64,000 bases of DNA, taken from NCBI GenBank assembly GCA_015179125.1, contig WHVA01000414.1, forward strand, positions 1 to 64,000, written 5' to 3'. The translations under genes were made by a program, and so were the position numbers. The stretch is from Gautieria morchelliformis. Lineage: Eukaryota > Basidiomycota > Agaricomycetes > Gomphales > Gomphaceae. A model generated the notes under the pieces. The model had not been told where the DNA came from and did no database searches. It saw only the letters and a program-made list of their open reading frames with translations. Numbering within the stretch: position 1 is the first letter of the stretch; each line of letters starts with the position of its first letter. Below, piece by piece: positions 1-64,000 of the stretch.

Positions 1-1214
1 CGTAATGGAGGCCGAAGTCCCCTCGTTAGGGGTCTTCGCTGCCCGACCTTTAGAACCGCTACCGTGGTAGACTTGTTCTTTGGGCAGTCCTTGACGACGT
101 GGCCCTTGCTGCCGCAAAGCAGACAAAGGCCCTGGTCAACCTGACGTTGGCGTTCCTCAGGAAGTAGTTTGCCATCCTTCCCGAGCTTGCTCGATATGTC
201 AGGCTGACTCTTGTTGCTCGAAGAGTTGTTGTTGGAACCCTTGCCATTGTTGTTAGTCTTGTTGCGGTTCTTATTGTTATTGGAACCGCTGGAAGACTTG
301 TTGTTGTTAGTGGCATTGCTACTGGACTGATTAGCGACGCGTGCAGGCTGGGAGCTACGACCATTGATCATGGCGTCATATTCCTTATGCTCCCAGTAAC
401 GGCTGTCACATTCCAGTGCGAAGTTCCTAAGCTCGGCGAGGCTGCGGAATCGAGGGAAGTGAAGTAAGTCGTCCTTGATTTGTTTGGCCAAGCCCTTGTA
501 GGCGAAGTGTCGGAGGGGCGCATCGTTCCACTGTGTCCTAGTCGAAGCTCGGGCGAAGTCAAAAAAGAATCGCGCGGCCTTGTGGTGCTCTTTCATAACG
601 ATCTTCTCGAGGTCAATCTCAGCTTGGGCAGCGTTGTCGTATGGGCCGAAGTTTACCTCGAGCTCGGCCTTGAAGCTGTCCCAGTCCTCGAGCCAATCTG
701 GCTCGGGAAGGACTTCGCCGAGGATCGCCGGCTTGAAATACTGTAGAGCTGAGCCGGACAGGTAAGAAATAGCATACTGCACCTTCAAAGCCCCAGTCTT
801 GAACGCTGTGCCACGATCTCGGAAGTTGAGTACGCATTGAAGGAAGAAGGTGCAAAGCTTGGCCTGGTCAGTACCGTCATAACTATCCGGTTCCTTGACC
901 TTGGCTCATGCTTCGGACTCGCAAGGTTTCGCAAGCTTGATGAACACTCGACGCATAAGCTCGTTGTCCTCGAGGTTACTGAGGTCCTCGGGTGGCAGGT
1001 TGGGGAGGTCCCGATCGTTGTCAGAACCTCCAGAGCCATCACCTGGCTCACCTGAAGGGTCACCGGGGTTAGCCCTACATTTGCCTTTGTTACTAGGCTC
1101 GGCGGGGTCTGCGAGGGGTATCCCCGGGGATGGTGGTGAATCGTCGGGGGCTTCCGAGAAACATTGTTGTTCTGATATACCCTGAAGGGTGCGGCAACGA
1201 GTCATCATGGACAT
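1..1214 (-). pseudogene. Gypsy-1 Gag, 3' end outside window
   Basis: Gag nucleocapsid polyprotein of a Ty3/gypsy element; pol would lie left of the window. The frame opens at ATG 1214-1212 and is open to base 1 except for one TGA at 906-908. Seen: an acidic Pro/Ser-rich N-terminus, a capsid-like core resembling Gypsy-2 Gag (KVKEPDSYDG against KVHEPDQFDG), an Asn/Ser-rich linker, and a CCHC knuckle CLLCGSKGHVVKDC near 75-120. The TGA sits where related Gag proteins suggest basic residues, so CGA to TGA is likely. Otherwise the frame is clean, so the element is fairly young. Confidence 0.85.
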
Positions 1215-1251
1215 AGTGAAGAAAAGGGATACGTAAGCAGTCTGAAAATAC
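1215..1251 (-). other. Gypsy-1 leader and primer-binding region
   Basis: Short interval between the LTR end (minus strand ...TCGTAACA) and the Gag ATG. The bases just after the LTR (minus strand GTATTTTCAGACTGC) are where the primer-binding site must lie. I could not match them to a tRNA. Confidence 0.45.
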
Positions 1252-1601
1252 TGTTACGATACGATCCGTCGTAAGGTTGACCGAGGTCGGGGGCAAAACC
1301 CGAGGTCGGGGGCAAAACCCGAGGTAAGGTCCAAGGTCACAGGGCGAGGTTTGGATGGGGAAGTCGGAGGGGGACTAGGCTTCAGCTTATGTGCTGCGCC
1401 GACCCTATGCACGAGTCCCAACTTCGGAGGCAAACGAATAAGAGGCGAGGTTTGGCTTAAGAGGCAAGGCTTAGAAACTAGCTAGGGATCAAAGTCATAT
1501 GATAGGTGATTTTCAGACTGAGGAGTAGGAATGCATACAGGGGGGTTTATATACGAGCAAGAGTATGAGTCAGGGGTGAACATATTAGTGGAGGTCAGGG
1601 C
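1252..1601 (-). repeat. Gypsy-1 5' LTR, truncated by Copia-1 family insertion
   Basis: On the plus strand it starts TGTTACGATACG, the complement of an LTR end. It holds a TATA-like stretch (TATATAAA on the minus strand, near 1545-1555), a short tandem repeat of a CGAGGTCGGGGGCAAAAC unit near 1280-1325, and the U5 motif GCAGCACATAAGCTGAAGCC near 1395-1425. It ends where the Copia-1 LTR begins (TGTTGAATGG). A related plus-strand fragment lies at 35864-36192. Confidence 0.7.
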
Positions 1602-1942
1602 TGTTGAATGGTGATATTAGAAGCCCTATCCATTCTACATTTCCTCTAATTTTCTTGGTATTTTTCTCTCAAGTAGTTAGGGACTTCTTGTTGACTCTTT
1701 CCTTTGTATCTGCGCTTTTTGGCCTGCTTACATAAGCCAAAAAGCGCCAGCTAACAGCTGGGGAGTGTGGGAGGGTGCCCCTTATCTTGTGCACTCACCA
1801 CACATCCCCAGGTATGATGTATCTAGCTGTATAATCTGATCTTGTGCACTCACCACACATCCCCAGACCTGCTGGGGTGTTTGTTAGGCGTATCAGGCTT
1901 ATCTGGGTTGTTTTAAAGCTCCTATAACTTCGCTTTTTTACA
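1602..1942 (+). repeat. Copia-1 family LTR (copy A), plus orientation
   Basis: 341-bp LTR with TG...CA ends (TGTTGAATGG...TTTTTTACA). It is the inverted partner of the LTR at 1957-2295, with only about ten differences by eye. It is followed at once by a primer-binding site, so it reads as the 5' LTR of a second, otherwise lost, plus-strand Copia-1 that had entered the Gypsy-1 LTR. Confidence 0.8.
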
Positions 1943-1956
1943 GGTTATGGGCCCCG
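1943..1956 (+). other. Half-tRNA-iMet primer-binding site between facing LTRs
   Basis: GGTTATGGGCCCCG matches the primer site next to the right-hand LTR (7941-7954, minus strand). GGTTATGGGCC is complementary to the anticodon arm of initiator tRNA-Met, the half-tRNA priming known from Drosophila copia. Here it is the whole spacer between two inverted LTRs. Confidence 0.75.
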
Positions 1957-2295
1957 TGTAAAAAAGCGAAGTTATAGGAGCCTTACAACAAGCCTGATAA
2001 GCCTGATAAGCCTAACAAACACCCCAGCAGGTCTGGGGATGTGTGGTGAGTGCACAAGATCAGATTATACAGCTAGATACATCATACCTGGGGATGTGTG
2101 GTGAGTGCACAAGATAAGGGGCACCCTCCCACACTCCCCAGCTGTTAGCTGGCGCTTTTTGGCTTATGTAAGCAGGCCAAAAAGCGCAGATACAAAGGAA
2201 AGAGTCAACAAGAAGTCACTAACTACTGGATAGAAAAATACCAAGAAAATTAGAGGAAATGTAGAATGGATAGGGCTTCTAATATCACCATTCAA
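1957..2295 (-). repeat. Copia-1 3' LTR
   Basis: 339-bp LTR in minus orientation. It differs from the retained part of the right LTR (7955-8156) at about one position by eye, so the insertion is recent. A purine-rich tract (AGGTGGGAG on the minus strand, 2296-2304) directly precedes its TGTTGAATGG start, as expected for a polypurine tract. Confidence 0.85.
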
Positions 2296-2886
2296 CACTC
2301 CCACCTGATAATAGAGCTCTGCATTCCTACACCTCACAGCCTTTCAAGGAACACCGCCTCAATCACTTCCAGCTCATCCAATGTCCTCATCCGCAGCATC
2401 TCAAACCGCTCCTCTTCTAAAGCTCCCAAGTCTACGGCAGGAGTCACCTCTTCCACCCTCAGCATATCAGTCTTCATCCACCGTCGCAAAATCCCCGTTG
2501 CCCATAAGAACATGGCATGCCACCGATTCTTAATGCGAACTTGTGGTGTGAGTGGTATGAATGATATATGACTGCCTGAATGAGCAGTGTCACAAGGAGA
2601 TGATGGTAGGGTGTCGAAGCCGGGTGGTAGAAGGTCTGAATTGGACTGGGCAGTGACCGGTGACAAGTGTACTGGTGAGGGATATGTGATAGAAGGAGGT
2701 GGCGATGATTGGATGAAACTGATGGAATCGGGAGTAGATGGGTGCGCTGAGAGGCACATGGATATGCTGATTGCAAATGTACAGCGTTGGTAAAGATAAA
2801 ACAAGGTTTGGCGCAGTCTGAAAATAATTAGCAACTGTAAACTTTATTTACCGCTCCAGGCGCTAAACAATGCTCAGTGCAAATCA
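2296..2886 (-). other. Copia-1 3' untranslated region with polypurine tract and a small ORF
   Basis: 590 bp between the pol stop and the 3' LTR. The polypurine tract is 2296-2304. A sense-strand frame runs 2334-2834; its first ATG would give roughly 140 residues, Ser/Pro-rich at the start and charged at the end (ALEEERFEMLRMRTLDELEV). I do not recognise it, and it may be chance. Confidence 0.5.
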
Positions 2887-5800
2887 TTATAGCATTAGTC
2901 CTAGCATTTTCCTGCAGCGTTCAACCTTGACCTTTGTCAACGACTTTGTCAACATGTCCGCTGGCATCTCATCGGTGGGAATGTGAGCAACTGAGATTTT
3001 TCCTTCGGTGACCACATCTCTCAGCCAGTAGAAGCGCAAGTCTAGTTGCTTGAGTCTCCCGTGGTGTTCAGGATTCTTAGCAACTTGAACTGCTGACTGG
3101 TTATCAATGAAGAGTGTAGAGGAACCTCTAGGTTTCCACCCAAGCTCAGTGAACAAATTTCCCAACCAAAGGATCTCTTGGCCTGCCGAGACAGCCGCAA
3201 TGTATTCTGCCTCTGTGGTAGACAGAGTCACCATGGTCTGCAATTTTGTTCTCCAACTGATGGCTCCAGTTCCCATTTTAACCACATATGCACCGGTGGA
3301 TTTACCACAGTCTTTGTCTCCACCATGGTCTGCATCTGAATATGACGTAAACAGCTGGGTTGACTGTGTCAAGCCTGGCTTGTATGTCAGCTTGTAGTCA
3401 AGGGTGCCCTTCAGGTATTTGAAGAGGTGCTTGACAGCTGTCCAGTGTGCCATGCCAGGATTGGAGTTGAATCTGGCCAATACTCCCACCGCATATGCTA
3501 TGTCTGGACGGGTTGCAGTAGCCAAATAAAGCAAGGATCCCACTGCATGAATATATGGCTTGTCTTTCATGAATTCAACCTCCTCCGGTGTAGAGGGAGC
3601 CTGTTGAGTGGACAGCCTGCAGCCAGGATCCATAGGAGTAAAGACTCTATAGCAATCTGAATGGCCATATCGCTCCAGAAGGTCCAAGGTATACTGCTTC
3701 TGTGAGAGTGTGAGTGTGCGCTTGGCTCGGTCCCTCTCAATGGAAACTCCAAGGAGGAAAGACGTAGGACCGAGGTCCCTAAGTTTAAAACGCTTCTTCA
3801 GCTCATCCTTCACACGCCGCATGGCTTCCTTGGACTTGGATGCAATGGTCAAATCATCCACAAAGACGGGGATGATGACCTTATCATCACCCTTCTGGTA
3901 CACCCAAATGCTATGGTCACACCTCACTTTGACAAAGTCCATCTCCCGCAGCTCTTTATCGAGCTTCTGATGCCAGATTCTCCCAGATTGCTTCAGACCA
4001 TAGATGCCTTTGAGAAGCTTGAGGAAATCATCATAAGCACCCTGGTGGAACCCCTCTGGTTGCTCCATGTAAACTTCCTGATCAAGCTCTCCATTTAGGT
4101 ATGCAGATGAGATATCGATGCTCTCGAGCTCCATGCCTTCAATGGCGGCCATTGCAAGCACAGCACGCAATGCAGCCCATTTGGCAGTGGGCGCAAACGT
4201 CTCAGTGTAGTCGAAGCCAGGCCTCTGGGCATATCCTTTGGCAACCAACCTTCCTTTGTAGCGATCAATGGACCCATCGGCTTTTCGCTTGATGAGAAAC
4301 ACCCATCGACTGCCAATGGCCTTTCTGCCTGGGGGCAGTTTGGCAAGTTTCCAGGTGCCATTGTCAAGCTGAGCTTGGATCTCATCATATGCAGCTTTGA
4401 ACCAATATTCTGCATCAGGGCGTTTCATGGCCTCAGCAAATGACTTGGGATCTGTGCTGTGGGCAGAGACCTTGAGTGCAGCCTGGAATGCACACTCAAA
4501 GCCATCATGTGCACTGAGCACTGTATCAGTCTGAGCATGAGTATAAAGAGATTCTTCTCCAGAATCAGCAGGCTGGGAGGGTGCTGGAGATGACTCCTCC
4601 TGACTGCTAGATTCAATAGCAGGAGTTCCCTCTCTGTATGTGGTGGCTTCCCACCATCTGCCAGGAGGGCGTCGCTCTCGCAAAGGATACCTTCTTATTG
4701 GAGGTGGAGGTGTAACTCCCTCAGAGTCTGAGTCTGAGTCAGAGTGAGAATCATCCAAACCATCACTGGGGTCAGGGGAGACAGCTTCTGGAGGCTCTGG
4801 GAGAGGTGCAGGAACAGCTCCCACCTGATTAGGTATATCTCCCACCTTTTCCTGTACCTCTACCTGAGGTGGACATCGCTCCACTTCAATAGTAGTAGAT
4901 GGTTCTGGAGGGGGAACTTCTGGGAGTGGTGGGTGGGTTTCCCTTGTTAGACCTGGGAAGATACGCTCATCAAATTCAGCAGTGTTGCTGATGATAACCT
5001 TCCTGGTCAGAGGATTATAGAACATCCACCCTTTATACTCGGCAGGATAGCCAATAAAGACACATTTCTCGGTATGAGAACCAAGAGGTTTGCGCTTGTC
5101 CTTCTGGACATGAACATATGCTGTGCACCCAAAGACCCGTAAATGAGAGACATCTGGTTTACTTCCATAAAACACAGTGTAGGGAATTTCTCCCTGCAAT
5201 GCAGATGTGGGGGACCTATTTCTCACATGGACCAGGGCTGGCACAGCATAACTCCAGAAGGAAGTTGGAAGGTGAGATTCCGTGAGCATGGCAATGGCCT
5301 GCTCTTGGAGAGTCCTGTTAACACGCTCTGCTACCCCATTCTGATGGGGTTCATTCCGCACAGTGTGCTGGCATGCAATCCCAGCAGTAGCTAAGAACAT
5401 GTCAAATTCTGTGGACATGTACTCCCCTCCCTTGTCATCTCGCAATGTCTTTATCTTCTGAGACGTGGCATTCTCCACATATGCCTTGAACCGCTTGAAT
5501 GCATCAAACGCATCTGACTTTGCCTTCAGCTTGATGACCACCCATAGCCTGGTGGCATCATCAATGAAGGTAATCCAATACCGGTAACCATCCTGTGTGA
5601 CAGGCATGGGACCATGGAGGTCAGAATGGATTAGAACAAGTGGCTCAGTAGCATGGAAGTTTGCTGTCTTGTTTACTACCCGATGTTGTTTCCCTGCAAG
5701 GCAGGGCTCACAGATGGGGTCTGGTGTTGCCTGTGACTTGATAGTCAGACCAGTGACCAGCTCCTTTGACACCAAATGATGGACATGAGGAAAGTTCAAG

Positions 5801-6321
5801 TGTCCAAAACGACGGTGCCATAATGTTATGTCCAGAGGACATGTGCTGATCAGCCCGGCAAATTCTGTCATTGGCTGTGTGAGACCATCTAAGTGGGCTG
5901 TATTGTTTCCAGTTACTGTGGCAGTGAAGAGGAGGCTGCCTTGCCGATTGAACAACATCTTGTCTCCCACAATGGACACATGGAAGTGTTTATGTCGAGT
6001 TAAATACAAGACAGACAGGAGGTTACTTCTCAGAAGGGGGACATGCAAGACTCTTTCAAATTCCAGCAGACGCTTAGGTAGTCCATTTACAACTGGCTTA
6101 AACCTCACAGATACAACCTCCGCTGAATGGATGGTTTGGCCATCTGCAAGACGAATGGGTATTTCAAGGGGTTGGTAAGTTGTGAACCAGTGACGATGAG
6201 GTGTCATATGTGAAGAGGCACCTGTGTCTGCAATCCAGTCAGCACTCGCCTCGACAATGAGGGCATTTGTGGGACTAGTGGGATCTGGGAGAGAGATACT
6301 TGCATTGCCTGCAAATTCCAC
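2887..6321 (-). CDS. Copia-1 Pol: protease, integrase, reverse transcriptase, RNase H
   Basis: Copia-order polyprotein of about 1144 residues. Protease motif ADTGASSHMTPH (about 31-42). GAG-pre-integrase zinc finger: H-x-x-x-H in WHRRFGHLNFPH (about 168-179) then CEPC. Integrase catalytic D, D, E in HSDLHGP (about 232), RDDKGGEY (about 294) and NGVAER (about 328). Acidic/proline linker (about 480-600). Reverse transcriptase with FVDD (820-823). RNase H with SYSDADHGG (about 982) and TTEAEYIA. The frame continues directly from Gag through a TAG at 6322-6324, and its apparent first codon is GTG, so it is probably made as Gag-Pol by stop readthrough or was one ORF before a mutation. Confidence 0.93.
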   Translation of the reverse strand: MEFAGNASISLPDPTSPTNALIVEASADWIADTGASSHMTPHRHWFTTYQPLEIPIRLADGQTIHSAEVVSVRFKPVVNGLPKRLLEFERVLHVPLLRSNLLSVLYLTRHKHFHVSIVGDKMLFNRQGSLLFTATVTGNNTAHLDGLTQPMTEFAGLISTCPLDITLWHRRFGHLNFPHVHHLVSKELVTGLTIKSQATPDPICEPCLAGKQHRVVNKTANFHATEPLVLIHSDLHGPMPVTQDGYRYWITFIDDATRLWVVIKLKAKSDAFDAFKRFKAYVENATSQKIKTLRDDKGGEYMSTEFDMFLATAGIACQHTVRNEPHQNGVAERVNRTLQEQAIAMLTESHLPTSFWSYAVPALVHVRNRSPTSALQGEIPYTVFYGSKPDVSHLRVFGCTAYVHVQKDKRKPLGSHTEKCVFIGYPAEYKGWMFYNPLTRKVIISNTAEFDERIFPGLTRETHPPLPEVPPPEPSTTIEVERCPPQVEVQEKVGDIPNQVGAVPAPLPEPPEAVSPDPSDGLDDSHSDSDSDSEGVTPPPPIRRYPLRERRPPGRWWEATTYREGTPAIESSSQEESSPAPSQPADSGEESLYTHAQTDTVLSAHDGFECAFQAALKVSAHSTDPKSFAEAMKRPDAEYWFKAAYDEIQAQLDNGTWKLAKLPPGRKAIGSRWVFLIKRKADGSIDRYKGRLVAKGYAQRPGFDYTETFAPTAKWAALRAVLAMAAIEGMELESIDISSAYLNGELDQEVYMEQPEGFHQGAYDDFLKLLKGIYGLKQSGRIWHQKLDKELREMDFVKVRCDHSIWVYQKGDDKVIIPVFVDDLTIASKSKEAMRRVKDELKKRFKLRDLGPTSFLLGVSIERDRAKRTLTLSQKQYTLDLLERYGHSDCYRVFTPMDPGCRLSTQQAPSTPEEVEFMKDKPYIHAVGSLLYLATATRPDIAYAVGVLARFNSNPGMAHWTAVKHLFKYLKGTLDYKLTYKPGLTQSTQLFTSYSDADHGGDKDCGKSTGAYVVKMGTGAISWRTKLQTMVTLSTTEAEYIAAVSAGQEILWLGNLFTELGWKPRGSSTLFIDNQSAVQVAKNPEHHGRLKQLDLRFYWLRDVVTEGKISVAHIPTDEMPADMLTKSLTKVKVERCRKMLGLML

Positions 6322-7152
6322 CTAGCTAGCTTCCTCCTCCTGCTCAGCCTGCTTGGCCTGCTCTGGCTTCTTCTTCCCCTTGTCTTTCTTCTTAGCCTTC
6401 CTCTCCTTGGCTTCCTGCTCAGCCTGACGCTTTGCATCCCTATATTTGAAGCAAGTTTCCAATGTGTGGCCAGATCTAGAGCAGAAGTCGCAAGTAGAGG
6501 ATGACTGTGGAGTCTGGGCAATCTGAGCAGATTTCATGGCAATAGTAGTAGAATCAGTGCCACGTGGAGCACGGTTCTGCTGTTCCAAGATCATAGCTTC
6601 TTTGACAGTCTGATAGTCAAACTGAGGAAGCAACATGAGGGCAGATTTGAACGCAGTATACTCCTCAGGGAGTGCCCTGATGAGTGCCATAGCAGCCAGT
6701 TCTCCGTCCATGTCATCAATGGTGAAGTTGGGTGGACGCAAATCCTGAACCTTGTTTATGGCGTCATCAACTCTGGTCATGAGAGCATTGAGCGTCTCAT
6801 CATCCTGTTTCCTGATGCTGAACAACCCGTCCAAAGCATTAAACCTGGTGGCAGGACGCTTCTGGAGGTGCACAGACTCCAGTTTGCGCCACATTTGCAC
6901 AGGATCCTCCTCCAAGCCCTTGACATGGACTTTCTGAGACGCTTCCAAGGCCAGATATATCTGTCCCGCTGCAATATCCCTGTCCTTCCTCCAGGACTTT
7001 AACTCTGCCATATCTGAGACGCCAGGCTGAGTATATTCTCCCTTGACCAGACTCCAGACCTCTTTGGTCATAAGCAATGCACGCATCTCCCCCACCCATG
7101 TATTATAGTTTCCCTCCCCAAGTTTAGTGACACGGTCACCGTCCTTTCCCAT
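6322..7152 (-). CDS. Copia-1 Gag
   Basis: 276-residue Gag from ATG 7152-7150. It has a UBN2-like capsid region (start MGKDGDRVTKLGEGNYNTW), a CCHC knuckle CDFCSRSGHTLETC (about 221-234), and a Lys/Glu-rich tail. It ends at TAG 6324-6322 in the same frame as Pol. An upstream extension lacks an ATG, so the later ATG is chosen. Its role is to package element RNA in virus-like particles. Confidence 0.88.
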   Translation of the reverse strand: MGKDGDRVTKLGEGNYNTWVGEMRALLMTKEVWSLVKGEYTQPGVSDMAELKSWRKDRDIAAGQIYLALEASQKVHVKGLEEDPVQMWRKLESVHLQKRPATRFNALDGLFSIRKQDDETLNALMTRVDDAINKVQDLRPPNFTIDDMDGELAAMALIRALPEEYTAFKSALMLLPQFDYQTVKEAMILEQQNRAPRGTDSTTIAMKSAQIAQTPQSSSTCDFCSRSGHTLETCFKYRDAKRQAEQEAKERKAKKKDKGKKKPEQAKQAEQEEEAS

Positions 7153-7954
7153 GACGCAGTCAACTAACACTAATAACTGAAAGATGAGCAGTTGTGACAC
7201 TCCCCAACTCACTGGGATGACTACCAGGATATTGTCAGGTGAGATAAAAGGTGACTCAACAGAGAGAACACCCCCAACAGTTCAAATCTATAACACAGCA
7301 GTGTCAGAGACGACACAAGGACCTAAAATCAAAGGGAAGAAATGGGTTGCAAGTGAGGGAATGGCGGAGAAAATGTGAATTGCCGGCCAGGATTTGATCC
7401 AAATGACAAATGGATTTGACCAAACGAAAGAGCGCCCTTCACTTAGTCTTGGACAAGTGGGAGGCGCCTATGAGCACACCAGTGGAGGCTCAGGGAAGCA
7501 GAATTTGCAGAAGTGTTCAGAACAGCAAGATGAGCACAAATTCAAGATTTGACCTTTGCAGCCTAACCCTTCAAGCTAATCCCTCAAATCTTGGACCCAG
7601 ACCTTCTCAGGAGCGTCAATTACCCCCCTAGCTATCCAAATAAGCGCCCAGATAAGCGGTTGGAGGATGGGGTCCAAAAAGTGCGAAAATGCAGGCAATG
7701 AGGAGGCTGATAAGGGCACAAAAGGTGGATGGAGGTCCTGGGAGGTGTCCTGGGTGGATGTGGAGGTGCTGAAGCGATTGGTGACACTATCAGAGGTCCT
7801 AGGAGCTTATCAGGGGGTCCTGAGGCGAAATCTGAGGGGATAAATGAGGACCAAGGGTGGCAGCAATGACAGAGGAGGTGTAGGAGGTGCAGGAGGTGTC
7901 TGATAAGGCTTTAGATTGTCCTGTAGGGCAGTTTAAAGGCCGGGGCCCATAACC
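7153..7954 (-). other. Copia-1 leader and half-tRNA primer-binding site
   Basis: About 790 nt of leader with no convincing coding frame. The primer-binding site GGTTATGGGCCCCG is at 7954-7941 on the minus strand, directly after the LTR end ...TTTTTTACA. Confidence 0.75.
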
Positions 7955-8156
7955 TGTAAAAAAGCGAAGTTATAGGAGCCTTACAACAAGCCTGATAAGC
8001 CTGATAAGCCTAACAAACACCCCAGCAGGTCTGGGGATGTGTGGTGAGTGCACAAGATCAGATTATACAGCTAGATACATCATACCTGGGGATGTGTGGT
8101 GAGTGCACAAGATAAGGGGCACTCTCCCACACTCCCCAGCTGTTAGCTGGCGCTTT
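7955..8156 (-). repeat. Copia-1 5' LTR, 5'-truncated
   Basis: About 202 bp matching 1957-2157. The outer ~135 bp (TGTTGAATGG...) are missing; the sequence passes directly into Gypsy-2 LTR at ...GGCGCTTTAGTTCATTG. Confidence 0.85.
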
Positions 8157-8269
8157 AGTTCATTGGGGGCGCAACCTATAAGTTGAAGCCGCTGTCCTTT
8201 CCAGTTCCGACTTAGTGGAAATCTCGATACGTAACAGTAGTATCTGATTCCCACCCGATAACTATCACT
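8157..8269 (+). repeat. Gypsy-2 5' LTR remnant, primer region and leader
   Basis: Bases 8157-8236 match the last ~80 bp of the 3' LTR (both end GATACGTAACA style), including the U5 motif GCAACCTATAAGTTGAAGCC. The primer site must start at 8237 (GTAGTATCTGATTCCCAC); I could not name its tRNA. Only 33 nt separate the LTR end from the Gag ATG. Confidence 0.8.
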
Positions 8270-9676
8270 ATGCCTCCTCGTACCACAGCTACTTCAGCTC
8301 GAGCAGGAGCTGTCGAAGCTCTCTCTTATTTTGGCAATCTTAGATCCGCAGTACCAAGGCACGCGGAACCATCTGGCAGCTCTCCTGCCAACGATGAGCT
8401 CTCCGATGCTTTTCCGCAACGATTCGAAGAAGTTCCCGACGCTAATCCCGACTATGACGGGAATTCGACGAGTAGCAGTGGCGAACAAACAGCAGCGTCA
8501 TTCCGACGCCCAGCTCCACCACCACCACCTCCACCAGGACCACCTCCAGGCGGCCCTCATGGCGGCCCACCCGGCGGTCCCCCAGGCGGTCCTCCACCTC
8601 CAATTCCACCTCAGATTCCCGCCAACCCAGTTCCGCCCGCGCCAGTTCCGGACCTTGCACAAGCCATAGCCATGCTAGCCGGACAGCTTCAGCGCCCGGC
8701 CCAAGCACCACCACGACCCAAGACAAAGGTCCATGAACCAGATCAGTTCGACGGTTCCGACCCCAAGAAGCTCCAGCCATTCCTGGTCCAGCTTCAACTC
8801 AATTTCCGTGATTGTCCCGACGCCTTTCCCAACGACGAACGAAAGGTCAATTACGCCCTTTCCTATCTCCGAGGCACAGCTCTCGACTACTTCGAACCCG
8901 CCCTCATGGATCCATTCGCTCTCGTCGACTGGGCCGACGATTACCCCAATTTCATTTCCGAACTCCGCAGCAACTTCGGACCATTTGACATGGAAGCCGA
9001 TGCGGAAAATGAACTCGATAAGCTTCGCATGAAAGACACTCATAAGATAGCTAAATATATCGTCACGTTTCAGCAGCTTGCTCCTCGAGTCCAATGGGGA
9101 GAAGCCGCACTCCGACGCCAGTTTTACATGGGCTTGCCATCCCGCATCAAGGATGAAATTGCCCGCATTGGAAAACCCGCCAACCTTGCCGACCTTCGCA
9201 ACCTCGCCCAATCCATCGATTCACGCTACTGGGAAAGACACTCCGAGATCGCTCGCGAAACTTCCACCCAGAGCAAGAACGACAAGTCTTCCGACAAGAA
9301 GTCCGATAAAGACAAGAAGAAGACTAATTCCGGAAACAACAACTCCGGAAACAACAACAACAACAGTTCCGGATCCAACTCCGGCAACCGGAACAACAAC
9401 AACAACACCCCTCGCAACAACCAGGCCTCTGGTTCCAACACGAACGCCCGGAAGAGCACTCCGGACCTTTCCGACAAACTTGGGAAGGACGGAAAACTAA
9501 CCCCTGTAGAACGCCAGCGTCGCATGGACAACAACCTTTGCCTTTTCTGCGGCAAAGGCGGTCACGTCGCTCGCGACTGCACTCGTGCTTCCGCCTCCGC
9601 TGCCAAGGCCAAGGGCCGCGCAGCAAAAACGGAAGAGAAATCCGAAGCGGTTCCCGCTGCGGATTCAAAAAAATAG
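8270..9676 (+). CDS. Gypsy-2 Gag
   Basis: 468-residue intact Gag from ATG 8270. It has an N-terminal region with proline runs and a glycine/proline repeat (about 80-115), a capsid-like helical core starting KVHEPDQFDG, a Lys-rich then Asn/Ser/Gly-rich low-complexity linker, and a CCHC knuckle CLFCGKGGHVARDC near 9538-9580. It ends TAG 9674-9676 directly after seven A's, a natural -1 slip site into Pol. It resembles Gypsy-1 Gag. Unlike the neighbouring pol it has no internal stops. Confidence 0.92.
   Translation: MPPRTTATSARAGAVEALSYFGNLRSAVPRHAEPSGSSPANDELSDAFPQRFEEVPDANPDYDGNSTSSSGEQTAASFRRPAPPPPPPPGPPPGGPHGGPPGGPPGGPPPPIPPQIPANPVPPAPVPDLAQAIAMLAGQLQRPAQAPPRPKTKVHEPDQFDGSDPKKLQPFLVQLQLNFRDCPDAFPNDERKVNYALSYLRGTALDYFEPALMDPFALVDWADDYPNFISELRSNFGPFDMEADAENELDKLRMKDTHKIAKYIVTFQQLAPRVQWGEAALRRQFYMGLPSRIKDEIARIGKPANLADLRNLAQSIDSRYWERHSEIARETSTQSKNDKSSDKKSDKDKKKTNSGNNNSGNNNNNSSGSNSGNRNNNNNTPRNNQASGSNTNARKSTPDLSDKLGKDGKLTPVERQRRMDNNLCLFCGKGGHVARDCTRASASAAKAKGRAAKTEEKSEAVPAADSKK
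9667..9676 (+). promoter_or_regulatory. Candidate -1 ribosomal frameshift site at the Gag stop
   Basis: A-AAA-AAA (9667-9673) lies directly before TAG. Slipping back one base leads into the frame reading KKIVSSPPASAR and on to the protease. The geometry fits programmed -1 frameshifting. I did not fold the downstream sequence for a pseudoknot. Confidence 0.5.
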
Positions 9677-12600
9677 TCAGCAGTCCTCCGGCCTCCGCAC
9701 GAGCTGAGGGCTGTGTTGACCCCATTCGTGCGACAAACGAGGTTAAACTCAACGCATCCGCTCTTTCGTCCTCCAACTCCCTCTCTGTTCCGCTCACTTC
9801 CGACACCATTTCCACACCCCCGTTTACCGCATTGGTCGACTCCGGTTCGACTCATTGTTTCCTCAATTCCGACTTTGTTTTGAAACACAAACTTCCGACT
9901 CGCAACATTCCGACTATTCCGCTCCGCCTTTTCGACGGGTCTTCCAACACGGGAATTTCCCAAGTTGTGGATCTGTCTATCCGTTTCGCTACTGGGGACA
10001 ACCATGAAGTTACGTTTTACGTTACTCCGCTAGATGCTAGCTGTTCCGTTGTACTAGGACACAATTGGCTCACCCGATATAATCCGTCGATTAACTGGGC
10101 ATTGGGTCAAATACAGTTCCATACCCCAGATCATCTTCCGTCTATTCCGACGTCGTCCGCAAAGATGGCTCAGGCCTCTTCTGCAACTCCACTCGTGGAT
10201 TCAGTTCTGCACTCCGGTCCCGCTTTAGCACCTCCGACCCTCGAAGCTCCTCGAATTGCGCTTGTTTCCGCCACCGCTTTCCGCGTATTGCAACGGCAAG
10301 AAGACACGACCGTTTTCCAGCTTCACCTTTCCGACTCCGCTTCAGTCAAGGCTCGTTCCACCTCGACTTCCGCTCCGGTTGATATGAGCTCAGTTCCGGA
10401 AGAATATCGTGACTTCCCGGACGTGTTCAACAAGGCCCAAGCCGATAAACCAGCTGAACATTGACCTTACGATTTGAAGATAGATTTGGAAGAAGGAGCA
10501 TCTCCGCCCCTTGGACCGATCTACTCTCTTTCGCAAAGTGAACTCCTAACTCTCCGCGAGTTCGTCGATGAACATCTCAACATGGGCTTCATCCGCCCTT
10601 CGCTGTCTCCGCACGGCGCTCCGGTCCTTTTCGTTAAGAAGAAGGATGGATCTCTCCGCCTCTGCATCGATTTCCGCGGACTCAATGCCCTCACAAAGAA
10701 GGACAAATATCCCGCTTCCGCGCATTTCCGACTCCTCGACACTCCCCGCAGGGCGAAGATCTACACCAAAATCGACCTCCGGCACGCTTATCACCTTGTC
10801 CGCATCCGGAAGGTGAAAGTGGAAAACCACTTTCCGCACCCGCTACGGTGCTTTTGAGTGGACTGTCATGCCTTTCGGTCTAACCAATGCTCCCCCGCTT
10901 TCAAGAGATTCATGAACGACGTATTTTCCGACCTCTCGACATATGTTCTAGTCCATGACGTATGCGTTCTAGTCTACATTGACGACATCCTCATCTATTC
11001 CGACACACCGGAAAACATCGGGAACATGTCCGCGAAGTACTCCGCCGTCTCCGCAAACACCATCTCTACGCAAAAGCAGAGAAATGCGAATGGCATCGCG
11101 ACACGGTCGAATACCTCGCTACATCCCACAGGTCTTACCATGGCAGAGGACAAGGTCAAGGCAATTCAAGAATGGCCGGAACCCCGACGTGTTAAGGATG
11201 TGCAGTCTTTCCTTGGCTTGCCAACTTTTACCGGCGTTTCATTTATAATTTTCCGACATTACTGTTCCGCTCACGCGTCTCACCAGGAAGGGTGCCCCAT
11301 GGAATTTTACTCCGGAATGCCGTTCCGCATTTGAAGCCTCAAAGCGGCCTTCACTACGGCTCCATACTCGGTTTCTGGATTCCTGATGCCCAACTTGTAC
11401 TCGAAACCGACGCTTCCGACTACGCGCTAGCCGCCATTCTTTCCATCATTTCCCCCGACGACGGAGAAATTCATCCATCGCTTTCATTCCCACACCTTTT
11501 CCGCCCGGAACTCAACTACGATGTCCACGATAAGGAACTCCTTGTGATTTTCGAAGCCTTCAAAATTTGGCAACACTACCTCGAAGGTCCAACTTATCCA
11601 ATGACGTTGTAACGATCATAAGAACCTTGAGTATTTTGCAACTACTAAGATTTTGACTCGCCGTCAAGTCCGCTGGTCTGAATATCTCTCACAGTTCAAC
11701 ATGGTGATCCGTTTCCACCCCGGAAAGCTCGGAGCAAAACCCGATGCGCTCACTAGACGTTGGGATGTCTACCCAAAAGAGGGAAGTAGCGACTATGCCA
11801 GCGTTAATCCGCACAATTTCTGCCCAGTATTCTCGACTGAGCAGCTGGCATCGTCCCTGCATGCCACAGCATTGCAGTTTCCACTACTCCGCGCCTCAAT
11901 CATTATGGACACCGAGTCTCTCCACTCCGACATCCGTTACGCACTTCGTTCTGACCCCATCTCCACAACCCACCTCGATAACCCAACCAGTCCTGGATGG
12001 TCCCTCGATTCCGACAGATTTCTCTGGTACAAGTCCCGGATTTACGTTCTGGACATCAATGATCTACGACTTCGCATACTCCAGCAAAGCCACGATCATC
12101 CGCTCTCAGGACACCAAGGCCAAAACAAGACCCTCGACATAATCTGATGTACCTACACCTGGCCTCTCCTCTGCATGATGGTCCAAGACTACTGCAAGTC
12201 GTGCACCACCTGTATGTGAGCCAAGCCCCAACGTCACAAACCCTACGGCCTCCTGAAGCAACTTCCGATCCCTGAACAGCCCTGGAATTCGATATCCATG
12301 GATTTCATCGAGAAACTTCCTAAGTCATCTGGTTATGATACCATTCTAGTGATCGTTGACGGCCTCACAAAGCAGTCCATCTTTATTCCAACCTACGACA
12401 CCATCACTTCCGCCCAGCTCGCACAGCTCTTTGTGCTCCACGTCTTTTCCAAGCACGGAATCCCTCCTATGTCACTTCCGACCGTGGATCAGAATTCGTG
12501 TCCTCCTTTTTCCGCACACTTGGCAAGGCTCTCGACATGAAACTCCACTTCACTTCTGGTTATCATCCCGAAGGTGATGGACAAACGGAACGTACTAATC

Positions 12601-13378
12601 AGACACTAGAGCAGTACCTCAGTGTCTATTGCAACTACCAACACAGCAATTGGTCCGACCTTCTTCCGCTTGCGGAATTCGCTTACAACAATGTGCCTTC
12701 TGCTACCACCGGAATTTTGCCCTTCTACGCCAACAAAGGCTATCACCCGAATCTCGCCATCCACCCTGAACGCGACCTCGCCTTTGCAAGAGCCCGATAT
12801 TTTGTTGTGGAACTCGACGACCTTCACCAACACCTCCGAGAGAACATCTCCGCTGCACAAAAGAGATACCAAACTTCCGCCGATCGGAAATGTCTTCCAC
12901 AACCGGCATTCGAGATTGGCAACAAAGTCTTTGTCAAAGCTGAAAATTTCCGCACCACTCGCCCCTCGAAGAAGCTCTCTGAAAAATACCTTGGCCCTTA
13001 TGAGATCATCGCTAAGGCCGGCAGTCATTCTTTCACTCTCAGACTTCCTGACAATATGCGTGCAGTACATCCGGTATTCCATGTGTCTATGCTTGAACCT
13101 GCAGTTCTGAATAACGATTCCGAATCGAGAACAACCTCCGCCCCCACCAGTGATCATCGACGGAGAACCGGAATACGAGATTTCGGAAATCCTCAATTCC
13201 AAGCTCGACAAGCGATACCATTGTCAACTACAGTACCTAGTCAAGTGGGCAGGCTACGAAAATACAGACTAAGAGACTTCCTGGATTTCTGCCACGGAAC
13301 TCGATCACGCCTCCGAACTCGTCTCAGATTTCCACAAGGCATACCCCGCCAAGCCTGGACCCCTTCTCACGTACTAAG
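9674..13378 (+). pseudogene. Gypsy-2 Pol: protease, RT, RNase H, integrase, chromodomain
   Basis: Domain order: retropepsin (LVDSGSTHCFLN, VVLGHNWL), RT ([37 protein letters not shown]), RNase H (LETDASDYALAA), linker, integrase (MDFIEKLPKS, HPEGDGQTERTNQ), then a chromodomain near 13150-13330 (EPEYEISEIL, YLVKWAGYE). Stops at 10462, 12145 and 12217 read TGA where Arg fits (EH-R-PYD, II-R-CTY, CM-R-AKP). Frameshifts occur near 10820, 10895, 11610 and 13125, and a TAA inside the chromodomain near 13272. It is not functional as it stands. Confidence 0.9.
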
Positions 13379-13506
13379 TCCCTTCCGACACCTCTGCCAT
13401 CTCCGTTTCCGTTTTCACTCCTTAAATCACAAGTTCAAATCTGATTAATTTTCCACTACACTATTTCCAACATCCCAAGAAAACTATACTACAAGTGTTT
13501 TGACCC

Positions 13507-14702
13507 CTAGTCATCCTCCATCGTGTCTTCACCAAAGCCCGCCCAGTCTTCCACTTCCAGATCCTCCGCGTTTCCGTTCTGCCCATACGCCTCTGCAAAC
13601 CTCTGCACGTCTTGGACCTCGCCCTCAGACACTTCCACCTCCACTTCCAAGTCCTCCCTCTCCTGCATCCACCTCAGTTCCGCGACGATTTGGTCGAGAT
13701 GGTCCTTGTACACGCCAAGTCGATCCGCGACTGCCAGGTAGAAGTGGTGTTGCATCTGCAACCCCTGCTCCCCCTGTCGGAGCAGTCCCCGGAGCGACCT
13801 GGCGATATCCGCAAGCGGATCTGCCATCTGCTCCTCCCGTGTTGTCCCACTTCCGCTCGCCTCCGGCCCGTCTTGGGCTTGGGATCCCCTCGCCTTGGCA
13901 GCCCTGGACAAGGGTTTCCGTGCACCCTGAGTAGGCTTTTCCGAGCCTACTTCTGATCCTCCGGTCTTCCTCCGCTTGGCCGTCACCCGAGCTTTAAGCC
14001 CGTCGACCATGCATGCCCGCTTCGCGTCCTTGCAACGATTGCACGCCGTGGCCTTTCCCGCCAAGTCCCATACGCATGGCAGGTTTTTCTCCAGACACGC
14101 GTCACAGCTAAGCTGCGATGTGCCATCTTCTTCCGGAGCCGCCCTCTTGGCCCTCTCCTTCCGGCGCTGCTTCTCCTCCTGCACCGCCCGCCATTCCGCC
14201 GTCGCCTTCCCCTTGCCCTTGTTCATTGGCCTCGGGGTTTCTTCCGGTGACGTTTCCGATGGAGATCCACTCCGCTCGCATTCCTGGTCCGCGTCGGCAG
14301 CTTTTTCCTGTTCCAATGGTCAACCACATACCATCAAGGACAAGATGCACTTACTTTCTGTGACTCGCGGTTTTCCTCCGCCTTCTCCGCGATGGCCTTT
14401 TCCGCAGCGGCTTGCTCCTCCGCAAGTTTCTCCACAGCTTCTTCGGCCTCCCGCTCCTCGCGTTTGCGCTCGATGTGCTCAAGCTCGCGCTCGCGTTCCA
14501 GCCGATCGTGTTCCTCCTGGTCCTTGTGCTCTTTTTCCCTGCGCTCTTCCTCCCTGCGCACCTCCTCCAGTCGCTCCTTCTCTTTTTGAGCCACCTCCTC
14601 AGCCTCGCGCTTTTCCGCGGGCTCCTTCTTGGCGAGAACATTGGCGAAATGCTCTTTCATCTGAGCCCTGGTCATTTTCGAGAATTCGGGAAGTGAGCTC
14701 AT
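13507..14702 (-). CDS. Antisense spliced gene in Gypsy-2: coiled coil plus Zn2Cys6-like protein
   Basis: Two exons on the minus strand: 14702-14355 (116 codons, start MSSLPEFSKMTRAQM) and 14307-13507 (266 residues plus stop). The 47-nt intron 14354-14308 has donor GTAAGT, a TTGAC branch-like site and an ACAG acceptor, phase 0. Predicted 382 residues. Residues about 20-105 are Glu/Lys/Arg-rich heptads (coiled coil). Cysteines at about 184, 187, 194, 205, 208 and 215 give CX2CX6CX10CX2CX6C, the spacing of fungal Zn(II)2Cys6 DNA-binding domains. A basic KRRK follows, then an acidic C-terminus. No stops or frameshifts, although pol on the other strand is broken. Function unknown; DNA binding is inferred from the cysteine spacing only. 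Whether it is transcribed cannot be seen. Confidence 0.72.
14308..14354 (-). other. 47-nt intron of the antisense gene
   Basis: Minus strand GTAAGTGC...TTGACC...GGAACAG. Its removal joins ESQK to EKAA in frame. Without splicing, the first exon would run into a stop within about six codons. Confidence 0.7.
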
Positions 14703-14822
14703 GATGGATCAGAATTCGACGTGTTTTTTCTCCCGCCTTTCTTTCGAACTCCGACGCGTTTGTTCACAAGTCACGTGACCCGATCTGTGGTCTCGCGTGG
14801 CTCGACCTTGAAGGGGAGATAC
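14703..14822 (+). other. Spacer and Gypsy-2 polypurine tract
   Basis: 120 bp between the antisense start and the 3' LTR. The purine-rich AAGGGGAGATAC (14811-14822) directly precedes the LTR start and fits a plus-strand primer tract. It must also hold the promoter of the antisense gene, but I see no clear TATA there. Confidence 0.65.
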
Positions 14823-15549
14823 TGTTACGACTGTTCCGATCAACCATCTCCGCCACCTCCACATATCCTCCGCACCACCTCCATACCACCTCCGACTCTA
14901 TTCCGACATCCACAACTTCCGCAACCCTCTACCTCGACCCTTTGTTCTTTCAGTACCCCTGGCCACCTCCAGATACCGGCCCCCGTACTCGACCCTGAAC
15001 ACAGCAAGATACCATTTCCGTAGTTCCGCTTCTTCCAATGCCTATTGTACTTACTCGCCTTGTTCTTTGCCATTGTACTTACCCTACCCTGCACCCCCTT
15101 GTAATCCCATTGTTCCACATTAGTTACTTGCCCCGAATGTTTATCCGATTCCCGCACTCTCCAGAACTTGCTTAGTATCATACCATTACCTGTTGCTTCT
15201 GCTCTTTGTATAAAACCCCCTCATGTATGTCTCCGTTTCTGAAATCAGATAATCGACATCGATATGTGATTCCCTTCACACTGTCTCCTGTTCTTAGCAC
15301 AGCGAGTTTTGCTAGTCTTGTCTCCCTCAGTCCTCGAACCTCTGTCCTCCACCTCTTCCATCTCTTCCAACCTTTGCCCTCCGACCCTCGACCCTTGACC
15401 TTCAGTACTCTGCTCCCAACTTCCGCCTTCTCCGATATCCGCAAGTCAACTCCGAAATACTTAGGACGGTAGTTCATCAGGGGTGCAACACATAAGTTGA
15501 AGCCGTTGTCCTTTCCAGTTCCGACCTCCGGGAATTCTGATACGTAACA
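14823..15549 (+). repeat. Gypsy-2 3' LTR, complete
   Basis: 727 bp, TGTTACGACTG...ATACGTAACA. TATAAAA lies at 15209-15215. The U5 motif GCAACACATAAGTTGAAGCC lies near 15485. Right flank TGGTC belongs to Gypsy-3 pol. Confidence 0.88.
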
Positions 15550-16531
15550 TGGTCCCACAGCTTCCGCGGAGGCAGGGCATCAAACGACTCCTTGGCAAAG
15601 ATGTCCTCAAACTCCCGCAGGTACTCCAGAATTTCTGCCTCCACTCTATCATGCTTCTTGGAGGCTTCAGCAAGGCATTGCGAAATATTTCCAGTGGCGC
15701 GGATGTGTTCCGCTTCCGGTGGAAGGTTTATGTACAGCAAGTGCTCCCCTTCTGCCAGAGTGTCTTCCGGGCCGAGTCAGATGACGTCGGAGTCGGAATC
15801 AGAATCGGAATCGGAAGTGGGACCTGGTTCAAATTCCGCTTCCGATTCTTCTTCTTCAAGCAGTGGATGGGGGCCAGAACGACATGTCTGTATGAGCCGT
15901 TCGGTCTTCCGCTGCTCCTGGTGCTCCTTCCACACTTCCGACCGGCACGTGTGACACTTGGCTGGGCATTGACTCATCAGTACCTTCCGAGTCTGCCAAT
16001 TGATCTCCGGGTTGTGCTCCTGAAGCCAGGTAAATCCGAGGATGACGTCTTGCTTCCCCAGGCTGGTGACTGCAAAGGAAGTGCGTTCTGAGTGTCCATC
16101 GTAGCGGAGAATTGTGTCTACTATCTCCGTGATGGACCCTGCCTCATTGGTGCTTCCATCCACATTGAACACCGGGATTGCACATTGCAACTTCCGCGTG
16201 GTCAGTCGGTTCCGTTCCACATAGTCCCGGTCTATAAACTGACCAGTGGCCCCGCAATCGACAAGGGCGGGTCCGGATTTGACTTCCGCCATGTCTGTCG
16301 TCTGGATCTCTACATTAATGACTAGTGACTTGGGGCCAGGGGTGGCAGCAACAACATAGCATTTCGGGAGGCGTTTCTCCCAAGGGCGGATGTGGGATGG
16401 ATGGGGTGTTGGATTTGGTTTTTGTGTGACTTTATCCGGTGGGTCTGTATGAAGCGAGGGGTGTGGGGGCTTTTAATTCTCTACTTCAAGACAGGCAAAC
16501 TGGTTATGTACAGGCAGCAGGGGCACACATC
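15550..16531 (-). pseudogene. Gypsy-3 Pol fragment: protease and pre-RT linker
   Basis: Retropepsin with LVDCGATGQFIDRDYV (active site DCG rather than DSG or DTG) and DVILGFTWLQEHNPEINW, then an acidic EEESEAEFE/SDSDSD linker. A TGA at 15777-15779 falls where DVI-R-LGPED is expected (CGA to TGA). After it comes the typical pre-RT stretch FAKESFDALPPRKLWDH, which stops at the Gypsy-2 LTR. Confidence 0.85.
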
Positions 16532-16919
16532 TCACCCGCTGCGCGTCACAAAATCTGATGCATCTTCCACTTCTGATGCACCGTGTTCCGCATTTCCAGA
16601 AATTCCTTCCGCAGTGGGCACTCCGCTTATGTCTGCGAGTGCAAGGAACTCTGGAAGGAGCTCAAGTTTCTCCTCTGTGGTCATAAGCCGGATGTCAAAG
16701 GCTTGGGGGCACTCGTGGGCATAGTGGCCTGGTTGTCGGCATCGGAAGCAGGTAGTGGTTCCGTGGCCTTTTCTACGCATGCGGTCAACATCCATCGGGG
16801 CAGGGCCACTCTTCGAGGGAGGGGGGCTGGGGTTCCTAATAGGAGCAGGCGGAGCAACTGTTGGAAATATTTTCCGTGTGGGAATGAATGCACTTCCGGA
16901 TTTTGGCACAGGTGGAGTA
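16532..16919 (-). pseudogene. Gypsy-3 Gag, C-terminal half
   Basis: Contains CCHC knuckle CFRCRQPGHYAHEC and a TTEEKLELLPEFLALAD tail, ending at a stop near 16532. Its upstream half lies at 33453-34208 beyond Gypsy-4. The apparent start near 16939 lies in the Gypsy-4 LTR and is not real. Confidence 0.85.
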
Positions 16920-16920
16920 G
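16916..16920. repeat. Gypsy-4 target-site duplication (left), AGTAG
   Basis: AGTAG here and at 33448-33452 flank the two ends of Gypsy-4. Removing the element and one copy brings the two halves of Gypsy-3 Gag together. Confidence 0.92.
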
Positions 16921-17084
16921 TGTTAGGGATCGTCCACAAAGTAGCTCCCTATTTATGAACATTTACTAGGTAGTTAATTAGTTTCAAATGTCCTCAAGAA
17001 AGGTTGTATTAATATTTCTATGCTACACTCACATTGGGTCCACAAGATACAACAATCTTGATAGTTTAGCTAAGAATCCCCCAC

Positions 17085-17258
17085 GGTCACATGACTATCA
17101 CATGACCTCAAAACAGCTCAAAGTCACCTGATCATCCACAGTCACCTGACAATCACCTGACAATCACCTGACCTCAAAGTCACTTGATTATCTACGGTCA
17201 CCTGACAATCACATGACACAGTCACATGACTTTCCTTCGTCACATGATAATCACATGA
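17085..17258 (+). promoter_or_regulatory. Array of 12 E-box-like TCACNTGA motifs in the LTR
   Basis: CACATG, CACCTG or CACTTG (CANNTG) occurs about 12 times in ~170 bp, mostly as TCAC(A/C/T)TGA, some 200-370 bp upstream of the TATA box. bHLH factors bind CANNTG, so this may be an upstream activating array. The 3' LTR keeps it near 28052-28240 with one small local difference in copy content. Confidence 0.55.
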
Positions 17259-17459
17259 GCGTGGGAATTTCTTACATACTCTTAGCTTTACTGTCACAGA
17301 GCTGTGACTTTAACCCAATATAGCAATAGAACCTTCCACAGCCTTCCAATAGTTTCCAAACCTTTCCTTAAGCTTCTCTAAGCTTCCACAAGGTTCTTCA
17401 CAGTAGTAGAAGCCTCTACAAGGTTCCTAGCAGTAGTTACATAAGCTAGATAGATGCAG

Positions 17460-17467
17460 TATAAATA
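17460..17467 (+). promoter_or_regulatory. TATA box of Gypsy-4 LTR
   Basis: TATAAATA in CAGTATAAATAGCC, also present in the 3' LTR near 32565. It probably sets the element transcript start some tens of bases downstream. Confidence 0.6.
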
Positions 17468-18338
17468 GCCTGCAGTTTTAGCAGCGAAGCAATCAATCAT
17501 CTTTCACCCAAACCACTCATACCTTGAGTAACTGAAGTGTGACTTCAACACAGCCTTGTACCGAAGTACTGGCTCACTGACTTGGCTACAGTCTAAGATT
17601 GCAGCAACTCTGATTGGCTCTGAGAAGTACAAGAGTGCTCTATTTTAATTGCAGCAGGCTCTGAATAATCGCACTGCGAACAGCAACATTACTAAGAGTA
17701 ACTGATTAGTAATCCTGTACCATTAGACGCCACTCTGAGCAGTGATCTAATAGACTTGGTTATTAGTTATTCAATTCACGCAATAGTTTATTAACTTAAC
17801 TCTGAGTTAAGTGGGTTAATAGCCTTTTGAGTAATTGATCTTTCTTGATCAATCAACGCACTGCAGATATTAACCTAACTCAGGGTAAGTGAGTTAATAT
17901 CCCACGTTTGTTGAGTTGGAAAACCAGAAAAGCCACGAGAATAGTGATATACTTGAACTGAGGAAGAGTTCAAGCGCAGAACTATCTTTTCACATCTTGG
18001 GGATTATTGTTGTCTTTAATTCACTCGACCCGCGGTCCTAAGACTCTAGGTAGCTTTCCCCCTTAAAGTATCTGGACCCTTGGACACCTAATAACATTCT
18101 TTGACCTCACAAAGTATTGCACAATCTAAGAACTACACGTGTTCAGTTAAATCTCTATTGCTACACTTCCTGTACCAATACTGATTCTGATTGTTCACCG
18201 GAGTATAATTTCTTAATTGGGTTCTCCGTTAAAATAGTTTTGAAGCTTGCGTGTGCTTGTAAAGTCAAATCTCTGATTGAACTTTATAATTGTGTTTAAC
18301 ACCACAGTTTTACGTTTAGTTCAACGGGTTCCAAAACA

Positions 18339-18405
18339 GTGGTGGATGTTCTGAGAATCACTTAGCAGTTGCTTAGCTGATTGCACTAGATAGGTCAAGG
18401 TCACT
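18339..18405 (+). other. Gypsy-4 primer-binding region and leader
   Basis: Starts GTGGTGGATGTTCTGAG directly after the LTR. The tRNA is not identified. No ATG in frame with Gag is seen here. Confidence 0.5.
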
Positions 18406-20351
18406 GTGGCTAAATCGATTACCAAATCCGTGCTCAATTTGGTTTCGGGTTCGCTTGCCAAGTCATCAGAAAACATTTCAGAAGAAGGTTACTTACCAAG
18501 ATCTGAAGCGGTTTCTAATCCATCTTCTCCTCCTCCTTATCTTAAACCTACCTCTACTCCTACTCGTACAAACCCTCGATTCGAAGTTTACCTTCCAAGA
18601 GACATACAAACCGGTAAACCAAGACTACAGATGTCTGCTTACAGCACCCCAATGCAAACACCTGTTAAACCCCCCTCACCAATGCCTTCCTCAATGGTTT
18701 GTGAGAGGTCAGCAAGCCCTACTACTCGTATGGTAGAACATCCAGCGCTTCTACGCCAAACTGGTAGGCAAGCAAGCTATCGCTCGGAATCACCTGAAGT
18801 CCAACCTGCCAACACGGTTGACTGGGATTTCAATGGTCCTTTACTGCCTGGTCCTCTTCCGCCCGTGTATCTACTTGATGTGTCATCTCTGATAAGAGTT
18901 GCTCTAGATGCGTTTAATTTTCGTATAGAGATTTGATTCAAGCTTCGGGAGAAACTGAATCGAATAGAAGTCTGAATGTTGAGAGAGCTGCGTATGCTAC
19001 GGGAACGGTTTCAGTCAGGAATCTCGAGACGGTGGGGAGGTGAAACTACTGTTATTCTTCTTACTCGGTAGTTACATTTGTTGGTACTATTTGACTACTA
19101 GAAAAGACTCGGCGTCAATACGATATGTACGATTCGTGACTCAAAGATATAGGGGGACGTGGAGTGGAGCCTGGGACGAACTCTCAAGTGAATAGTACAA
19201 GGTGATACTAAGAGTTTGTAGTGCATAAGGCGGTGGTGTGGAGGGACATGTGTGTGATATATAAGAGAAATTGTGGAGCTGCAGTCGAGGCCACTCAGGG
19301 ACGATCGAATGTGTATTGTGTCTTGATCGCGACTGAGTTGGTGCCTAAGCGGGGATCTGTGTCTCGGGTCGGTCCCTCGGTTGAGATTGATGGGATCAGC
19401 ATATGTAATATGATGACATCGGCTTGGCGTGCCCTGTGCGCGTGCGTGGAAATGTATTGGTCCGGCGTCATGTGTATGCGAGTCAGGGGATTTGGGGATA
19501 TTTCTGTGTATCTGTGTATGGACGTGGGCATGGATTTTTGGGATCGTGTGGTTCGGTGACGTCAGTATATTTTAGATTCAGATCTGGGTGATGTCATTAA
19601 TGTCGTTACTTGAATATCATAACAATCTCATCCAGTGTTTAAAACCGCTGGTGGCAGAAAGCTAGTCAGAGAAGATGATAAGCTATGGGAAAGAAGGGAT
19701 GAACTTCTCAGCATTGCGGAAAATGTACTTGACAGAACTGCAGCTCCAGGCTTCAGAGCTCTTGCGCCTTGCGCGGACAGATTGTTCTGGCATGAGCTTA
19801 CGATCCTAGACTCAGCTCTAACTGCTCACCCTGCTCAGTCTTTTGACAAAGGAGTGATAGGGTATCAGTTTGACAAAATCAAGTACCAATATCTGGTTTC
19901 TACCTTGACCAGAATTGCTGAACGAAGGCAAGGAACACTAGTTGCACTTTCATTACCGGCACCTAGAATTCCTACATTGCCACAGGAATGGTCCAATGAT
20001 TCTATATGGCGCTTACAAGACATTGAAATGCTCTGTGTCACCTTGCGTGAAGATGTGGAAAACTTCATAGCATTTTATTGGGATATTGTAGCAAAAGACA
20101 AAGGAACATACAGGCTCGCTTCCAAAGATAATATATCTTCGCTGGCTTTTCCTTCTGTCCCTAGCAATCCTAATGACATGGATATGTTCTGCAAGAGGTA
20201 TCATGCAGCTCATGAAGCATATTCAAGAAAATGCCTAGCCGATCAACTGTTTGATGGAGCTAAAACACATTCAGCTGTTGCTGAAAGCTCTATTACCAGA
20301 GAGTCTCCTCTGCACATGGCTATCCTACAGACCCTACTCGAGAGCAGATGA
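18406..20351 (+). pseudogene. Gypsy-4 Gag N-terminal part, interrupted
   Basis: The frame opens at GTG GCT AAA TCG (18406), probably a mutated ATG. It runs to 18868 (Ser/Pro-rich, ending GPLLPGPLPPV), is interrupted by a ~770-bp insertion, and resumes at 19635 (VFKTAGGRKLVREDDKLWERR) as a helical capsid-like region. It ends at 20351, where the frame shifts by one base into the Gag-Pol frame at ATGA 20348-20351. I read this as a single-base indel, though a natural overlap cannot be excluded. Confidence 0.75.
18869..19638. repeat. ~770-bp unidentified insertion in Gypsy-4 gag
   Basis: GTGT occurs at both edges (18865-18868 and 19635-19638). Deleting the segment with one GTGT restores the reading frame exactly across PPV-FKT. 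It has no recognisable coding frame, is richer in CpG than its surroundings, and has no clear terminal inverted repeats. Confidence 0.6.
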
Positions 20352-23300
20352 GAATACCTAGAACTTCCCAAACTACTATTCCAAGAGTGGGATTTAGTAC
20401 GGATAGTCCAGTAGACCATCAGCAGATCAAGCGTAGACAGTCAGTAGCCTACAACAGAGGCCCTCGTCTTTCTTCGGTCATCACTTCACCTTACCATCAG
20501 AATCCAACCAAGCTTTCAAATTCTGAAGGTTTAGATGAGATGTTTAATCCCTCCAAGCACACTAGAAGACAAACCATCTTCAGTGTACCAGAGACACCTA
20601 CTCCTATGGTTCCCACTCATTCCTATCCAGTTTCTAAGTTCGAAGCAATTCTTAGAGACAAGAAACCTCCTGATGATGACAATAGCTCATCCGATTCGGA
20701 TACTTCAGAATCACCTAAAGTACCTCGGCCAATGGCTAGACCTTCAGACAACAATGATGGCCAGCCTTTGGGTAATGCAGGTGGAGGTCCACCAGGAGAT
20801 GACGGGGATGACAGTGACAATGGAGACGGTAGAAAGCCTAGTCCAGGCAGGGGGGATGGCTTTAGAAAAAGACTAGTTGATCATGACACCAGTCACAGAC
20901 AAAGCAAGACTGAAGCTTACTTTGATAATAAGCTGCGTCCGGAAATCGTTCCAGAATGGGATGGTAATCCAGATACTTTAGTGCAGTGGATTTTGAAAGT
21001 AAACCACCTTGCCAACAGATCTGACTTAGTTTTTCAACAATTGGGAGATATCATTCCATTACGTCTGCGTAGAGGAGCTGAAAAATGGTTTTTCTCACTT
21101 CCTTTATCCTATTGTCAGGAAGCTTCCAGAAATTGGGAAACAATCAGAGACGTTATCGGAGCCTATTACATGAACCGTGCATGGTTAGACAGGCAGAAAG
21201 CAAGAGCAAACCGCGCTTATGAGTAATATGTACGGAAAGCAGAATTGCTGAGGCTTGTTAGCAAGCTCTCGGACTCTGAACTCATCATGGAAGTAATGAA
21301 CGGTGCACCTGCATTCTGGCATACTGTAATAGATGCTCAGAGATGTGATACAGCTGTCGAATTTCAATCAGCTATCAAGTATCATGAGGAATCACTTTCA
21401 AGTGCTCCATTCTCAACTGGAGAAGGAGTTGGGCTTCGTTTGAAGAACTTAGAATCTGCATTTCAAACTCGAAGCTCACGGATGGACCCAATTGGACATT
21501 CAAACAGACCTTACCGTGATGCCAGATCACGTTTGGTTGGATGGTCACCAAAAATGGACCCTCCTAAATTCCCTTGTGATGACTCTAATGTCTCTCAAAG
21601 ATCTACACCTGAACAGAAAGGTGCTAGAGGTTGTAGACATTGTGGTAGGAGAAAGCATTGGGACAATGAGTGCAAACATTCCAAGACAGGAACTCGTAGA
21701 GCTCGTTGTAATTACGTAGCCCTAACTCCTGAAGGGATGGAAGCTCAGCAAGCCTATGAGGCCCTGTATTATGATACGGACAGTGAGACTGAAGAAGAAA
21801 ACTTGGACAAAGCTCGTACCAATTTTATGACAGCCTCCACTGAAGCTAGTAATACGACTGATCAAGAAAATCCTGAGGATTCTGAATCTGATCGACCTGA
21901 TGCTGCACACTGCAACATAGTTCGACCTAACATGAGTCTCTTAAAGGGTATATCTTGTCAGGGGGGATCAAATCACATAGAGGAAACAACATTACCTGAT
22001 ATTTCGTCTAAGAGTACAACAACTGACTTGAAAGTCACTCCCAAAGGCCGGAAAGAACGTCGCAGGCTCATGCGTGAAGCCAAACATGTTTCTACTTTCC
22101 TTGGGGGATCCAAACTGACTAGTTGGGCTCCTAACTCTTTGCTGAAATTGAAACGGTACATGTCCAGGCCAGCATGATGTGCATTCTTGGGATCAAATGC
22201 TACGACTACTAAAGTGTGGCTCAATGAATATGAGAAGAACCAGCAGACACTAGTTGCGGATTCAGGCTCAGACATCACACTTATATCCCAGAAAGCTTTG
22301 TCCTCAATGACCAATCCTCCAAAAGTTAAAACAGGCCAAAAAGTCAACCTTATTCAGGTTACTGGTACTTCCAAAATATCAGGCTTTGTCACCTTACCAA
22401 TATTCTTTGACACTGATTCTGGTCCTGTCCAGATTGAAGTTGAGGCATATGTTGTAAAAGGAATGACTACACCAGTAATCCTTGGGAATGACTTTGCAGA
22501 TCAATACTCCATCTCAATCATGAGAGAAGGAACAGAAAGCTACCTTACATTTGGAACTTCTGGTCGTCGCACCATCATCCAGAATTCAGTTGGAACATCT
22601 TTGCAAGATGAAAATGGGCACACATTTAAAATTAGAACTTTACCTAATTTGCCATCCTTATTAGCTAAGTTCAAAGCTCATCGACGTCTTAAGAAAACCA
22701 AGAGACAGATTAGAGCTCGGATTGCCAACTCAAACGTACGTGCACTAGAATCTGTTACAATTCCACCTGAAAGTGCTGCCGCCGTTCCAGTAGCTGTCTA
22801 CTTTCCTGGCAACTCCAATGAAGTATATGTAGAAAAGATTTTACACTCCAACAGAGGTGTAGAAGATTTCTATGGAATCTCAGATGCAATTGTTTCCAGG
22901 CAACAACCTCAGTTGCATGTGAATAACTTCTCCAAGAGTTCAGTTACCATTCATCAAGGGCAACTACTTGGACATGCCAGGAATCCTAACTCATGGTTAG
23001 ACTGCCCTTCAAAGCTTGATTCTGACAAGCTTACCATGCTTGACCAGCACTCTAAGCTGATCAGAGCAGTAGCACATCAATTTTCAGAGGCTACAACTGA
23101 GGATACCTCAGACTCCAGTCCTGAAATTGAAGATTTATCAAACGGTGGACCTAAAACCCAAGAACATCCTGCAGAGGAAGTCCCAAAGTCTAAATTACTT
23201 GACGAAGTTGATTTCTCACCTGATCTCAATAGCTCACAACTTCTTACCTTGAAAAAACTTGTCAAAAAGCATCACAATGCATTTGGCTTGGATGGAAGGC

Positions 23301-26300
23301 TTGGAAAATATGATGCTAAGGTAGAAATTCCCTTATGACTGGGAGCAACGGAGGTCTCTCTTCCTCCATACAATGCTTCACCTGCCAAGCGGGAAGTGAT
23401 TGACAAACAAATGGACGCGTGGCTCCAACTTGAAGTCATTGAACCATCCAAAAGTCCTTGGGGATTTCCTGCTCTGATTTCCTATCGCCATGGGAAGCCT
23501 CGTATGTGTATTGACTACAGAAAGCTGAATGAGAAAGCAATACCAGATGAGTTTCCATTGCCCAGACAGGATGCCCTCTTGCAAGCCCTTACTGGTTCGC
23601 AATGGCTTACCACCTTAGATGCCTTATCAGGGTTCACCCAGCTAAAATTAGCTGATGATGCCAAGGAGAAAACTGCTTTCAGAACACACTGAGGCCTGTA
23701 CCAATTCAGACGTTTGCCTTTTGGTTACAGAAACGGCCCGAGTGCCTTCCAACGTGTGATGCAGAATGTCCTTGCACCATTTCTATGGATATTTTCACTA
23801 GTCTATATTGATGACATTGTAATCTACTCTAAAACCTTTGATGATCACCTCCAGCATTTGGATCAAGTCTTTAGAGCTATTTCAAAGTCAGGACTCACCT
23901 TAGCACCTGCCAAATGTCATATAGCATTTCAGTCTCTAATGCTATTGGGACAAAAAGTGTCAAGGTTAGGACTTTCCACTCATAAAGAAAAGGTGGATGC
24001 AATATTAGAACTAGCAGAACCGAAAAATTTGCATGAATTACAAACCTTCCTTGGAATGATGGTTTATTTTTCTGCATACATCCCCTTCTATGCATGGATA
24101 GTAGCTCCCTTATTTGAACTACTGAAAAAGGAAGCTCACTGGGAATGGACTCAAACTCAGCAAGAAGCATTTGAACTTGCAAAACTTGCACTAGTGAGCT
24201 CCCCCGTTAGAGCTTATGCTATTCCTGGGTTGGGATATAGAGTTTATTCAGACGCATGTGATGTCGGAATTGCAGCTATCTTGCAGCAAGTCCAGCCAAT
24301 AAAAATTCGTGATTTAAAGGGCACCAAGGCCTATGATAAATTACAAGCGGCATTCATGTCTAAGAAACCTGTCCCACAACTCGTAATCTCTGTCTCTAAT
24401 ACAGAAGAACTGGTACCTAACGAAAATTGGAATCAGAACTTTGAAGATACAGTGGTCAATGTAGAAAGAGTGATAGCCTACTGGTCTAGAACACTTAAAC
24501 CAGCAGAATGAAACTACTCACCAACAGAACGAGAAGCATTGGCACTAAGAGATGGATTAGTGAAGTTCCAGCCCTACATTGAAGGAGAAAGGATTACGGC
24601 TATCACAGACCACGCAGCATTAGTTTGGAGTCAAACATTTCAAAACGTGAATAGAAGACTGCTCACATGGGGAACTGTATTCGCAGCCTACCCTGACCTC
24701 AAGATCGTACATCGTGCCGGACGAGTACACTCAAACGTAGACCCTATTTCACGACTTCGACGAAACGTACCACATCAAGATGGTCCTGTGGTAGATAAAT
24801 CAACGCACACAGTCTTGAGTCCAGAACAAGACTCACTCACCGATCTCTACTCGGAAATAGCTCCTGATTTCGAAGCCAGAACACTTCAATTAGTAGCAGA
24901 ATTTGAAGATGAAAATGCACGAGCCTTACCTTCAATTTTCGAGACAGAAGTCAGCTTGCAATCGGCCAAACCTGTAAAAAATAAAAATCTAAACATCAGC
25001 TACACAGGCTCACGATCTTTCAACTTACAAGCTGCTCTGGCATCAGAAGAGATCAGCAAGTTCACAACAGGATATGATTCCGATCCTTACTTCAGTAGGA
25101 TCAGAAAGGAATTGCGCGGAACAGAGAACTGGAACACACCTAGCCAACCATTATTTTCAGAAGATGACAATGGACTGTTATTCTTTGAAGACTGGAACGG
25201 AAATCGAAGGCTATGTGTACCAAAAAATCAGCAAGTGGAAATCATGAGCGAAACACATGACAAACTTACTGAAGCGGTGCATGCTGGGTATCACAAGACC
25301 TACAATCGATTAGCAAGCGTGTACTACTGGCCTAAAATGAGTAGACACTTGAAACAATTCATTGTTAGCTGTGATATCTGTCAGAAGGCTAAACCATGGA
25401 AACACGCACCCATAGGACTGCTCCAACCAATACCGATTCCAGAACGACCCTTTGAAGTTGTGAGCATGGACTTTATTCCTGAGCTCCCCCTCAGCAGTGG
25501 TTTTGATAACATACTTGTAGTAGTGGATAAACTCACCAAATACGCCATCTTTATCCCTACTAAGAGTACGGTCAATGAGGAGCAAACGGCCCTATTATTT
25601 TTCACGCACGTAGTCACCAAGTATGGCTTACCTAGACAGATCATAACTGATCGTGATTCCAAATGGACCGGATCATTCTGGAAGGTCATCTGTGAGAAAT
25701 TACAAACGAAAAGGGCACTCACTACGGCTCACCATCCCCAGGCGGATGGTCAAACTGAGGTTATGAACCAAATCCTCGAAGTTGGGTTGCGAACATATGT
25801 CAATTCCAGCTTGAACGACTGGTCTACCCTACTTAACGGATTTAGCCTTGCATACAACACCACTCCACATTCAGCAACGAATTTCTCACCTGCATTCCTA
25901 CTCTACGGATACCAGCCCCTGACTGAGTCGACCTTGTTACACCAGCCGATTGAAGCAGTTGCACGTCCAGAGTTTAGCGAACAGGACCCCTCGTCTGAAA
26001 CAGAGATGTTTGAGAGCGAGAAAGCCAAGGAATTCATGGAAAAATTTGATACTCACAGATCACAAGCCAAGGAGGCTATCCAATTTTCTCAAGTTGCGCA
26101 GCAAAAGAATTACAACCGAAACCGGCTTATCAGCGAATTTGAAGTTGGAGATCAAGTTGTAATAAATCCACACACCTTAGCCTTATTGAAAAATAAGCGT
26201 GGGCTAGGACGAAAGCTCCAGATGCACTATGATGGACCTTTCGAAGTTCTAGAAAAAATTAGTCCTATCACGTACCAGCTGAGGATGCCCGCATCATACG

Positions 26301-26608
26301 GACTACATCCTGTGCTAAACGTGGCACACCTTGAGAAATACAATGACTCACCGGTAGAATTTGGAGATCGTCCCAGGAAGCGTCTCGATAGGGCTGATTT
26401 CTCCGAAGTACCTGAGTATGAAGTGGAGAAAATCATCAAGTCTTGCTGGAGAGCTGCGAGAAACGGAAGACGTACCGAAGAATTATTGACCAGATTCGTT
26501 GGATATGGACCTCAATTCGATGAATGGTTAACACGAAAACATTTGAAAAATGCACCGGACGTTGTGCGAGAATGGGACGAAAGTCAAGGAAGGAAACGAA
26601 GACTCTAG
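20348..26608 (+). pseudogene. Gypsy-4 Gag-Pol, one frame with five C-to-T-type stops
   Basis: One frame of about 2086 codons. Gag part with CCHC GCRHCGRRKHWDNEC near 21630-21675. Retropepsin VADSGSDITLI near 22256. RT with MCIDYRKLNEKAIPDEFP and LVYIDDIVIYS (near 23800). RNase H VYSDACDVGIAAIL. Integrase zinc finger HAGYHKTYN...CDICQKAK, catalytic SMDFIPELP, ITDRDSKW, ADGQTEVMNQ. C-terminal chromodomain-like EYEVEKIIKS...RFVGYGPQFDEW. Stops: TAA 21224, TGA 22175, 23336, 23690, 24509. Context (for example KPAE-R-NYSPTERE, RTH-R-GLYQF) shows Arg at the TGAs and Gln at the TAA. No frameshifts seen in this span. Confidence 0.92.
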
Positions 26609-26788
26609 AGCTGATCAGACTCACCTAGAACCTTCTCTCAGTTTTCGTGTCTTGAAAAAACAGTGTACGAATATAATTATCTAGTTCAAGAAAACACATA
26701 AAAATCAGAAAGAACTCTTGAAAAATCCAAAAAACAGTCTCTCAACTTATCTAGCGTCACTCAATCGAAATCTTATCCATCTCTCTCC

Positions 26789-27859
26789 ATGTCTCTTTTC
26801 CCACCTGTAACATCAATCGACTACCAACTCTCACATGATGGAAACAAAGTTGTTCAAGCCGCGGTGTCCATGCCTCAGTTCAAGTTCCAGCACACCGACA
26901 ACTTTGAATACTACAAACCTGGACATCACGACTGGACGACTGTCTTCCTATTCGGAAAGACTTATGTCTACCTCCGTCCTGAACTTGCAGACAGTATCTG
27001 GGAAGCCATGCACATGAAGTGTCGATACATCCTTGCCGCGGCCGCAGGCTGGAAAGGAGATGTTGATTCCAATACACTCCCGCTCACCATTCCTGACGAA
27101 AAATATCACGAAATCAGCATGATACGCGCTCCCATTCCACCCGACAATTACCTCGCTTTCAATTTCTTGAAAATCCCTGGAGAGAAAAGCGAAATAGAGT
27201 CGTGGATTGAAAGGTGGCAGCAGACGAGCCATCAACTCACTGTGTGGACTGCTAAAGCAAAAGAAAACTGCATCTATCTCGAGGACTGCACCTGGAAGTG
27301 GCCTCTCGAACCTGGCAAGACCTTGCTCAGCATCAAGGACGACGATGATGACGCATACATGGACCTCACCACAAAGTTTCCCTTCTATGAGGCCCTCAGG
27401 CGTCGTTACAGCGAAGATATGAGTTTCAACACTCGTACCCGTTATACTACGACTATTTCCAACGAAGCCGAACGTGAGCATTGGCTTGAACTAAAAGCTT
27501 ACACTCTTGGAGTCCGTACGGAGCGACAGAGCCGCAAGAGAACTTGTGACTCATCTCCTAGCAATTCGACTCTCAAGGGAGAATCTTCTAACAAAGCTCA
27601 CTGTTCCTCTATCCATCCTGTCATCGACACCGAGCATAACGACCATAACAAGCAAGTCATTAAATGGCAGCCTTCCTTTGCGCAGCTATTCGAAGAACAG
27701 GCCGCCCTCGGTTATCCCTATTTTATTCATCCTTCTACTATCGACTACTTGTCTCCAAAACCATCTTTCAATACTCGCATCAACTCTGACCAGTACCCTG
27801 CGACACCAGCACCTTCCAGGAATTCTTCAGTGAATTTTGAAGATGTAGAATTGGTCTAA
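26789..27859 (+). CDS. Gypsy-4 extra ORF of unknown function, 356 residues
   Basis: Intact ATG-to-TAA frame between pol (ends 26608) and the polypurine tract (27871). The start is MSLFPPVTSIDYQLSHDG. Seen: an aromatic-rich N-terminal half (HHDWTTVFLFGKTYVYLRPE), an Asp run (DDDDDAY), a basic Arg/Lys stretch (RQSRKRT), and a polar Ser/Asn-rich tail. No signal peptide, no membrane segment, no Cys cluster. It occupies the place where env or other accessory genes sit in LTR elements. Unlike Gag-Pol it has no stop codons and keeps CGA codons at 27023 and 27524. I do not recognise the family. Confidence 0.75.
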   Translation: MSLFPPVTSIDYQLSHDGNKVVQAAVSMPQFKFQHTDNFEYYKPGHHDWTTVFLFGKTYVYLRPELADSIWEAMHMKCRYILAAAAGWKGDVDSNTLPLTIPDEKYHEISMIRAPIPPDNYLAFNFLKIPGEKSEIESWIERWQQTSHQLTVWTAKAKENCIYLEDCTWKWPLEPGKTLLSIKDDDDDAYMDLTTKFPFYEALRRRYSEDMSFNTRTRYTTTISNEAEREHWLELKAYTLGVRTERQSRKRTCDSSPSNSTLKGESSNKAHCSSIHPVIDTEHNDHNKQVIKWQPSFAQLFEEQAALGYPYFIHPSTIDYLSPKPSFNTRINSDQYPATPAPSRNSSVNFEDVELV

Positions 27860-27884
27860 AGCGAACATTTGAAAGGGGGGATAG
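27860..27884 (+). other. Gypsy-4 polypurine tract
   Basis: GAAAGGGGGGATAG (27871-27884) directly precedes the 3' LTR start TGTTAGGGATC. Confidence 0.75.
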
Positions 27885-28303
27885 TGTTAGGGATCGTCCA
27901 CAAAATAGCTACCTATTTATGAACATTTACTAGGTAGTTAATTAGTTTCAAATGTCCTCAAGAAAGGTTGTATTAATATTTCTATGCTACACTCACATTG
28001 GGTCCACAAGATACAACAATCTCTTGATAGTTTAGCTAAGAATCCCCCACGGTCACATGACTATCACATGACCTCAAAAACAGCTCAAAGTCACCTGATC
28101 ATCCACAGTCACCTGACAATCACCTGACCTCAAAGTCACTTGATTATCTACGGTCACCTGACAATCACATGACACAGTCACATGACCTCAATCCAGCTTG
28201 AAGTCACATGACTTTCCTTCGTCACATGATAATCACATGAGCGTGGGAATTTCTTACATACTCTTAGCTTTACTGTCACAGAGCTGTGACTTTAACCCAA
28301 TAT
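27885..28303 (+). repeat. Gypsy-4 3' LTR, first part
   Basis: 419 bp equal to the start of the 5' LTR, with small indels in the E-box array. It breaks off after ...AACCCAATAT, the end of a 35-bp block repeated at 32392-32426. Confidence 0.92.
28269..28303. repeat. 35-bp flanking duplication, left copy
   Basis: TTTACTGTCACAG...CCAATAT is present here and at 32392-32426, on either side of the recombinase island. The 5' LTR has it once (17291-17325 region). It includes the palindrome GTCACAGAGCTGTGAC. Confidence 0.9.
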
Positions 28304-28655
28304 GACTCGAAGTCTTAATGACTATCGAGCGCGATATGTGAGGGAGACGAGACGTGAGGGGAGGAAGGGGAACATGAGCTCTATATATACAGACGGACAG
28401 ACTTGTGGACAATGCGAGCAGAATTGTGGACAATACGCTGAGATATCACGTGCCTCATCCAGAGAACCCGGACAAAGGCGTTTGTCCGAATCATCTCTGT
28501 CTCTCGTGCATGATGGGCTAGCAAGAGGTCTATTGCGTCGCCACCGCTCTCTTGCACGGCCAGGGTGAAACTGGGCCATGCTCAAGCCGGCGGAAGCGAA
28601 ATACAGGTACTAGTTGTAGGGAAGTGGAATGGGTGGGTGCAAAATAAAAGAGAGC
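28304..28655 (+). repeat. Island terminal unit T1 (352 bp)
   Basis: Starts GACTCGAAGTCTTAATGAC and contains GCGCGATATGTGAGGG and TATATATACAGACGG. The first ~280 bp repeat directly at 28656. Confidence 0.85.
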
Positions 28656-28933
28656 GACTCAAAGTCTTAATGACTATCGAGCGCGATATGTGAGGGAGAC
28701 GAGACATGAGGGGAGGAAGGGGAACATGAGCTCTATATATACAGACGGACAGACTTGTGGACAATGCGAGCAGAATTGCGGACAATACGCTGAGATATCA
28801 CGTGCCTCATCCAGAGAACCCGGACAAAGGCGTTTGTCCGAATCATCTCTGTCTCTCGTGCGTGATGGGCTAGCAAGAGGTCTATTGCGTCGCCACCGCT
28901 CTCTTGCGCGGCCAGGGTGAAACTGGGCCGTGC
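28656..28933 (+). repeat. Island terminal unit T2
   Basis: Near-identical to the first ~280 bp of T1. It adjoins the 3' end of the recombinase fragment read from the other strand, so it is the 3' flank of that gene. Confidence 0.85.
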
Positions 28934-29520
28934 TCAAGCCATGCAAGGAGCGACGAGGAGAGATGGAGGCTCGAAATGCGGAGTATCGGGGACGGCCCAA
29001 TGAAGACGCGCAGATAGGTTAAGCAGCCTGGAACGGGATGCGTCGATGTATAGCTTGTAGGCATCGCTGCGCCATCGTCCAAGTTGCTGAATCTCATACT
29101 CTGTGAAACCAGCCTGAGCTGCCGATGAGGCGGCGCCACGACGGAAAGAGTGACCTGAAAACATCGTGGGGTCGAAACATGCGGATGTCAGGAGTGTACG
29201 GAGCTTGGAAAGGAAGGCCTCATATTGGAGTGGGGTGCCATCAGTGTTGCAGAAGAGAGGGGAGTCAGGCAGCCTCGGGTCTGCAGCAAAGAGAGATTGA
29301 AGCGCCTTGACTGCGCAGGTGGGAGAGTCGACGGCAGCGATGTAAATGGTGACACCTTTCCGAAAGGGGTCGGTTTTCGAGGCAGGGAATGTGACACTAA
29401 TGGAGGCCGGGTTGGAAATGGTGGGGTAGAAGGTAATGGAGCCTCTGGTAAGATGGCCAGAGGGGTCAAAGGCTTTGACATAATGGTGTGCCCCTCGTCG
29501 AACGTGGTGGATTCTTCGGT
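28934..29520 (-). pseudogene. Tyrosine recombinase, C-terminal catalytic fragment
   Basis: About 195 codons open on the minus strand, ending TGA 28936-28934. Motifs: FPASKTDPFRKG (conserved Lys region), SGHSFRRGAASSAAQAG (box with H-x-x-R), LGRWRSDAYKLYID (W and catalytic Tyr). The N-terminal Arg box is missing: upstream of 29520 the frame has stops, with a possible splice junction. This matches the Agaricomycete phage-integrase-like family found in YR transposons. Such enzymes cut and rejoin DNA through a Tyr-DNA link; this copy is partial. Confidence 0.82.
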
Positions 29521-29699
29521 CTTCACAATGCCGCCTCTATTATCACCTAATCTCCACTCTGTGGCACGTTCTTTACAAGCACCTCTTCTACTTCGTATAT
29601 CTCACTGCTGCAGTTTCACCTTATGACAACCCATGACGCTTCGCTCGGGAATCAAACGACAGTAAACAGACGCTTTTGACACTTACACCAGAACAGAAA
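29521..29699. other. Non-coding interval in island
   Basis: Upstream of the recombinase fragment; stops in the recombinase frame. Nothing else recognised. Confidence 0.4.
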
Positions 29700-29915
29700 C
29701 GACCCTCGCGCCTGAGGTTCTGGAACGACATTACAGCTGGGACAGAAACGGTGCTACACCTGAGGTCCTGGAACGACATTACAGCTGGGACAGAAACGGT
29801 GCCACACCTGAGGTCCTGGAACGACATTACAGCTGGGACAGAAATGGCCACTCGCGCCTGAGGTCCTGGAACGACATTTTACAACTGGGACAGAAACGGT
29901 GCTACACCTGAGGTC
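29700..29915 (+). repeat. 48-bp minisatellite, about four units
   Basis: Units start CCTGAGGTCCTGGAACGAC and contain ACAGCTGGGACAGAAA. There are about four full or nearly full copies with small variations, and a partial fifth. Confidence 0.85.
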
Positions 29916-31560
29916 TCAGATTGGTATGCAAGGACCATTACACCCTTGTTTATCTTTTATCTTCTTCATTCGTCACTGTCCCAATACCCTTGCAACGAAA
30001 CTGGGAATACCTGCAAGGACACGCACGCAGATTATGAGGTACACCGCATCCCCATCCTTCCTAACCCCGCCCAGCTTTTCCTCCATTCACCACGTGTCCC
30101 ACACGTTCCCACCTACAGTGCCATGCACGGCTACGACCAGAAGGACCGCGGGCATTGGCGCCACCCATGGCAACAGCGCAACCCTCGAGACCGTCGTCCA
30201 GACATGTGATGTGGCGAGGCAGCCACGAACCGACACGCACCTCCATGCCCGGGCACGTTTTCCCCTTTATCCTACGGCTCCACTCCCTTCCTCGCGCGCT
30301 CAGTACACGCCGATGCATTTTTCACGACATCACAGGTTCCTTCCACGCCGCCATTCTCTTCCTCGCCAGTGCCTTGCACACAGACGCCTCCTACGCACAC
30401 CCCACTCGCAGCCACAACATTGACGTGCGATGCCACGCAGCGGACCCCCAGGACAGAGGTGCAGAAGGTGGCAAGGAGTCATGAGGTCACGGCCCTGACC
30501 GATGTCCACGCGAGCATGCCCACAGCGCGCGGTCACATCTTTTTCCCCACCTCCACTCACACCACACCCTCATGCGTTAAGGATGCACAGACGTGTCATG
30601 TGGACGCACACGCACACGCATTCGCGGCCGCAGCCTGCTCCACAACTCACAAGCATGCGACACAGGTGAAGGACACCGCGAAAAGGACATTGCGACCCTG
30701 ACTGAGACCCATGCGAGCACGCACGCACCCGCAATGGCTCGTGAGAATGTGACACATCCGAAGGAGGCCGTGAGACAATGACGCAGGCGCAGCCGGCATC
30801 ACACGACGCGTCCACCGGAGCAGATACGCATCCCCTAGCCACCGCCTCGCACATCCATGCAAAGACGGCTTTGTCGCAACTTAACAGCACGACGACCCGC
30901 GGGGATGTGACATATGCGCATGGTTGCCAATGCTGCGGTGCCACTACCTCATGCAGCTGAACAGACACGCGCCCATGACAACTGTAGCCACCCTTGTCAG
31001 CAAACAGGATGACAGTTGGGACTTCGAGTGACCCACCATGCACGCGACGTGGAGAACCGAGCCCCAATAGCACACGGAGTTGCACACACATAGCCCACGT
31101 GTCGACTTGCGAGAGCACGATGCAAACGAACGACGCAGCAGCGTGGCCTTGCAAGACCGCAGCGCAGCCCGTGCACCCACTACCATCCATGCGACCACGT
31201 CACTACACATGCCCACTTCCCGTGCTGTCATCCTGCAAGCTCAACCACTCGCACCCGGTCCGCTCCTGCTGATCCAGCCCCTGCGGAGGTTCCTGCTAAA
31301 CAAATGAGTATGGTGATAGTGAGAAGAGAGTTACCAGTTCTTTCGAGGGGTGGGAGGAGATGTAAGACAGCTACGCTGTCTAGTTGCGGATAAGGAGAGA
31401 TTGGACATGCCCACAAGCACCCACAAGTGCGAACTTTATTGTTCTTCTGCCATTGTTCTCGCGTCATTGTTCTAGTTATACTACATAAATAGCTAGTGAT
31501 GTCGGGTAGGTAGAGAAGAATGGGACCCCACTCTTGACACAGGACAGCTATGTACCTCAC
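29916..31560. other. CpG-rich core of the island, no gene recognised
   Basis: Rich in CACGCACG-like words and CpG. Diverged internal duplication near 30493-30530 and 30697-30735 (CCCTGAC...CGCGAGCA / CCCTGAC...GCGAGCACG). Long frames exist on both strands, but they are Thr/His/Arg-rich and overlap on several frames, as composition alone would give. No domain seen. Confidence 0.5.
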
Positions 31561-31582
31561 ATAATGGTGTGCCCACCGCAAG

Positions 31583-31726
31583 CGATGGCGCAGCGATGCC
31601 TACAAGCTATACATCGACACATCCCGTTCCAGGCTGCTTAACCTATCTGCACGTCTTCATTGGGCCGTCCCTGATACTCCGCATTTCAAGCCTCCATCTC
31701 TCCTCGTCGCTCCTTGCATGGCTTGA
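31583..31726 (+). pseudogene. Second recombinase C-terminal fragment, inverted
   Basis: 47 codons plus stop matching the end of the first fragment (RWRSDAYKLYIDTSRSRLL ... LLVAPCMA). It is in opposite orientation, so the two recombinase ends face the two sides of the island. Confidence 0.8.
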
Positions 31727-32152
31727 GCACGGCCCAGTTTCACCCTGGCCGCGCAAGAGAGCGGTGGCGATGCAATAGACCTCTTGCTAGCCCATCACGC
31801 ACGAGAGACAGAGATGATTCAGACAAACACCTTTGTCCGGGTTCTCTGGATGAGGCACGTGATATCTCAGCGTATTGTCCACAATTCTGCTCGCATTGTC
31901 CACAAGTCTGTCTGTCTGTATATATAGAGCTCATGTTCCCCTTCCTCCCCTCACGTCTCGTCTCCCTCACATATCGCGCTCGATAGGTAGAGTTTCCTTG
32001 TTCTCTCACGATCTCGTCTCCCTCACATATCGCGCTCGATAGTCATTAAGATTTTGAGTCGCTCTCTTTTATTTTGCACCCACCCATTCCACTTCCCTAC
32101 AACTAGTACCTGTATTTCGCTTCCGCCGGCTTGAGCACGGCCCAGTTTCACC
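31727..32152 (-). repeat. Island terminal unit T3, inverted copy
   Basis: Reverse complement of T1/T2 sequence, with a local duplication of CACATATCGCGCTCGATAG near 31965-32045 and the T1-type spacer 32041-32152. Confidence 0.82.
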
Positions 32153-32391
32153 CTGGCAAAGAGAGCGACTCGAAGTCTTAATGACTATCGAGCGCGATAT
32201 GTGAGGGAGACGAGATCGTGAGAGAACAAGGAAACTCTACCTATTGAGCGCGATATGTGAGGGAGACGAGACGTGAGGGGAGGAAGGGGAACATGAGCTC
32301 TATATATACAGACGGACAGACTTGTGGACAATACACTGAGATATCACGTGCCTCATCCAGAGAACCTGGACAAAGGCGTTTGTCCGAATCA
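32153..32391 (+). repeat. Island terminal unit T4, direct partial copy
   Basis: Starts AAAGAGAGCGACTCGAAG and repeats the same local duplication as T3 in opposite orientation, so T3 and T4 form an inverted repeat with about 110 bp between the arms. It breaks at ...GTCCGAATCA, where the 35-bp LTR block begins. Confidence 0.8.
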
Positions 32392-33447
32392 TTTACTGTC
32401 ACAGAGCTGTGACTTTAACCCAATATAGCAATAGAACCTTCCATAGCCTTCCAATAGTTTCCAAACCTTTCCTGAAGCTTCTCTAAGCTTCCACAAGGTT
32501 CTTCACAGTAGTAGAAGCCTCTACAAGGTTCCTAGCAGTAGTTACATAAGCTAGATAGATGCAGTATAAATAGCCTGCAGTTTTAGCAGTGAAGCAATCA
32601 ATCATCTTTCACCCAAACCACTCATACCTTGAGTAACTGAAGTGTGACTTCAACACAGCCTTGTACCGAAGTACTGGCTCACTGACTTGGCTACAGTCTA
32701 AGATTGCAGCAACTCTGATTGGCTCTGAGAAGTACAAGAGTGCTCTATTTTAATTGCAGCAGGCTCTGAATAATCGCGCTGCGAACAGCAACATTACTAA
32801 GAGTAACTGATTAGTAATCCTGTACCATTAGATGCCACTCTGAGCAGTGATCTAATAGACTTGGTTATTAGTTATTCAATTCACGCAATAGTTTATTAAC
32901 TTAACTCTGAGTTAAGTGGGTTAATAGCCTTTTGAGTAATTGATCTTTCTTGATCAATCAACACACTGCAGATATTAACCTAACTCAGGGTAAGTGAGTT
33001 AATATCCCATGTTTGTTGAGTTGGAAAACCAGAAAAGCCACGAGAATAGTGATATACTTGAACTGAGGAAGAGTTCAAGCGCAGAACTATCTTTTCACAT
33101 CTTGGGGATTATTGTTGTCTTTAATTCACTCGACCCACGGTCCTAAGACTCTAGGTAGCTTTCCCCCTTAAAGTATCTGGACCCTTGGACACCTAATAAC
33201 ATTCTTTGACCTCACAAAGTATTGCACAATCTAAGAACTACACGTACGTGTTCAGTTAAATCTCTATTGCTACACTTCCTGTACCAATACTGATTCTGAT
33301 TGTTCACCGGAGTATAATTTCTTAATTGGGTTCTCTGTTAAAATAGTTTCGAAGCTTGCGTGTGCTTGTAAAGTCAAATCTCTGATTGAACTTTATAATT
33401 GTGTTTAACACCACAGTTTTACGTTTAGTTCAACGGGTTCCAAAACA
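32392..33447 (+). repeat. Gypsy-4 3' LTR, second part
   Basis: Begins with the second copy of the 35-bp block and runs to ...GTTCCAAAACA, matching 17291-18338. It is followed by TSD AGTAG. Confidence 0.93.
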
Positions 33448-33452
33448 AGTAG
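33448..33452. repeat. Gypsy-4 target-site duplication (right), AGTAG
   Basis: Pairs with 16916-16920. Confidence 0.92.
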
Positions 33453-34208
33453 GACGAGTGGAACTGCGTGTCATGCTTCCCTGTTTCGGGACACCCTCCG
33501 TGCAGCTTGGTACCACCCTTCCAGGTCATCGAAATCCGGAGCTCCATCCCCAAGCAGCGCAACTTGGTTCTGGAGTGTCGGATCAAGCCCTCGTCGGAAT
33601 TTGATGACGATCGTCTTGTCGTCGTCATACTCCGCAAGGTCGATGAGCTCCTGGAAGCGGTCAATGTAGTCATCGACTGGATCCTTGGCCTGGTACCAGC
33701 TGGTCCCCTCGAGCTTTGTAAGGGCTGTGAGCTGCTCATTTTTCGTGCAGAACTGGTCGGAAAATGTTTTCTCGAAGGCGTCCCAGTCCCGGAAGTAGTT
33801 CCCCTTGCCCTTTGCTTCATGTCGGATCACCTTGTTTGCAAAACGGGCTGCGCGATCCGACTTGAAAAAGGACAATGCCCAGTGAATCCGAGCCTGGTTG
33901 TTCGGAAAGAGGTCTCTGACAATTGTGAAGTAGATGCTGCATGGGCTGAAGAATGCGCGTCCCTTCTCCCAATCTCCATCAAAGTCCGCCAGATTTGCGG
34001 GTTTGACCTTTGCCAACTTTGCGGAGATCCTCTCTTCCACCAGTTCCGCTTTTCCAAAATCTGGCTCATCCAGCATTGCATTTCCACCACTTTGTGGAAT
34101 ATCTAACTTAGCCAAAATCGTTTGTAAAGCTGTTTCAATCACGTCGGTCTTCATCCGGTTCCGCGTCAATTCCTCCTCCATATTCCGAAGACGATCATCC
34201 GGATCCAT
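33448..34208 (-). pseudogene. Gypsy-3 Gag, N-terminal half
   Basis: ATG 34208-34206 (MDPDDRLRNMEEELTRNR), capsid-like core (DWEKGRAFFSPCSIYF, SFFKSDRAARFANKV, PVDDYIDRFQELIDLAEYDD, GLDPTLQNQV). It is open to TGA near 33473. The next residues of the protein (MTRSSTRPTPPVPK) read in another frame, so a one-base deletion lies just before the Gypsy-4 insertion. The C-terminal half is at 16532-16915. Confidence 0.87.
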
Positions 34209-34469
34209 GTCAGAAGGGGAAATATGGGGGATGGGATTTCGGATTTTATCCTACAGACTTAGGACTCAGCAAGACAATGCACACAGACTGGGGAAATATG
34301 GGATGGGATTTCCGGGGTTGGGAGCTCGACGTAAGAAGAGGGGCTGTCGTATACCGTGTGTGCGGAAGAGGTTGCGATCTCCGAGTCGCTGTCTCTGATT
34401 CCGAATGCACCTATGGCGAATGCAACGCGCAGTACGACCGCTGGTCCTCTAGGGGAGAGACTTTTCTGC
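34209..34469 (-). other. Gypsy-3 leader
   Basis: 261 bp between Gag and LTR; contains a repeated GGGGAAATATGGGATGGGATTTC-like phrase near 34217 and 34291. The primer site must lie next to 34469 (minus strand GCAGAAAAGTCTC). Confidence 0.5.
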
Positions 34470-34959
34470 TGTAAGGGCAACCCTGGCTGGTTGTGGAGAT
34501 CACACTACCACACAACTGACAAGGGGAAATCCAAAGTATGTATAAATGAACAGAGTATACAAGAGAGGGGATTCTCACCTGACAAGGGGAAATCCAAAGA
34601 GAAAAGTCTAAGGACCCCCAATGTCAGCGAGCCCGTATTATACTACGCTGCGCAGCAAGGGACAACACTTGGCACCCGCCATCAACCCTGCATCCCCCTG
34701 ACCTCCCTGACCCTTGATCGACCCTTGATGTCACCCATTACACGAGTCGCTTGATTTCCGACACTGTTCCGAGAGTGGAAGTCAGAAATTGGAGTGGAAC
34801 TGGCAAGGCAAACAGAACTGGTGGAAGTTCTCCCAGGAGCGGAATCATTTCCGAAGGCAGAGGCGGAGATGGAATTGGAACCGGAAGCAGAGTCGGAAAT
34901 GGAGTCGGAACTGGGTGTGGTGTTGGAACTGGAAATGGAAAACAGGGTGTCCCCTGACA
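34470..34959 (-). repeat. Gypsy-3 5' LTR (probable)
   Basis: 490 bp with TG...CA ends on the minus strand (TGTCAGGGGACACC...GTTGCCCTTACA), in the right place upstream of Gag. It contains a direct repeat of ACAAGGGGAAATCCAAAG (near 34520 and 34582). No second copy is in the window to confirm the ends. Confidence 0.6.
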
Positions 34960-35654
34960 GCTCCACCATAACCTTATTACACATGGACATGATCAAAAAA
35001 TTGATGAAGGGCATATGTTATAGTTTGTTTTCTTGGGAGGAAAGGAGTTGGAATTCAGTTGGAGATTCAAAACACTTCAAAAAATTCAGATGCGCATACC
35101 TAATGCCAACAAGGAGCCACCTACATTGCATGATGTTCTAGCACTTATATGCTCCAGACCATGACTCTCAGTAGATGTGAGGCAACCTGACAGCTCATGC
35201 TTCCACTTGCCCCACCACCCTCATCTCATGCTCAACCACTCAGCTTGTGTGCCACCAAAGTGCTTGTCCTTGGAATGGGTTTAGGTTGGTGGGGTGAAGA
35301 GGGCAATCACACTTCATTTTTTTTTTTTTTCATTTTCTTTTATGTACCTCCATGTTTAGTACCTGAAAATCAGTACTAAAAAGAACTTATTTTCAGTGCT
35401 ATTTAATGAAATTCTTGAGCACTGATTTGTCAGTGCTCGAAGCTACGGATTATTGCTGTTTGTATAAAAGGTACTGAAATCTAATGTTGGAGTTTTCTAC
35501 AGTGCATACTTGCCCACACAGCTAGAGTCCCTGCAGATTGTTCCTGCAGCAATTTATCATAATGTGTTACTGGGACTTAGTTCTCATTTATCATTTCTAA
35601 TAGTGAATGGGACAACACGCTGGTTGACTTGCATCCAAACAGTCACAGTCAAGA
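34960..35654. other. Flank of Gypsy-3, no gene recognised
   Basis: AT-rich, with a T-tract near 35318-35333 and a short inverted repeat around 35355-35440 (TCAGTACT, CAGTGCT words). Nothing coding. Confidence 0.4.
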
Positions 35655-35863
35655 GGGCACCCACAGAAGCAAAAGGCAGGAGTGCCAGCAAGAAAAAAAG
35701 CTAAATTAGAAGTACACATACTTGATAGGAAAATTCTGAAAAATTCTGAAAAGTGATCATAGGGGAACAATCTGAAATGAAATTGGAACAAAAGACAAAT
35801 TATGGAATGTATTTGGCTTGATTCTGGTGCTGGAGCATATATGCACCCAACAATAATTACCTT
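35655..35863 (-). repeat. Copia-2 family LTR, 5' half, inverted
   Basis: Reverse complement of the first ~205 bp of the LTR at 46077. It ends ...TGCACCCAACA (LTR start TGTTGGGTG). It stops at the phrase GCACCCACAGAAGC, exactly where the plus-strand 3' half at 36350 takes up. Confidence 0.78.
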
Positions 35864-36192
35864 GCCCATATCCCCAAATATGCTCACCCCTGATCCCTAT
35901 CTCGCCCATATATAAACCCTCCTGTATGCACACTTATTCCTCAGTCTGAATATTGACTATTGTACTCCCTTTGATCCTTAGCTAGTTTCTAAGTACTCAC
36001 CTCTTGAATCCAACCTCACCTCTTATTTATTTACCTAAAAAATTGGGACTCATACATAGGGCAGGTGTAGCACAAGCTGAAGCCAAGTCCCACTCCGACC
36101 TCCCTATTTGAACCTTGCTCTATAACCTGGACCTTGTCTCAGGTTTCATCCCCAGGCTTAGTCAACCTCCCTCCAAAGGATCGTGTCGTAAA
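35864..36192 (+). repeat. Gypsy-1 family LTR fragment
   Basis: Matches the Gypsy-1 LTR (1252-1601) in opposite orientation: ATGCTCACCCCTGA, CATATATAAACCC near 35915, CCTCAGTCTGAAT, CTAGCTAGTTTCTAAG-like, U5 motif GTAGCACAAGCTGAAGCC near 36068, end GGATCGTGTCGTAA. Confidence 0.72.
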
Positions 36193-36349
36193 TTTGCCAT
36201 ATATAGACAGATGAGTATCCAGCTGCTGAACTGAAATCTTTTCATAGGCCCCCTTCTCACTGTGAGGATGTGAGGATATTACTGTGCCACACACATGTCA
36301 ATGTCTATATCTGGACAAATTGTGTAATACTACAAGCCAGATCAAAAAT
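36193..36349. other. Short spacer, nothing recognised
   Basis: 157 bp with no coding frame or repeat that I can match in the window. Confidence 0.35.
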
Positions 36350-36609
36350 TTAGGGCAGGGTGGTGGTATATGCAAAGTAAGACATGGTTTCGACCTCTCT
36401 CAGTGACAATTAAATTCACTGAGAGAGGCAAGTAAATTATTTTTATTTCCTTTGATTTGTTGACCAAGAAATTGTATAGTAAATTGATTTCTAGGTATTG
36501 TATAATATAATCAGCGACAATTAAATTCACTGAGAGAGTAAATCAATTTCTAGTCTTTTCTTTTGAACTCAAAGTCCAGTCCTACTGCCTGTAATTCCTG
36601 TCTACTACA
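36350..36609 (+). repeat. Copia-2 5' LTR, 3' half, with hairpins
   Basis: Matches the end of the Copia-2 family LTR and finishes ...GTCTACTACA before the primer site. It holds a perfect 13-bp stem hairpin at 36394-36428 (arm CCTCTCTCAGTGA, loop of 9) and a second, weaker copy of the same core near 36510-36540. Confidence 0.82.
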
Positions 36610-36625
36610 GGGTTATGGGCCTCTG
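36610..36625 (+). other. Copia-2 half-tRNA-iMet primer-binding site
   Basis: GGTTATGGGCC directly after the LTR end, the same primer type as Copia-1. Confidence 0.8.
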
Positions 36626-36731
36626 TGGTGAGCAACTCTCATCAGCTATTTCAAGTCCAAAAACTTGCTCAAGCATGTAGAAGGGAGAGTAACTAGGCAG
36701 TTGCCAATATTCCCATTGTTCTATACTCTCA

Positions 36732-38724
36732 TTGTTCTCTAGAAACTACAAAGTAGCTAGTGTGCTGATCGCTGATCCTCCAGTTATGCCCCCAGGCCAT
36801 ATTCTTACAGATGCTGAGGAAGCACAAATAGATAAGGCCAAGGAGAGGCAGGAAAGATACCTTGCTCGAGAAGGACAAGCCAAGACCCAAATAATCATTT
36901 CAGTGTCAGAGTCTCTAGCTCTGATGCTACAGAAACAAAAGACAGCAAAAGAGACTTGGGATGCATTGGTCAATGAAATGACCAAAAGCCCAAGATGGTC
37001 CTCACCAACCTACAGAGACAACTCCGTAGTATGAGATGTCCTGAGGATGGAGACTTGAGAGATCATTTGGACAAAGCCCAAGACCTATATGCTCATCTTA
37101 ATGAGATGGGAGCAAAGGTTTCTGAAGAAGAATTTACGGACATACTCCTTGCATCACATCCACCATCCTATAAGGCGGTCATGAATGCCCTTACTACTTC
37201 ACTTGAAGAATGGGGGAGGCCCTTAGTCCCTGATGATATTAATAGGGTACTAAAGGCTCAATATGACAGGAAGAAAGCACTGAATATCCTGCAAGAAGGG
37301 CGAGTATTTATTGGTCCATCTACTAAAAAGGACCAAAAAGGGCAGAAGGCGCATATATGCAGTAATTGCAAAAAGCCTGGACACACTATTGAAGATTGCT
37401 GGGCTAAAGGAGGTGGTAAAGAGGGTCAAGGACCACGTCAGAAGAAAAAAGCCAGGGCAAGAAGAAGAAGAAGGGTAAAGTGAAAGCGAATGTTGCCAAA
37501 GAGATCTCTTCTGAGGAAAGTGATGATGGACAAATTGCCTTCACCAACTTCGATGAGTGCTCTAATTTTAATCTGAGCACATCCTCAGGAGTTACAGTGG
37601 TACTCGACACTGGAACGACATCACATATGACTCCTCATAAAAATTTATTGAGGAACTACTGTCAATTCTCACAATTGAGGACGATCTGAGCAGCTAACAA
37701 AGGTACTTTTATGCCTTTGGTTCAGGACTGCTTGTATTATCCATTAAAGTTGGAGATAAGACAGTAGAAATCACATTGCAAGATACATACTATGCTCCAA
37801 AAATCGCTGTCACCCTGATCTCAATCGGTCGATGCGACGATGCTGGCTATGATATTCAATTCAGTGGCCAGAAATGCACAGTATCTGACACCACTGGAAA
37901 GATATTGATGCAAGCACTGAAAGTCAATGGCTTATATCAACTAGACCTCCAGTCACCGAATGCTCAAGCGCATATATGCATGTCAGCCATGGAAATTCAT
38001 CAAAAAATGGGACACATCTCACAGAAGTCCCTACAACATTTACTTAATCCTGGCATGATATTGGACATTGAACTGAGCTCCACAGGTGATAAGATTGTCT
38101 GTGACACATGCATTCAAGCCAAGATTGCGCGTAAACCTCTTCCTCAAGAACCCAGAGACCAAACATCAAAATTCGGTGACAGAATTTATTCTGATGTCTG
38201 GGGACCTGCAAGAGCACCTCATTATTGATAAAAAGTCATATTATGTGTCTTTTATTGATGACTATTCAAGGGAATTGGTGATTTATTTAATGGCAAACAA
38301 ATTGGAGACATTCTCAAAGTACAAACTGTACGAGGCTTTAATGCTTCGACAGAGAAATGTGCACATCAAAGCACTCATTTCTGATAGAGGGGGCGAATAC
38401 ACGAGCTCTGAATTCAAGTAGTACCTGGCCAAACAAGGCATGAAGCATCGGTTGATGGCACATGACACACCAGAGTCAAATGGTGTTGCTGAATGTCTAA
38501 ACCAAACTATAACTGAGAGAACTTGCGCCATGTTATTGGAATCAGGTCTTCCTAAGATACTATGGAGCTATGCAATACAGCATGCCAATTATCTTAGGAA
38601 TAGGATGGATACAAGTGCTCTACCAGATAAGATGCCTTACGAAATGATTTACCATGAGAAACCGAATCTTAAAGACATTCATATGTGGGGAACTGAAGTT
38701 TACATTAAGGTCAATCAGGGAGAT
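36732..38724 (+). pseudogene. Copia-2 Gag-Pol fragment up to integrase
   Basis: Gag core (KTAKETWDALVNEM, YDRKKALNILQEGR), CCHC CSNCKKPGHTIEDC near 37360, protease VLDTGTTSHMTPHK near 37605, GAG-pre-integrase region (MEIHQKMGHISQKSL, CDTCIQAKIARK), integrase (SFIDDYSRE, LISDRGGEYTSSEF, PESNGVAECLNQTI). Defects: frameshift near 37000, TGA 37687 where RTI-R-AANKGT fits (CGA to TGA), frameshifts near 37700 and 38220, TAG near 38419 (likely CAG). It ends by fusion to Gypsy-5 near 38725; RT and RNase H are missing. Confidence 0.85.
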
Positions 38725-39396
38725 GTGTTTGGGGCACTTCGGTAGTCGATACTGCATGTGTTTGTTGGGATCAATGATATTGATCTCATGGTTGATCTTC
38801 TGCAGCGGTGGGAGCTCTAATGGGATTCCACTGACCAGGTCAGTGATTCTCTCCATCCTTTCCTCACAGAGGCGAGGGATGTCATCATCCATGAGGATGA
38901 CGGTGGTGGTTGGCTTAAAAGCCATTAGGCGCTGTGTGCATCTATTAGGTCCCATGGTGTGGGGGACTGCCTTTCTTTTCCCCATTGCTTTCAATGTCAG
39001 GTGAGAGCGCCTCTCCCTATGGTTGTAGGGGGAGTTCGAGGATGTGTCGTTATGTGACTCGTCCTCCTGGCTTCAATGAGCCAGGTTTGGCTTCAGCGCT
39101 GGGGTGATCCTGCTCACCCTTGGCCCCTTGCCTTCGTTCGTCGACTCATTATCATCGAACGATACCTTGCCCGTGGGGATTATTTCGTTCCCCTTATGGA
39201 TTGTCCCTGGGCTTGAGAAGTCCAGGGTGATGCCAAATCTTCTTAGGAACGGTGTCCCTAAGATCACATTGTAATATTCAACATTCGCTATGTCGAAGTA
39301 TTTGTCGTATATTTCATGACCAAATTTAATGGACGTGTTCATTCCATAATTGATAGTGGAATGGCTGCCTATGCAGGCCATCCGCAGCGCGATTGG
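38725..39396 (-). pseudogene. Gypsy-5 protease C-terminus and pre-RT linker
   Basis: GSHSTINYGMNTSIKFG, NVILGTPFLRRFGITLDF (protease end), acidic linker, then ELPPLQKINHEINIIDPNKH and YRLPKCP, the stretch before RT in basidiomycete gypsy elements. A frameshift lies between the two parts. It continues from the codon interrupted at 39397/40857. Confidence 0.82.
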
Positions 39397-39401
39397 TTGC
39401 T

Positions 39402-40852
39402 TGTTTTGGAACCCTTCAAGACTTTGGTGTTATTGCTAACACTTCAATCTATCAGAACGTGTCGTTTACGACACTCAAAGAATATTAAACAATGCTGCAG
39501 CACAACTCCGGAAATAATTTAATATTTGTACCTTGGTTGCAATCCGCATAAAAACTAGTCCAAGTTAATACGGATGGAAGGCAATACGTTTCTTAGCAGC
39601 ACTGAACAATAAACTAAAATAATGTAGGTTCAAGGACACTATCGGGGTCCAAGCGTATTCCAAAATATAAAGGAATGTACTTAGCAGGCGAGTTTATAAA
39701 TGGACTGCCCTGATAATCTACCAGTGCACAGCAGTAAAACGAGGGACGTGTTTTGTGAACAAAGCGACTTGTGAAAGTCTCTAATCAGGAAAATTGACTG
39801 ACTAGATCGTCTCGGGTATTGGAGTGCGAATGGCAAGACTTTCAATTGACAGACTCACTCCGTAGAATTACACCCGGAGGATTAGTCCAAGTGGCTAAGC
39901 AGTAAAGTAACTACTTAACAAGGAATTAGACACTAAAGTAAGTGAATAACCCTAGCTGGGATTAGCAGCTTAGTAAGATGCAAGTCACATGAGGTCACGT
40001 GTAGGATAGAAGATGGGTAGATTGCTAGAATGATTCAAGGAGGTCAGAATGGCCTCCTTTTATATTGTAAAATACACAGGATTACGTAAAATGGGGTTCT
40101 TCTATCTATTAGGCGAGTGATGTCATAAGTAAATATTTGCACTGCTGAAACACACCCTCATAACTATTGCGGCGTGTTTGTGCAAAGAAATTGGAAATAG
40201 ATAGCCAATCACCTTCCCTGGTTTGCACAGCCTTACACAGCCTTTCACAGCCTTGCACTGCCCTGCACAGCCCTACACAGCCGCTATGACATCAAGGGGC
40301 CTATTTGGTGTCGTAGCGTTGCGTTTGGAGGATCCTTCATCCAATACGCTTTATCAAACCTGCACCCTAGTTTTGGCTTTGTACATCTTTGTGTGACTTT
40401 GTGCGCAGCCTTGCACAGCCATGGTTGCTATGATGCAAGTCATGTGCCAGCTGGGTTTGAATTGCACAGGCTTGTGTAAGCGGTAGAGGGCACATTCAGT
40501 CTCAGTGGCTGAGTTTGAGTGAGCCAAGGTACCGGAGTTGTAGGTGCTTGAGTGCCTGCAACTCCGAGTTTACGGTTCATGGGAAACTCCGGTCGGAGTT
40601 TGAAACTGAGCGGCTGTGGCAGAGTTGTGGACGTGTGTGGGTTCATAACTCTGCCTGACAGGATAAGGAGTTTTTGAGCGGGGGAAGCCAAGTTAAATGG
40701 CGAAAAAATAAGAGGAAATTCAAGGAATATTTGAATAGAGTTCTCCCAACAATAGCCACATGTATTAGCTACTATCAGCTGGGAAAACAGGGTTTTAAAG
40801 CGATTTTAATCCTTTTTTCGCGAGGCTTTTCATTAGCAACGGTTCCCACACA
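39402..40852 (-). repeat. Solo LTR, 1451 bp, TSD TTGCT
   Basis: Minus strand TGTGTGGGAACCG...GTTCCAAAACA. TTGCT flanks both ends (39397-39401, 40853-40857); removing it rejoins the Gypsy-5 protease frame (ALEQ-PIAL). Its end is like the Gypsy-4 LTR end, and it has TATATTG/TATAAAAGG-type and CACATGAGGTCACGTG motifs. A related plus-strand copy is at 44991-45907. Numerous CACAGCC repeats lie near 40225-40290. Confidence 0.92.
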
Positions 40853-40857
40853 TTGCT

Positions 40858-42258
40858 CCAGGGCGAATGTTTTCATCCTGGTGGCTCGCGTGAATTCAGG
40901 GGATAATAGTACCCCTTCGCTCCTGCTATCCAGAAGGCAGTGGGCTTTCACGCCGTTTATTTCCCAGTACCCTGACAGGGTATGGTTTTCACTGCGTGGG
41001 TGCATTGGCTGTGTCCTGTGCTTGCTTCGGTGGTGATACACCAGCTTGGACCCCTTGTCTGGTGTGACCGACATGCGTGCCACCATGACCTTCATGGCAG
41101 AGTCACCTTCCAGCGCGATCCTGATCACGCTAGACCTGTAGGCGGTGTCTTCCACCTCTTCATCCCATTCATAGTATTGGGATGGCTCAGTATCCCACTC
41201 TTCAGCGGGCACGTCTCTGTTGTCTGGAGATTCGTTGGGTTGGGTATCACCCTCCCCCTCTTCATCAATTTGTTGAAGAGAATTTTCTCTGGGGTCCACC
41301 TCCGGGTCCCCGTTTTCATCATCGTGCCTCGTGGCCACTGCCCGTATACCAGATCTAAGCCGGGGGCACTCCGCCTTCTTGTGGCCAGGTTGGCTGCATT
41401 CAAATGTAGTGCTGCTTTGACTACCACTGGGCCGATCATTATGTCGGCCCGATGCTTTCGACGGTGGGGCCGGTCGTAGCGACAATCCTGATGCTTGAGG
41501 CTGTTTGGCCTCAGGCGGCCGTCCAGCTTGGGATGGGCGTGGGGGCAGTGGTCGCTGCGATGCTCCACTCCTCGGGAACAGGTTAGGCCTGTTCAGGCCT
41601 GTCTGTGTCATTGGTTTGCTCACTGCAAGCCGGGCAGCGCTTGCTGATGCAGCTGTGCTTTCTGCACAGCGCATCCCCTTATATCGGGATGCTTCCTCAA
41701 TCATGTGGGCCTTTTCAAAGAGCTGCTCTATCAAGCTGCTCTCGGTGTTATAGCCCTTTTTGAGGACTTCGTTGCACAGCGTTTCATGTAGCGCCGACAC
41801 GAACCGTCTCCAGAACATGTAGTCGTCTGGCGGCTGTATCATACGCGCTGCGTACTTGTCAGTTTGTTCACCATCTTCTGAACAGTTTTCGTGCCCTGCA
41901 TGACCACGTGAAATAAATTTGACGCGTGGTGGTACGTCAGTGTGTGTAGGAACCTCTTTTGCAGGCCCTGCATCACCGATTCCAGGGTCCAATTGCAGAC
42001 CTGGCGGTCGAAACATTCTACGTTTCGGAGGAACCACTCCTGGGCTTCGCCAGTGGGGAAGCAGGGCCGGGGAAGAGTCTGGGACTCGCAGCTGGAAGCA
42101 GAGGCAGAAGATATGATGCTGATCTAATCTATGTGACAGTGACTCTAGCTACAGGTGCCTGGCTCTCTGGCTCTCTCCGCTATACCTGGGCCTCCTCCCT
42201 GGTCTCTGGCCTCCTCCAACCCAGCCTCTTGTGCTCCACCGGTCAGGCAAGTGCCCAC
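40858..42258 (-). pseudogene. Gypsy-5 Gag C-terminus and protease start
   Basis: Gag core (PDDYMFWRRFVSALHET, EKAHMIEEASRYKGMR), Pro/Ser-rich linker, zinc-knuckle remnant FECSQPGHKKAEC that has lost one Cys spacing, acidic EEWDTEPSQYYEWDEEVED, then protease GYWEINGVKAHCLLDSRSEG. The active site reads DSR instead of DSG. The frame beyond 40852 (into the solo LTR) is not part of the protein. 42040-42258 is frame-shifted and poor. Confidence 0.8.
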
Positions 42259-43855
42259 CTAGCTGACCTGCATGTCTATGCTGGTTGGCCCTAGGAGGCA
42301 GTTCATTTTCAGCCATCGCAGGATGGCTGCAACGAAGACTTCAAATTCTTCGAGGTCAGATCCCCTGGCGTATGGCTCGGGGTGAGCCAGCTTCACGCCG
42401 GCTTTTGCAAGCACAGACTTTTCTGGGTCTGTGTCGGCAGCGTCTGCTAGCGCCACACGGATCATCTGTGTGATCCCGTCATACAGCTCGTGTGAGCCGT
42501 CAGCCTGATCCGATATGCCCTGGCCTTCAATTGGGGCCATGGATTGTTCAGGTGGCTGTGACACCACGTGGGGCAGGCTGTTGTATGCCCTAGTGGGCCC
42601 TGGGCCCAGGTCGGGCTTGGGATTGGGAGCATTTTGTGCTCTTGGATCCAGGGGTGTTCTGTGCCTGGTGTCTCCCGTCAGCCCCACGTTACGGATGTGC
42701 AGTCTGCTGTTGTAGGCTGTGCACGCTTGTCGTGCGTCTTGCACAGCGTGCACGAGCTGCTCGTTGGGCTGCTGAGTGGCATGGCTTTGGGCCACTAGCA
42801 GCTCGAGGGCCCGCATATGGCGGCTGCCTCTTTTCGCTGCCAGTGTGTGGCTTCAAGCTCCAAGCTCTCCGTCGTTGCCTCAGAGTCTGGCTCTGAGGCA
42901 ACCTGCTCTCTGACGATCTGTTGGATCGTCTTATGGCTGTCAGTGGGGGGCAGCCGGTTCTCCTTGGGATTCATTTCTGAACCGCACGTCCTGTTCGACT
43001 GGGGCAGCTGGTGGTGGCATTCGCTGCCGGTCCAGCTCTTTTCGCTGCGGGTCTTCCATGCCGTGGCCACGTTCGCTGGCTGCAGACTGTCACGAGCTTT
43101 GATGTGGTGTCCTGCGTTCCCTGCGTGAGCGAAGGGCTGTCTGGACATCCTCCAGTGTGGAAGCGTCCCATTGCCTGATCTCCTCGATCTGGTGGAGCTC
43201 TTTGCCAAACTCCATGAGGGCAGTGGCAATGTTATCAAGCTGCAATGCGATACGCTCGTGCTTGTGGCCCATAAGGGCATTCCGGTGCAATGTGTCCTGC
43301 ACCTGTTTGGTCATTGCCTCAGCCATCTCATTGTTGATGGCTTGTGTCCTGAGCTCTTGTGACTTGAGCTCGAGTATTCTGAGCCCTGACCGTTGTTGGG
43401 GGCTCGTCTTTTCTGTCTTCATCCTCCTTCAGGGATGATAGTCGTCGCTCGACTCCGTGAGCGGCAGTTCACAAGTCTCGGCTTTGTGTCCATCTCGATA
43501 GTGATGCCCTGCCGTCTGACGACGGTGAGACTTCTCTGCCCTTCCCTTTGTCTTTGGGCAGAGGGGATTGGGGGGTCGACGCCAGTCTGTCACCCGGCGA
43601 TGTCTCATCCTTGATCACACTTGGCCAGACGTGGTCGGGGTTTTCCTCATCCTCAATTGGGGGATGAGGGCGGTGAGGTCTACGATCTCTCTGTCTTCTG
43701 GTGTCCTGGACTCTTGGTCCAGGGTAGCATTGGCCATCGTGTCGCTGGGCTGCGCCTGGGGCATGGACCGTGAGCTCGTGGCTTGCGTCCATCTTCGACT
43801 GCGTGGAATCATCACGCTCGCAGCTGACAGTAGAGGGTCTACTGGAGGGTCTCAA
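42259..43855 (-). pseudogene. Gypsy-5 Gag N-terminal region
   Basis: Several frames on the minus strand: KDKGKGREVSPSSDGR region (43855-43469), a helical stretch NNEMAEAMTKQVQDTLHRNA (near 43330), and the capsid start SDLEEFEVFVAAILRWLKMN (near 42330). Frameshifts separate them. No ATG is confirmed. Confidence 0.68.
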
Positions 43856-43870
43856 CGATGTTTAGTCGTT

Positions 43871-44418
43871 GACGCAGCGATCTTTTTCAAGATTGCTTCA
43901 AATCCACAGTCGGTTGGTCGCATGGCAACCAACCACAGGATAGTTCAAAAAGGTGTAAAGATGTAGATTTTAATGCCTTGTGTCACAAGAGCAGACAGAA
44001 CTTGACCAAAGTGTGGTATTCTGGATGCTACGTAGTGACAGTGTAAGGTAAGATGCGATGGGAACCGCTGGCCAGTTCCCATGTATGGACTGTACAGTGG
44101 GTCCCTAAGGGGCCCACTGGGATTAGGTAATAACTATGTACATAGGTTATTTACACTTGGTCAGTCATAACAACAAGGTTGTGCCAGGCTATTCTCAGCT
44201 GTGCTAAGCAGTGCTCTTAGTAATTATGGCTACAGAGTCCTAATTGGCTCAGAACTGCTTACTCAGCCTCTGAGTGCCAAAAACATAGTCATTTGGACAT
44301 ACAGCCTCAATGACTCAACCAAACCAGGCACATCTTGGTGAGTCAGGAGTCTGAAGAACGGTAGCTGAGAAGTGGATGTAGAGGGATGTTGTACTAAGTA
44401 ACTAGGGGAATAGACACT
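43871..44418 (-). other. Gypsy-5 upstream region, LTR not resolved
   Basis: 548 bp with no coding frame. The 5' LTR of Gypsy-5 should be here, but I find no second copy to set the ends. Confidence 0.4.
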
Positions 44419-44990
44419 TGTGATGGTTCAGATCAACGCAAGAGAAACTCGATGCGCTGGGGACTCGAGCGCGGGGAGAATGACCAGCAAAATATATGGT
44501 CATTAATTCGGGGCAGTCGTTCTGTTCTTTATACATTCGTAGCTACTGTATCTGGTGGTAGGATAGAGGGGGACATGGGTGAGGAGGAGGTCAGACAACG
44601 GTGGGCCTGGGGTAGATAATGTATGTGGAGCATATAGGGGGTAGATCGAGGGGTGGTGACTACCTACAAGTACATTTGGTGGAGCAACATGGTGTGATCA
44701 TGAAAAGGAACAGGGTTGGGTCAGGGGAAGAAGGGGGAAGAGGAATGATGGGACTCGATCGTCCGGTTGATCCGCAATGTGAACGTGGCGTTGTGAGCCC
44801 GTGAGCTCGCGTGGGCTCGCGCGGCTCCTCGACTCAGCTCGACTCGACTCACTGCGTGCATGCGCACCTCAGTGGATACATTTGACTCACGGGGTAATGG
44901 GAACTCGTGGAGGGGAAGGAGTGGTCAGTAACTGGTGGATCAAGAAAGGGTGAATGGGTCACTGAGTACTGTACAGTTCGTTTCCTAACA
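44419..44990 (-). repeat. LTR-like repeat, family shared with 54045-54594
   Basis: Minus strand start TGTTAGGAAACG. Shares GGATAGAGGGGGACATGGGTGAG, CAGATAATG-type and CACCTCA...AACTCGTGGA phrases with the other copy. Homology also runs into a short leader to its left (GGGAATAGA), so both copies may be 5' LTRs with a stub of leader. Confidence 0.65.
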
Positions 44991-45907
44991 AGGAGTACAT
45001 GACTCTACCAAGTTGTGCTAAGGCACATGACTCCATTCAGTGAGTCATTCCTGACAAATCAAGGTCTGATTGGTAGGAATTATAGTAGAGTCATTTGAAT
45101 GAGTCATTGGGAATCACCTGGAATCAGCCAGTGCCTTCCAACACTTTCTTCCATCTTCCACAAGCTTCTCCCCACATTCCATTAATAGATAGAAGGTTCT
45201 ACCTGCTTACTAAGCCCATGTACATTACAATATAAAAGGAGGCCCTTTGCCTGCCTTTTGAGCAATAAATCTACCCATCTTCTGTCCTACACAGCTTGTG
45301 TGACTTGCATATCTTACCTAAGTTCCTAACCCAAACTAGAATACTACTCTTGCTTAGAGTAGCTATTCTTAGTTAAGTAGTTGCTTTACTGCTTAGCCAC
45401 TTAGCCTAACCCGCTGAGTGAAACTCTACAGAGTGAAGTTGGCAATCAATTTTCTTGTCAATTAGCACTCCAATACCTGAGACAAGCTGTTCAGTTGATT
45501 TTCCTGTTCAGTGACTTTCACAAGTCAAGCCAAGTTGTGTGTGAAAGCCACTTCACATTACTCTCTTGTTATTGCAGTGCATTGATGTTGCTCGACCCAA
45601 TCCACTTACAAACTCTCCTGCGGAGCCTATTCCCTCTTTATTAAAATGAATACTTTTGGACCCCGATAGTGTCCTTGAACCTACACACTTTTTTAGTTTA
45701 TTGTTCAGTGCAGCTAAGAAACACATTGCCTTCTAGCTGTAATAACTTGGACTAGTTATTACACAAATTGCAACCAAGGTACAAATATTAAATTATTTCC
45801 GGAGTTGTGCTGCTGCATTGAATTGGTATTCTACTAGTCGTGTAAACAACATGTTCTGATAGACTGAGACATTAGCATTAACACCAAAGTCTTGAAGGGT
45901 TCCAGAA
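44991..45907 (+). repeat. LTR, same family as the 39402-40852 solo LTR, 5'-truncated
   Basis: Plus-strand copy: ACAATATAAAAGGAGGCC near 45228, GGACCCCGATAGTGTCCTTG near 45657, end GTCTTGAAGGGTTCCAGAACA. The outer 5' part is absent, replaced by the repeat ending at 44990. Confidence 0.82.
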
Positions 45908-46076
45908 CAGAATCCCATCTCTTGTTTCCTCAATTCATTTATACATACTTTGGATTTCTCCTTGTCAGTTGTGTGGTAGTATGACCTCCACAGCCAACTA
46001 GGGTTGCCCTTACATTCCTAGTCCTAGAGTGAAAGTCCTCAATGAGAAACTTGGAATATATTAGGCTTGAGGGGCA
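45908..46076. other. Spacer, nothing recognised
   Basis: 169 bp; no coding frame or repeat match. Confidence 0.35.
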
Positions 46077-46430
46077 TGTTGGGTGTATATATGCTCCAGC
46101 ACCAGAATCAAGCCAAATACATTCCATAATTTGTGTTTCATTCCAAGTTCACTTCAGATTGTTCCCCTATGATCACTTTATTTTTCTGAAATTTTCTGAA
46201 ATTTTCTATCAAGTATGTGTACTTCTGTTTTAGTTTCTTTTCTCCTTGCTAGCCCTCCTACCTTTTGCTTCTGTGGGCGCTAAAGGGCCAGGTGGTGGTA
46301 TATGCAAAGTAAGATATGGTTTTGACATCTCTCAGCGACAATTAAATTCACTGAGAGAGTAAATCGATTTCTAGTCTTTTCTTTTGAACTCAAAGTCCAG
46401 TCCTCCTTCCTGTAATTCCTGTCTACTACA
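46077..46430 (+). repeat. Copia-2 family LTR copy, 354 bp
   Basis: TGTTGGGTGTATATATGC...GTCTACTACA. It carries one hairpin core (CTCTCAGCGACAATTAAATTC) and seems to have a deletion between the two hairpin copies seen in other members. No matching TSD, so it may have arrived by rearrangement. Confidence 0.75.
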
Positions 46431-46601
46431 ATTATAACTAATTTGATGTGTGATGGAAGGGAACTGATAACTAAGGGGATAAGGTCATGGGTTAAGCTCG
46501 GGCATAAGCTTAGGGTCGGGCATGGAATCACAAGACTCAAGCACAAGTATCACAGGGCTTGGGTTGGCAGAAAGGTAGTACCGGCCAGGTTCTTACAGTA
46601 T
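46431..46601 (-). repeat. Gypsy-6 3' LTR, start only
   Basis: Minus strand TGTAAGAACCTGGCC, directly after a polypurine tract (AAGGGGAATAC, 46602-46612), a close match in position and sequence to the AAGGGGAGATAC-TGTTACGAC junction of Gypsy-2. The rest of the LTR is lost at 46430. Confidence 0.6.
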
Positions 46602-46769
46602 TCCCCTTATGGCTGAGACCCTCAAGGCTGCAATATGAACAAGGTTTGCCTTTTCCATGGATGTAGCTTGCCAGCCTGATGCTAAGTCACCGGAAAGGTG
46701 AAGCTTAACTCATAACCAAGGTTAGATAAAAGGAGGTCATGCAGAGGCAGCAAACCAAGTGCGAGATAA

Positions 46770-47831
46770 CCATGGTGCACCCCTGTCCCAAACCCCTCTA
46801 ACTCTGCTGTTAACATCGACAGCATCGACGACAATGCCTTCGACCAGACCCTCACTCATGATGTGGAACCCTTGGGCAAGGTTTTGCCTGAGGTTGGATG
46901 TGGGGACCTCACGAGGCTTAACGAAGCCAAGGTCATTGACATGCAGAAGCTATGGCAGGAAGGCCCCAAAACTGACAAGGTGAGTCCTTTCTTTGATTGA
47001 CTTCATCACCCTGCTGACCGTTTGTAGTATACTCAGATGCTGTTTGCATACCATCCCACTAACTTGTCCCTGTATAGGTATAAGCTCGCTGATGGAGGAC
47101 CTCTCGAGTGGCAACTCGTGAGGAAAACCAAGGAGACATGTGCCCACTGTTATGATCAGTCATACACATTCCTATATATGGTGACCATGGATTATGGTGA
47201 GGGCAACATAGACCTCAGGGCTTGCATGTGATATAGGATGAGGGCTGTAGGGTGCAGCATTGCCCGTCATTGCTGTGATCCTAGCAAGGTGAGTAAGGGG
47301 AAGGAGGGCAAGAAAAGGAAGTGGGGTGAGGATGATGAGGAGGGTGAGGTAGAGCCAAGGCTGAGGCAAGAGGCAAAGGTTCGTCATGAGGTTGAGGAGG
47401 CGGACTTCAGTGAGGACTGGGTCCAGAAAAGTTTGGAGGCGAGGGTGGAGAAGATGGTAGCAAGGGAGAGTGAGGTCAGGGGCGAGGAAGAAAAGGGGGG
47501 AGAGTTGGAGGAGAACAAGAAACAGAAGAAAGACAAGAAGACAAAAAGGTTGGAGCGTAGTGCGCAAATGAGGGAGCTGATAGCTCCAGTGAGAGATGTC
47601 AGAAAGAAGGTTGGTGAGGTTGGGGAGAAGGTATGCAAGTTGTAGGGGGAGGTTAGGGCAGCAAATGATAGGATGAACAGGGCAGATATGGAATTCATGA
47701 GGATCAGGAGGAGGAGGAATTTTCTGAAGGGGAAACAGAATGTGCAGGACTTGGAGGAATATAGGGCGGTATATGGAATGGTGGCTTTGGAGGATGGAAG
47801 TAGTAGTAACGAGGAATTGATGGGTGGATAG
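46770..47831 (+). pseudogene. Antisense spliced gene of Gypsy-6, zinc-cluster remnant
   Basis: Plus strand, antisense to Gypsy-6, between pol and the 3' LTR. Exon 1 ends ...QEGPKTDK at 46979. A 48-nt intron 46980-47027 (GTGAGT...GCTGACC...GTAG) joins in frame to YTQMLFAYHP. Then ETCAHCYDQ and RACM-stop-YRMRAVGC, which lines up with ACNRCKDAKRAC of the Gypsy-2 gene if TGA stands for CGA and one Cys became Tyr. A basic/acidic coiled-coil tail follows (EDWVQKSLEARVEKM, ENKKQKKDKKTKRLE). A second stop (TAG) is near 47643. The start is not certain. Same place, orientation and exon style as in Gypsy-2. Confidence 0.6.
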
Positions 47832-48507
47832 TGAGGAGGAAAGTGAGAGGGATATGAGAATGAGGGAGTAATTATACTTCTGAAACCTTGGAGTAATTGA
47901 ATTTTCTTGGGAATGGATTTTTTTTGTGGCTTGTTATTCAGATTTGAGCATATTCTAACTACTAAGGGTTATAGGTTTTTTTTTTTCCTTTTTTTTTTTT
48001 TTTTTTGTATCCATTGTTATCCATTGAGATGTAAGCTCATGTAGGATACTACAGTTCCTGTAACTAGCGAGTGCCCATGGTCAGAAAGCATATCCATGAG
48101 CCCTAAGGTGGGAGGTCCTAAACTGGACTGATATTCCCTGAAAATTATTTCCTGTAATATTAGAAGGTATTCTATAAATAATGTGTGTGGGCACGTCTCA
48201 AAACACATTCGAAAGAGGCCATGATGTGTCTTGGCTAAATATAAAAGAGACTGTGATAAAAGGGAAAGGAAAATAAAGTGTATCCTGGGCCGGGGTGGGC
48301 TGAGGCACAGGCAGGAGTATGATGGCAGCGGAGCAAACAGGCAGGCAGGCAGAAAGGAGATGAGTGGACAGGCAGGCGAGTGGGCAATCGGGGGTGGGTA
48401 AGCAGTGGATGGGCAAGTGAACTTGTGCTGTTGGAGGGTGGCTACATGTGGGCATACTGGATGGGCTATTGAGGGAGCTAGCTGAGGTCATGGGGGTTAG
48501 ACATAGA
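47832..48507. other. Gypsy-6 interval with T-tract and GGCA repeat
   Basis: Poly-T tracts at about 47970-48006, and GGCA-rich simple repeat near 48340-48390 (CAGGCAGGCAGGCAG). No gene seen. Confidence 0.5.
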
Positions 48508-49844
48508 AAGTCATAGAGAGGCCAAAGGTCCCGGCTTGCCAGGGTAAGACTCGTGAAAGTCTTTGACCAGTTCTGAGGCATGATCAAGCTTGGAAGCAAG
48601 GATCCATGAGGTTTTTTGTTGGTACCCTCGTACCCAGTCCACCTAATAAGATATAGTAACTTGCAGCTCTTCCGCCTATAATTGATTTTGGGGTCAAGCA
48701 TCTTTGAGACTTCAAACTCAGGCTCTTTGTTGATAATGACTGGGGGTGGAGGAGGTTGTACTTGGTTTAGAATGGTGTTGGGCAAGGCTGGTTTGAGCAT
48801 GGATATGTGGAATGTGGACTGAATGCATGTGATCTGGGAGTTGAAGGGTGAAGGAGTGAGTACCAGCTTGGGCAATGATCTCAAAATGACACAAAAACTT
48901 CTTGGCAAGCTTCCCTTGGTGGGCTGAGTTGTACTGAAGTACTGTGCCTTGACAAAGGCAAGGGATCCTACTTGGAAATCAGGGGTTGGTTTGCGTCGAA
49001 CATTGGCTGAGGTTTGGTAAGCTTTTTGAGCCTTGAGGATAGCTCGGCAAAGTTCTTGGTGAAGCTCATCTAGGTCAACCATGAAGTCTCGAGCTCAGGC
49101 TGAGGCGGGGTCACGCTCGGGGTGAATAGTGAGGTTTGGGTGGTAACCCTTGTTAGCAAAGAACAGGGAGATGCCAGTAGTTGCGCTGGGCACATTGTTA
49201 TAAGTGAACTCAGTGAGGGGAAGGAGCAAGGCCCAATTGGACTGCTGGTAGTTGTGATAAATTCTGAGGTACTGCTCCAATGTCTGGTTAGCACACTCGG
49301 TTTGACCATCACCCTCAGGATGGTATCCCTAGGTGAAATGCAACTGCATGTCTAGGGCTTTCCCCAGAGAACGCCAGAAGTGAGAGACAAACTCGGAGCC
49401 CTTGTCCAAGGTGACATGTGAAGGGACTCCATGCTTGGAGAAGATGTGAAGGATGAAGAGGTGAGTGAGCTCTTGCAAGGTTATCTTGTCTGTGGTAGGG
49501 ATGAAGATTACCTGCTTAGTGAAGCGGTCAACAATCACTAATATGGAGGTTGAACCCAGATGAAGGTGGAGCTGCTCAATGAAATCCATAGAAAATGGAA
49601 TTCCAAGGCTTCTCAGGAATGGGGAGTTGTTTAAGGAGACCATAGGGCTTGTGATGTTGTATGTTGTGGCTTGCTCTGCATATAAGTGATGCGCATCTTG
49701 CAATACTCCTTGACTAATCCCTGGCCAAGTGTAGTCTTGTCAGATCAACTCCAAGGTCTTGTTTACCCTGAAGTGTCCTGAGAGGACGTGGTCGTGTTTG
49801 TACTGAAGAATGCAAGGTCGAAGGTCTTGAGCTGCTGGAACATA
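48508..49844 (-). pseudogene. Gypsy-6 integrase and chromodomain
   Basis: YKHDHVLSGHF and CI zinc-region remnants, DFIEQLHLHLG, VIVDRFTKQVIFIP, FSKHGVPSHVTLDKGSEF, LGKALDMQLHF, NQTLEQYLRIYHNYQQSNW, then FQVGSLAFVKAQYF and chromodomain PEFEVSKMLD / YLIRWTGYEG. The end LDHASELVKDFHESYPGKPG closely matches the Gypsy-2 end. TGA at 49742-49740 replaces Arg in LELI-R-QDYTWPG. Several frameshifts. Confidence 0.85.
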
Positions 49845-50894
49845 AGTTCAGTTATCTGTTGTGATACATGCAACTATGCTATTCAAATCATCTATATATA
49901 AATAGAAACTAATAAAAGAAACAAAAAGAAGAATCAACCAAGAAACAAGAACGACACTCATGATAGACATCGACACGCACAGACAACACATGACATCACA
50001 ACCAAGCAGCTATCTTATCTGTAGGTCAGATAAGATACAGGAATGAGAGCATCAACCACGTGTGCCCAATCAGTGACAGCGCGCTTATTGACTGATGGCA
50101 TCGGCCATGATGTCGACAGGTGCCAGGCCACAGGCACTGAGGAGGTGTGGGCACCAAACGCTGCAGAGGAGTACAGACTGCACAGGAGCATCGGACATCA
50201 CGGAATGACTATAGAATGTCATTCCAAGTACGTATGCTCAATCAGCTGCCCCACAGAAGAGGCACAGAGACAGCGGCCCCATCACAAGACTAGCATTTAT
50301 GCTAGACAGGAGAGATTTAATTCCCGTTTTCTATTGAGCTCCATGACACGACCAGCTGATTACTATCTTGACACCATGTAGATAGGGGCTTTGTATAGTA
50401 GGTACAAGACTTTATTCCAAAGCCTAACACCTCTGACACTATCCCCATCATTCCCATGGCTTTATGACTACAAGTAATCACCCCTTTAGTTACACGTAGT
50501 TTTTTGACCCATTTACCCACTATCTCAAACACTGGTAGTTATCACTAGTATAGTATAAGTAGCTACCACGAATGTATGAATCAATCATCCAGAATCAACT
50601 GTTTCACCCCCTGAAGTTACTATAGTCTTGTTTGATAGCTACAGAACTTAAATCTCGATAGTTTTCTCCAATTCTTTGTTGGAAGTCTACTATTATTGTT
50701 TACTCTAAACTATTTCAAAAGTGAAGCCTTTTGAGACAGCTATCCTCTAGATCGAGACCATTCTTTCGTCGACACGGTCACGTGATCACCATCCATCAGT
50801 GCCAGATGTGCCTCGGAGTGCTTAGTCAGCACACAGCGAAAGGACAGATATAGCGGTCCCAGCCGCTGAGCAATAGGAATTCTTTATCAAAGGC
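49845..50894. repeat. ~1.05-kb insertion in Gypsy-6 integrase
   Basis: Removing it joins IKI to YVPAAQDLR, as pol requires. It has no convincing coding frame, and includes CACGTG (near 50058) and GTCACGTGATCACC (near 50777). The ends are not clear; TTATC lies near both ends. A solo LTR is my first guess. Confidence 0.55.
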
Positions 50895-51153
50895 ACTAAT
50901 CTAATATTTTAATCATAAAATTGTCAAGCTTGAGGAAGCCCTCATGATCTGTGGTCCATCTCAGGGCATTAGTCAAGCCGAGATGTGACTTGGCTATGGA
51001 GTCTGAGGCGAGGGCAGTGAGGATGTCAGCTCGGATCTGCTCGGTATCAAGCAGTGAAGCAGCTTGGAGTACAATGGGAGCGAGGTTAGTAGCTCTAAGG
51101 AACAATGCCAGTTGAGTAAACACTGGCCATAAGTTCTGTTGGTTTATGGTGGT
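50895..51153 (-). pseudogene. Gypsy-6 linker between RNase H and integrase
   Basis: YTTINQQNLWPVFTQ, LFLRATNLAPIVLQAASLLD, TEQIRADILTALASDSIAK, FLKLDNFMIKI. It lines up with the Gypsy-2 segment NPHNFCPVFSTEQLASSLHA. Confidence 0.82.
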
Positions 51154-51158
51154 ATAGT

Positions 51159-51646
51159 TGTTAGCAACTAGGGGTTATGGCAGGGAAGGTTCGGAAGAGT
51201 TCTTAGAAAGCTAGAATCAAATGTACTCTCTCAGTGAATTTATTGTCACTGTTATATTAATACAATACCTAGAATCAAATGCACTACATGATTTTCAGTC
51301 AACATGCTATGGAAATATAAAAGATACTACTCGCCTCTCTCAGTGAATTTATTGTCACTGAGAGAGGAGCACTATCCTGTCTCAGAAGGCATATACATGC
51401 ACCCGGCCCTTTAGCGCTCAAAAGCTCGCGCATCAAAGTCATTTCAAACTCCACTGGGTGCAGCCACCTGTGAAAATAGAGATAACAAAGTGAAATGGAG
51501 AGATAGGGAGTGACTGGAAATTTTCGAAAATAATCAGAGAAGTGAATGCATGGTACAAGAACAATGTGAGAAGAAATTGAAACACCATACAATAAATCGA
51601 ATACATTATGCTTGATTTTGGTGCAGGAGCATAAATGCACCCAACA
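51159..51646 (-). repeat. Solo LTR of the Copia-2 family, 488 bp, TSD ATAGT
   Basis: ATAGT at 51154-51158 and 51647-51651. Removing the LTR rejoins KEGNSN-YTTINQ. It has two copies of the CTCTCAGTGAATTTATTGTC hairpin (near 51227 and 51336) and the TGTTGGGTGCATTTATGC start on the minus strand. Confidence 0.88.
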
Positions 51647-52647
51647 ATAGTTGCTATTCCCCTCTTTAAGGTAGACATCCCATTGTCTAGTGAGAGAGTC
51701 AGGCTTCGTTCCGAGGTGACCAGGTCAGAAGCGGATGGCGATGCTGAACTGGGAGAGGTATTCTGACCATTGAGCTTGTGTGTGAGTCAAGAGCTTCATT
51801 GTGGAAAAGTATTCAAGGTTCTTGTGATTGGTCACAATGTCGACAAGGTTGCCAGGACCCTCCAGATAGTGTCACCAGCATTGAAAAGCTTCAAAAATTG
51901 CTAGTAGCTCCTTGTTGTGAACATTGTAGTTGAGTTCGGTAGAGGTGAAGGTGTGAGAGTGGAAAGTGATGGGATGAAGTTCACCCTCTGAGGTTCTCAA
52001 TGATAAGATCACTGCTAAAGTTTAATCAGAAACATCAGTCTCTACAATCAAAGGAAGGTCAGGAATCCAATGAGTAAGAATAGGAGCTGTTGTGAAGGCT
52101 TTTTTCAACAAGTTGAAGGCTTGTTGACAATCCTTGGAAAAGTTCTAAGGGGTACCCTTGCGGGTTAAGTCGGGTTAAAGGAATGGTGATGTTGGAGTAG
52201 TTGTGTATGAAATGTCGGTAGAAATTGGCAAAACCAAGGAAGGATTGGATGTTGCAAACTTTGCGAGGTTCAGGCCAGTCTTGAATGACCTTCACCTTGT
52301 CGCCCACCATAGTAAGGCCCTTAGGGGAGAGGATGTAACTGAGGAATTCAACCGAGCCATGGTGGAACTTGCACTTTTCCCCCTTTGCAGCAAAGAGGTT
52401 GTGGAGTTGAAGTCGTCATAAAAGTTCCTTGACATGTTCTGTATGTTTGGAGGTCTCACTGGAGTAGATAAGAATATCATCCAGGTATACCACCACACAA
52501 ATGTCCAGAAGGTCAGTAAAAATCTCATTCATGAATCTTTGAAAAGCAGCAGGGCTGTTAGTGAGACCAAAAGTCATAACCAACCATTCAAAAGATCCAT
52601 AGTGGGTCCTGAAGGCAGTTTTCCATTCATCACCCTCAGCAACTCAT
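51647..52647 (-). pseudogene. Gypsy-6 RT C-terminus and RNase H
   Basis: [29 protein letters not shown] (YLDD variant), KVKVIQDWPEPRKVCNIQSF, FANFYRHFI, RNase H region with ELNYNVHNKELLAIFEAF. Frames are broken by indels near 52430 and 52170. Confidence 0.83.
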
Positions 52648-53867
52648 TGTCAAGATTGGTTTTCAGGGGTTAATATGGTGTATTAGTGAACACAGTGAAT
52701 GTCCAAATAGCTTGTGCGAATAAGTGTGCTGTTCGGTGAATAAGGTAAACCAATAAATGTTCAGAAGATAAGAGGGCTGCCCGAACGGAGCTCGCCCTAT
52801 CTACAGTTGTAGCAAAGTAGCCCATGACACTTGATGATGTAACGTGCAAGGTGTCGTGGAAAGGTTGTTTAAGTTACAACAATCCTTTTGCCGACAGCAC
52901 AGGTAATAGTACAAAGGCTAAGGTAATGAAGGTGAAGTATGAAAACTCACCAGTGGTGCTTAAGTCCTCCTCTGGTCAAAGATAGGAATCTATAGGAGAG
53001 GGCTCAAGATGATGGTCACAGTGAGGTCAAGTTTTGCATAAGATAGACGTATGATAATTGAACTGGGGAATATACATGTGAATGTAAACTACTTATATCA
53101 AATGCTCATATGATATCAGCGAATAGGAAAGATGCCATCATGAGTCAGGGTTGGATAGGGGTGCGCAGTCAGGATACAGAATAGATGAAACACATATACA
53201 ATAGAATGAAAGAGGAGTGCGAACATGAAATGATGGAGAGGAAGGAGGGCGAAGGTACCTATGTATGAAAACATGCCTTGAGACCTGCATACATGTTACC
53301 CTGCACGGACTCTTGGTCTGCTGGGTTGATCCCACACAATCTACGGGTAGGATGCCCCGCGAGCGCATTCCAGCCATAGGAACGCCCAAAGGGGGTTGAG
53401 TGGAGAAGATGATGGGACCAGTGATGAACCATCAGGTCAGGTAAAGGATATCAATCGTGTTTGATGGCATGCCTACTGGCGAATGATGCGAGTAGCGAAT
53501 GGTCGTTCAGCGAACGCGGCAAAGAGCGGATGGAGCAAACATAGAAGAGGCATGGAAGGGTGAAGCTGAGCAAACATAGAGGAGGAGTGGTGAAAGGGAA
53601 AATAGGGTAGCGGGGTATAAGAACTAAACGAGTCATGACATCCAGCCATAGGAACACCAAAAGGTGGTTGAGCCGAGAAGGCGATAGGACAAGTGATGAA
53701 CCATCAAACCGGGTAAAGGATGTTGATCATGTTTTGATGGTGTGGCCACTGGCGAATGATGTGAGCAGCAAATAACCGTTTGGCGAATCCGGCGAAGAGC
53801 GAATGGAGTGAACATAAAAGTGGAGAGGATGGAGTTACTGGGTATAAGAAATAAACGAGTCATGACA
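52648..53867 (-). repeat. Solo LTR, 1220 bp, TSD CTCAT, with internal tandem duplication
   Basis: CTCAT at 52643-52647 and 53868-53872; TG...CA ends. A ~270/227-bp unit (TCCAGCCATAGGAAC...CGAGTCATGACA) is duplicated in tandem (53368-53640 and 53641-53867). Fragments of the same family lie at 55519-55690 and 62746-62990. Orientation is uncertain. Confidence 0.87.
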
Positions 53868-53964
53868 CTCATACGAGGTGGTAAGCATGACGAAGGTCAA
53901 TCTTGGTATAAATGCAAGTGTTCTTTAGAGCATCAAGTGTCTGAAGAAGGTTAGGTAACGTAGC
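53868..53964 (-). pseudogene. Gypsy-6 RT fragment
   Basis: [27 protein letters not shown]. The next codon is TGA (53871-53869) where LV-R-VAEGDEW is expected, shared with the solo-LTR target duplication. Confidence 0.8.
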
Positions 53965-54044
53965 AGGGGGTCGAAAATATGCCTCGGCAGTATCTAGGGA
54001 AACTACTACTATGTGTAGCTAAGGGAATAGATCCTGAAGTGATC
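53965..54044 (-). other. Leader-like stub left of LTR-like repeat
   Basis: 80 bp sharing CTAAGGGAATAGA with the sequence left of 44419. It breaks Gypsy-6 RT. Confidence 0.4.
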
Positions 54045-54594
54045 TGTTACAATGCAGAGAGAAGTCTGATACGCTAGGAACTTGAGCGCAGGGGAAATGA
54101 TCAGCAAAAAAAGATAATTTTAATTAGAGAGTGCGGTTCAGTTTTATATACAAGCTAACAATGGGATAGAGGGGACATGGGTGAGGGAAGAGTCAGACGA
54201 TGGTGGGCCGAGGGCAGATAATGGAGGTGGTGCATATAGTAGGGTGGATCGGTGTTGTATGCTACCTAATGATACATATGACTGGTTGATATGTGATACT
54301 CGATGGAGCAGATCATGTGGGGTCAGGTACAGAATGAATAAGAAAGAAAAAAGAACACATACCTCGATCACCCAGATGGTCCGGGATGGTGGCACGGCAA
54401 TGGGGGCCCGCGTACCTGCATGACGGCTTACAAGGTACCTCAACTTGACTCAACTTGACTTGGCTCGGTGCGCGATATGTGCACCTCAAAGGGTGATCGT
54501 AGCTCGTGGAAGGGGGGAGGTTCACGTGGTAAGGATTGGTGAGTAGCTGGTGATTCGGGGCAGGTGAGAGAGTGACTGAATGCCCTTCATAACA
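54045..54594 (-). repeat. LTR-like repeat, 550 bp, same family as 44419-44990
   Basis: Plus strand TGTTACAATGCAG...CTTCATAACA, minus start TGTTATGAAGGG. It is inserted in Gypsy-6 RT after IADSL. No clean TSD found because a leader stub is attached. Confidence 0.7.
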
Positions 54595-55518
54595 AAGTGA
54601 GTCAGCAATCAATGGCAGTGGATACCAACCAATCTTTCTTTGAGATCTTGTTTAAACCTCGGAAGTTGATATAAAGGTGAAGTGAGCCTTTTTTTTTTGC
54701 AGACAAACAATACCGGTGCACCATGGGGTGAACATGAAGGTCAGATAAAGCTAATGTTCTCCTTGTTGATGAACTTGCAGAGTGCTTTGAGCTTGGAGGC
54801 TGAGAGGGAGTGGATAGGACCAATGGATGGTGAGGTCCCTTCTTCTAGGTTGATCTTGATGCCATGGGGTTGATGTGGAGCTAGAGTGTCAGCGTGAGTT
54901 TTGCTGAACACATCTGAAAACTTGTTTGTGGTATACTTGGGGGACATGCTTTTTAGCGTCCTCCAACAACTTGGATGAGTTATCTCCTGTTGCTCCTCTG
55001 GTGAGGAGTTCACATGAAGCGAGGTCAAGTTGACATACTTCAGATCCTTCCAATCTAGCTGCACGCATAAATGCGAAAGAATTGATTAGAGAAATGAGAG
55101 GTGCTCTAACTTCAGAGGTGGGCAGCGAGGATGCCATAGGCGAGGTTGTGGTTGTAGCTGAGGCTGAGTAAGCTGAGGTCACCATAGTCGCAGGAGTTGA
55201 AGTCAAGTTGATGGTCTTGAAAGTAATACTGCCCAATACTCAGTCAATCAACGGATTGTAGCAGGTGAGCCAGTTGTGGCCAAGTACCACCGAGCAACTT
55301 GAGTTGAGCAAGGTTACATAGAAGGTAACCCATTGTTGTTCACCAGTCATAAAACTGATACAAAGGTCTAGAGCTTGGGTAATGGTAGTGTTAATGCTAC
55401 TGTCAAATAGTTTCAGGGATATGAGAGAGATAGGATAAGTAGGCATAGAATAGCTCTGGACAAACTTGGATTCAATAAAACAGCCAGAAGACCGACCCAC
55501 GTGAGTAAGGTAAAGCAC
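54595..55518 (-). pseudogene. Gypsy-6 protease and RT N-terminus
   Basis: Protease remnant VGRSSGCFIESKFVQ, VVLGHNWLTCYNPLID then TGA near 55240 (Trp expected), pre-RT FSDVFSKTHADTLAPHQPH, RT INLEEGTSPSIGPIHSLSA, INFRGLNKISKKDW. The catalytic DSG is no longer readable. Confidence 0.82.
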
Positions 55519-55690
55519 AAGGAAGACATATGATAATTGAACTCATGAACATACATGCTGGACGAGTCCTTTTTATAGAGAATACACATATGCTACTGGC
55601 AAATGAGAAAGAGGCTGGGTGGTTCAGAACATTACACCACCATACTATGGTATCAAATACACACGGGACCTATTCTTGACCTGCACATAT
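55519..55690. repeat. LTR fragment, family of 52648-53867
   Basis: Shares CATATGATAATTGAACT and the GCAAATGAGAAAG region with 53045-53130. Confidence 0.55.
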
Positions 55691-57701
55691 TGAAGATGGA
55701 GAGCCAACTCCATATATGCAGTGGTTGCTTGAGGAATATCCAGCCCTTGCCTCAGAGAACATGGGGGACATCATAGGCTTGCATGCCGCAGCTGTTACCC
55801 ACATGGTATGTGGTCGATTCAGTCATCCATGTCAATTCGCACTAACAACCTGGTTGCAGAAAGAGTGTCTACACAAACACAAATGCATCGAGTCAGCCAT
55901 TTTTTGTACCTTTGAGTCCACCATGGACTCAGTTGGTGCATAGCTCATTGATCAGGAAGGAGCATTAAGAAAGTCTGTCATTGATATACCATGTGTAAGT
56001 CTAGCTTCATCTATGCTTCTATATAACTATATTTATGATCCGCATATAGGATGTCCCTTGCCCGACATGCAGTAGGATTAGTAGTATCATACACATTCAC
56101 CTCAGGTTCTGGCCTGACCCCTAGGGTGAGTTCTCTTCAGCATGCAACAGGTGATGCACTGCCCTCACCCCAATCCACATACCTGCTCAATTTCTTTGCC
56201 AGGGCTCCTAAGCCTGGCACACCTGGCATAGTTGCTAGTGGAGGATTGGCTGGCATGCAGGAACAAAAGGAAGTGGCCTTTCAGAGGGCACCTAACGGCA
56301 AGGATTCTGTTGTCCAGGGATGGCTCTCAGCTATGCTATTCCATCACATCATCTCATGGTACCACGCACAGACAGTGTTAAGGATGCAACCTATATGCCT
56401 TCCATGGCACTTGCTGCAGCGCCTCTTCCCTTGTTGACAATATAGAGGTGTGCAATGAGGCACCACTGCAATTGTCACCCCTGCTGTCACTAGGGTCTGT
56501 TAATCCTAATATCCAAGATACGCAATGATTCTGTGACTGGCCTATTGCTATTCATTAACCCGGGGTACAGGTGTTGATGCCGCACAGAGGCAGTATTTGA
56601 CTATATTTTATCCCAGTGATATTAGGTGTGAGGGAGAGGAACTACTCTATGATGCTCAGGTAAGTGTCACATTAATATCACCTGGTCGGAATATGCTTGA
56701 TCATAGTATGTGTACAGGATGTTCTTATCCTGCATTCCCTGATTTGTGATCCATGCAAGGTGGCAAAGAAGAAGTGCTGTGGACTTGAATACCTCCCCTG
56801 TGGATGGTGTCTGAGCCACAACCTGCATTGCACCCCCGTTCCCAGTGAGCCTGCATGACAACATCTGTAATACCCAGAGTAGTTGAACTTTGGCCAGATA
56901 GCATGCTTGGCCCACATGCAGCAAGGCAGCCATCTGCTGAGGGTGATTGTGCCGATCCCGCATCCAGTGAGCCTGTCCTGCCTACTATGGCAGCCTGGAC
57001 TCCTCCTGAGGCACCCCAGCCCTCTGTAGGCAAGGTCAATACTAACATGGGGCCCACACCAAGAACTGAGGCGGTTCCTAGAGCATCTGAGGGCTCCACA
57101 TGTGCTCACAGTACCCAGGTGAGAGCCATCTTAGCAATTCCTGAGACTTTGGAAAGGTCTCTACCAAGTATCACACCCTTTCCATCCACTGCACCCCTGT
57201 CTCCTGATACAGCTCAGCTGTCCAATGCATCCAGGGCCAATATCATCTCGGGAGATGTGTCTATGGTGAATAGTCCGTCGGTCTCCATCACTCCAAGTGC
57301 CAGTGGTCTTGGTATGGATCAGAATCTGGCAGGCGATTTGCCTGCTCTCAGTCTTCCAGTGCTCCATCCCTCTGCGCCCATACCACCGACCAAGCCTGGC
57401 CCCAGTACTCACGCTCAAGGCACCCCTACTACACAACCAGTAGGTCGCACATCGGGATTCAACCAGATGTAATTCTAATCATTTTCTATAATCATCTAAA
57501 TTACCTGCAGCACCTAATCCGAGGAAACGTGAGGCTCCTGAGGACTGCAAGTGTGCTCCAGTGGGGAAGAAGTGAAGGCTGGATGATGCCAGCTAGCGAG
57601 AACTCCAAGATGAGGGAGATGGCCTTGCATGCATTGTGATAGCTGCTGTGGAGTCCTTGAGAACCTGGAGGACAAAGGTGGACGATGCAATGAGAGATGG
57701 G
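55690..57701 (+). pseudogene. Intron-rich zinc-cluster gene remnant, cut by Copia-3
   Basis: Exons with good short introns: 55806-55859 (GTATGT...CTAAC...TTGCAG), 55995-56049 (GTAAGT...ATATAG), 56660-56717 (GTAAGT...TACAG). Exon 56718 encodes CX2CX6CX7CX2CX6C at 56745-56831 (starts CDPCKVAKKKCC), the fungal Zn(II)2Cys6 spacing. A long Ser/Pro-rich region (56900-57470) follows, then REAPEDCKCAPVGKK and a helix AAVESLRTWRTKVDDAMRDG that ends at the Copia-3 insertion. Stops in several exons (for example after DSVGA near 55940) show decay, or exons that I have joined wrongly. Function unknown; DNA binding is only inferred. Not recognised as a named family. Confidence 0.55.
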
Positions 57702-57930
57702 TGTTATTATATGGCAGAAGGACATTTCCCAGCCAGGACATTCATCATCTTACTCATTTTATCATGAACTATTTTCCTATCTATCACTTCACAAGTTATG
57801 ACCACATACTCCTATTATCACCATCATCTATTCAGCCCTGCCTGAAGAATTATGCATATAGGGGCATGCAGCATCATTAGTGACATCATATTTCTATTTA
57901 GGAGTCCAAACTATCAGCAGCATCACTTTT
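57702..57930 (+). repeat. Copia-3 5' LTR, first part
   Basis: Matches the 3' LTR (62642-62745 and 62991-63115). It breaks after CATCACTTTT; the remainder is at 59998-60235. Confidence 0.88.
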
Positions 57931-57938
57931 AGTTGCAG

Positions 57939-58146
57939 TGCCGTCTTAACCAGCAAACACCCTCTGAGGCAAGTCCTATGTTATTGTTATGTAGTTATGC
58001 CATTTATTGATCTTATTTTTTAATTGCAGTGCCCTCTTATCCAGCAAACACTCCAGGCAAGTCCTATGTTATTTTTATGCAGTCAAGCCACTTATTGATT
58101 TTATTTTTTAGTCGCAGCACCCTCTTAACCAGCAAACACTGAGCAA
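57939..58146 (+). repeat. Three tandem micro-exon units with GC-AG introns
   Basis: Exon-like blocks TGCC(G/C)TCTTA(A/T)CCAGC start at 57939, 58030 and 58118. They are separated by two 61-nt introns (57969-58029, 58057-58117) with donor GCAAGT after AG and acceptors TTGCAG and TCGCAG. One copy reads PSYPANTP. Confidence 0.6.
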
Positions 58147-58929
58147 TTACCACTCTACCGTTCCTAATGACACACTGGACACAGATATAGACGACACTCT
58201 TTTAAACAGAATGGCATTCGGTGACCTCGAAACATTTTCACTCAACAATAACTTCCCCCTCCCTCTCCTCCAACCTCGATCCCAAAATGTTCTCTAACCA
58301 TCCAGGTTTTGCATTGGACGATAGCAAGCATGGTAATTATGCTGGTGTGACAGGTAACAACACCAAGGCTGACCATATCTGTTACGACCCATTCCTGAAT
58401 CCGGACCGAAGCTCAGCTTTGGCTCTCATTCGGGAACCTCCGGTATTCCTCAGCTTCCTTTGGGTTTCCCTTCGCTCTTCCCATCACCCCTGATTCCCTT
58501 ATTAGTTAGTTCCCCGTTTACCTGACCCTTGTTTCCCCTGACCATTGATCTGATCATGTTCTCTTTGCGACCCTGCATGCTACTTTACTATATAGACCTC
58601 CAGTCCATGTACAGTAGCTCCTGAGTTCAGATATTGAATTAGCTTATCATACTTGAGACTCTCTGCTTGATATCGAAACCCGCATCTCAGCTTGTAGCCA
58701 AGGCCGCTCCCAAAATTAGGGTGGAACATAAAGAGTGGGCGCAACCCAAGAGGTTGAAGCCAAGCCCTCCGACCCGAGACCCGAGTTCGGCCTGGTATAG
58801 CCAAACTGCAGTACGAGCACAACCTTAATACCAGCCTGAGGTATGTACGGCACAGATAATTTATATTATCTGACGTTTTTTCTGCTAGGCTCCCCAGCCT
58901 TCTGCTTGACTATTGGTTCCCACTGAAGC
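58147..58929 (+). other. Mixed interval with an LTR scrap
   Basis: Coding-like stretch NDTLDTDIDDTLLNRMAF near 58165, later stops. 58560-58830 looks like a gypsy LTR piece: CTATATAGACC near 58590 and U5-like GCAACCCAAGAGGTTGAAGCC then CCTCCGAC near 58740. Confidence 0.4.
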
Positions 58930-59997
58930 CCAGCAGTCGGCCCCCATCACTCGCAGTAAACCCATGAAGTGTCATGGCGACCTTGCCACCAAGTTGAAAG
59001 CAGTTCATGCCAGACTCAATCCTTCACCTCAGCCTTTGCAATGAACCCTCTCCCCTGCTCCATCCACCACTTCGTCCTCACCAGCTATCTCCAGTATCAC
59101 CCCTCTATCTTACCCTGCCAGTCCAGCACCCACCATTTCCAATTCTCCTGATGAAAACATTACATGGGATGGCAAAATGTTGAGTTTGGCCCCTCCCCCA
59201 ATGAGGGTAGCAGGCGACACAATCTTCAAGTCCAACCTAGTCCTCGAGCACATGTTTCTGAAGGTAGCTGGTATCATAACACAATGGACAGCCGACGCAT
59301 GGTCCTGCACACAGGAGATCTGTAACACCTCAACGATTATACCAGCTAATGAGTATGTTCGGCAATATGTAAGTCAATGTCTTATCTCTTACTTGTTATC
59401 TACTGATTTTTGTCACCTCACATGCAGTTTATCAGAAATGGGGGCAGTGCACATGTGCGAAAGATTGGCCTCCAAATCATCCCTTCATTTCACCTTGGAC
59501 AATACGCAAGCCTACAGCTCAGAAAGACAATCGCTGCAAACCTGGCAAAGAATGGCAATTTTCTCTATGAACAGGTTGGATTCTGCACAGAGGGTGAGAT
59601 AGTAACAGGGCAAATGGGGGTAAGACTCCATCTTCACACTATGTTATTCCCTCAATATTACTTTCCTAGAAACCCGCCAGGACTGCTCAGCTCAATCACC
59701 CCTCTTTAGAGACAGCCATCCTCCATATCACATTCACTAGAACAACATCACTTGCTTCTGCTTCACCTCGTGCATTCCGTCCTATACCCCTTCCAGTCAT
59801 TGGTTTTGCCTGTGTAGCAGTAAGTTGGTTATTTTATCTATATTTCATGACTGAAGTTGAACTGCAATAGATACATTATTCACTTGATGCAGAAGTTGCT
59901 ATACTAGATCCTTCCAATCATGGCAAGGCACCAACACTTGAAGTGAAGGCCTATGGATCACATTACACCACATATATGGACTCCCTTTGTGCATTCT
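58930..59997 (+). pseudogene. DUF6532-like gene fragment, four exons
   Basis: Introns 59369-59427 (GTAAGT...ATGCAG), 59620-59669 (GTAAGA...CCTAG), 59820-59870 (GTAAGT...AATAG). Joined reading: PPPMRVAGDTIF, ITQWTADAWSC, GSAHVRKIGLQI, RKTIAANLAKNGNFLY, LNHPSLETAILHITF, PIPLPVIGFACVAIHYSLD, YTTYMDSLCAF. The layout (RG/SH-like start, FxY after Ala/Leu helix, HP-x-I/L-x-x-x-I, PIPLP-x-x-x-x-A, final Y-x-x-Y-x-x-x-L-x-x-F) recalls the Agaricomycete DUF6532 domain. I am recalling this, not measuring it. An upstream stop near 59041 suggests decay. Confidence 0.5.
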
Positions 59998-60235
59998 CAT
60001 CATTTCCCTATCCATAACCCTATTTACAACCCCTGTATCTCATAGCCTAAACAGCCAGACTTTACACACAATCAAAACACTTCTACACGATTTTCTTCCG
60101 GGCCTGCTTTGAGTTATAAGCCACCTTGGATTATCTTCAGGTTTTTGTCACTCTATATCTTTAGGCCTCGAGTTATAGGCCTTATATTCTATTCTCATTA
60201 TACAAACTCGACCTCACCCCAAGCAACTATCATTA
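59998..60235 (+). repeat. Copia-3 5' LTR, second part
   Basis: TTCCCTATCCATAACCC...CAACTATCATTA, the same as 63116-63347 with a final CA mutated to TA. Confidence 0.85.
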
Positions 60236-60259
60236 GATTAAAAGTCTCATAGACTTATT

Positions 60260-61378
60260 ATGGCCCAACTATCCATAACCACCCTCCAGCATCCAAAGCA
60301 CAATATCCATAAATTTCGTGATATAAAACGGAAGCTAAGTAGAGATAATTTGATCTCATGGAAGAGAGAATTGCTCATGACTGCTTGTGACAGAGGACTT
60401 TACAAAATCATTACAGGAACAGATGATTATCCCGATAACACCAATCATCCTGTTGTTGTGGTCAATGGCATCGAAACTGTTGGCAACATTCCCCTAACTC
60501 AACTCCAGGACTAATGGGATGATAGGAATAATGCTGCTTACAGCCAAATACTCCTATGTGTCACTCCTGAACTCCAAATATCTCTTGACTCTACTGAATC
60601 ATCAGCCAAAGCCTGGGAGATCCTAACGAAGAAATTTGAGTCTACAGACCCAAGTAAGATCAGTATCGTTTGTACAAAATACGAGAACTACCACATGACT
60701 GAGGGACAGTCAGTCTCCTCATATCTCACCACAATGAAGGAATACAGGAATCAATTGGCAAAAATGGGTGAAATCATTGTGGATTCCACTCATGCTGCCA
60801 CCATCCTTCAAAATGTACTGGAATCTTGGAGATCAATTGCCCAAACCATTCAAATGATTACAGGAGACATAGATGTTATAGAGGAGAAGTTGGAGGCACA
60901 TGAGGCAGATGTGAGTGCAGTGGAGATATCAAGACAGGCAGTGGACAGCCTTTGTAGCACAGTCAAGGAATGCAGAACACTTAATAACCCTGCATATATG
61001 ACCACAAGACCAGTTTACAATTGCAATAATTGTGGAAGAGAAGGACACTCAGCTGCAAAATGTTTCGCACCAGGAGGGGGACTAGCACGGCATGAGCCTT
61101 GGAGAAATGGAGGTCGAGCAACTGGGAATGAAAGGGGAGGAATTAGAGCACAAGGAAGTGGCAATCAAGTTGCACCTATGAAGACATCCAGCACTCCCAC
61201 ATTGTCCTCCCATCTTGCAAATGTCCCTACAAGGAACATTGTAATGATGGCACACATTTCCGAGGACAGGGAAATGAGTCCAAAGACACATCTCATATGT
61301 GGTTCATTGATTCAGCAGCATCAAATCATATCTTTGGCAACATCAATCTTTTCAAGGAGATTCATGAAATTCCTATGA
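60260..61378 (+). pseudogene. Copia-3 Gag
   Basis: ATG 60260 (MAQLSITTLQHPKHN), UBN2-type core (SWKRELLMTACDRGLY, SSAKAWEILTKKFES, YHMTEGQSVSSYLTTMKEYR), CCHC CNNCGREGHSAAKC near 61022-61063, Gly/Arg-rich tail. TAA at 60512-60514 interrupts NIPLTQLQD-stop-WDDRNNAAY in the same frame, probably CAA to TAA. Confidence 0.82.
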
Positions 61379-61542
61379 TTTCTGTTGACACAGCCAGTGG
61401 AATGTCTTTCAAAGTGAATCAGATGGGTACAGTTCATATCACCATCCAAAATGATGCATATATGCTGCCACTGGTTGCGTTGACTTTACAGAGTGTCTTA
61501 TTCATTTCTTATCTTGATGCAAACTTGTTATCAGTCAGATGA
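61297..61542 (+). pseudogene. Copia-3 protease remnant
   Basis: WFIDSAASNHIFGN in the -1 frame overlapping the Gag end. The copia active site D-S/T-G reads D-S-A, so it is probably inactive. It ends NLLSVR, where GAG-pre-integrase would normally follow. Confidence 0.72.
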
Positions 61543-61638
61543 GTGACAAGTGCCAATGTCAACGTCATATTCAACAAGAGTGGCACCTGGTTAATGATGG
61601 ATAATTAACTCATTGCTAAAGGGGAGAAAATCAACAAC

Positions 61639-62358
61639 TTGTTCATGTATAGGGCTCAATCCTCACCAAAACCCAAGACAACCCATGCAGAATATACATC
61701 AGAGGACAAGCCTTCAACAGCAATCACCAACAATGAGCTTATGAGCGAAGAAAATGAGGAACCGATGGAGGAGCCTGTGGATGTGCTCAATGAAAGACAG
61801 GAGAATTTTGTGGACATGCTCAGCAAGGGACAGGGGGAGATAGAGGAGGCAGCTGAAGGATTGGACAAAGAGGGAGATTTGAGAGTCAGTAAGGAGAAGG
61901 AAATCGATGAGGAATTACCTTCCTTCACCACAGAAGACACCACAAAGCACTCTATCCCCATTATGATGTCACAAGAAGGATAAATGAGAGAGAAAGACCA
62001 TGAGGGGGAAGAAGAGAAAGTCAAGCAGACAACTGAGGAAGAATACGCACCAAAGGATTTTTCAAAGGGTCCGTAGATGGATCCCTTGAACACGGAGTAT
62101 GGAAGAGGAAAGCAATCCATGATAACATTGCACACAAGAGAGATGATGACACAGAAGAGGACAGAAAATCAAGAGATGGAAATAGTGCCTATGGGAGCAG
62201 AGGATGAATCAGATGGCTATGAAGATGCCATCAGGATGGAGGACATAGACAGTGGAACACAATCTCGTCAAGATGAATATGAGGCCCTGGTCCGAGTACT
62301 ATTTCTGACTAAATGGCCACCTGAAACAAACCTGGTTGGTGCTTTTCAAGTTGATTGA
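61639..62358 (+). pseudogene. Copia-3 acidic Glu-rich region in place of integrase and RT
   Basis: Glu/Asp/Lys-rich frame (NELMSEENEEPMEEP, LDKEGDLRVSKEKEIDEE, MGAEDESDGYEDAIRMED) with two in-frame stops near 61981 and 62073. The copia integrase-RT linker is often acidic, so this may be what is left after an internal deletion on both sides; LTRs and TSD remain. Confidence 0.55.
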
Positions 62359-62641
62359 GACAATCCTGGACATCTGGATGAGTTTCAATCATAAATTATT
62401 ACTCAAATTCATTCACAAGTTCCAGGAATCAACTACCGCATTTTGACAATCCAAATCATTCTTATTCCCATTCCTATCAACAATCCACCATCCATTCCAT
62501 TCTCAGACACCACCAATATAGCAGGCAACACAAATTCACAAGGCATTGAGAATATGTTAACCCCATCACAAGTCTTTCATCACCATGCAAGCGCCTCCAT
62601 ATTCTAGACATTCTAGGAGTACGTTGCACTTGAGGGGGGAG
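62359..62641 (+). other. Copia-3 3' untranslated region and polypurine tract
   Basis: No coding frame of note. TTGAGGGGGGAG (62630-62641) directly precedes the 3' LTR. Confidence 0.65.
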
Positions 62642-63347
62642 TGTTATTATATGGCAGAAGGATATTTCCCAGCCAGGACATTCATCATCTTACTCATTTT
62701 ATCATGAACTATTTTCCTATCTATCACTTCACAAGTTATGACCACAATAAACATACAATAGAGTGAGGGAGGAAGGCGAACATGAAACGACGGAGAGTGA
62801 AGATGGCGAAAGCACTTATGTATGAAACCATGTCTTGGGACCTGCATATATGCTACCCTGCATGGACTCTTCGTCTACTGGGTTGATCCCACACGACCTA
62901 TGGGTAGGACGTCCCGCAAACGCACCCTGACCATATGAAACAAGTCACGTGACAAGTGAACCATCTACATTCTTGCGGTGTGTTGGTGGTAGCGGCCTCA
63001 AGATACTCCTATTATTACCACTATCCTGCCTGAAGCATTATGCATATAGGAGCATACAGCATCATTAGTGACATCATATTTCTATTTAGGAGTCCAAACT
63101 ATCAGCAGCATCACTTTTCCCTATCCATAACCCTATTTACAACCCCTGTATCTTATAGCTTAAATAGCTGGACTTTACACACAATCAAAACACTTCTATA
63201 TGATTTCTTCCAGGCCTGCTTCAAGTTATAAGCTGCCTTGGATTATCTTCGGGTTTTTGTCACTCCATATCTTTAGGCCTCGAGTTATAGGCTTTATATT
63301 TTATTCTCATTATACAAACTCGACCTCACCCCAAGCAACTATCATCA
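62642..63347 (+). repeat. Copia-3 3' LTR with internal insertion
   Basis: Split by about 245 bp (62746-62990) that match the solo-LTR family of 52648-53867 (GGGTTGATCCCACACGACC, TATGCTACCCTGCA phrases). Ends CAACTATCATCA, then TSD ATGGG. Confidence 0.85.
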
Positions 63348-63352
63348 ATGGG

Positions 63353-64000
63353 TACATCCAGTAGTTATCATTAGTATAATAAACTCATTCCTGTCTTTAT
63401 CAAGTTCATGCACAGGCAAACATGTGTGGTTGGGTACCCAGATGGGGTTACCATGCGATGTGTACAAGTCCCTTTTCAGGTCAGTTGGCCAGTTTTAATG
63501 TCCTTTCCTATACAGACTGACATGATTCTTCCAGAACCGTGTCATATGGCAGCCGTTCCCATGTGTGATGTGTGCTATGGCTAATCGCAGCTGCAGCGGC
63601 CTTGCTGGAAAGTGCTGTGTCAGGTGTGAGCTTATGGACCTTCAATACAGAGACTGTCCAGGTAAATATACGATACGGGATGACTTGAGTCTGACCCGAT
63701 TGCGCTAACATCATTGCAACGTACAGTCAATCCCTCTTGATAAAAGACCCTGGCCAAGGGGAAAATATGGGTGATGCAGAATTCTGTCAATTGCAGCATA
63801 TGGAACACTCAAGGTGATTCTGCCGATATTGCTTGTGTAGTTCCTGTGGACATTGACAGTGAGAAAGGATGATACTCCATCATTGTCTCCTCCCATTCTG
63901 ATATACTAGTAGGTGCTGAACCGTACCCACAACTAAATTCATCTACCATGGACCAGTCCCAAGAGCATACTTCCACACTTCCCTTCTCTGATGAGGAAAA
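63353..64000 (+). pseudogene. Spliced zinc-cluster-like exons, runs off window
   Basis: This region resumes the sequence interrupted by Copia-3. Exons with introns: donor GTCAG near 63480 to TATACAG near 63515, and 63662-63726 (GTAAAT...GTACAG). The exon before 63662 encodes CX2CX6C then C-C-x2-C and a final Cys (63562-63657; CVMCAMANRSC, CCVRCELMDL), close to but not exactly the Zn(II)2Cys6 spacing (last loop 9). TGA near 63521 may be CGA (LT-R-FFQN). Could be the 3' part of the gene at 55690-57701 or a neighbour. Confidence 0.45.

Follow-up and report, generated by a model that had tools for sequence, protein, structure and literature searches.

The fungal system closest to the one analysed here is brtn, an extra antisense gene lying between pol and the 3' LTR of Boty, a Ty3 retrotransposon of the fungi Botrytis and Sclerotinia, as it is described in PMC7264820, PMC8365987, PMC4227169 and PMC5987419. 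The initial annotation of this DNA cited antisense ORFs from plant Ty3 elements; brtn is a fungal case in print. The plant genes of this type, termed aORF-3R, include Grande gene23, RIRE2, Retand TRP28 and PvRetro13; as described, they are present in most copies, and some of their products are nuclear or possibly DNA-binding (PMC7264820, PMC11963269). For the antisense genes that it covers, the review in PMC7264820 gives no known function. TET/JBP dioxygenases borne by fungal DNA transposons have been proposed to provide an escape from silencing (PMC12730594). Among the titles and abstract openings listed by searches of open-access PubMed Central, none reported a fungal retrotransposon that carries a zinc-cluster gene, and the words 'antisense' and 'zinc' are nowhere in the text of 'LTR Retrotransposons in Fungi' (PMC3248453).

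An intron-bearing antisense gene in a Ty3 family

The window, that is, the whole 64-kb stretch of Gautieria morchelliformis DNA analysed here, is a piece of a 122-Mb, 1113-contig assembly and contains a degraded Ty3-type element in + orientation at positions 8156-15549 (Table 1). Domain matches on the sense strand of this element are to gag, protease, a piece of RT, the zinc domain of integrase and Tf2-type SH3; a chromodomain-like stretch is a by-eye reading, in a shifted frame. The pol ORF pieces occupy more than one frame and present at least three TGA stops (10462, 10855 and 12145), with pol ending at about 13378. The antisense gene occupies the minus strand between that point and the 3' LTR, and its exons, 47-nt intron and six cysteines are as first annotated. 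The intron, lying backward with respect to the sense RNA, goes unseen by it and therefore survives reverse transcription. The 382-aa product begins with a charged coil, continues with the six cysteines and a basic stretch, and has another coil after these. The annotated contrast between an open gene and a broken pol holds in the window, but not in general: other copies have a long open pol, and several copies of the gene contain stops. Rfam and ARAGORN scans of the window returned no matches.

Table 1. Features of the window discussed in the text
Feature	Position	Strand	Remarks
Copia element, 1144-codon open frame	2887-7212	-	control without motif excess
5' LTR remnant, about 80 nt	8156-8236	+	
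TTCCG/CGGAA motif field	8156-15549	.	68 TTCCG and 23 CGGAA (+ strand count)
gag (capsid and CCHC knuckle)	8270-9676	+	domain matches
Protease-RT-integrase region, broken; 3' end a chromodomain-like stretch by eye	9677-13378	+	ORFs, domain matches
Antisense gene, two exons, 382 aa	14702-13507	-	between pol and 3' LTR
Exon 2, 266 codons and stop	13507-14307	-	own-frame dN/dS 0.21
Long C-terminal helix (predicted), exon-2 residues 164-246; candidate dimerisation coil	13570-13818	-	AlphaFold2
Six-cysteine cluster, C-x2-C-x6-C-x10-C-x2-C-x6-C	14011-14106	-	
Intron, 47 nt, GTAAGT...TTGAC...AACAG	14308-14354	-	signals kept among copies
Exon 1, 116 codons, start codon at 14702; highly charged, resembling a coiled coil	14355-14702	-	own-frame dN/dS 0.21
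Leader, LTR to gene start, about 120 nt; candidate antisense promoter	14703-14822	-	CACGTG at 14772-14777
3' LTR, 727 nt, TG...CA ends	14823-15549	+	7 TTCCG sites

The antisense gene is a trait of the element family. Homologues beyond the window locus, whose absence the initial annotation had counted against its own reading, proved to be numerous in the same genome and fall into two classes. At least 151 matches to the zinc part were found (150 candidates scored of 587), a count in which one broken copy may yield two matches, and identity among the matches listed ranges from 100% to about 35%. The group at about 35% identity constitutes a second gene class, located in the same place in the element (L031-L036). 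One class-2 protein has at least 106 matches in the same genome (103 scored of 1088 candidates), the best 24 of which are 95-100% identical and span at least 390 codons without a stop. Among 30 fetched loci (L001-L030), the end of pol was found on the stop-codon side of the gene in 28, an LTR on its start side in 25 and both in 24; wherever both flanks were matched, in these loci and in L031-L036, the order and orientation of pol, gene and LTR were constant. Loci were sampled via the gene, so that gene-less copies fall outside the sample and the counts do not give the share of the family that carries it.

Two HSP60 loci (L056 and L057) are near-identical, which suggests that both nuclei of a dikaryon are present in the assembly, and copy counts may therefore be doubled through allelic copies. 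Two of the gene loci (L013 and L014) look alike throughout and are a possible allelic pair. Searches of about 5.8 billion proteins with the full-length product, its zinc part and a 26-member alignment (E 0.001, 0.1 and 0.01) returned no relative; about 8000 word-sharing candidates were scored in each of the full-length and alignment searches and 569 in the zinc-part search, in a collection that may hold few fungi, and with a scope so limited this null result is not evidence of confinement to one species.

The leader upstream of the gene also adjoins the polypurine tract for sense replication. It is much alike between classes 1 and 2, though the genes themselves are only about 35% identical, and CACGTG is present in 19 of the 22 distinct copies for which 160 nt of leader were shown. 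A palindromic TCACGTGA lies within the same interval. Of 16 copies scanned over 400 nt of the antisense side, a single one contained a TATA-like word; inspection of the window by eye showed none.

Purifying selection and the two gene classes

In copies picked for being fairly complete, pairwise dN/dS in the gene's own frame came to 0.21 in each of the two exons, from 120 pairs apiece among 16 of the 23 close loci, and to 0.20 in class 2, from 66 pairs among 12 of its 16 loci. On the same DNA, the frame that shares its wobble positions gave 0.33-0.38 and the other four frames gave 1.16-1.55, so that among the six frames values near 0.2 are confined to the gene's own, in exon 1, exon 2 and class 2 alike. 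The ratio across the family is hence non-neutral, as the annotated reading had required of a functional gene. The further notion that the gene is specially preserved relative to pol fails. Over all 23 loci (L001-L023), the ratio of means is 0.31 for one gene exon and 0.25 for the other, with medians of 0.25 and 0.23 respectively; 200 codons of pol, taken from 22 of these loci, have a ratio of means of 0.27 and a median of 0.13; in class 2, the gene stands at 0.21 (16 loci) and pol at 0.12 (14 of the 16). With pol about the same (0.27 against 0.25-0.31) or lower (0.12 against 0.21), purifying selection acts on the gene, though with no greater strength than on pol.

The splice signals are likewise conserved. 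Of the 30 copies L001-L030, 26 have an exact GTAAGT donor and 25 an exact GAACAG acceptor, the intron measures 45-48 nt wherever both ends are intact, and the signals are retained in copies whose flanking exon is just 65-73% identical. In class 2, the four copies looked at present GTGAGT at the matching donor position; by hand count the intron would there have a length divisible by three, 51-54 nt, and read-through is possible in some copies. This conservation suggests that the intron is spliced.

These data bear on two readings in which the protein itself would be of no consequence. Antisense transcripts can regulate retrotransposons (PMC7264820), and the antisense RNA could matter through double-stranded RNA or promoter interference rather than through its product. 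An own-frame dN/dS of about 0.2, a frame-specific signal present in two classes, argues against this, as do introns of 45, 46 and 48 nt, besides those of 47 nt, with intact splice signals; the reading is largely refuted and very improbable. Alternatively, the gene might be a captured host zinc-cluster gene carried as a passenger without function, as its intron might suggest and as the discussion of gene capture by retroelements in PMC7264820 would allow. The same position in copies with matched flanks, the two deeply split classes and the purifying selection all speak against a passenger, and this proposal is refuted by the selection data and hardly credible unless the frame control is wrong. 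Selection and copy number show instead that the gene functions within a Ty3 family and is inherited with it, and that it is no stray host gene; that it truly belongs to the element and is maintained there by selection is almost certain.

The two gene classes are found behind one type of pol, a feature that the initial annotation did not contain. In a similarity profile of seven class-1 and five class-2 loci with the window as reference, pol similarity to the window is equal for both classes (about 0.91 for class 1 and 0.92 for class 2, in 150-nt bins over 12000-13050). At about 13350, in the spacer, similarity falls for both classes; within the gene it recovers to 0.86-0.90 for class 1 and remains at 0.38-0.51 over most of the length for class 2. 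Synonymous divergence within class 2 is 0.649 for the gene against 0.195 for pol, and in 86 of the 91 matched pairs the gene has the higher value. Because class similarity breaks at about 13350 and the class-2 gene is more diverged than pol, pol and the gene-LTR module have separate histories, which would be expected under recombination during reverse transcription or homogenisation of pol. The LTR pairs of whole copies agree with this difference in history: they are 95.5-98.0% identical in L037, L038 and L040 and 82.6% identical in L039, which is probably a chimeric element. A correlation between gene and LTR divergence was set aside, because the alignment filter had admitted LTRs that BLAST had missed.

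The zinc cluster and the TTCCG/CGGAA words

The Zn2Cys6 cluster (PF00172) follows the pattern C-x2-C-x6-C-x5..12-C-x2-C-x6..8-C. The six cysteines of the window protein fit this spacing, with weak Pfam and fold support, and the spacing first annotated in the window gene extends to the family: 36 of 46 distinct loci present an open frame of at least 180 aa with the six-cysteine pattern. An alignment was made of 26 of these 36, and since it was drawn from six-cysteine loci, its invariant cysteines are partly a product of the selection of members. Pfam Zn_clus (PF00172) matches 16 of the 26 members at E values of up to 5. Among 20 members scanned singly, one (L042, 22.2 bits) lies above the Pfam cut-off of 21 bits, the rest giving at most 19.9 bits or no match; exon 2 of the gene in the window is without a Pfam Zn_clus match.

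In five related copies, the N-terminal halves of the cluster match the profile from position 7 or 15 to 34-36 (five of five) and the C-terminal halves match positions 1 to 13 or 14 (four of five), at E values of 0.0055-4.8 and between halves that are pseudo-symmetric. The halves hence appear to be swapped with respect to the canonical order, in which the basic half comes first; this apparent swap is also new with respect to the initial annotation. Two fold comparisons agree on a zinc-cluster fold, with weak scores; a short model of the zinc domain gave no zinc-cluster match, and PDB sequence searches with two half-cluster peptides gave no matches. AlphaFold2 predicts the C-terminal helix with pLDDT values of 83-98 over residues 161-240 and 57 over residues 241-250, and this helix probably makes the protein a dimer. 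The classical half-site of zinc-cluster proteins is CGG, which a swapped cluster might not read.

A word containing this half-site fills the element, again unreported in the initial annotation. The motif was spotted in the sequence first and tested later. TTCCG is the top over-represented 5-mer of the element among 5-mers with at least 12 occurrences (68 against 9.9 expected); for CGGAA, 23 occurrences compare with 4.7 expected from base composition, and for both words 91 with 14.6. Counted along the window in 1-kb bins, the excess ends at the left edge of the element and on the right runs on into the remnant of a second Ty3 family, B (15550-17000, minus strand), which is 31% identical over the protease. 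A second patch lies at 33.5-35 kb, and the remaining bins contain 0-3 sites. A gag frame within that patch (33500-35000, minus strand) reads like family B by eye.

Codon-preserving shuffles left the excess in place for gag (12 against 4.1) and protease (12 against 5.6), with none of 1000 shuffles reaching the observed value in either, and for CGGAA on the coding strand of the antisense gene (12 against 4.9 in class 1 and 23 against 11.0 in class 2; 0 of 1000). The value for the RT piece was 12 of 1000; two integrase pieces showed no TTCCG excess over shuffles (440 and 220 of 1000), with CGGAA at 6 of 1000 in one of them. Overall, codon usage does not explain the TTCCG excess. The copia control genes showed no motif excess over shuffles. 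In the window's family (A), TTCCG reaches 7.7 times expectation, with A or C preferred after the motif, and its one-base variants just 0.3-2.6 times, which rules out CpG retention as the cause. The observed/expected CpG ratio is about 0.8-1.25 over the motif element and 0.12-0.7 in much of the remaining window, other bins reaching 0.97; the high ratio over the element could reflect youth or escape from methylation.

The motif is frequent in LTR, coding and antisense-coding sequence alike, and also in L031-L040. In 21 LTRs, TTCCG occurs 258 times against 25.0 expected and CGGAA 25 times against 4.5, with up to eight TTCCG per 100 nt and an orientation bias of about ten to one. Groups of three close-set TTCCG number 20,911 genome-wide with overlapping ones included, and the reversed pattern reaches 1,283; no fixed spacing of paired motifs stood out by eye. 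Between copies, the conservation of TTCCG is just slightly above that of other CG-containing 5-mers (0.785 against 0.717), and it ranks 20th of 105. Seven host chaperonin loci, two of them near-identical, contain 42 sites on both strands against 53.5 expected.

Family B is very abundant (2756 first-look candidates, of which 150 were scored). In its copy L051, analysed together with L060, the LTRs are 464 nt long and 99.8% identical, and the 3' LTR overlaps the end of the pol frame. From LTR to LTR this one B copy has no match to the antisense gene and no room for it, and the 3' part of a second B copy (L052) has none either. The gag and pol of L051 (1-5740) nevertheless present TTCCG and CGGAA beyond codon shuffles, on both strands. 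With the motif in family B and no gene in its examined copy, motif and gene are not strictly linked. VANC6 motifs, for their part, also occur in AT9TSD1, an element described as unrelated to VANDAL (PMC5735166).

This partial uncoupling counts in favour of two further readings. The gene could encode a functional accessory protein that acts without the TTCCG motif, such as a copy-number repressor or a nuclear trafficking or chromatin protein, roles that have been put forward for antisense ORFs of plants. Selection and conservation demand only some function, family B has the motif without the gene in its examined copy, and the plant analogues have no assigned role in the descriptions available; however, the domain resembles DNA-binding Zn2Cys6 clusters, and the adjoining LTR has dense CGG-containing arrays in an orientation of about ten to one. 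An accessory protein of this kind is unlikely, though it retains real weight. The arrays might instead be read by a host factor or serve as a signal in the sense RNA, the gene being unrelated. Such a role would suit a motif common to families A and B with the gene found in A only, and the preference for the sense strand in A (68 against 23). The enrichment of both strands in A and B, however, tells against a purely RNA signal, and the host chaperonin loci are unenriched; we consider this explanation distinctly unlikely.

The initial annotation considered control of the element or the host in trans possible, and a nuclear regulator is a likely role that counts among the supported readings. In the chain of events that we propose, the antisense transcript would start close to the LTR, with the conserved leader of 120 nt as the probable site, and would then be spliced, to judge from the conserved signals. 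Its product would carry an N-terminal charged coil, a Zn2Cys6-type cluster with swapped halves, a basic stretch and a C-terminal helix predicted to form a dimer. This protein would enter the nucleus and bind the TTCCG/CGGAA sites spread throughout its element and densest in the LTRs, and binding would raise or de-silence the transcription of its own family in trans; the choice of activation over repression is a guess. The whole chain, in which the family would be controlled through these arrays by the protein that it encodes, much as with VANC in Arabidopsis, is a tentative reading that falls somewhat short of probable. Its extension to self-recognition, with the swapped-cluster protein reading a five-base word present about 12 times per kb in its own element and thereby shielding the family from silencing, gene-less family B riding along, is unlikely.

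Comparison with described systems

Like brtn, the gene described here lies antisense between pol and the 3' LTR of a fungal Ty3 element. Unlike brtn as described, it encodes a zinc cluster, contains an intron and is accompanied by a motif field; the comparison is one of published descriptions, with the work of Zhao (2011) represented by its citations. The position and orientation are also those of the plant aORF-3R genes, which differ in that no zinc cluster is named for them and in that the word 'intron' is absent from the main text of both papers (PMC7264820, PMC11963269). As far as these descriptions go, antisense genes placed in this way were already known in plants and in Boty; the zinc-cluster version would be new, none having come up among the open-access titles and abstract openings searched. 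TET/JBP genes are likewise transposon-borne in fungi, but they encode enzymes of DNA transposons, and the abstract that reports them names no motif field (PMC12730594).

The product resembles fungal Zn2Cys6 transcription factors (PF00172; PPR1, GAL4, LEU3 and PUT3) in its cysteine spacing, in the helices predicted to follow C1 and C4, and in having a basic stretch and a coil; unlike them, it has a coil on both sides of the cluster, halves that match the profile in swapped order and a retrotransposon as its genomic carrier. With VANC of the VANDAL DNA transposons, as described in PMC5735166, the element has in common an encoded protein and a short motif dense in its own family in one orientation. 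Here, the motif is dense in family A, unenriched in seven host loci and in the window's copia element, and also dense in family B. VANC differs in belonging to another element type, in having longer motifs that lie mainly in non-coding tandem repeats, and in that its binding has been shown experimentally (PMC5735166); the motif described here also fills coding sequence, which VANC targets do not.

In plants as in fungi, antisense genes recur in Ty3 elements; the one described here adds to them a domain of DNA-binding type, evidence of selection and a candidate target motif. With a recognisable domain, selection and a candidate motif in hand, the question of function can be reduced to a simple binding experiment. 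Should the motif be the target, this family would provide a retrotransposon counterpart to the anti-silencing of plant VANC, with the two gene classes and family B as built-in comparisons.
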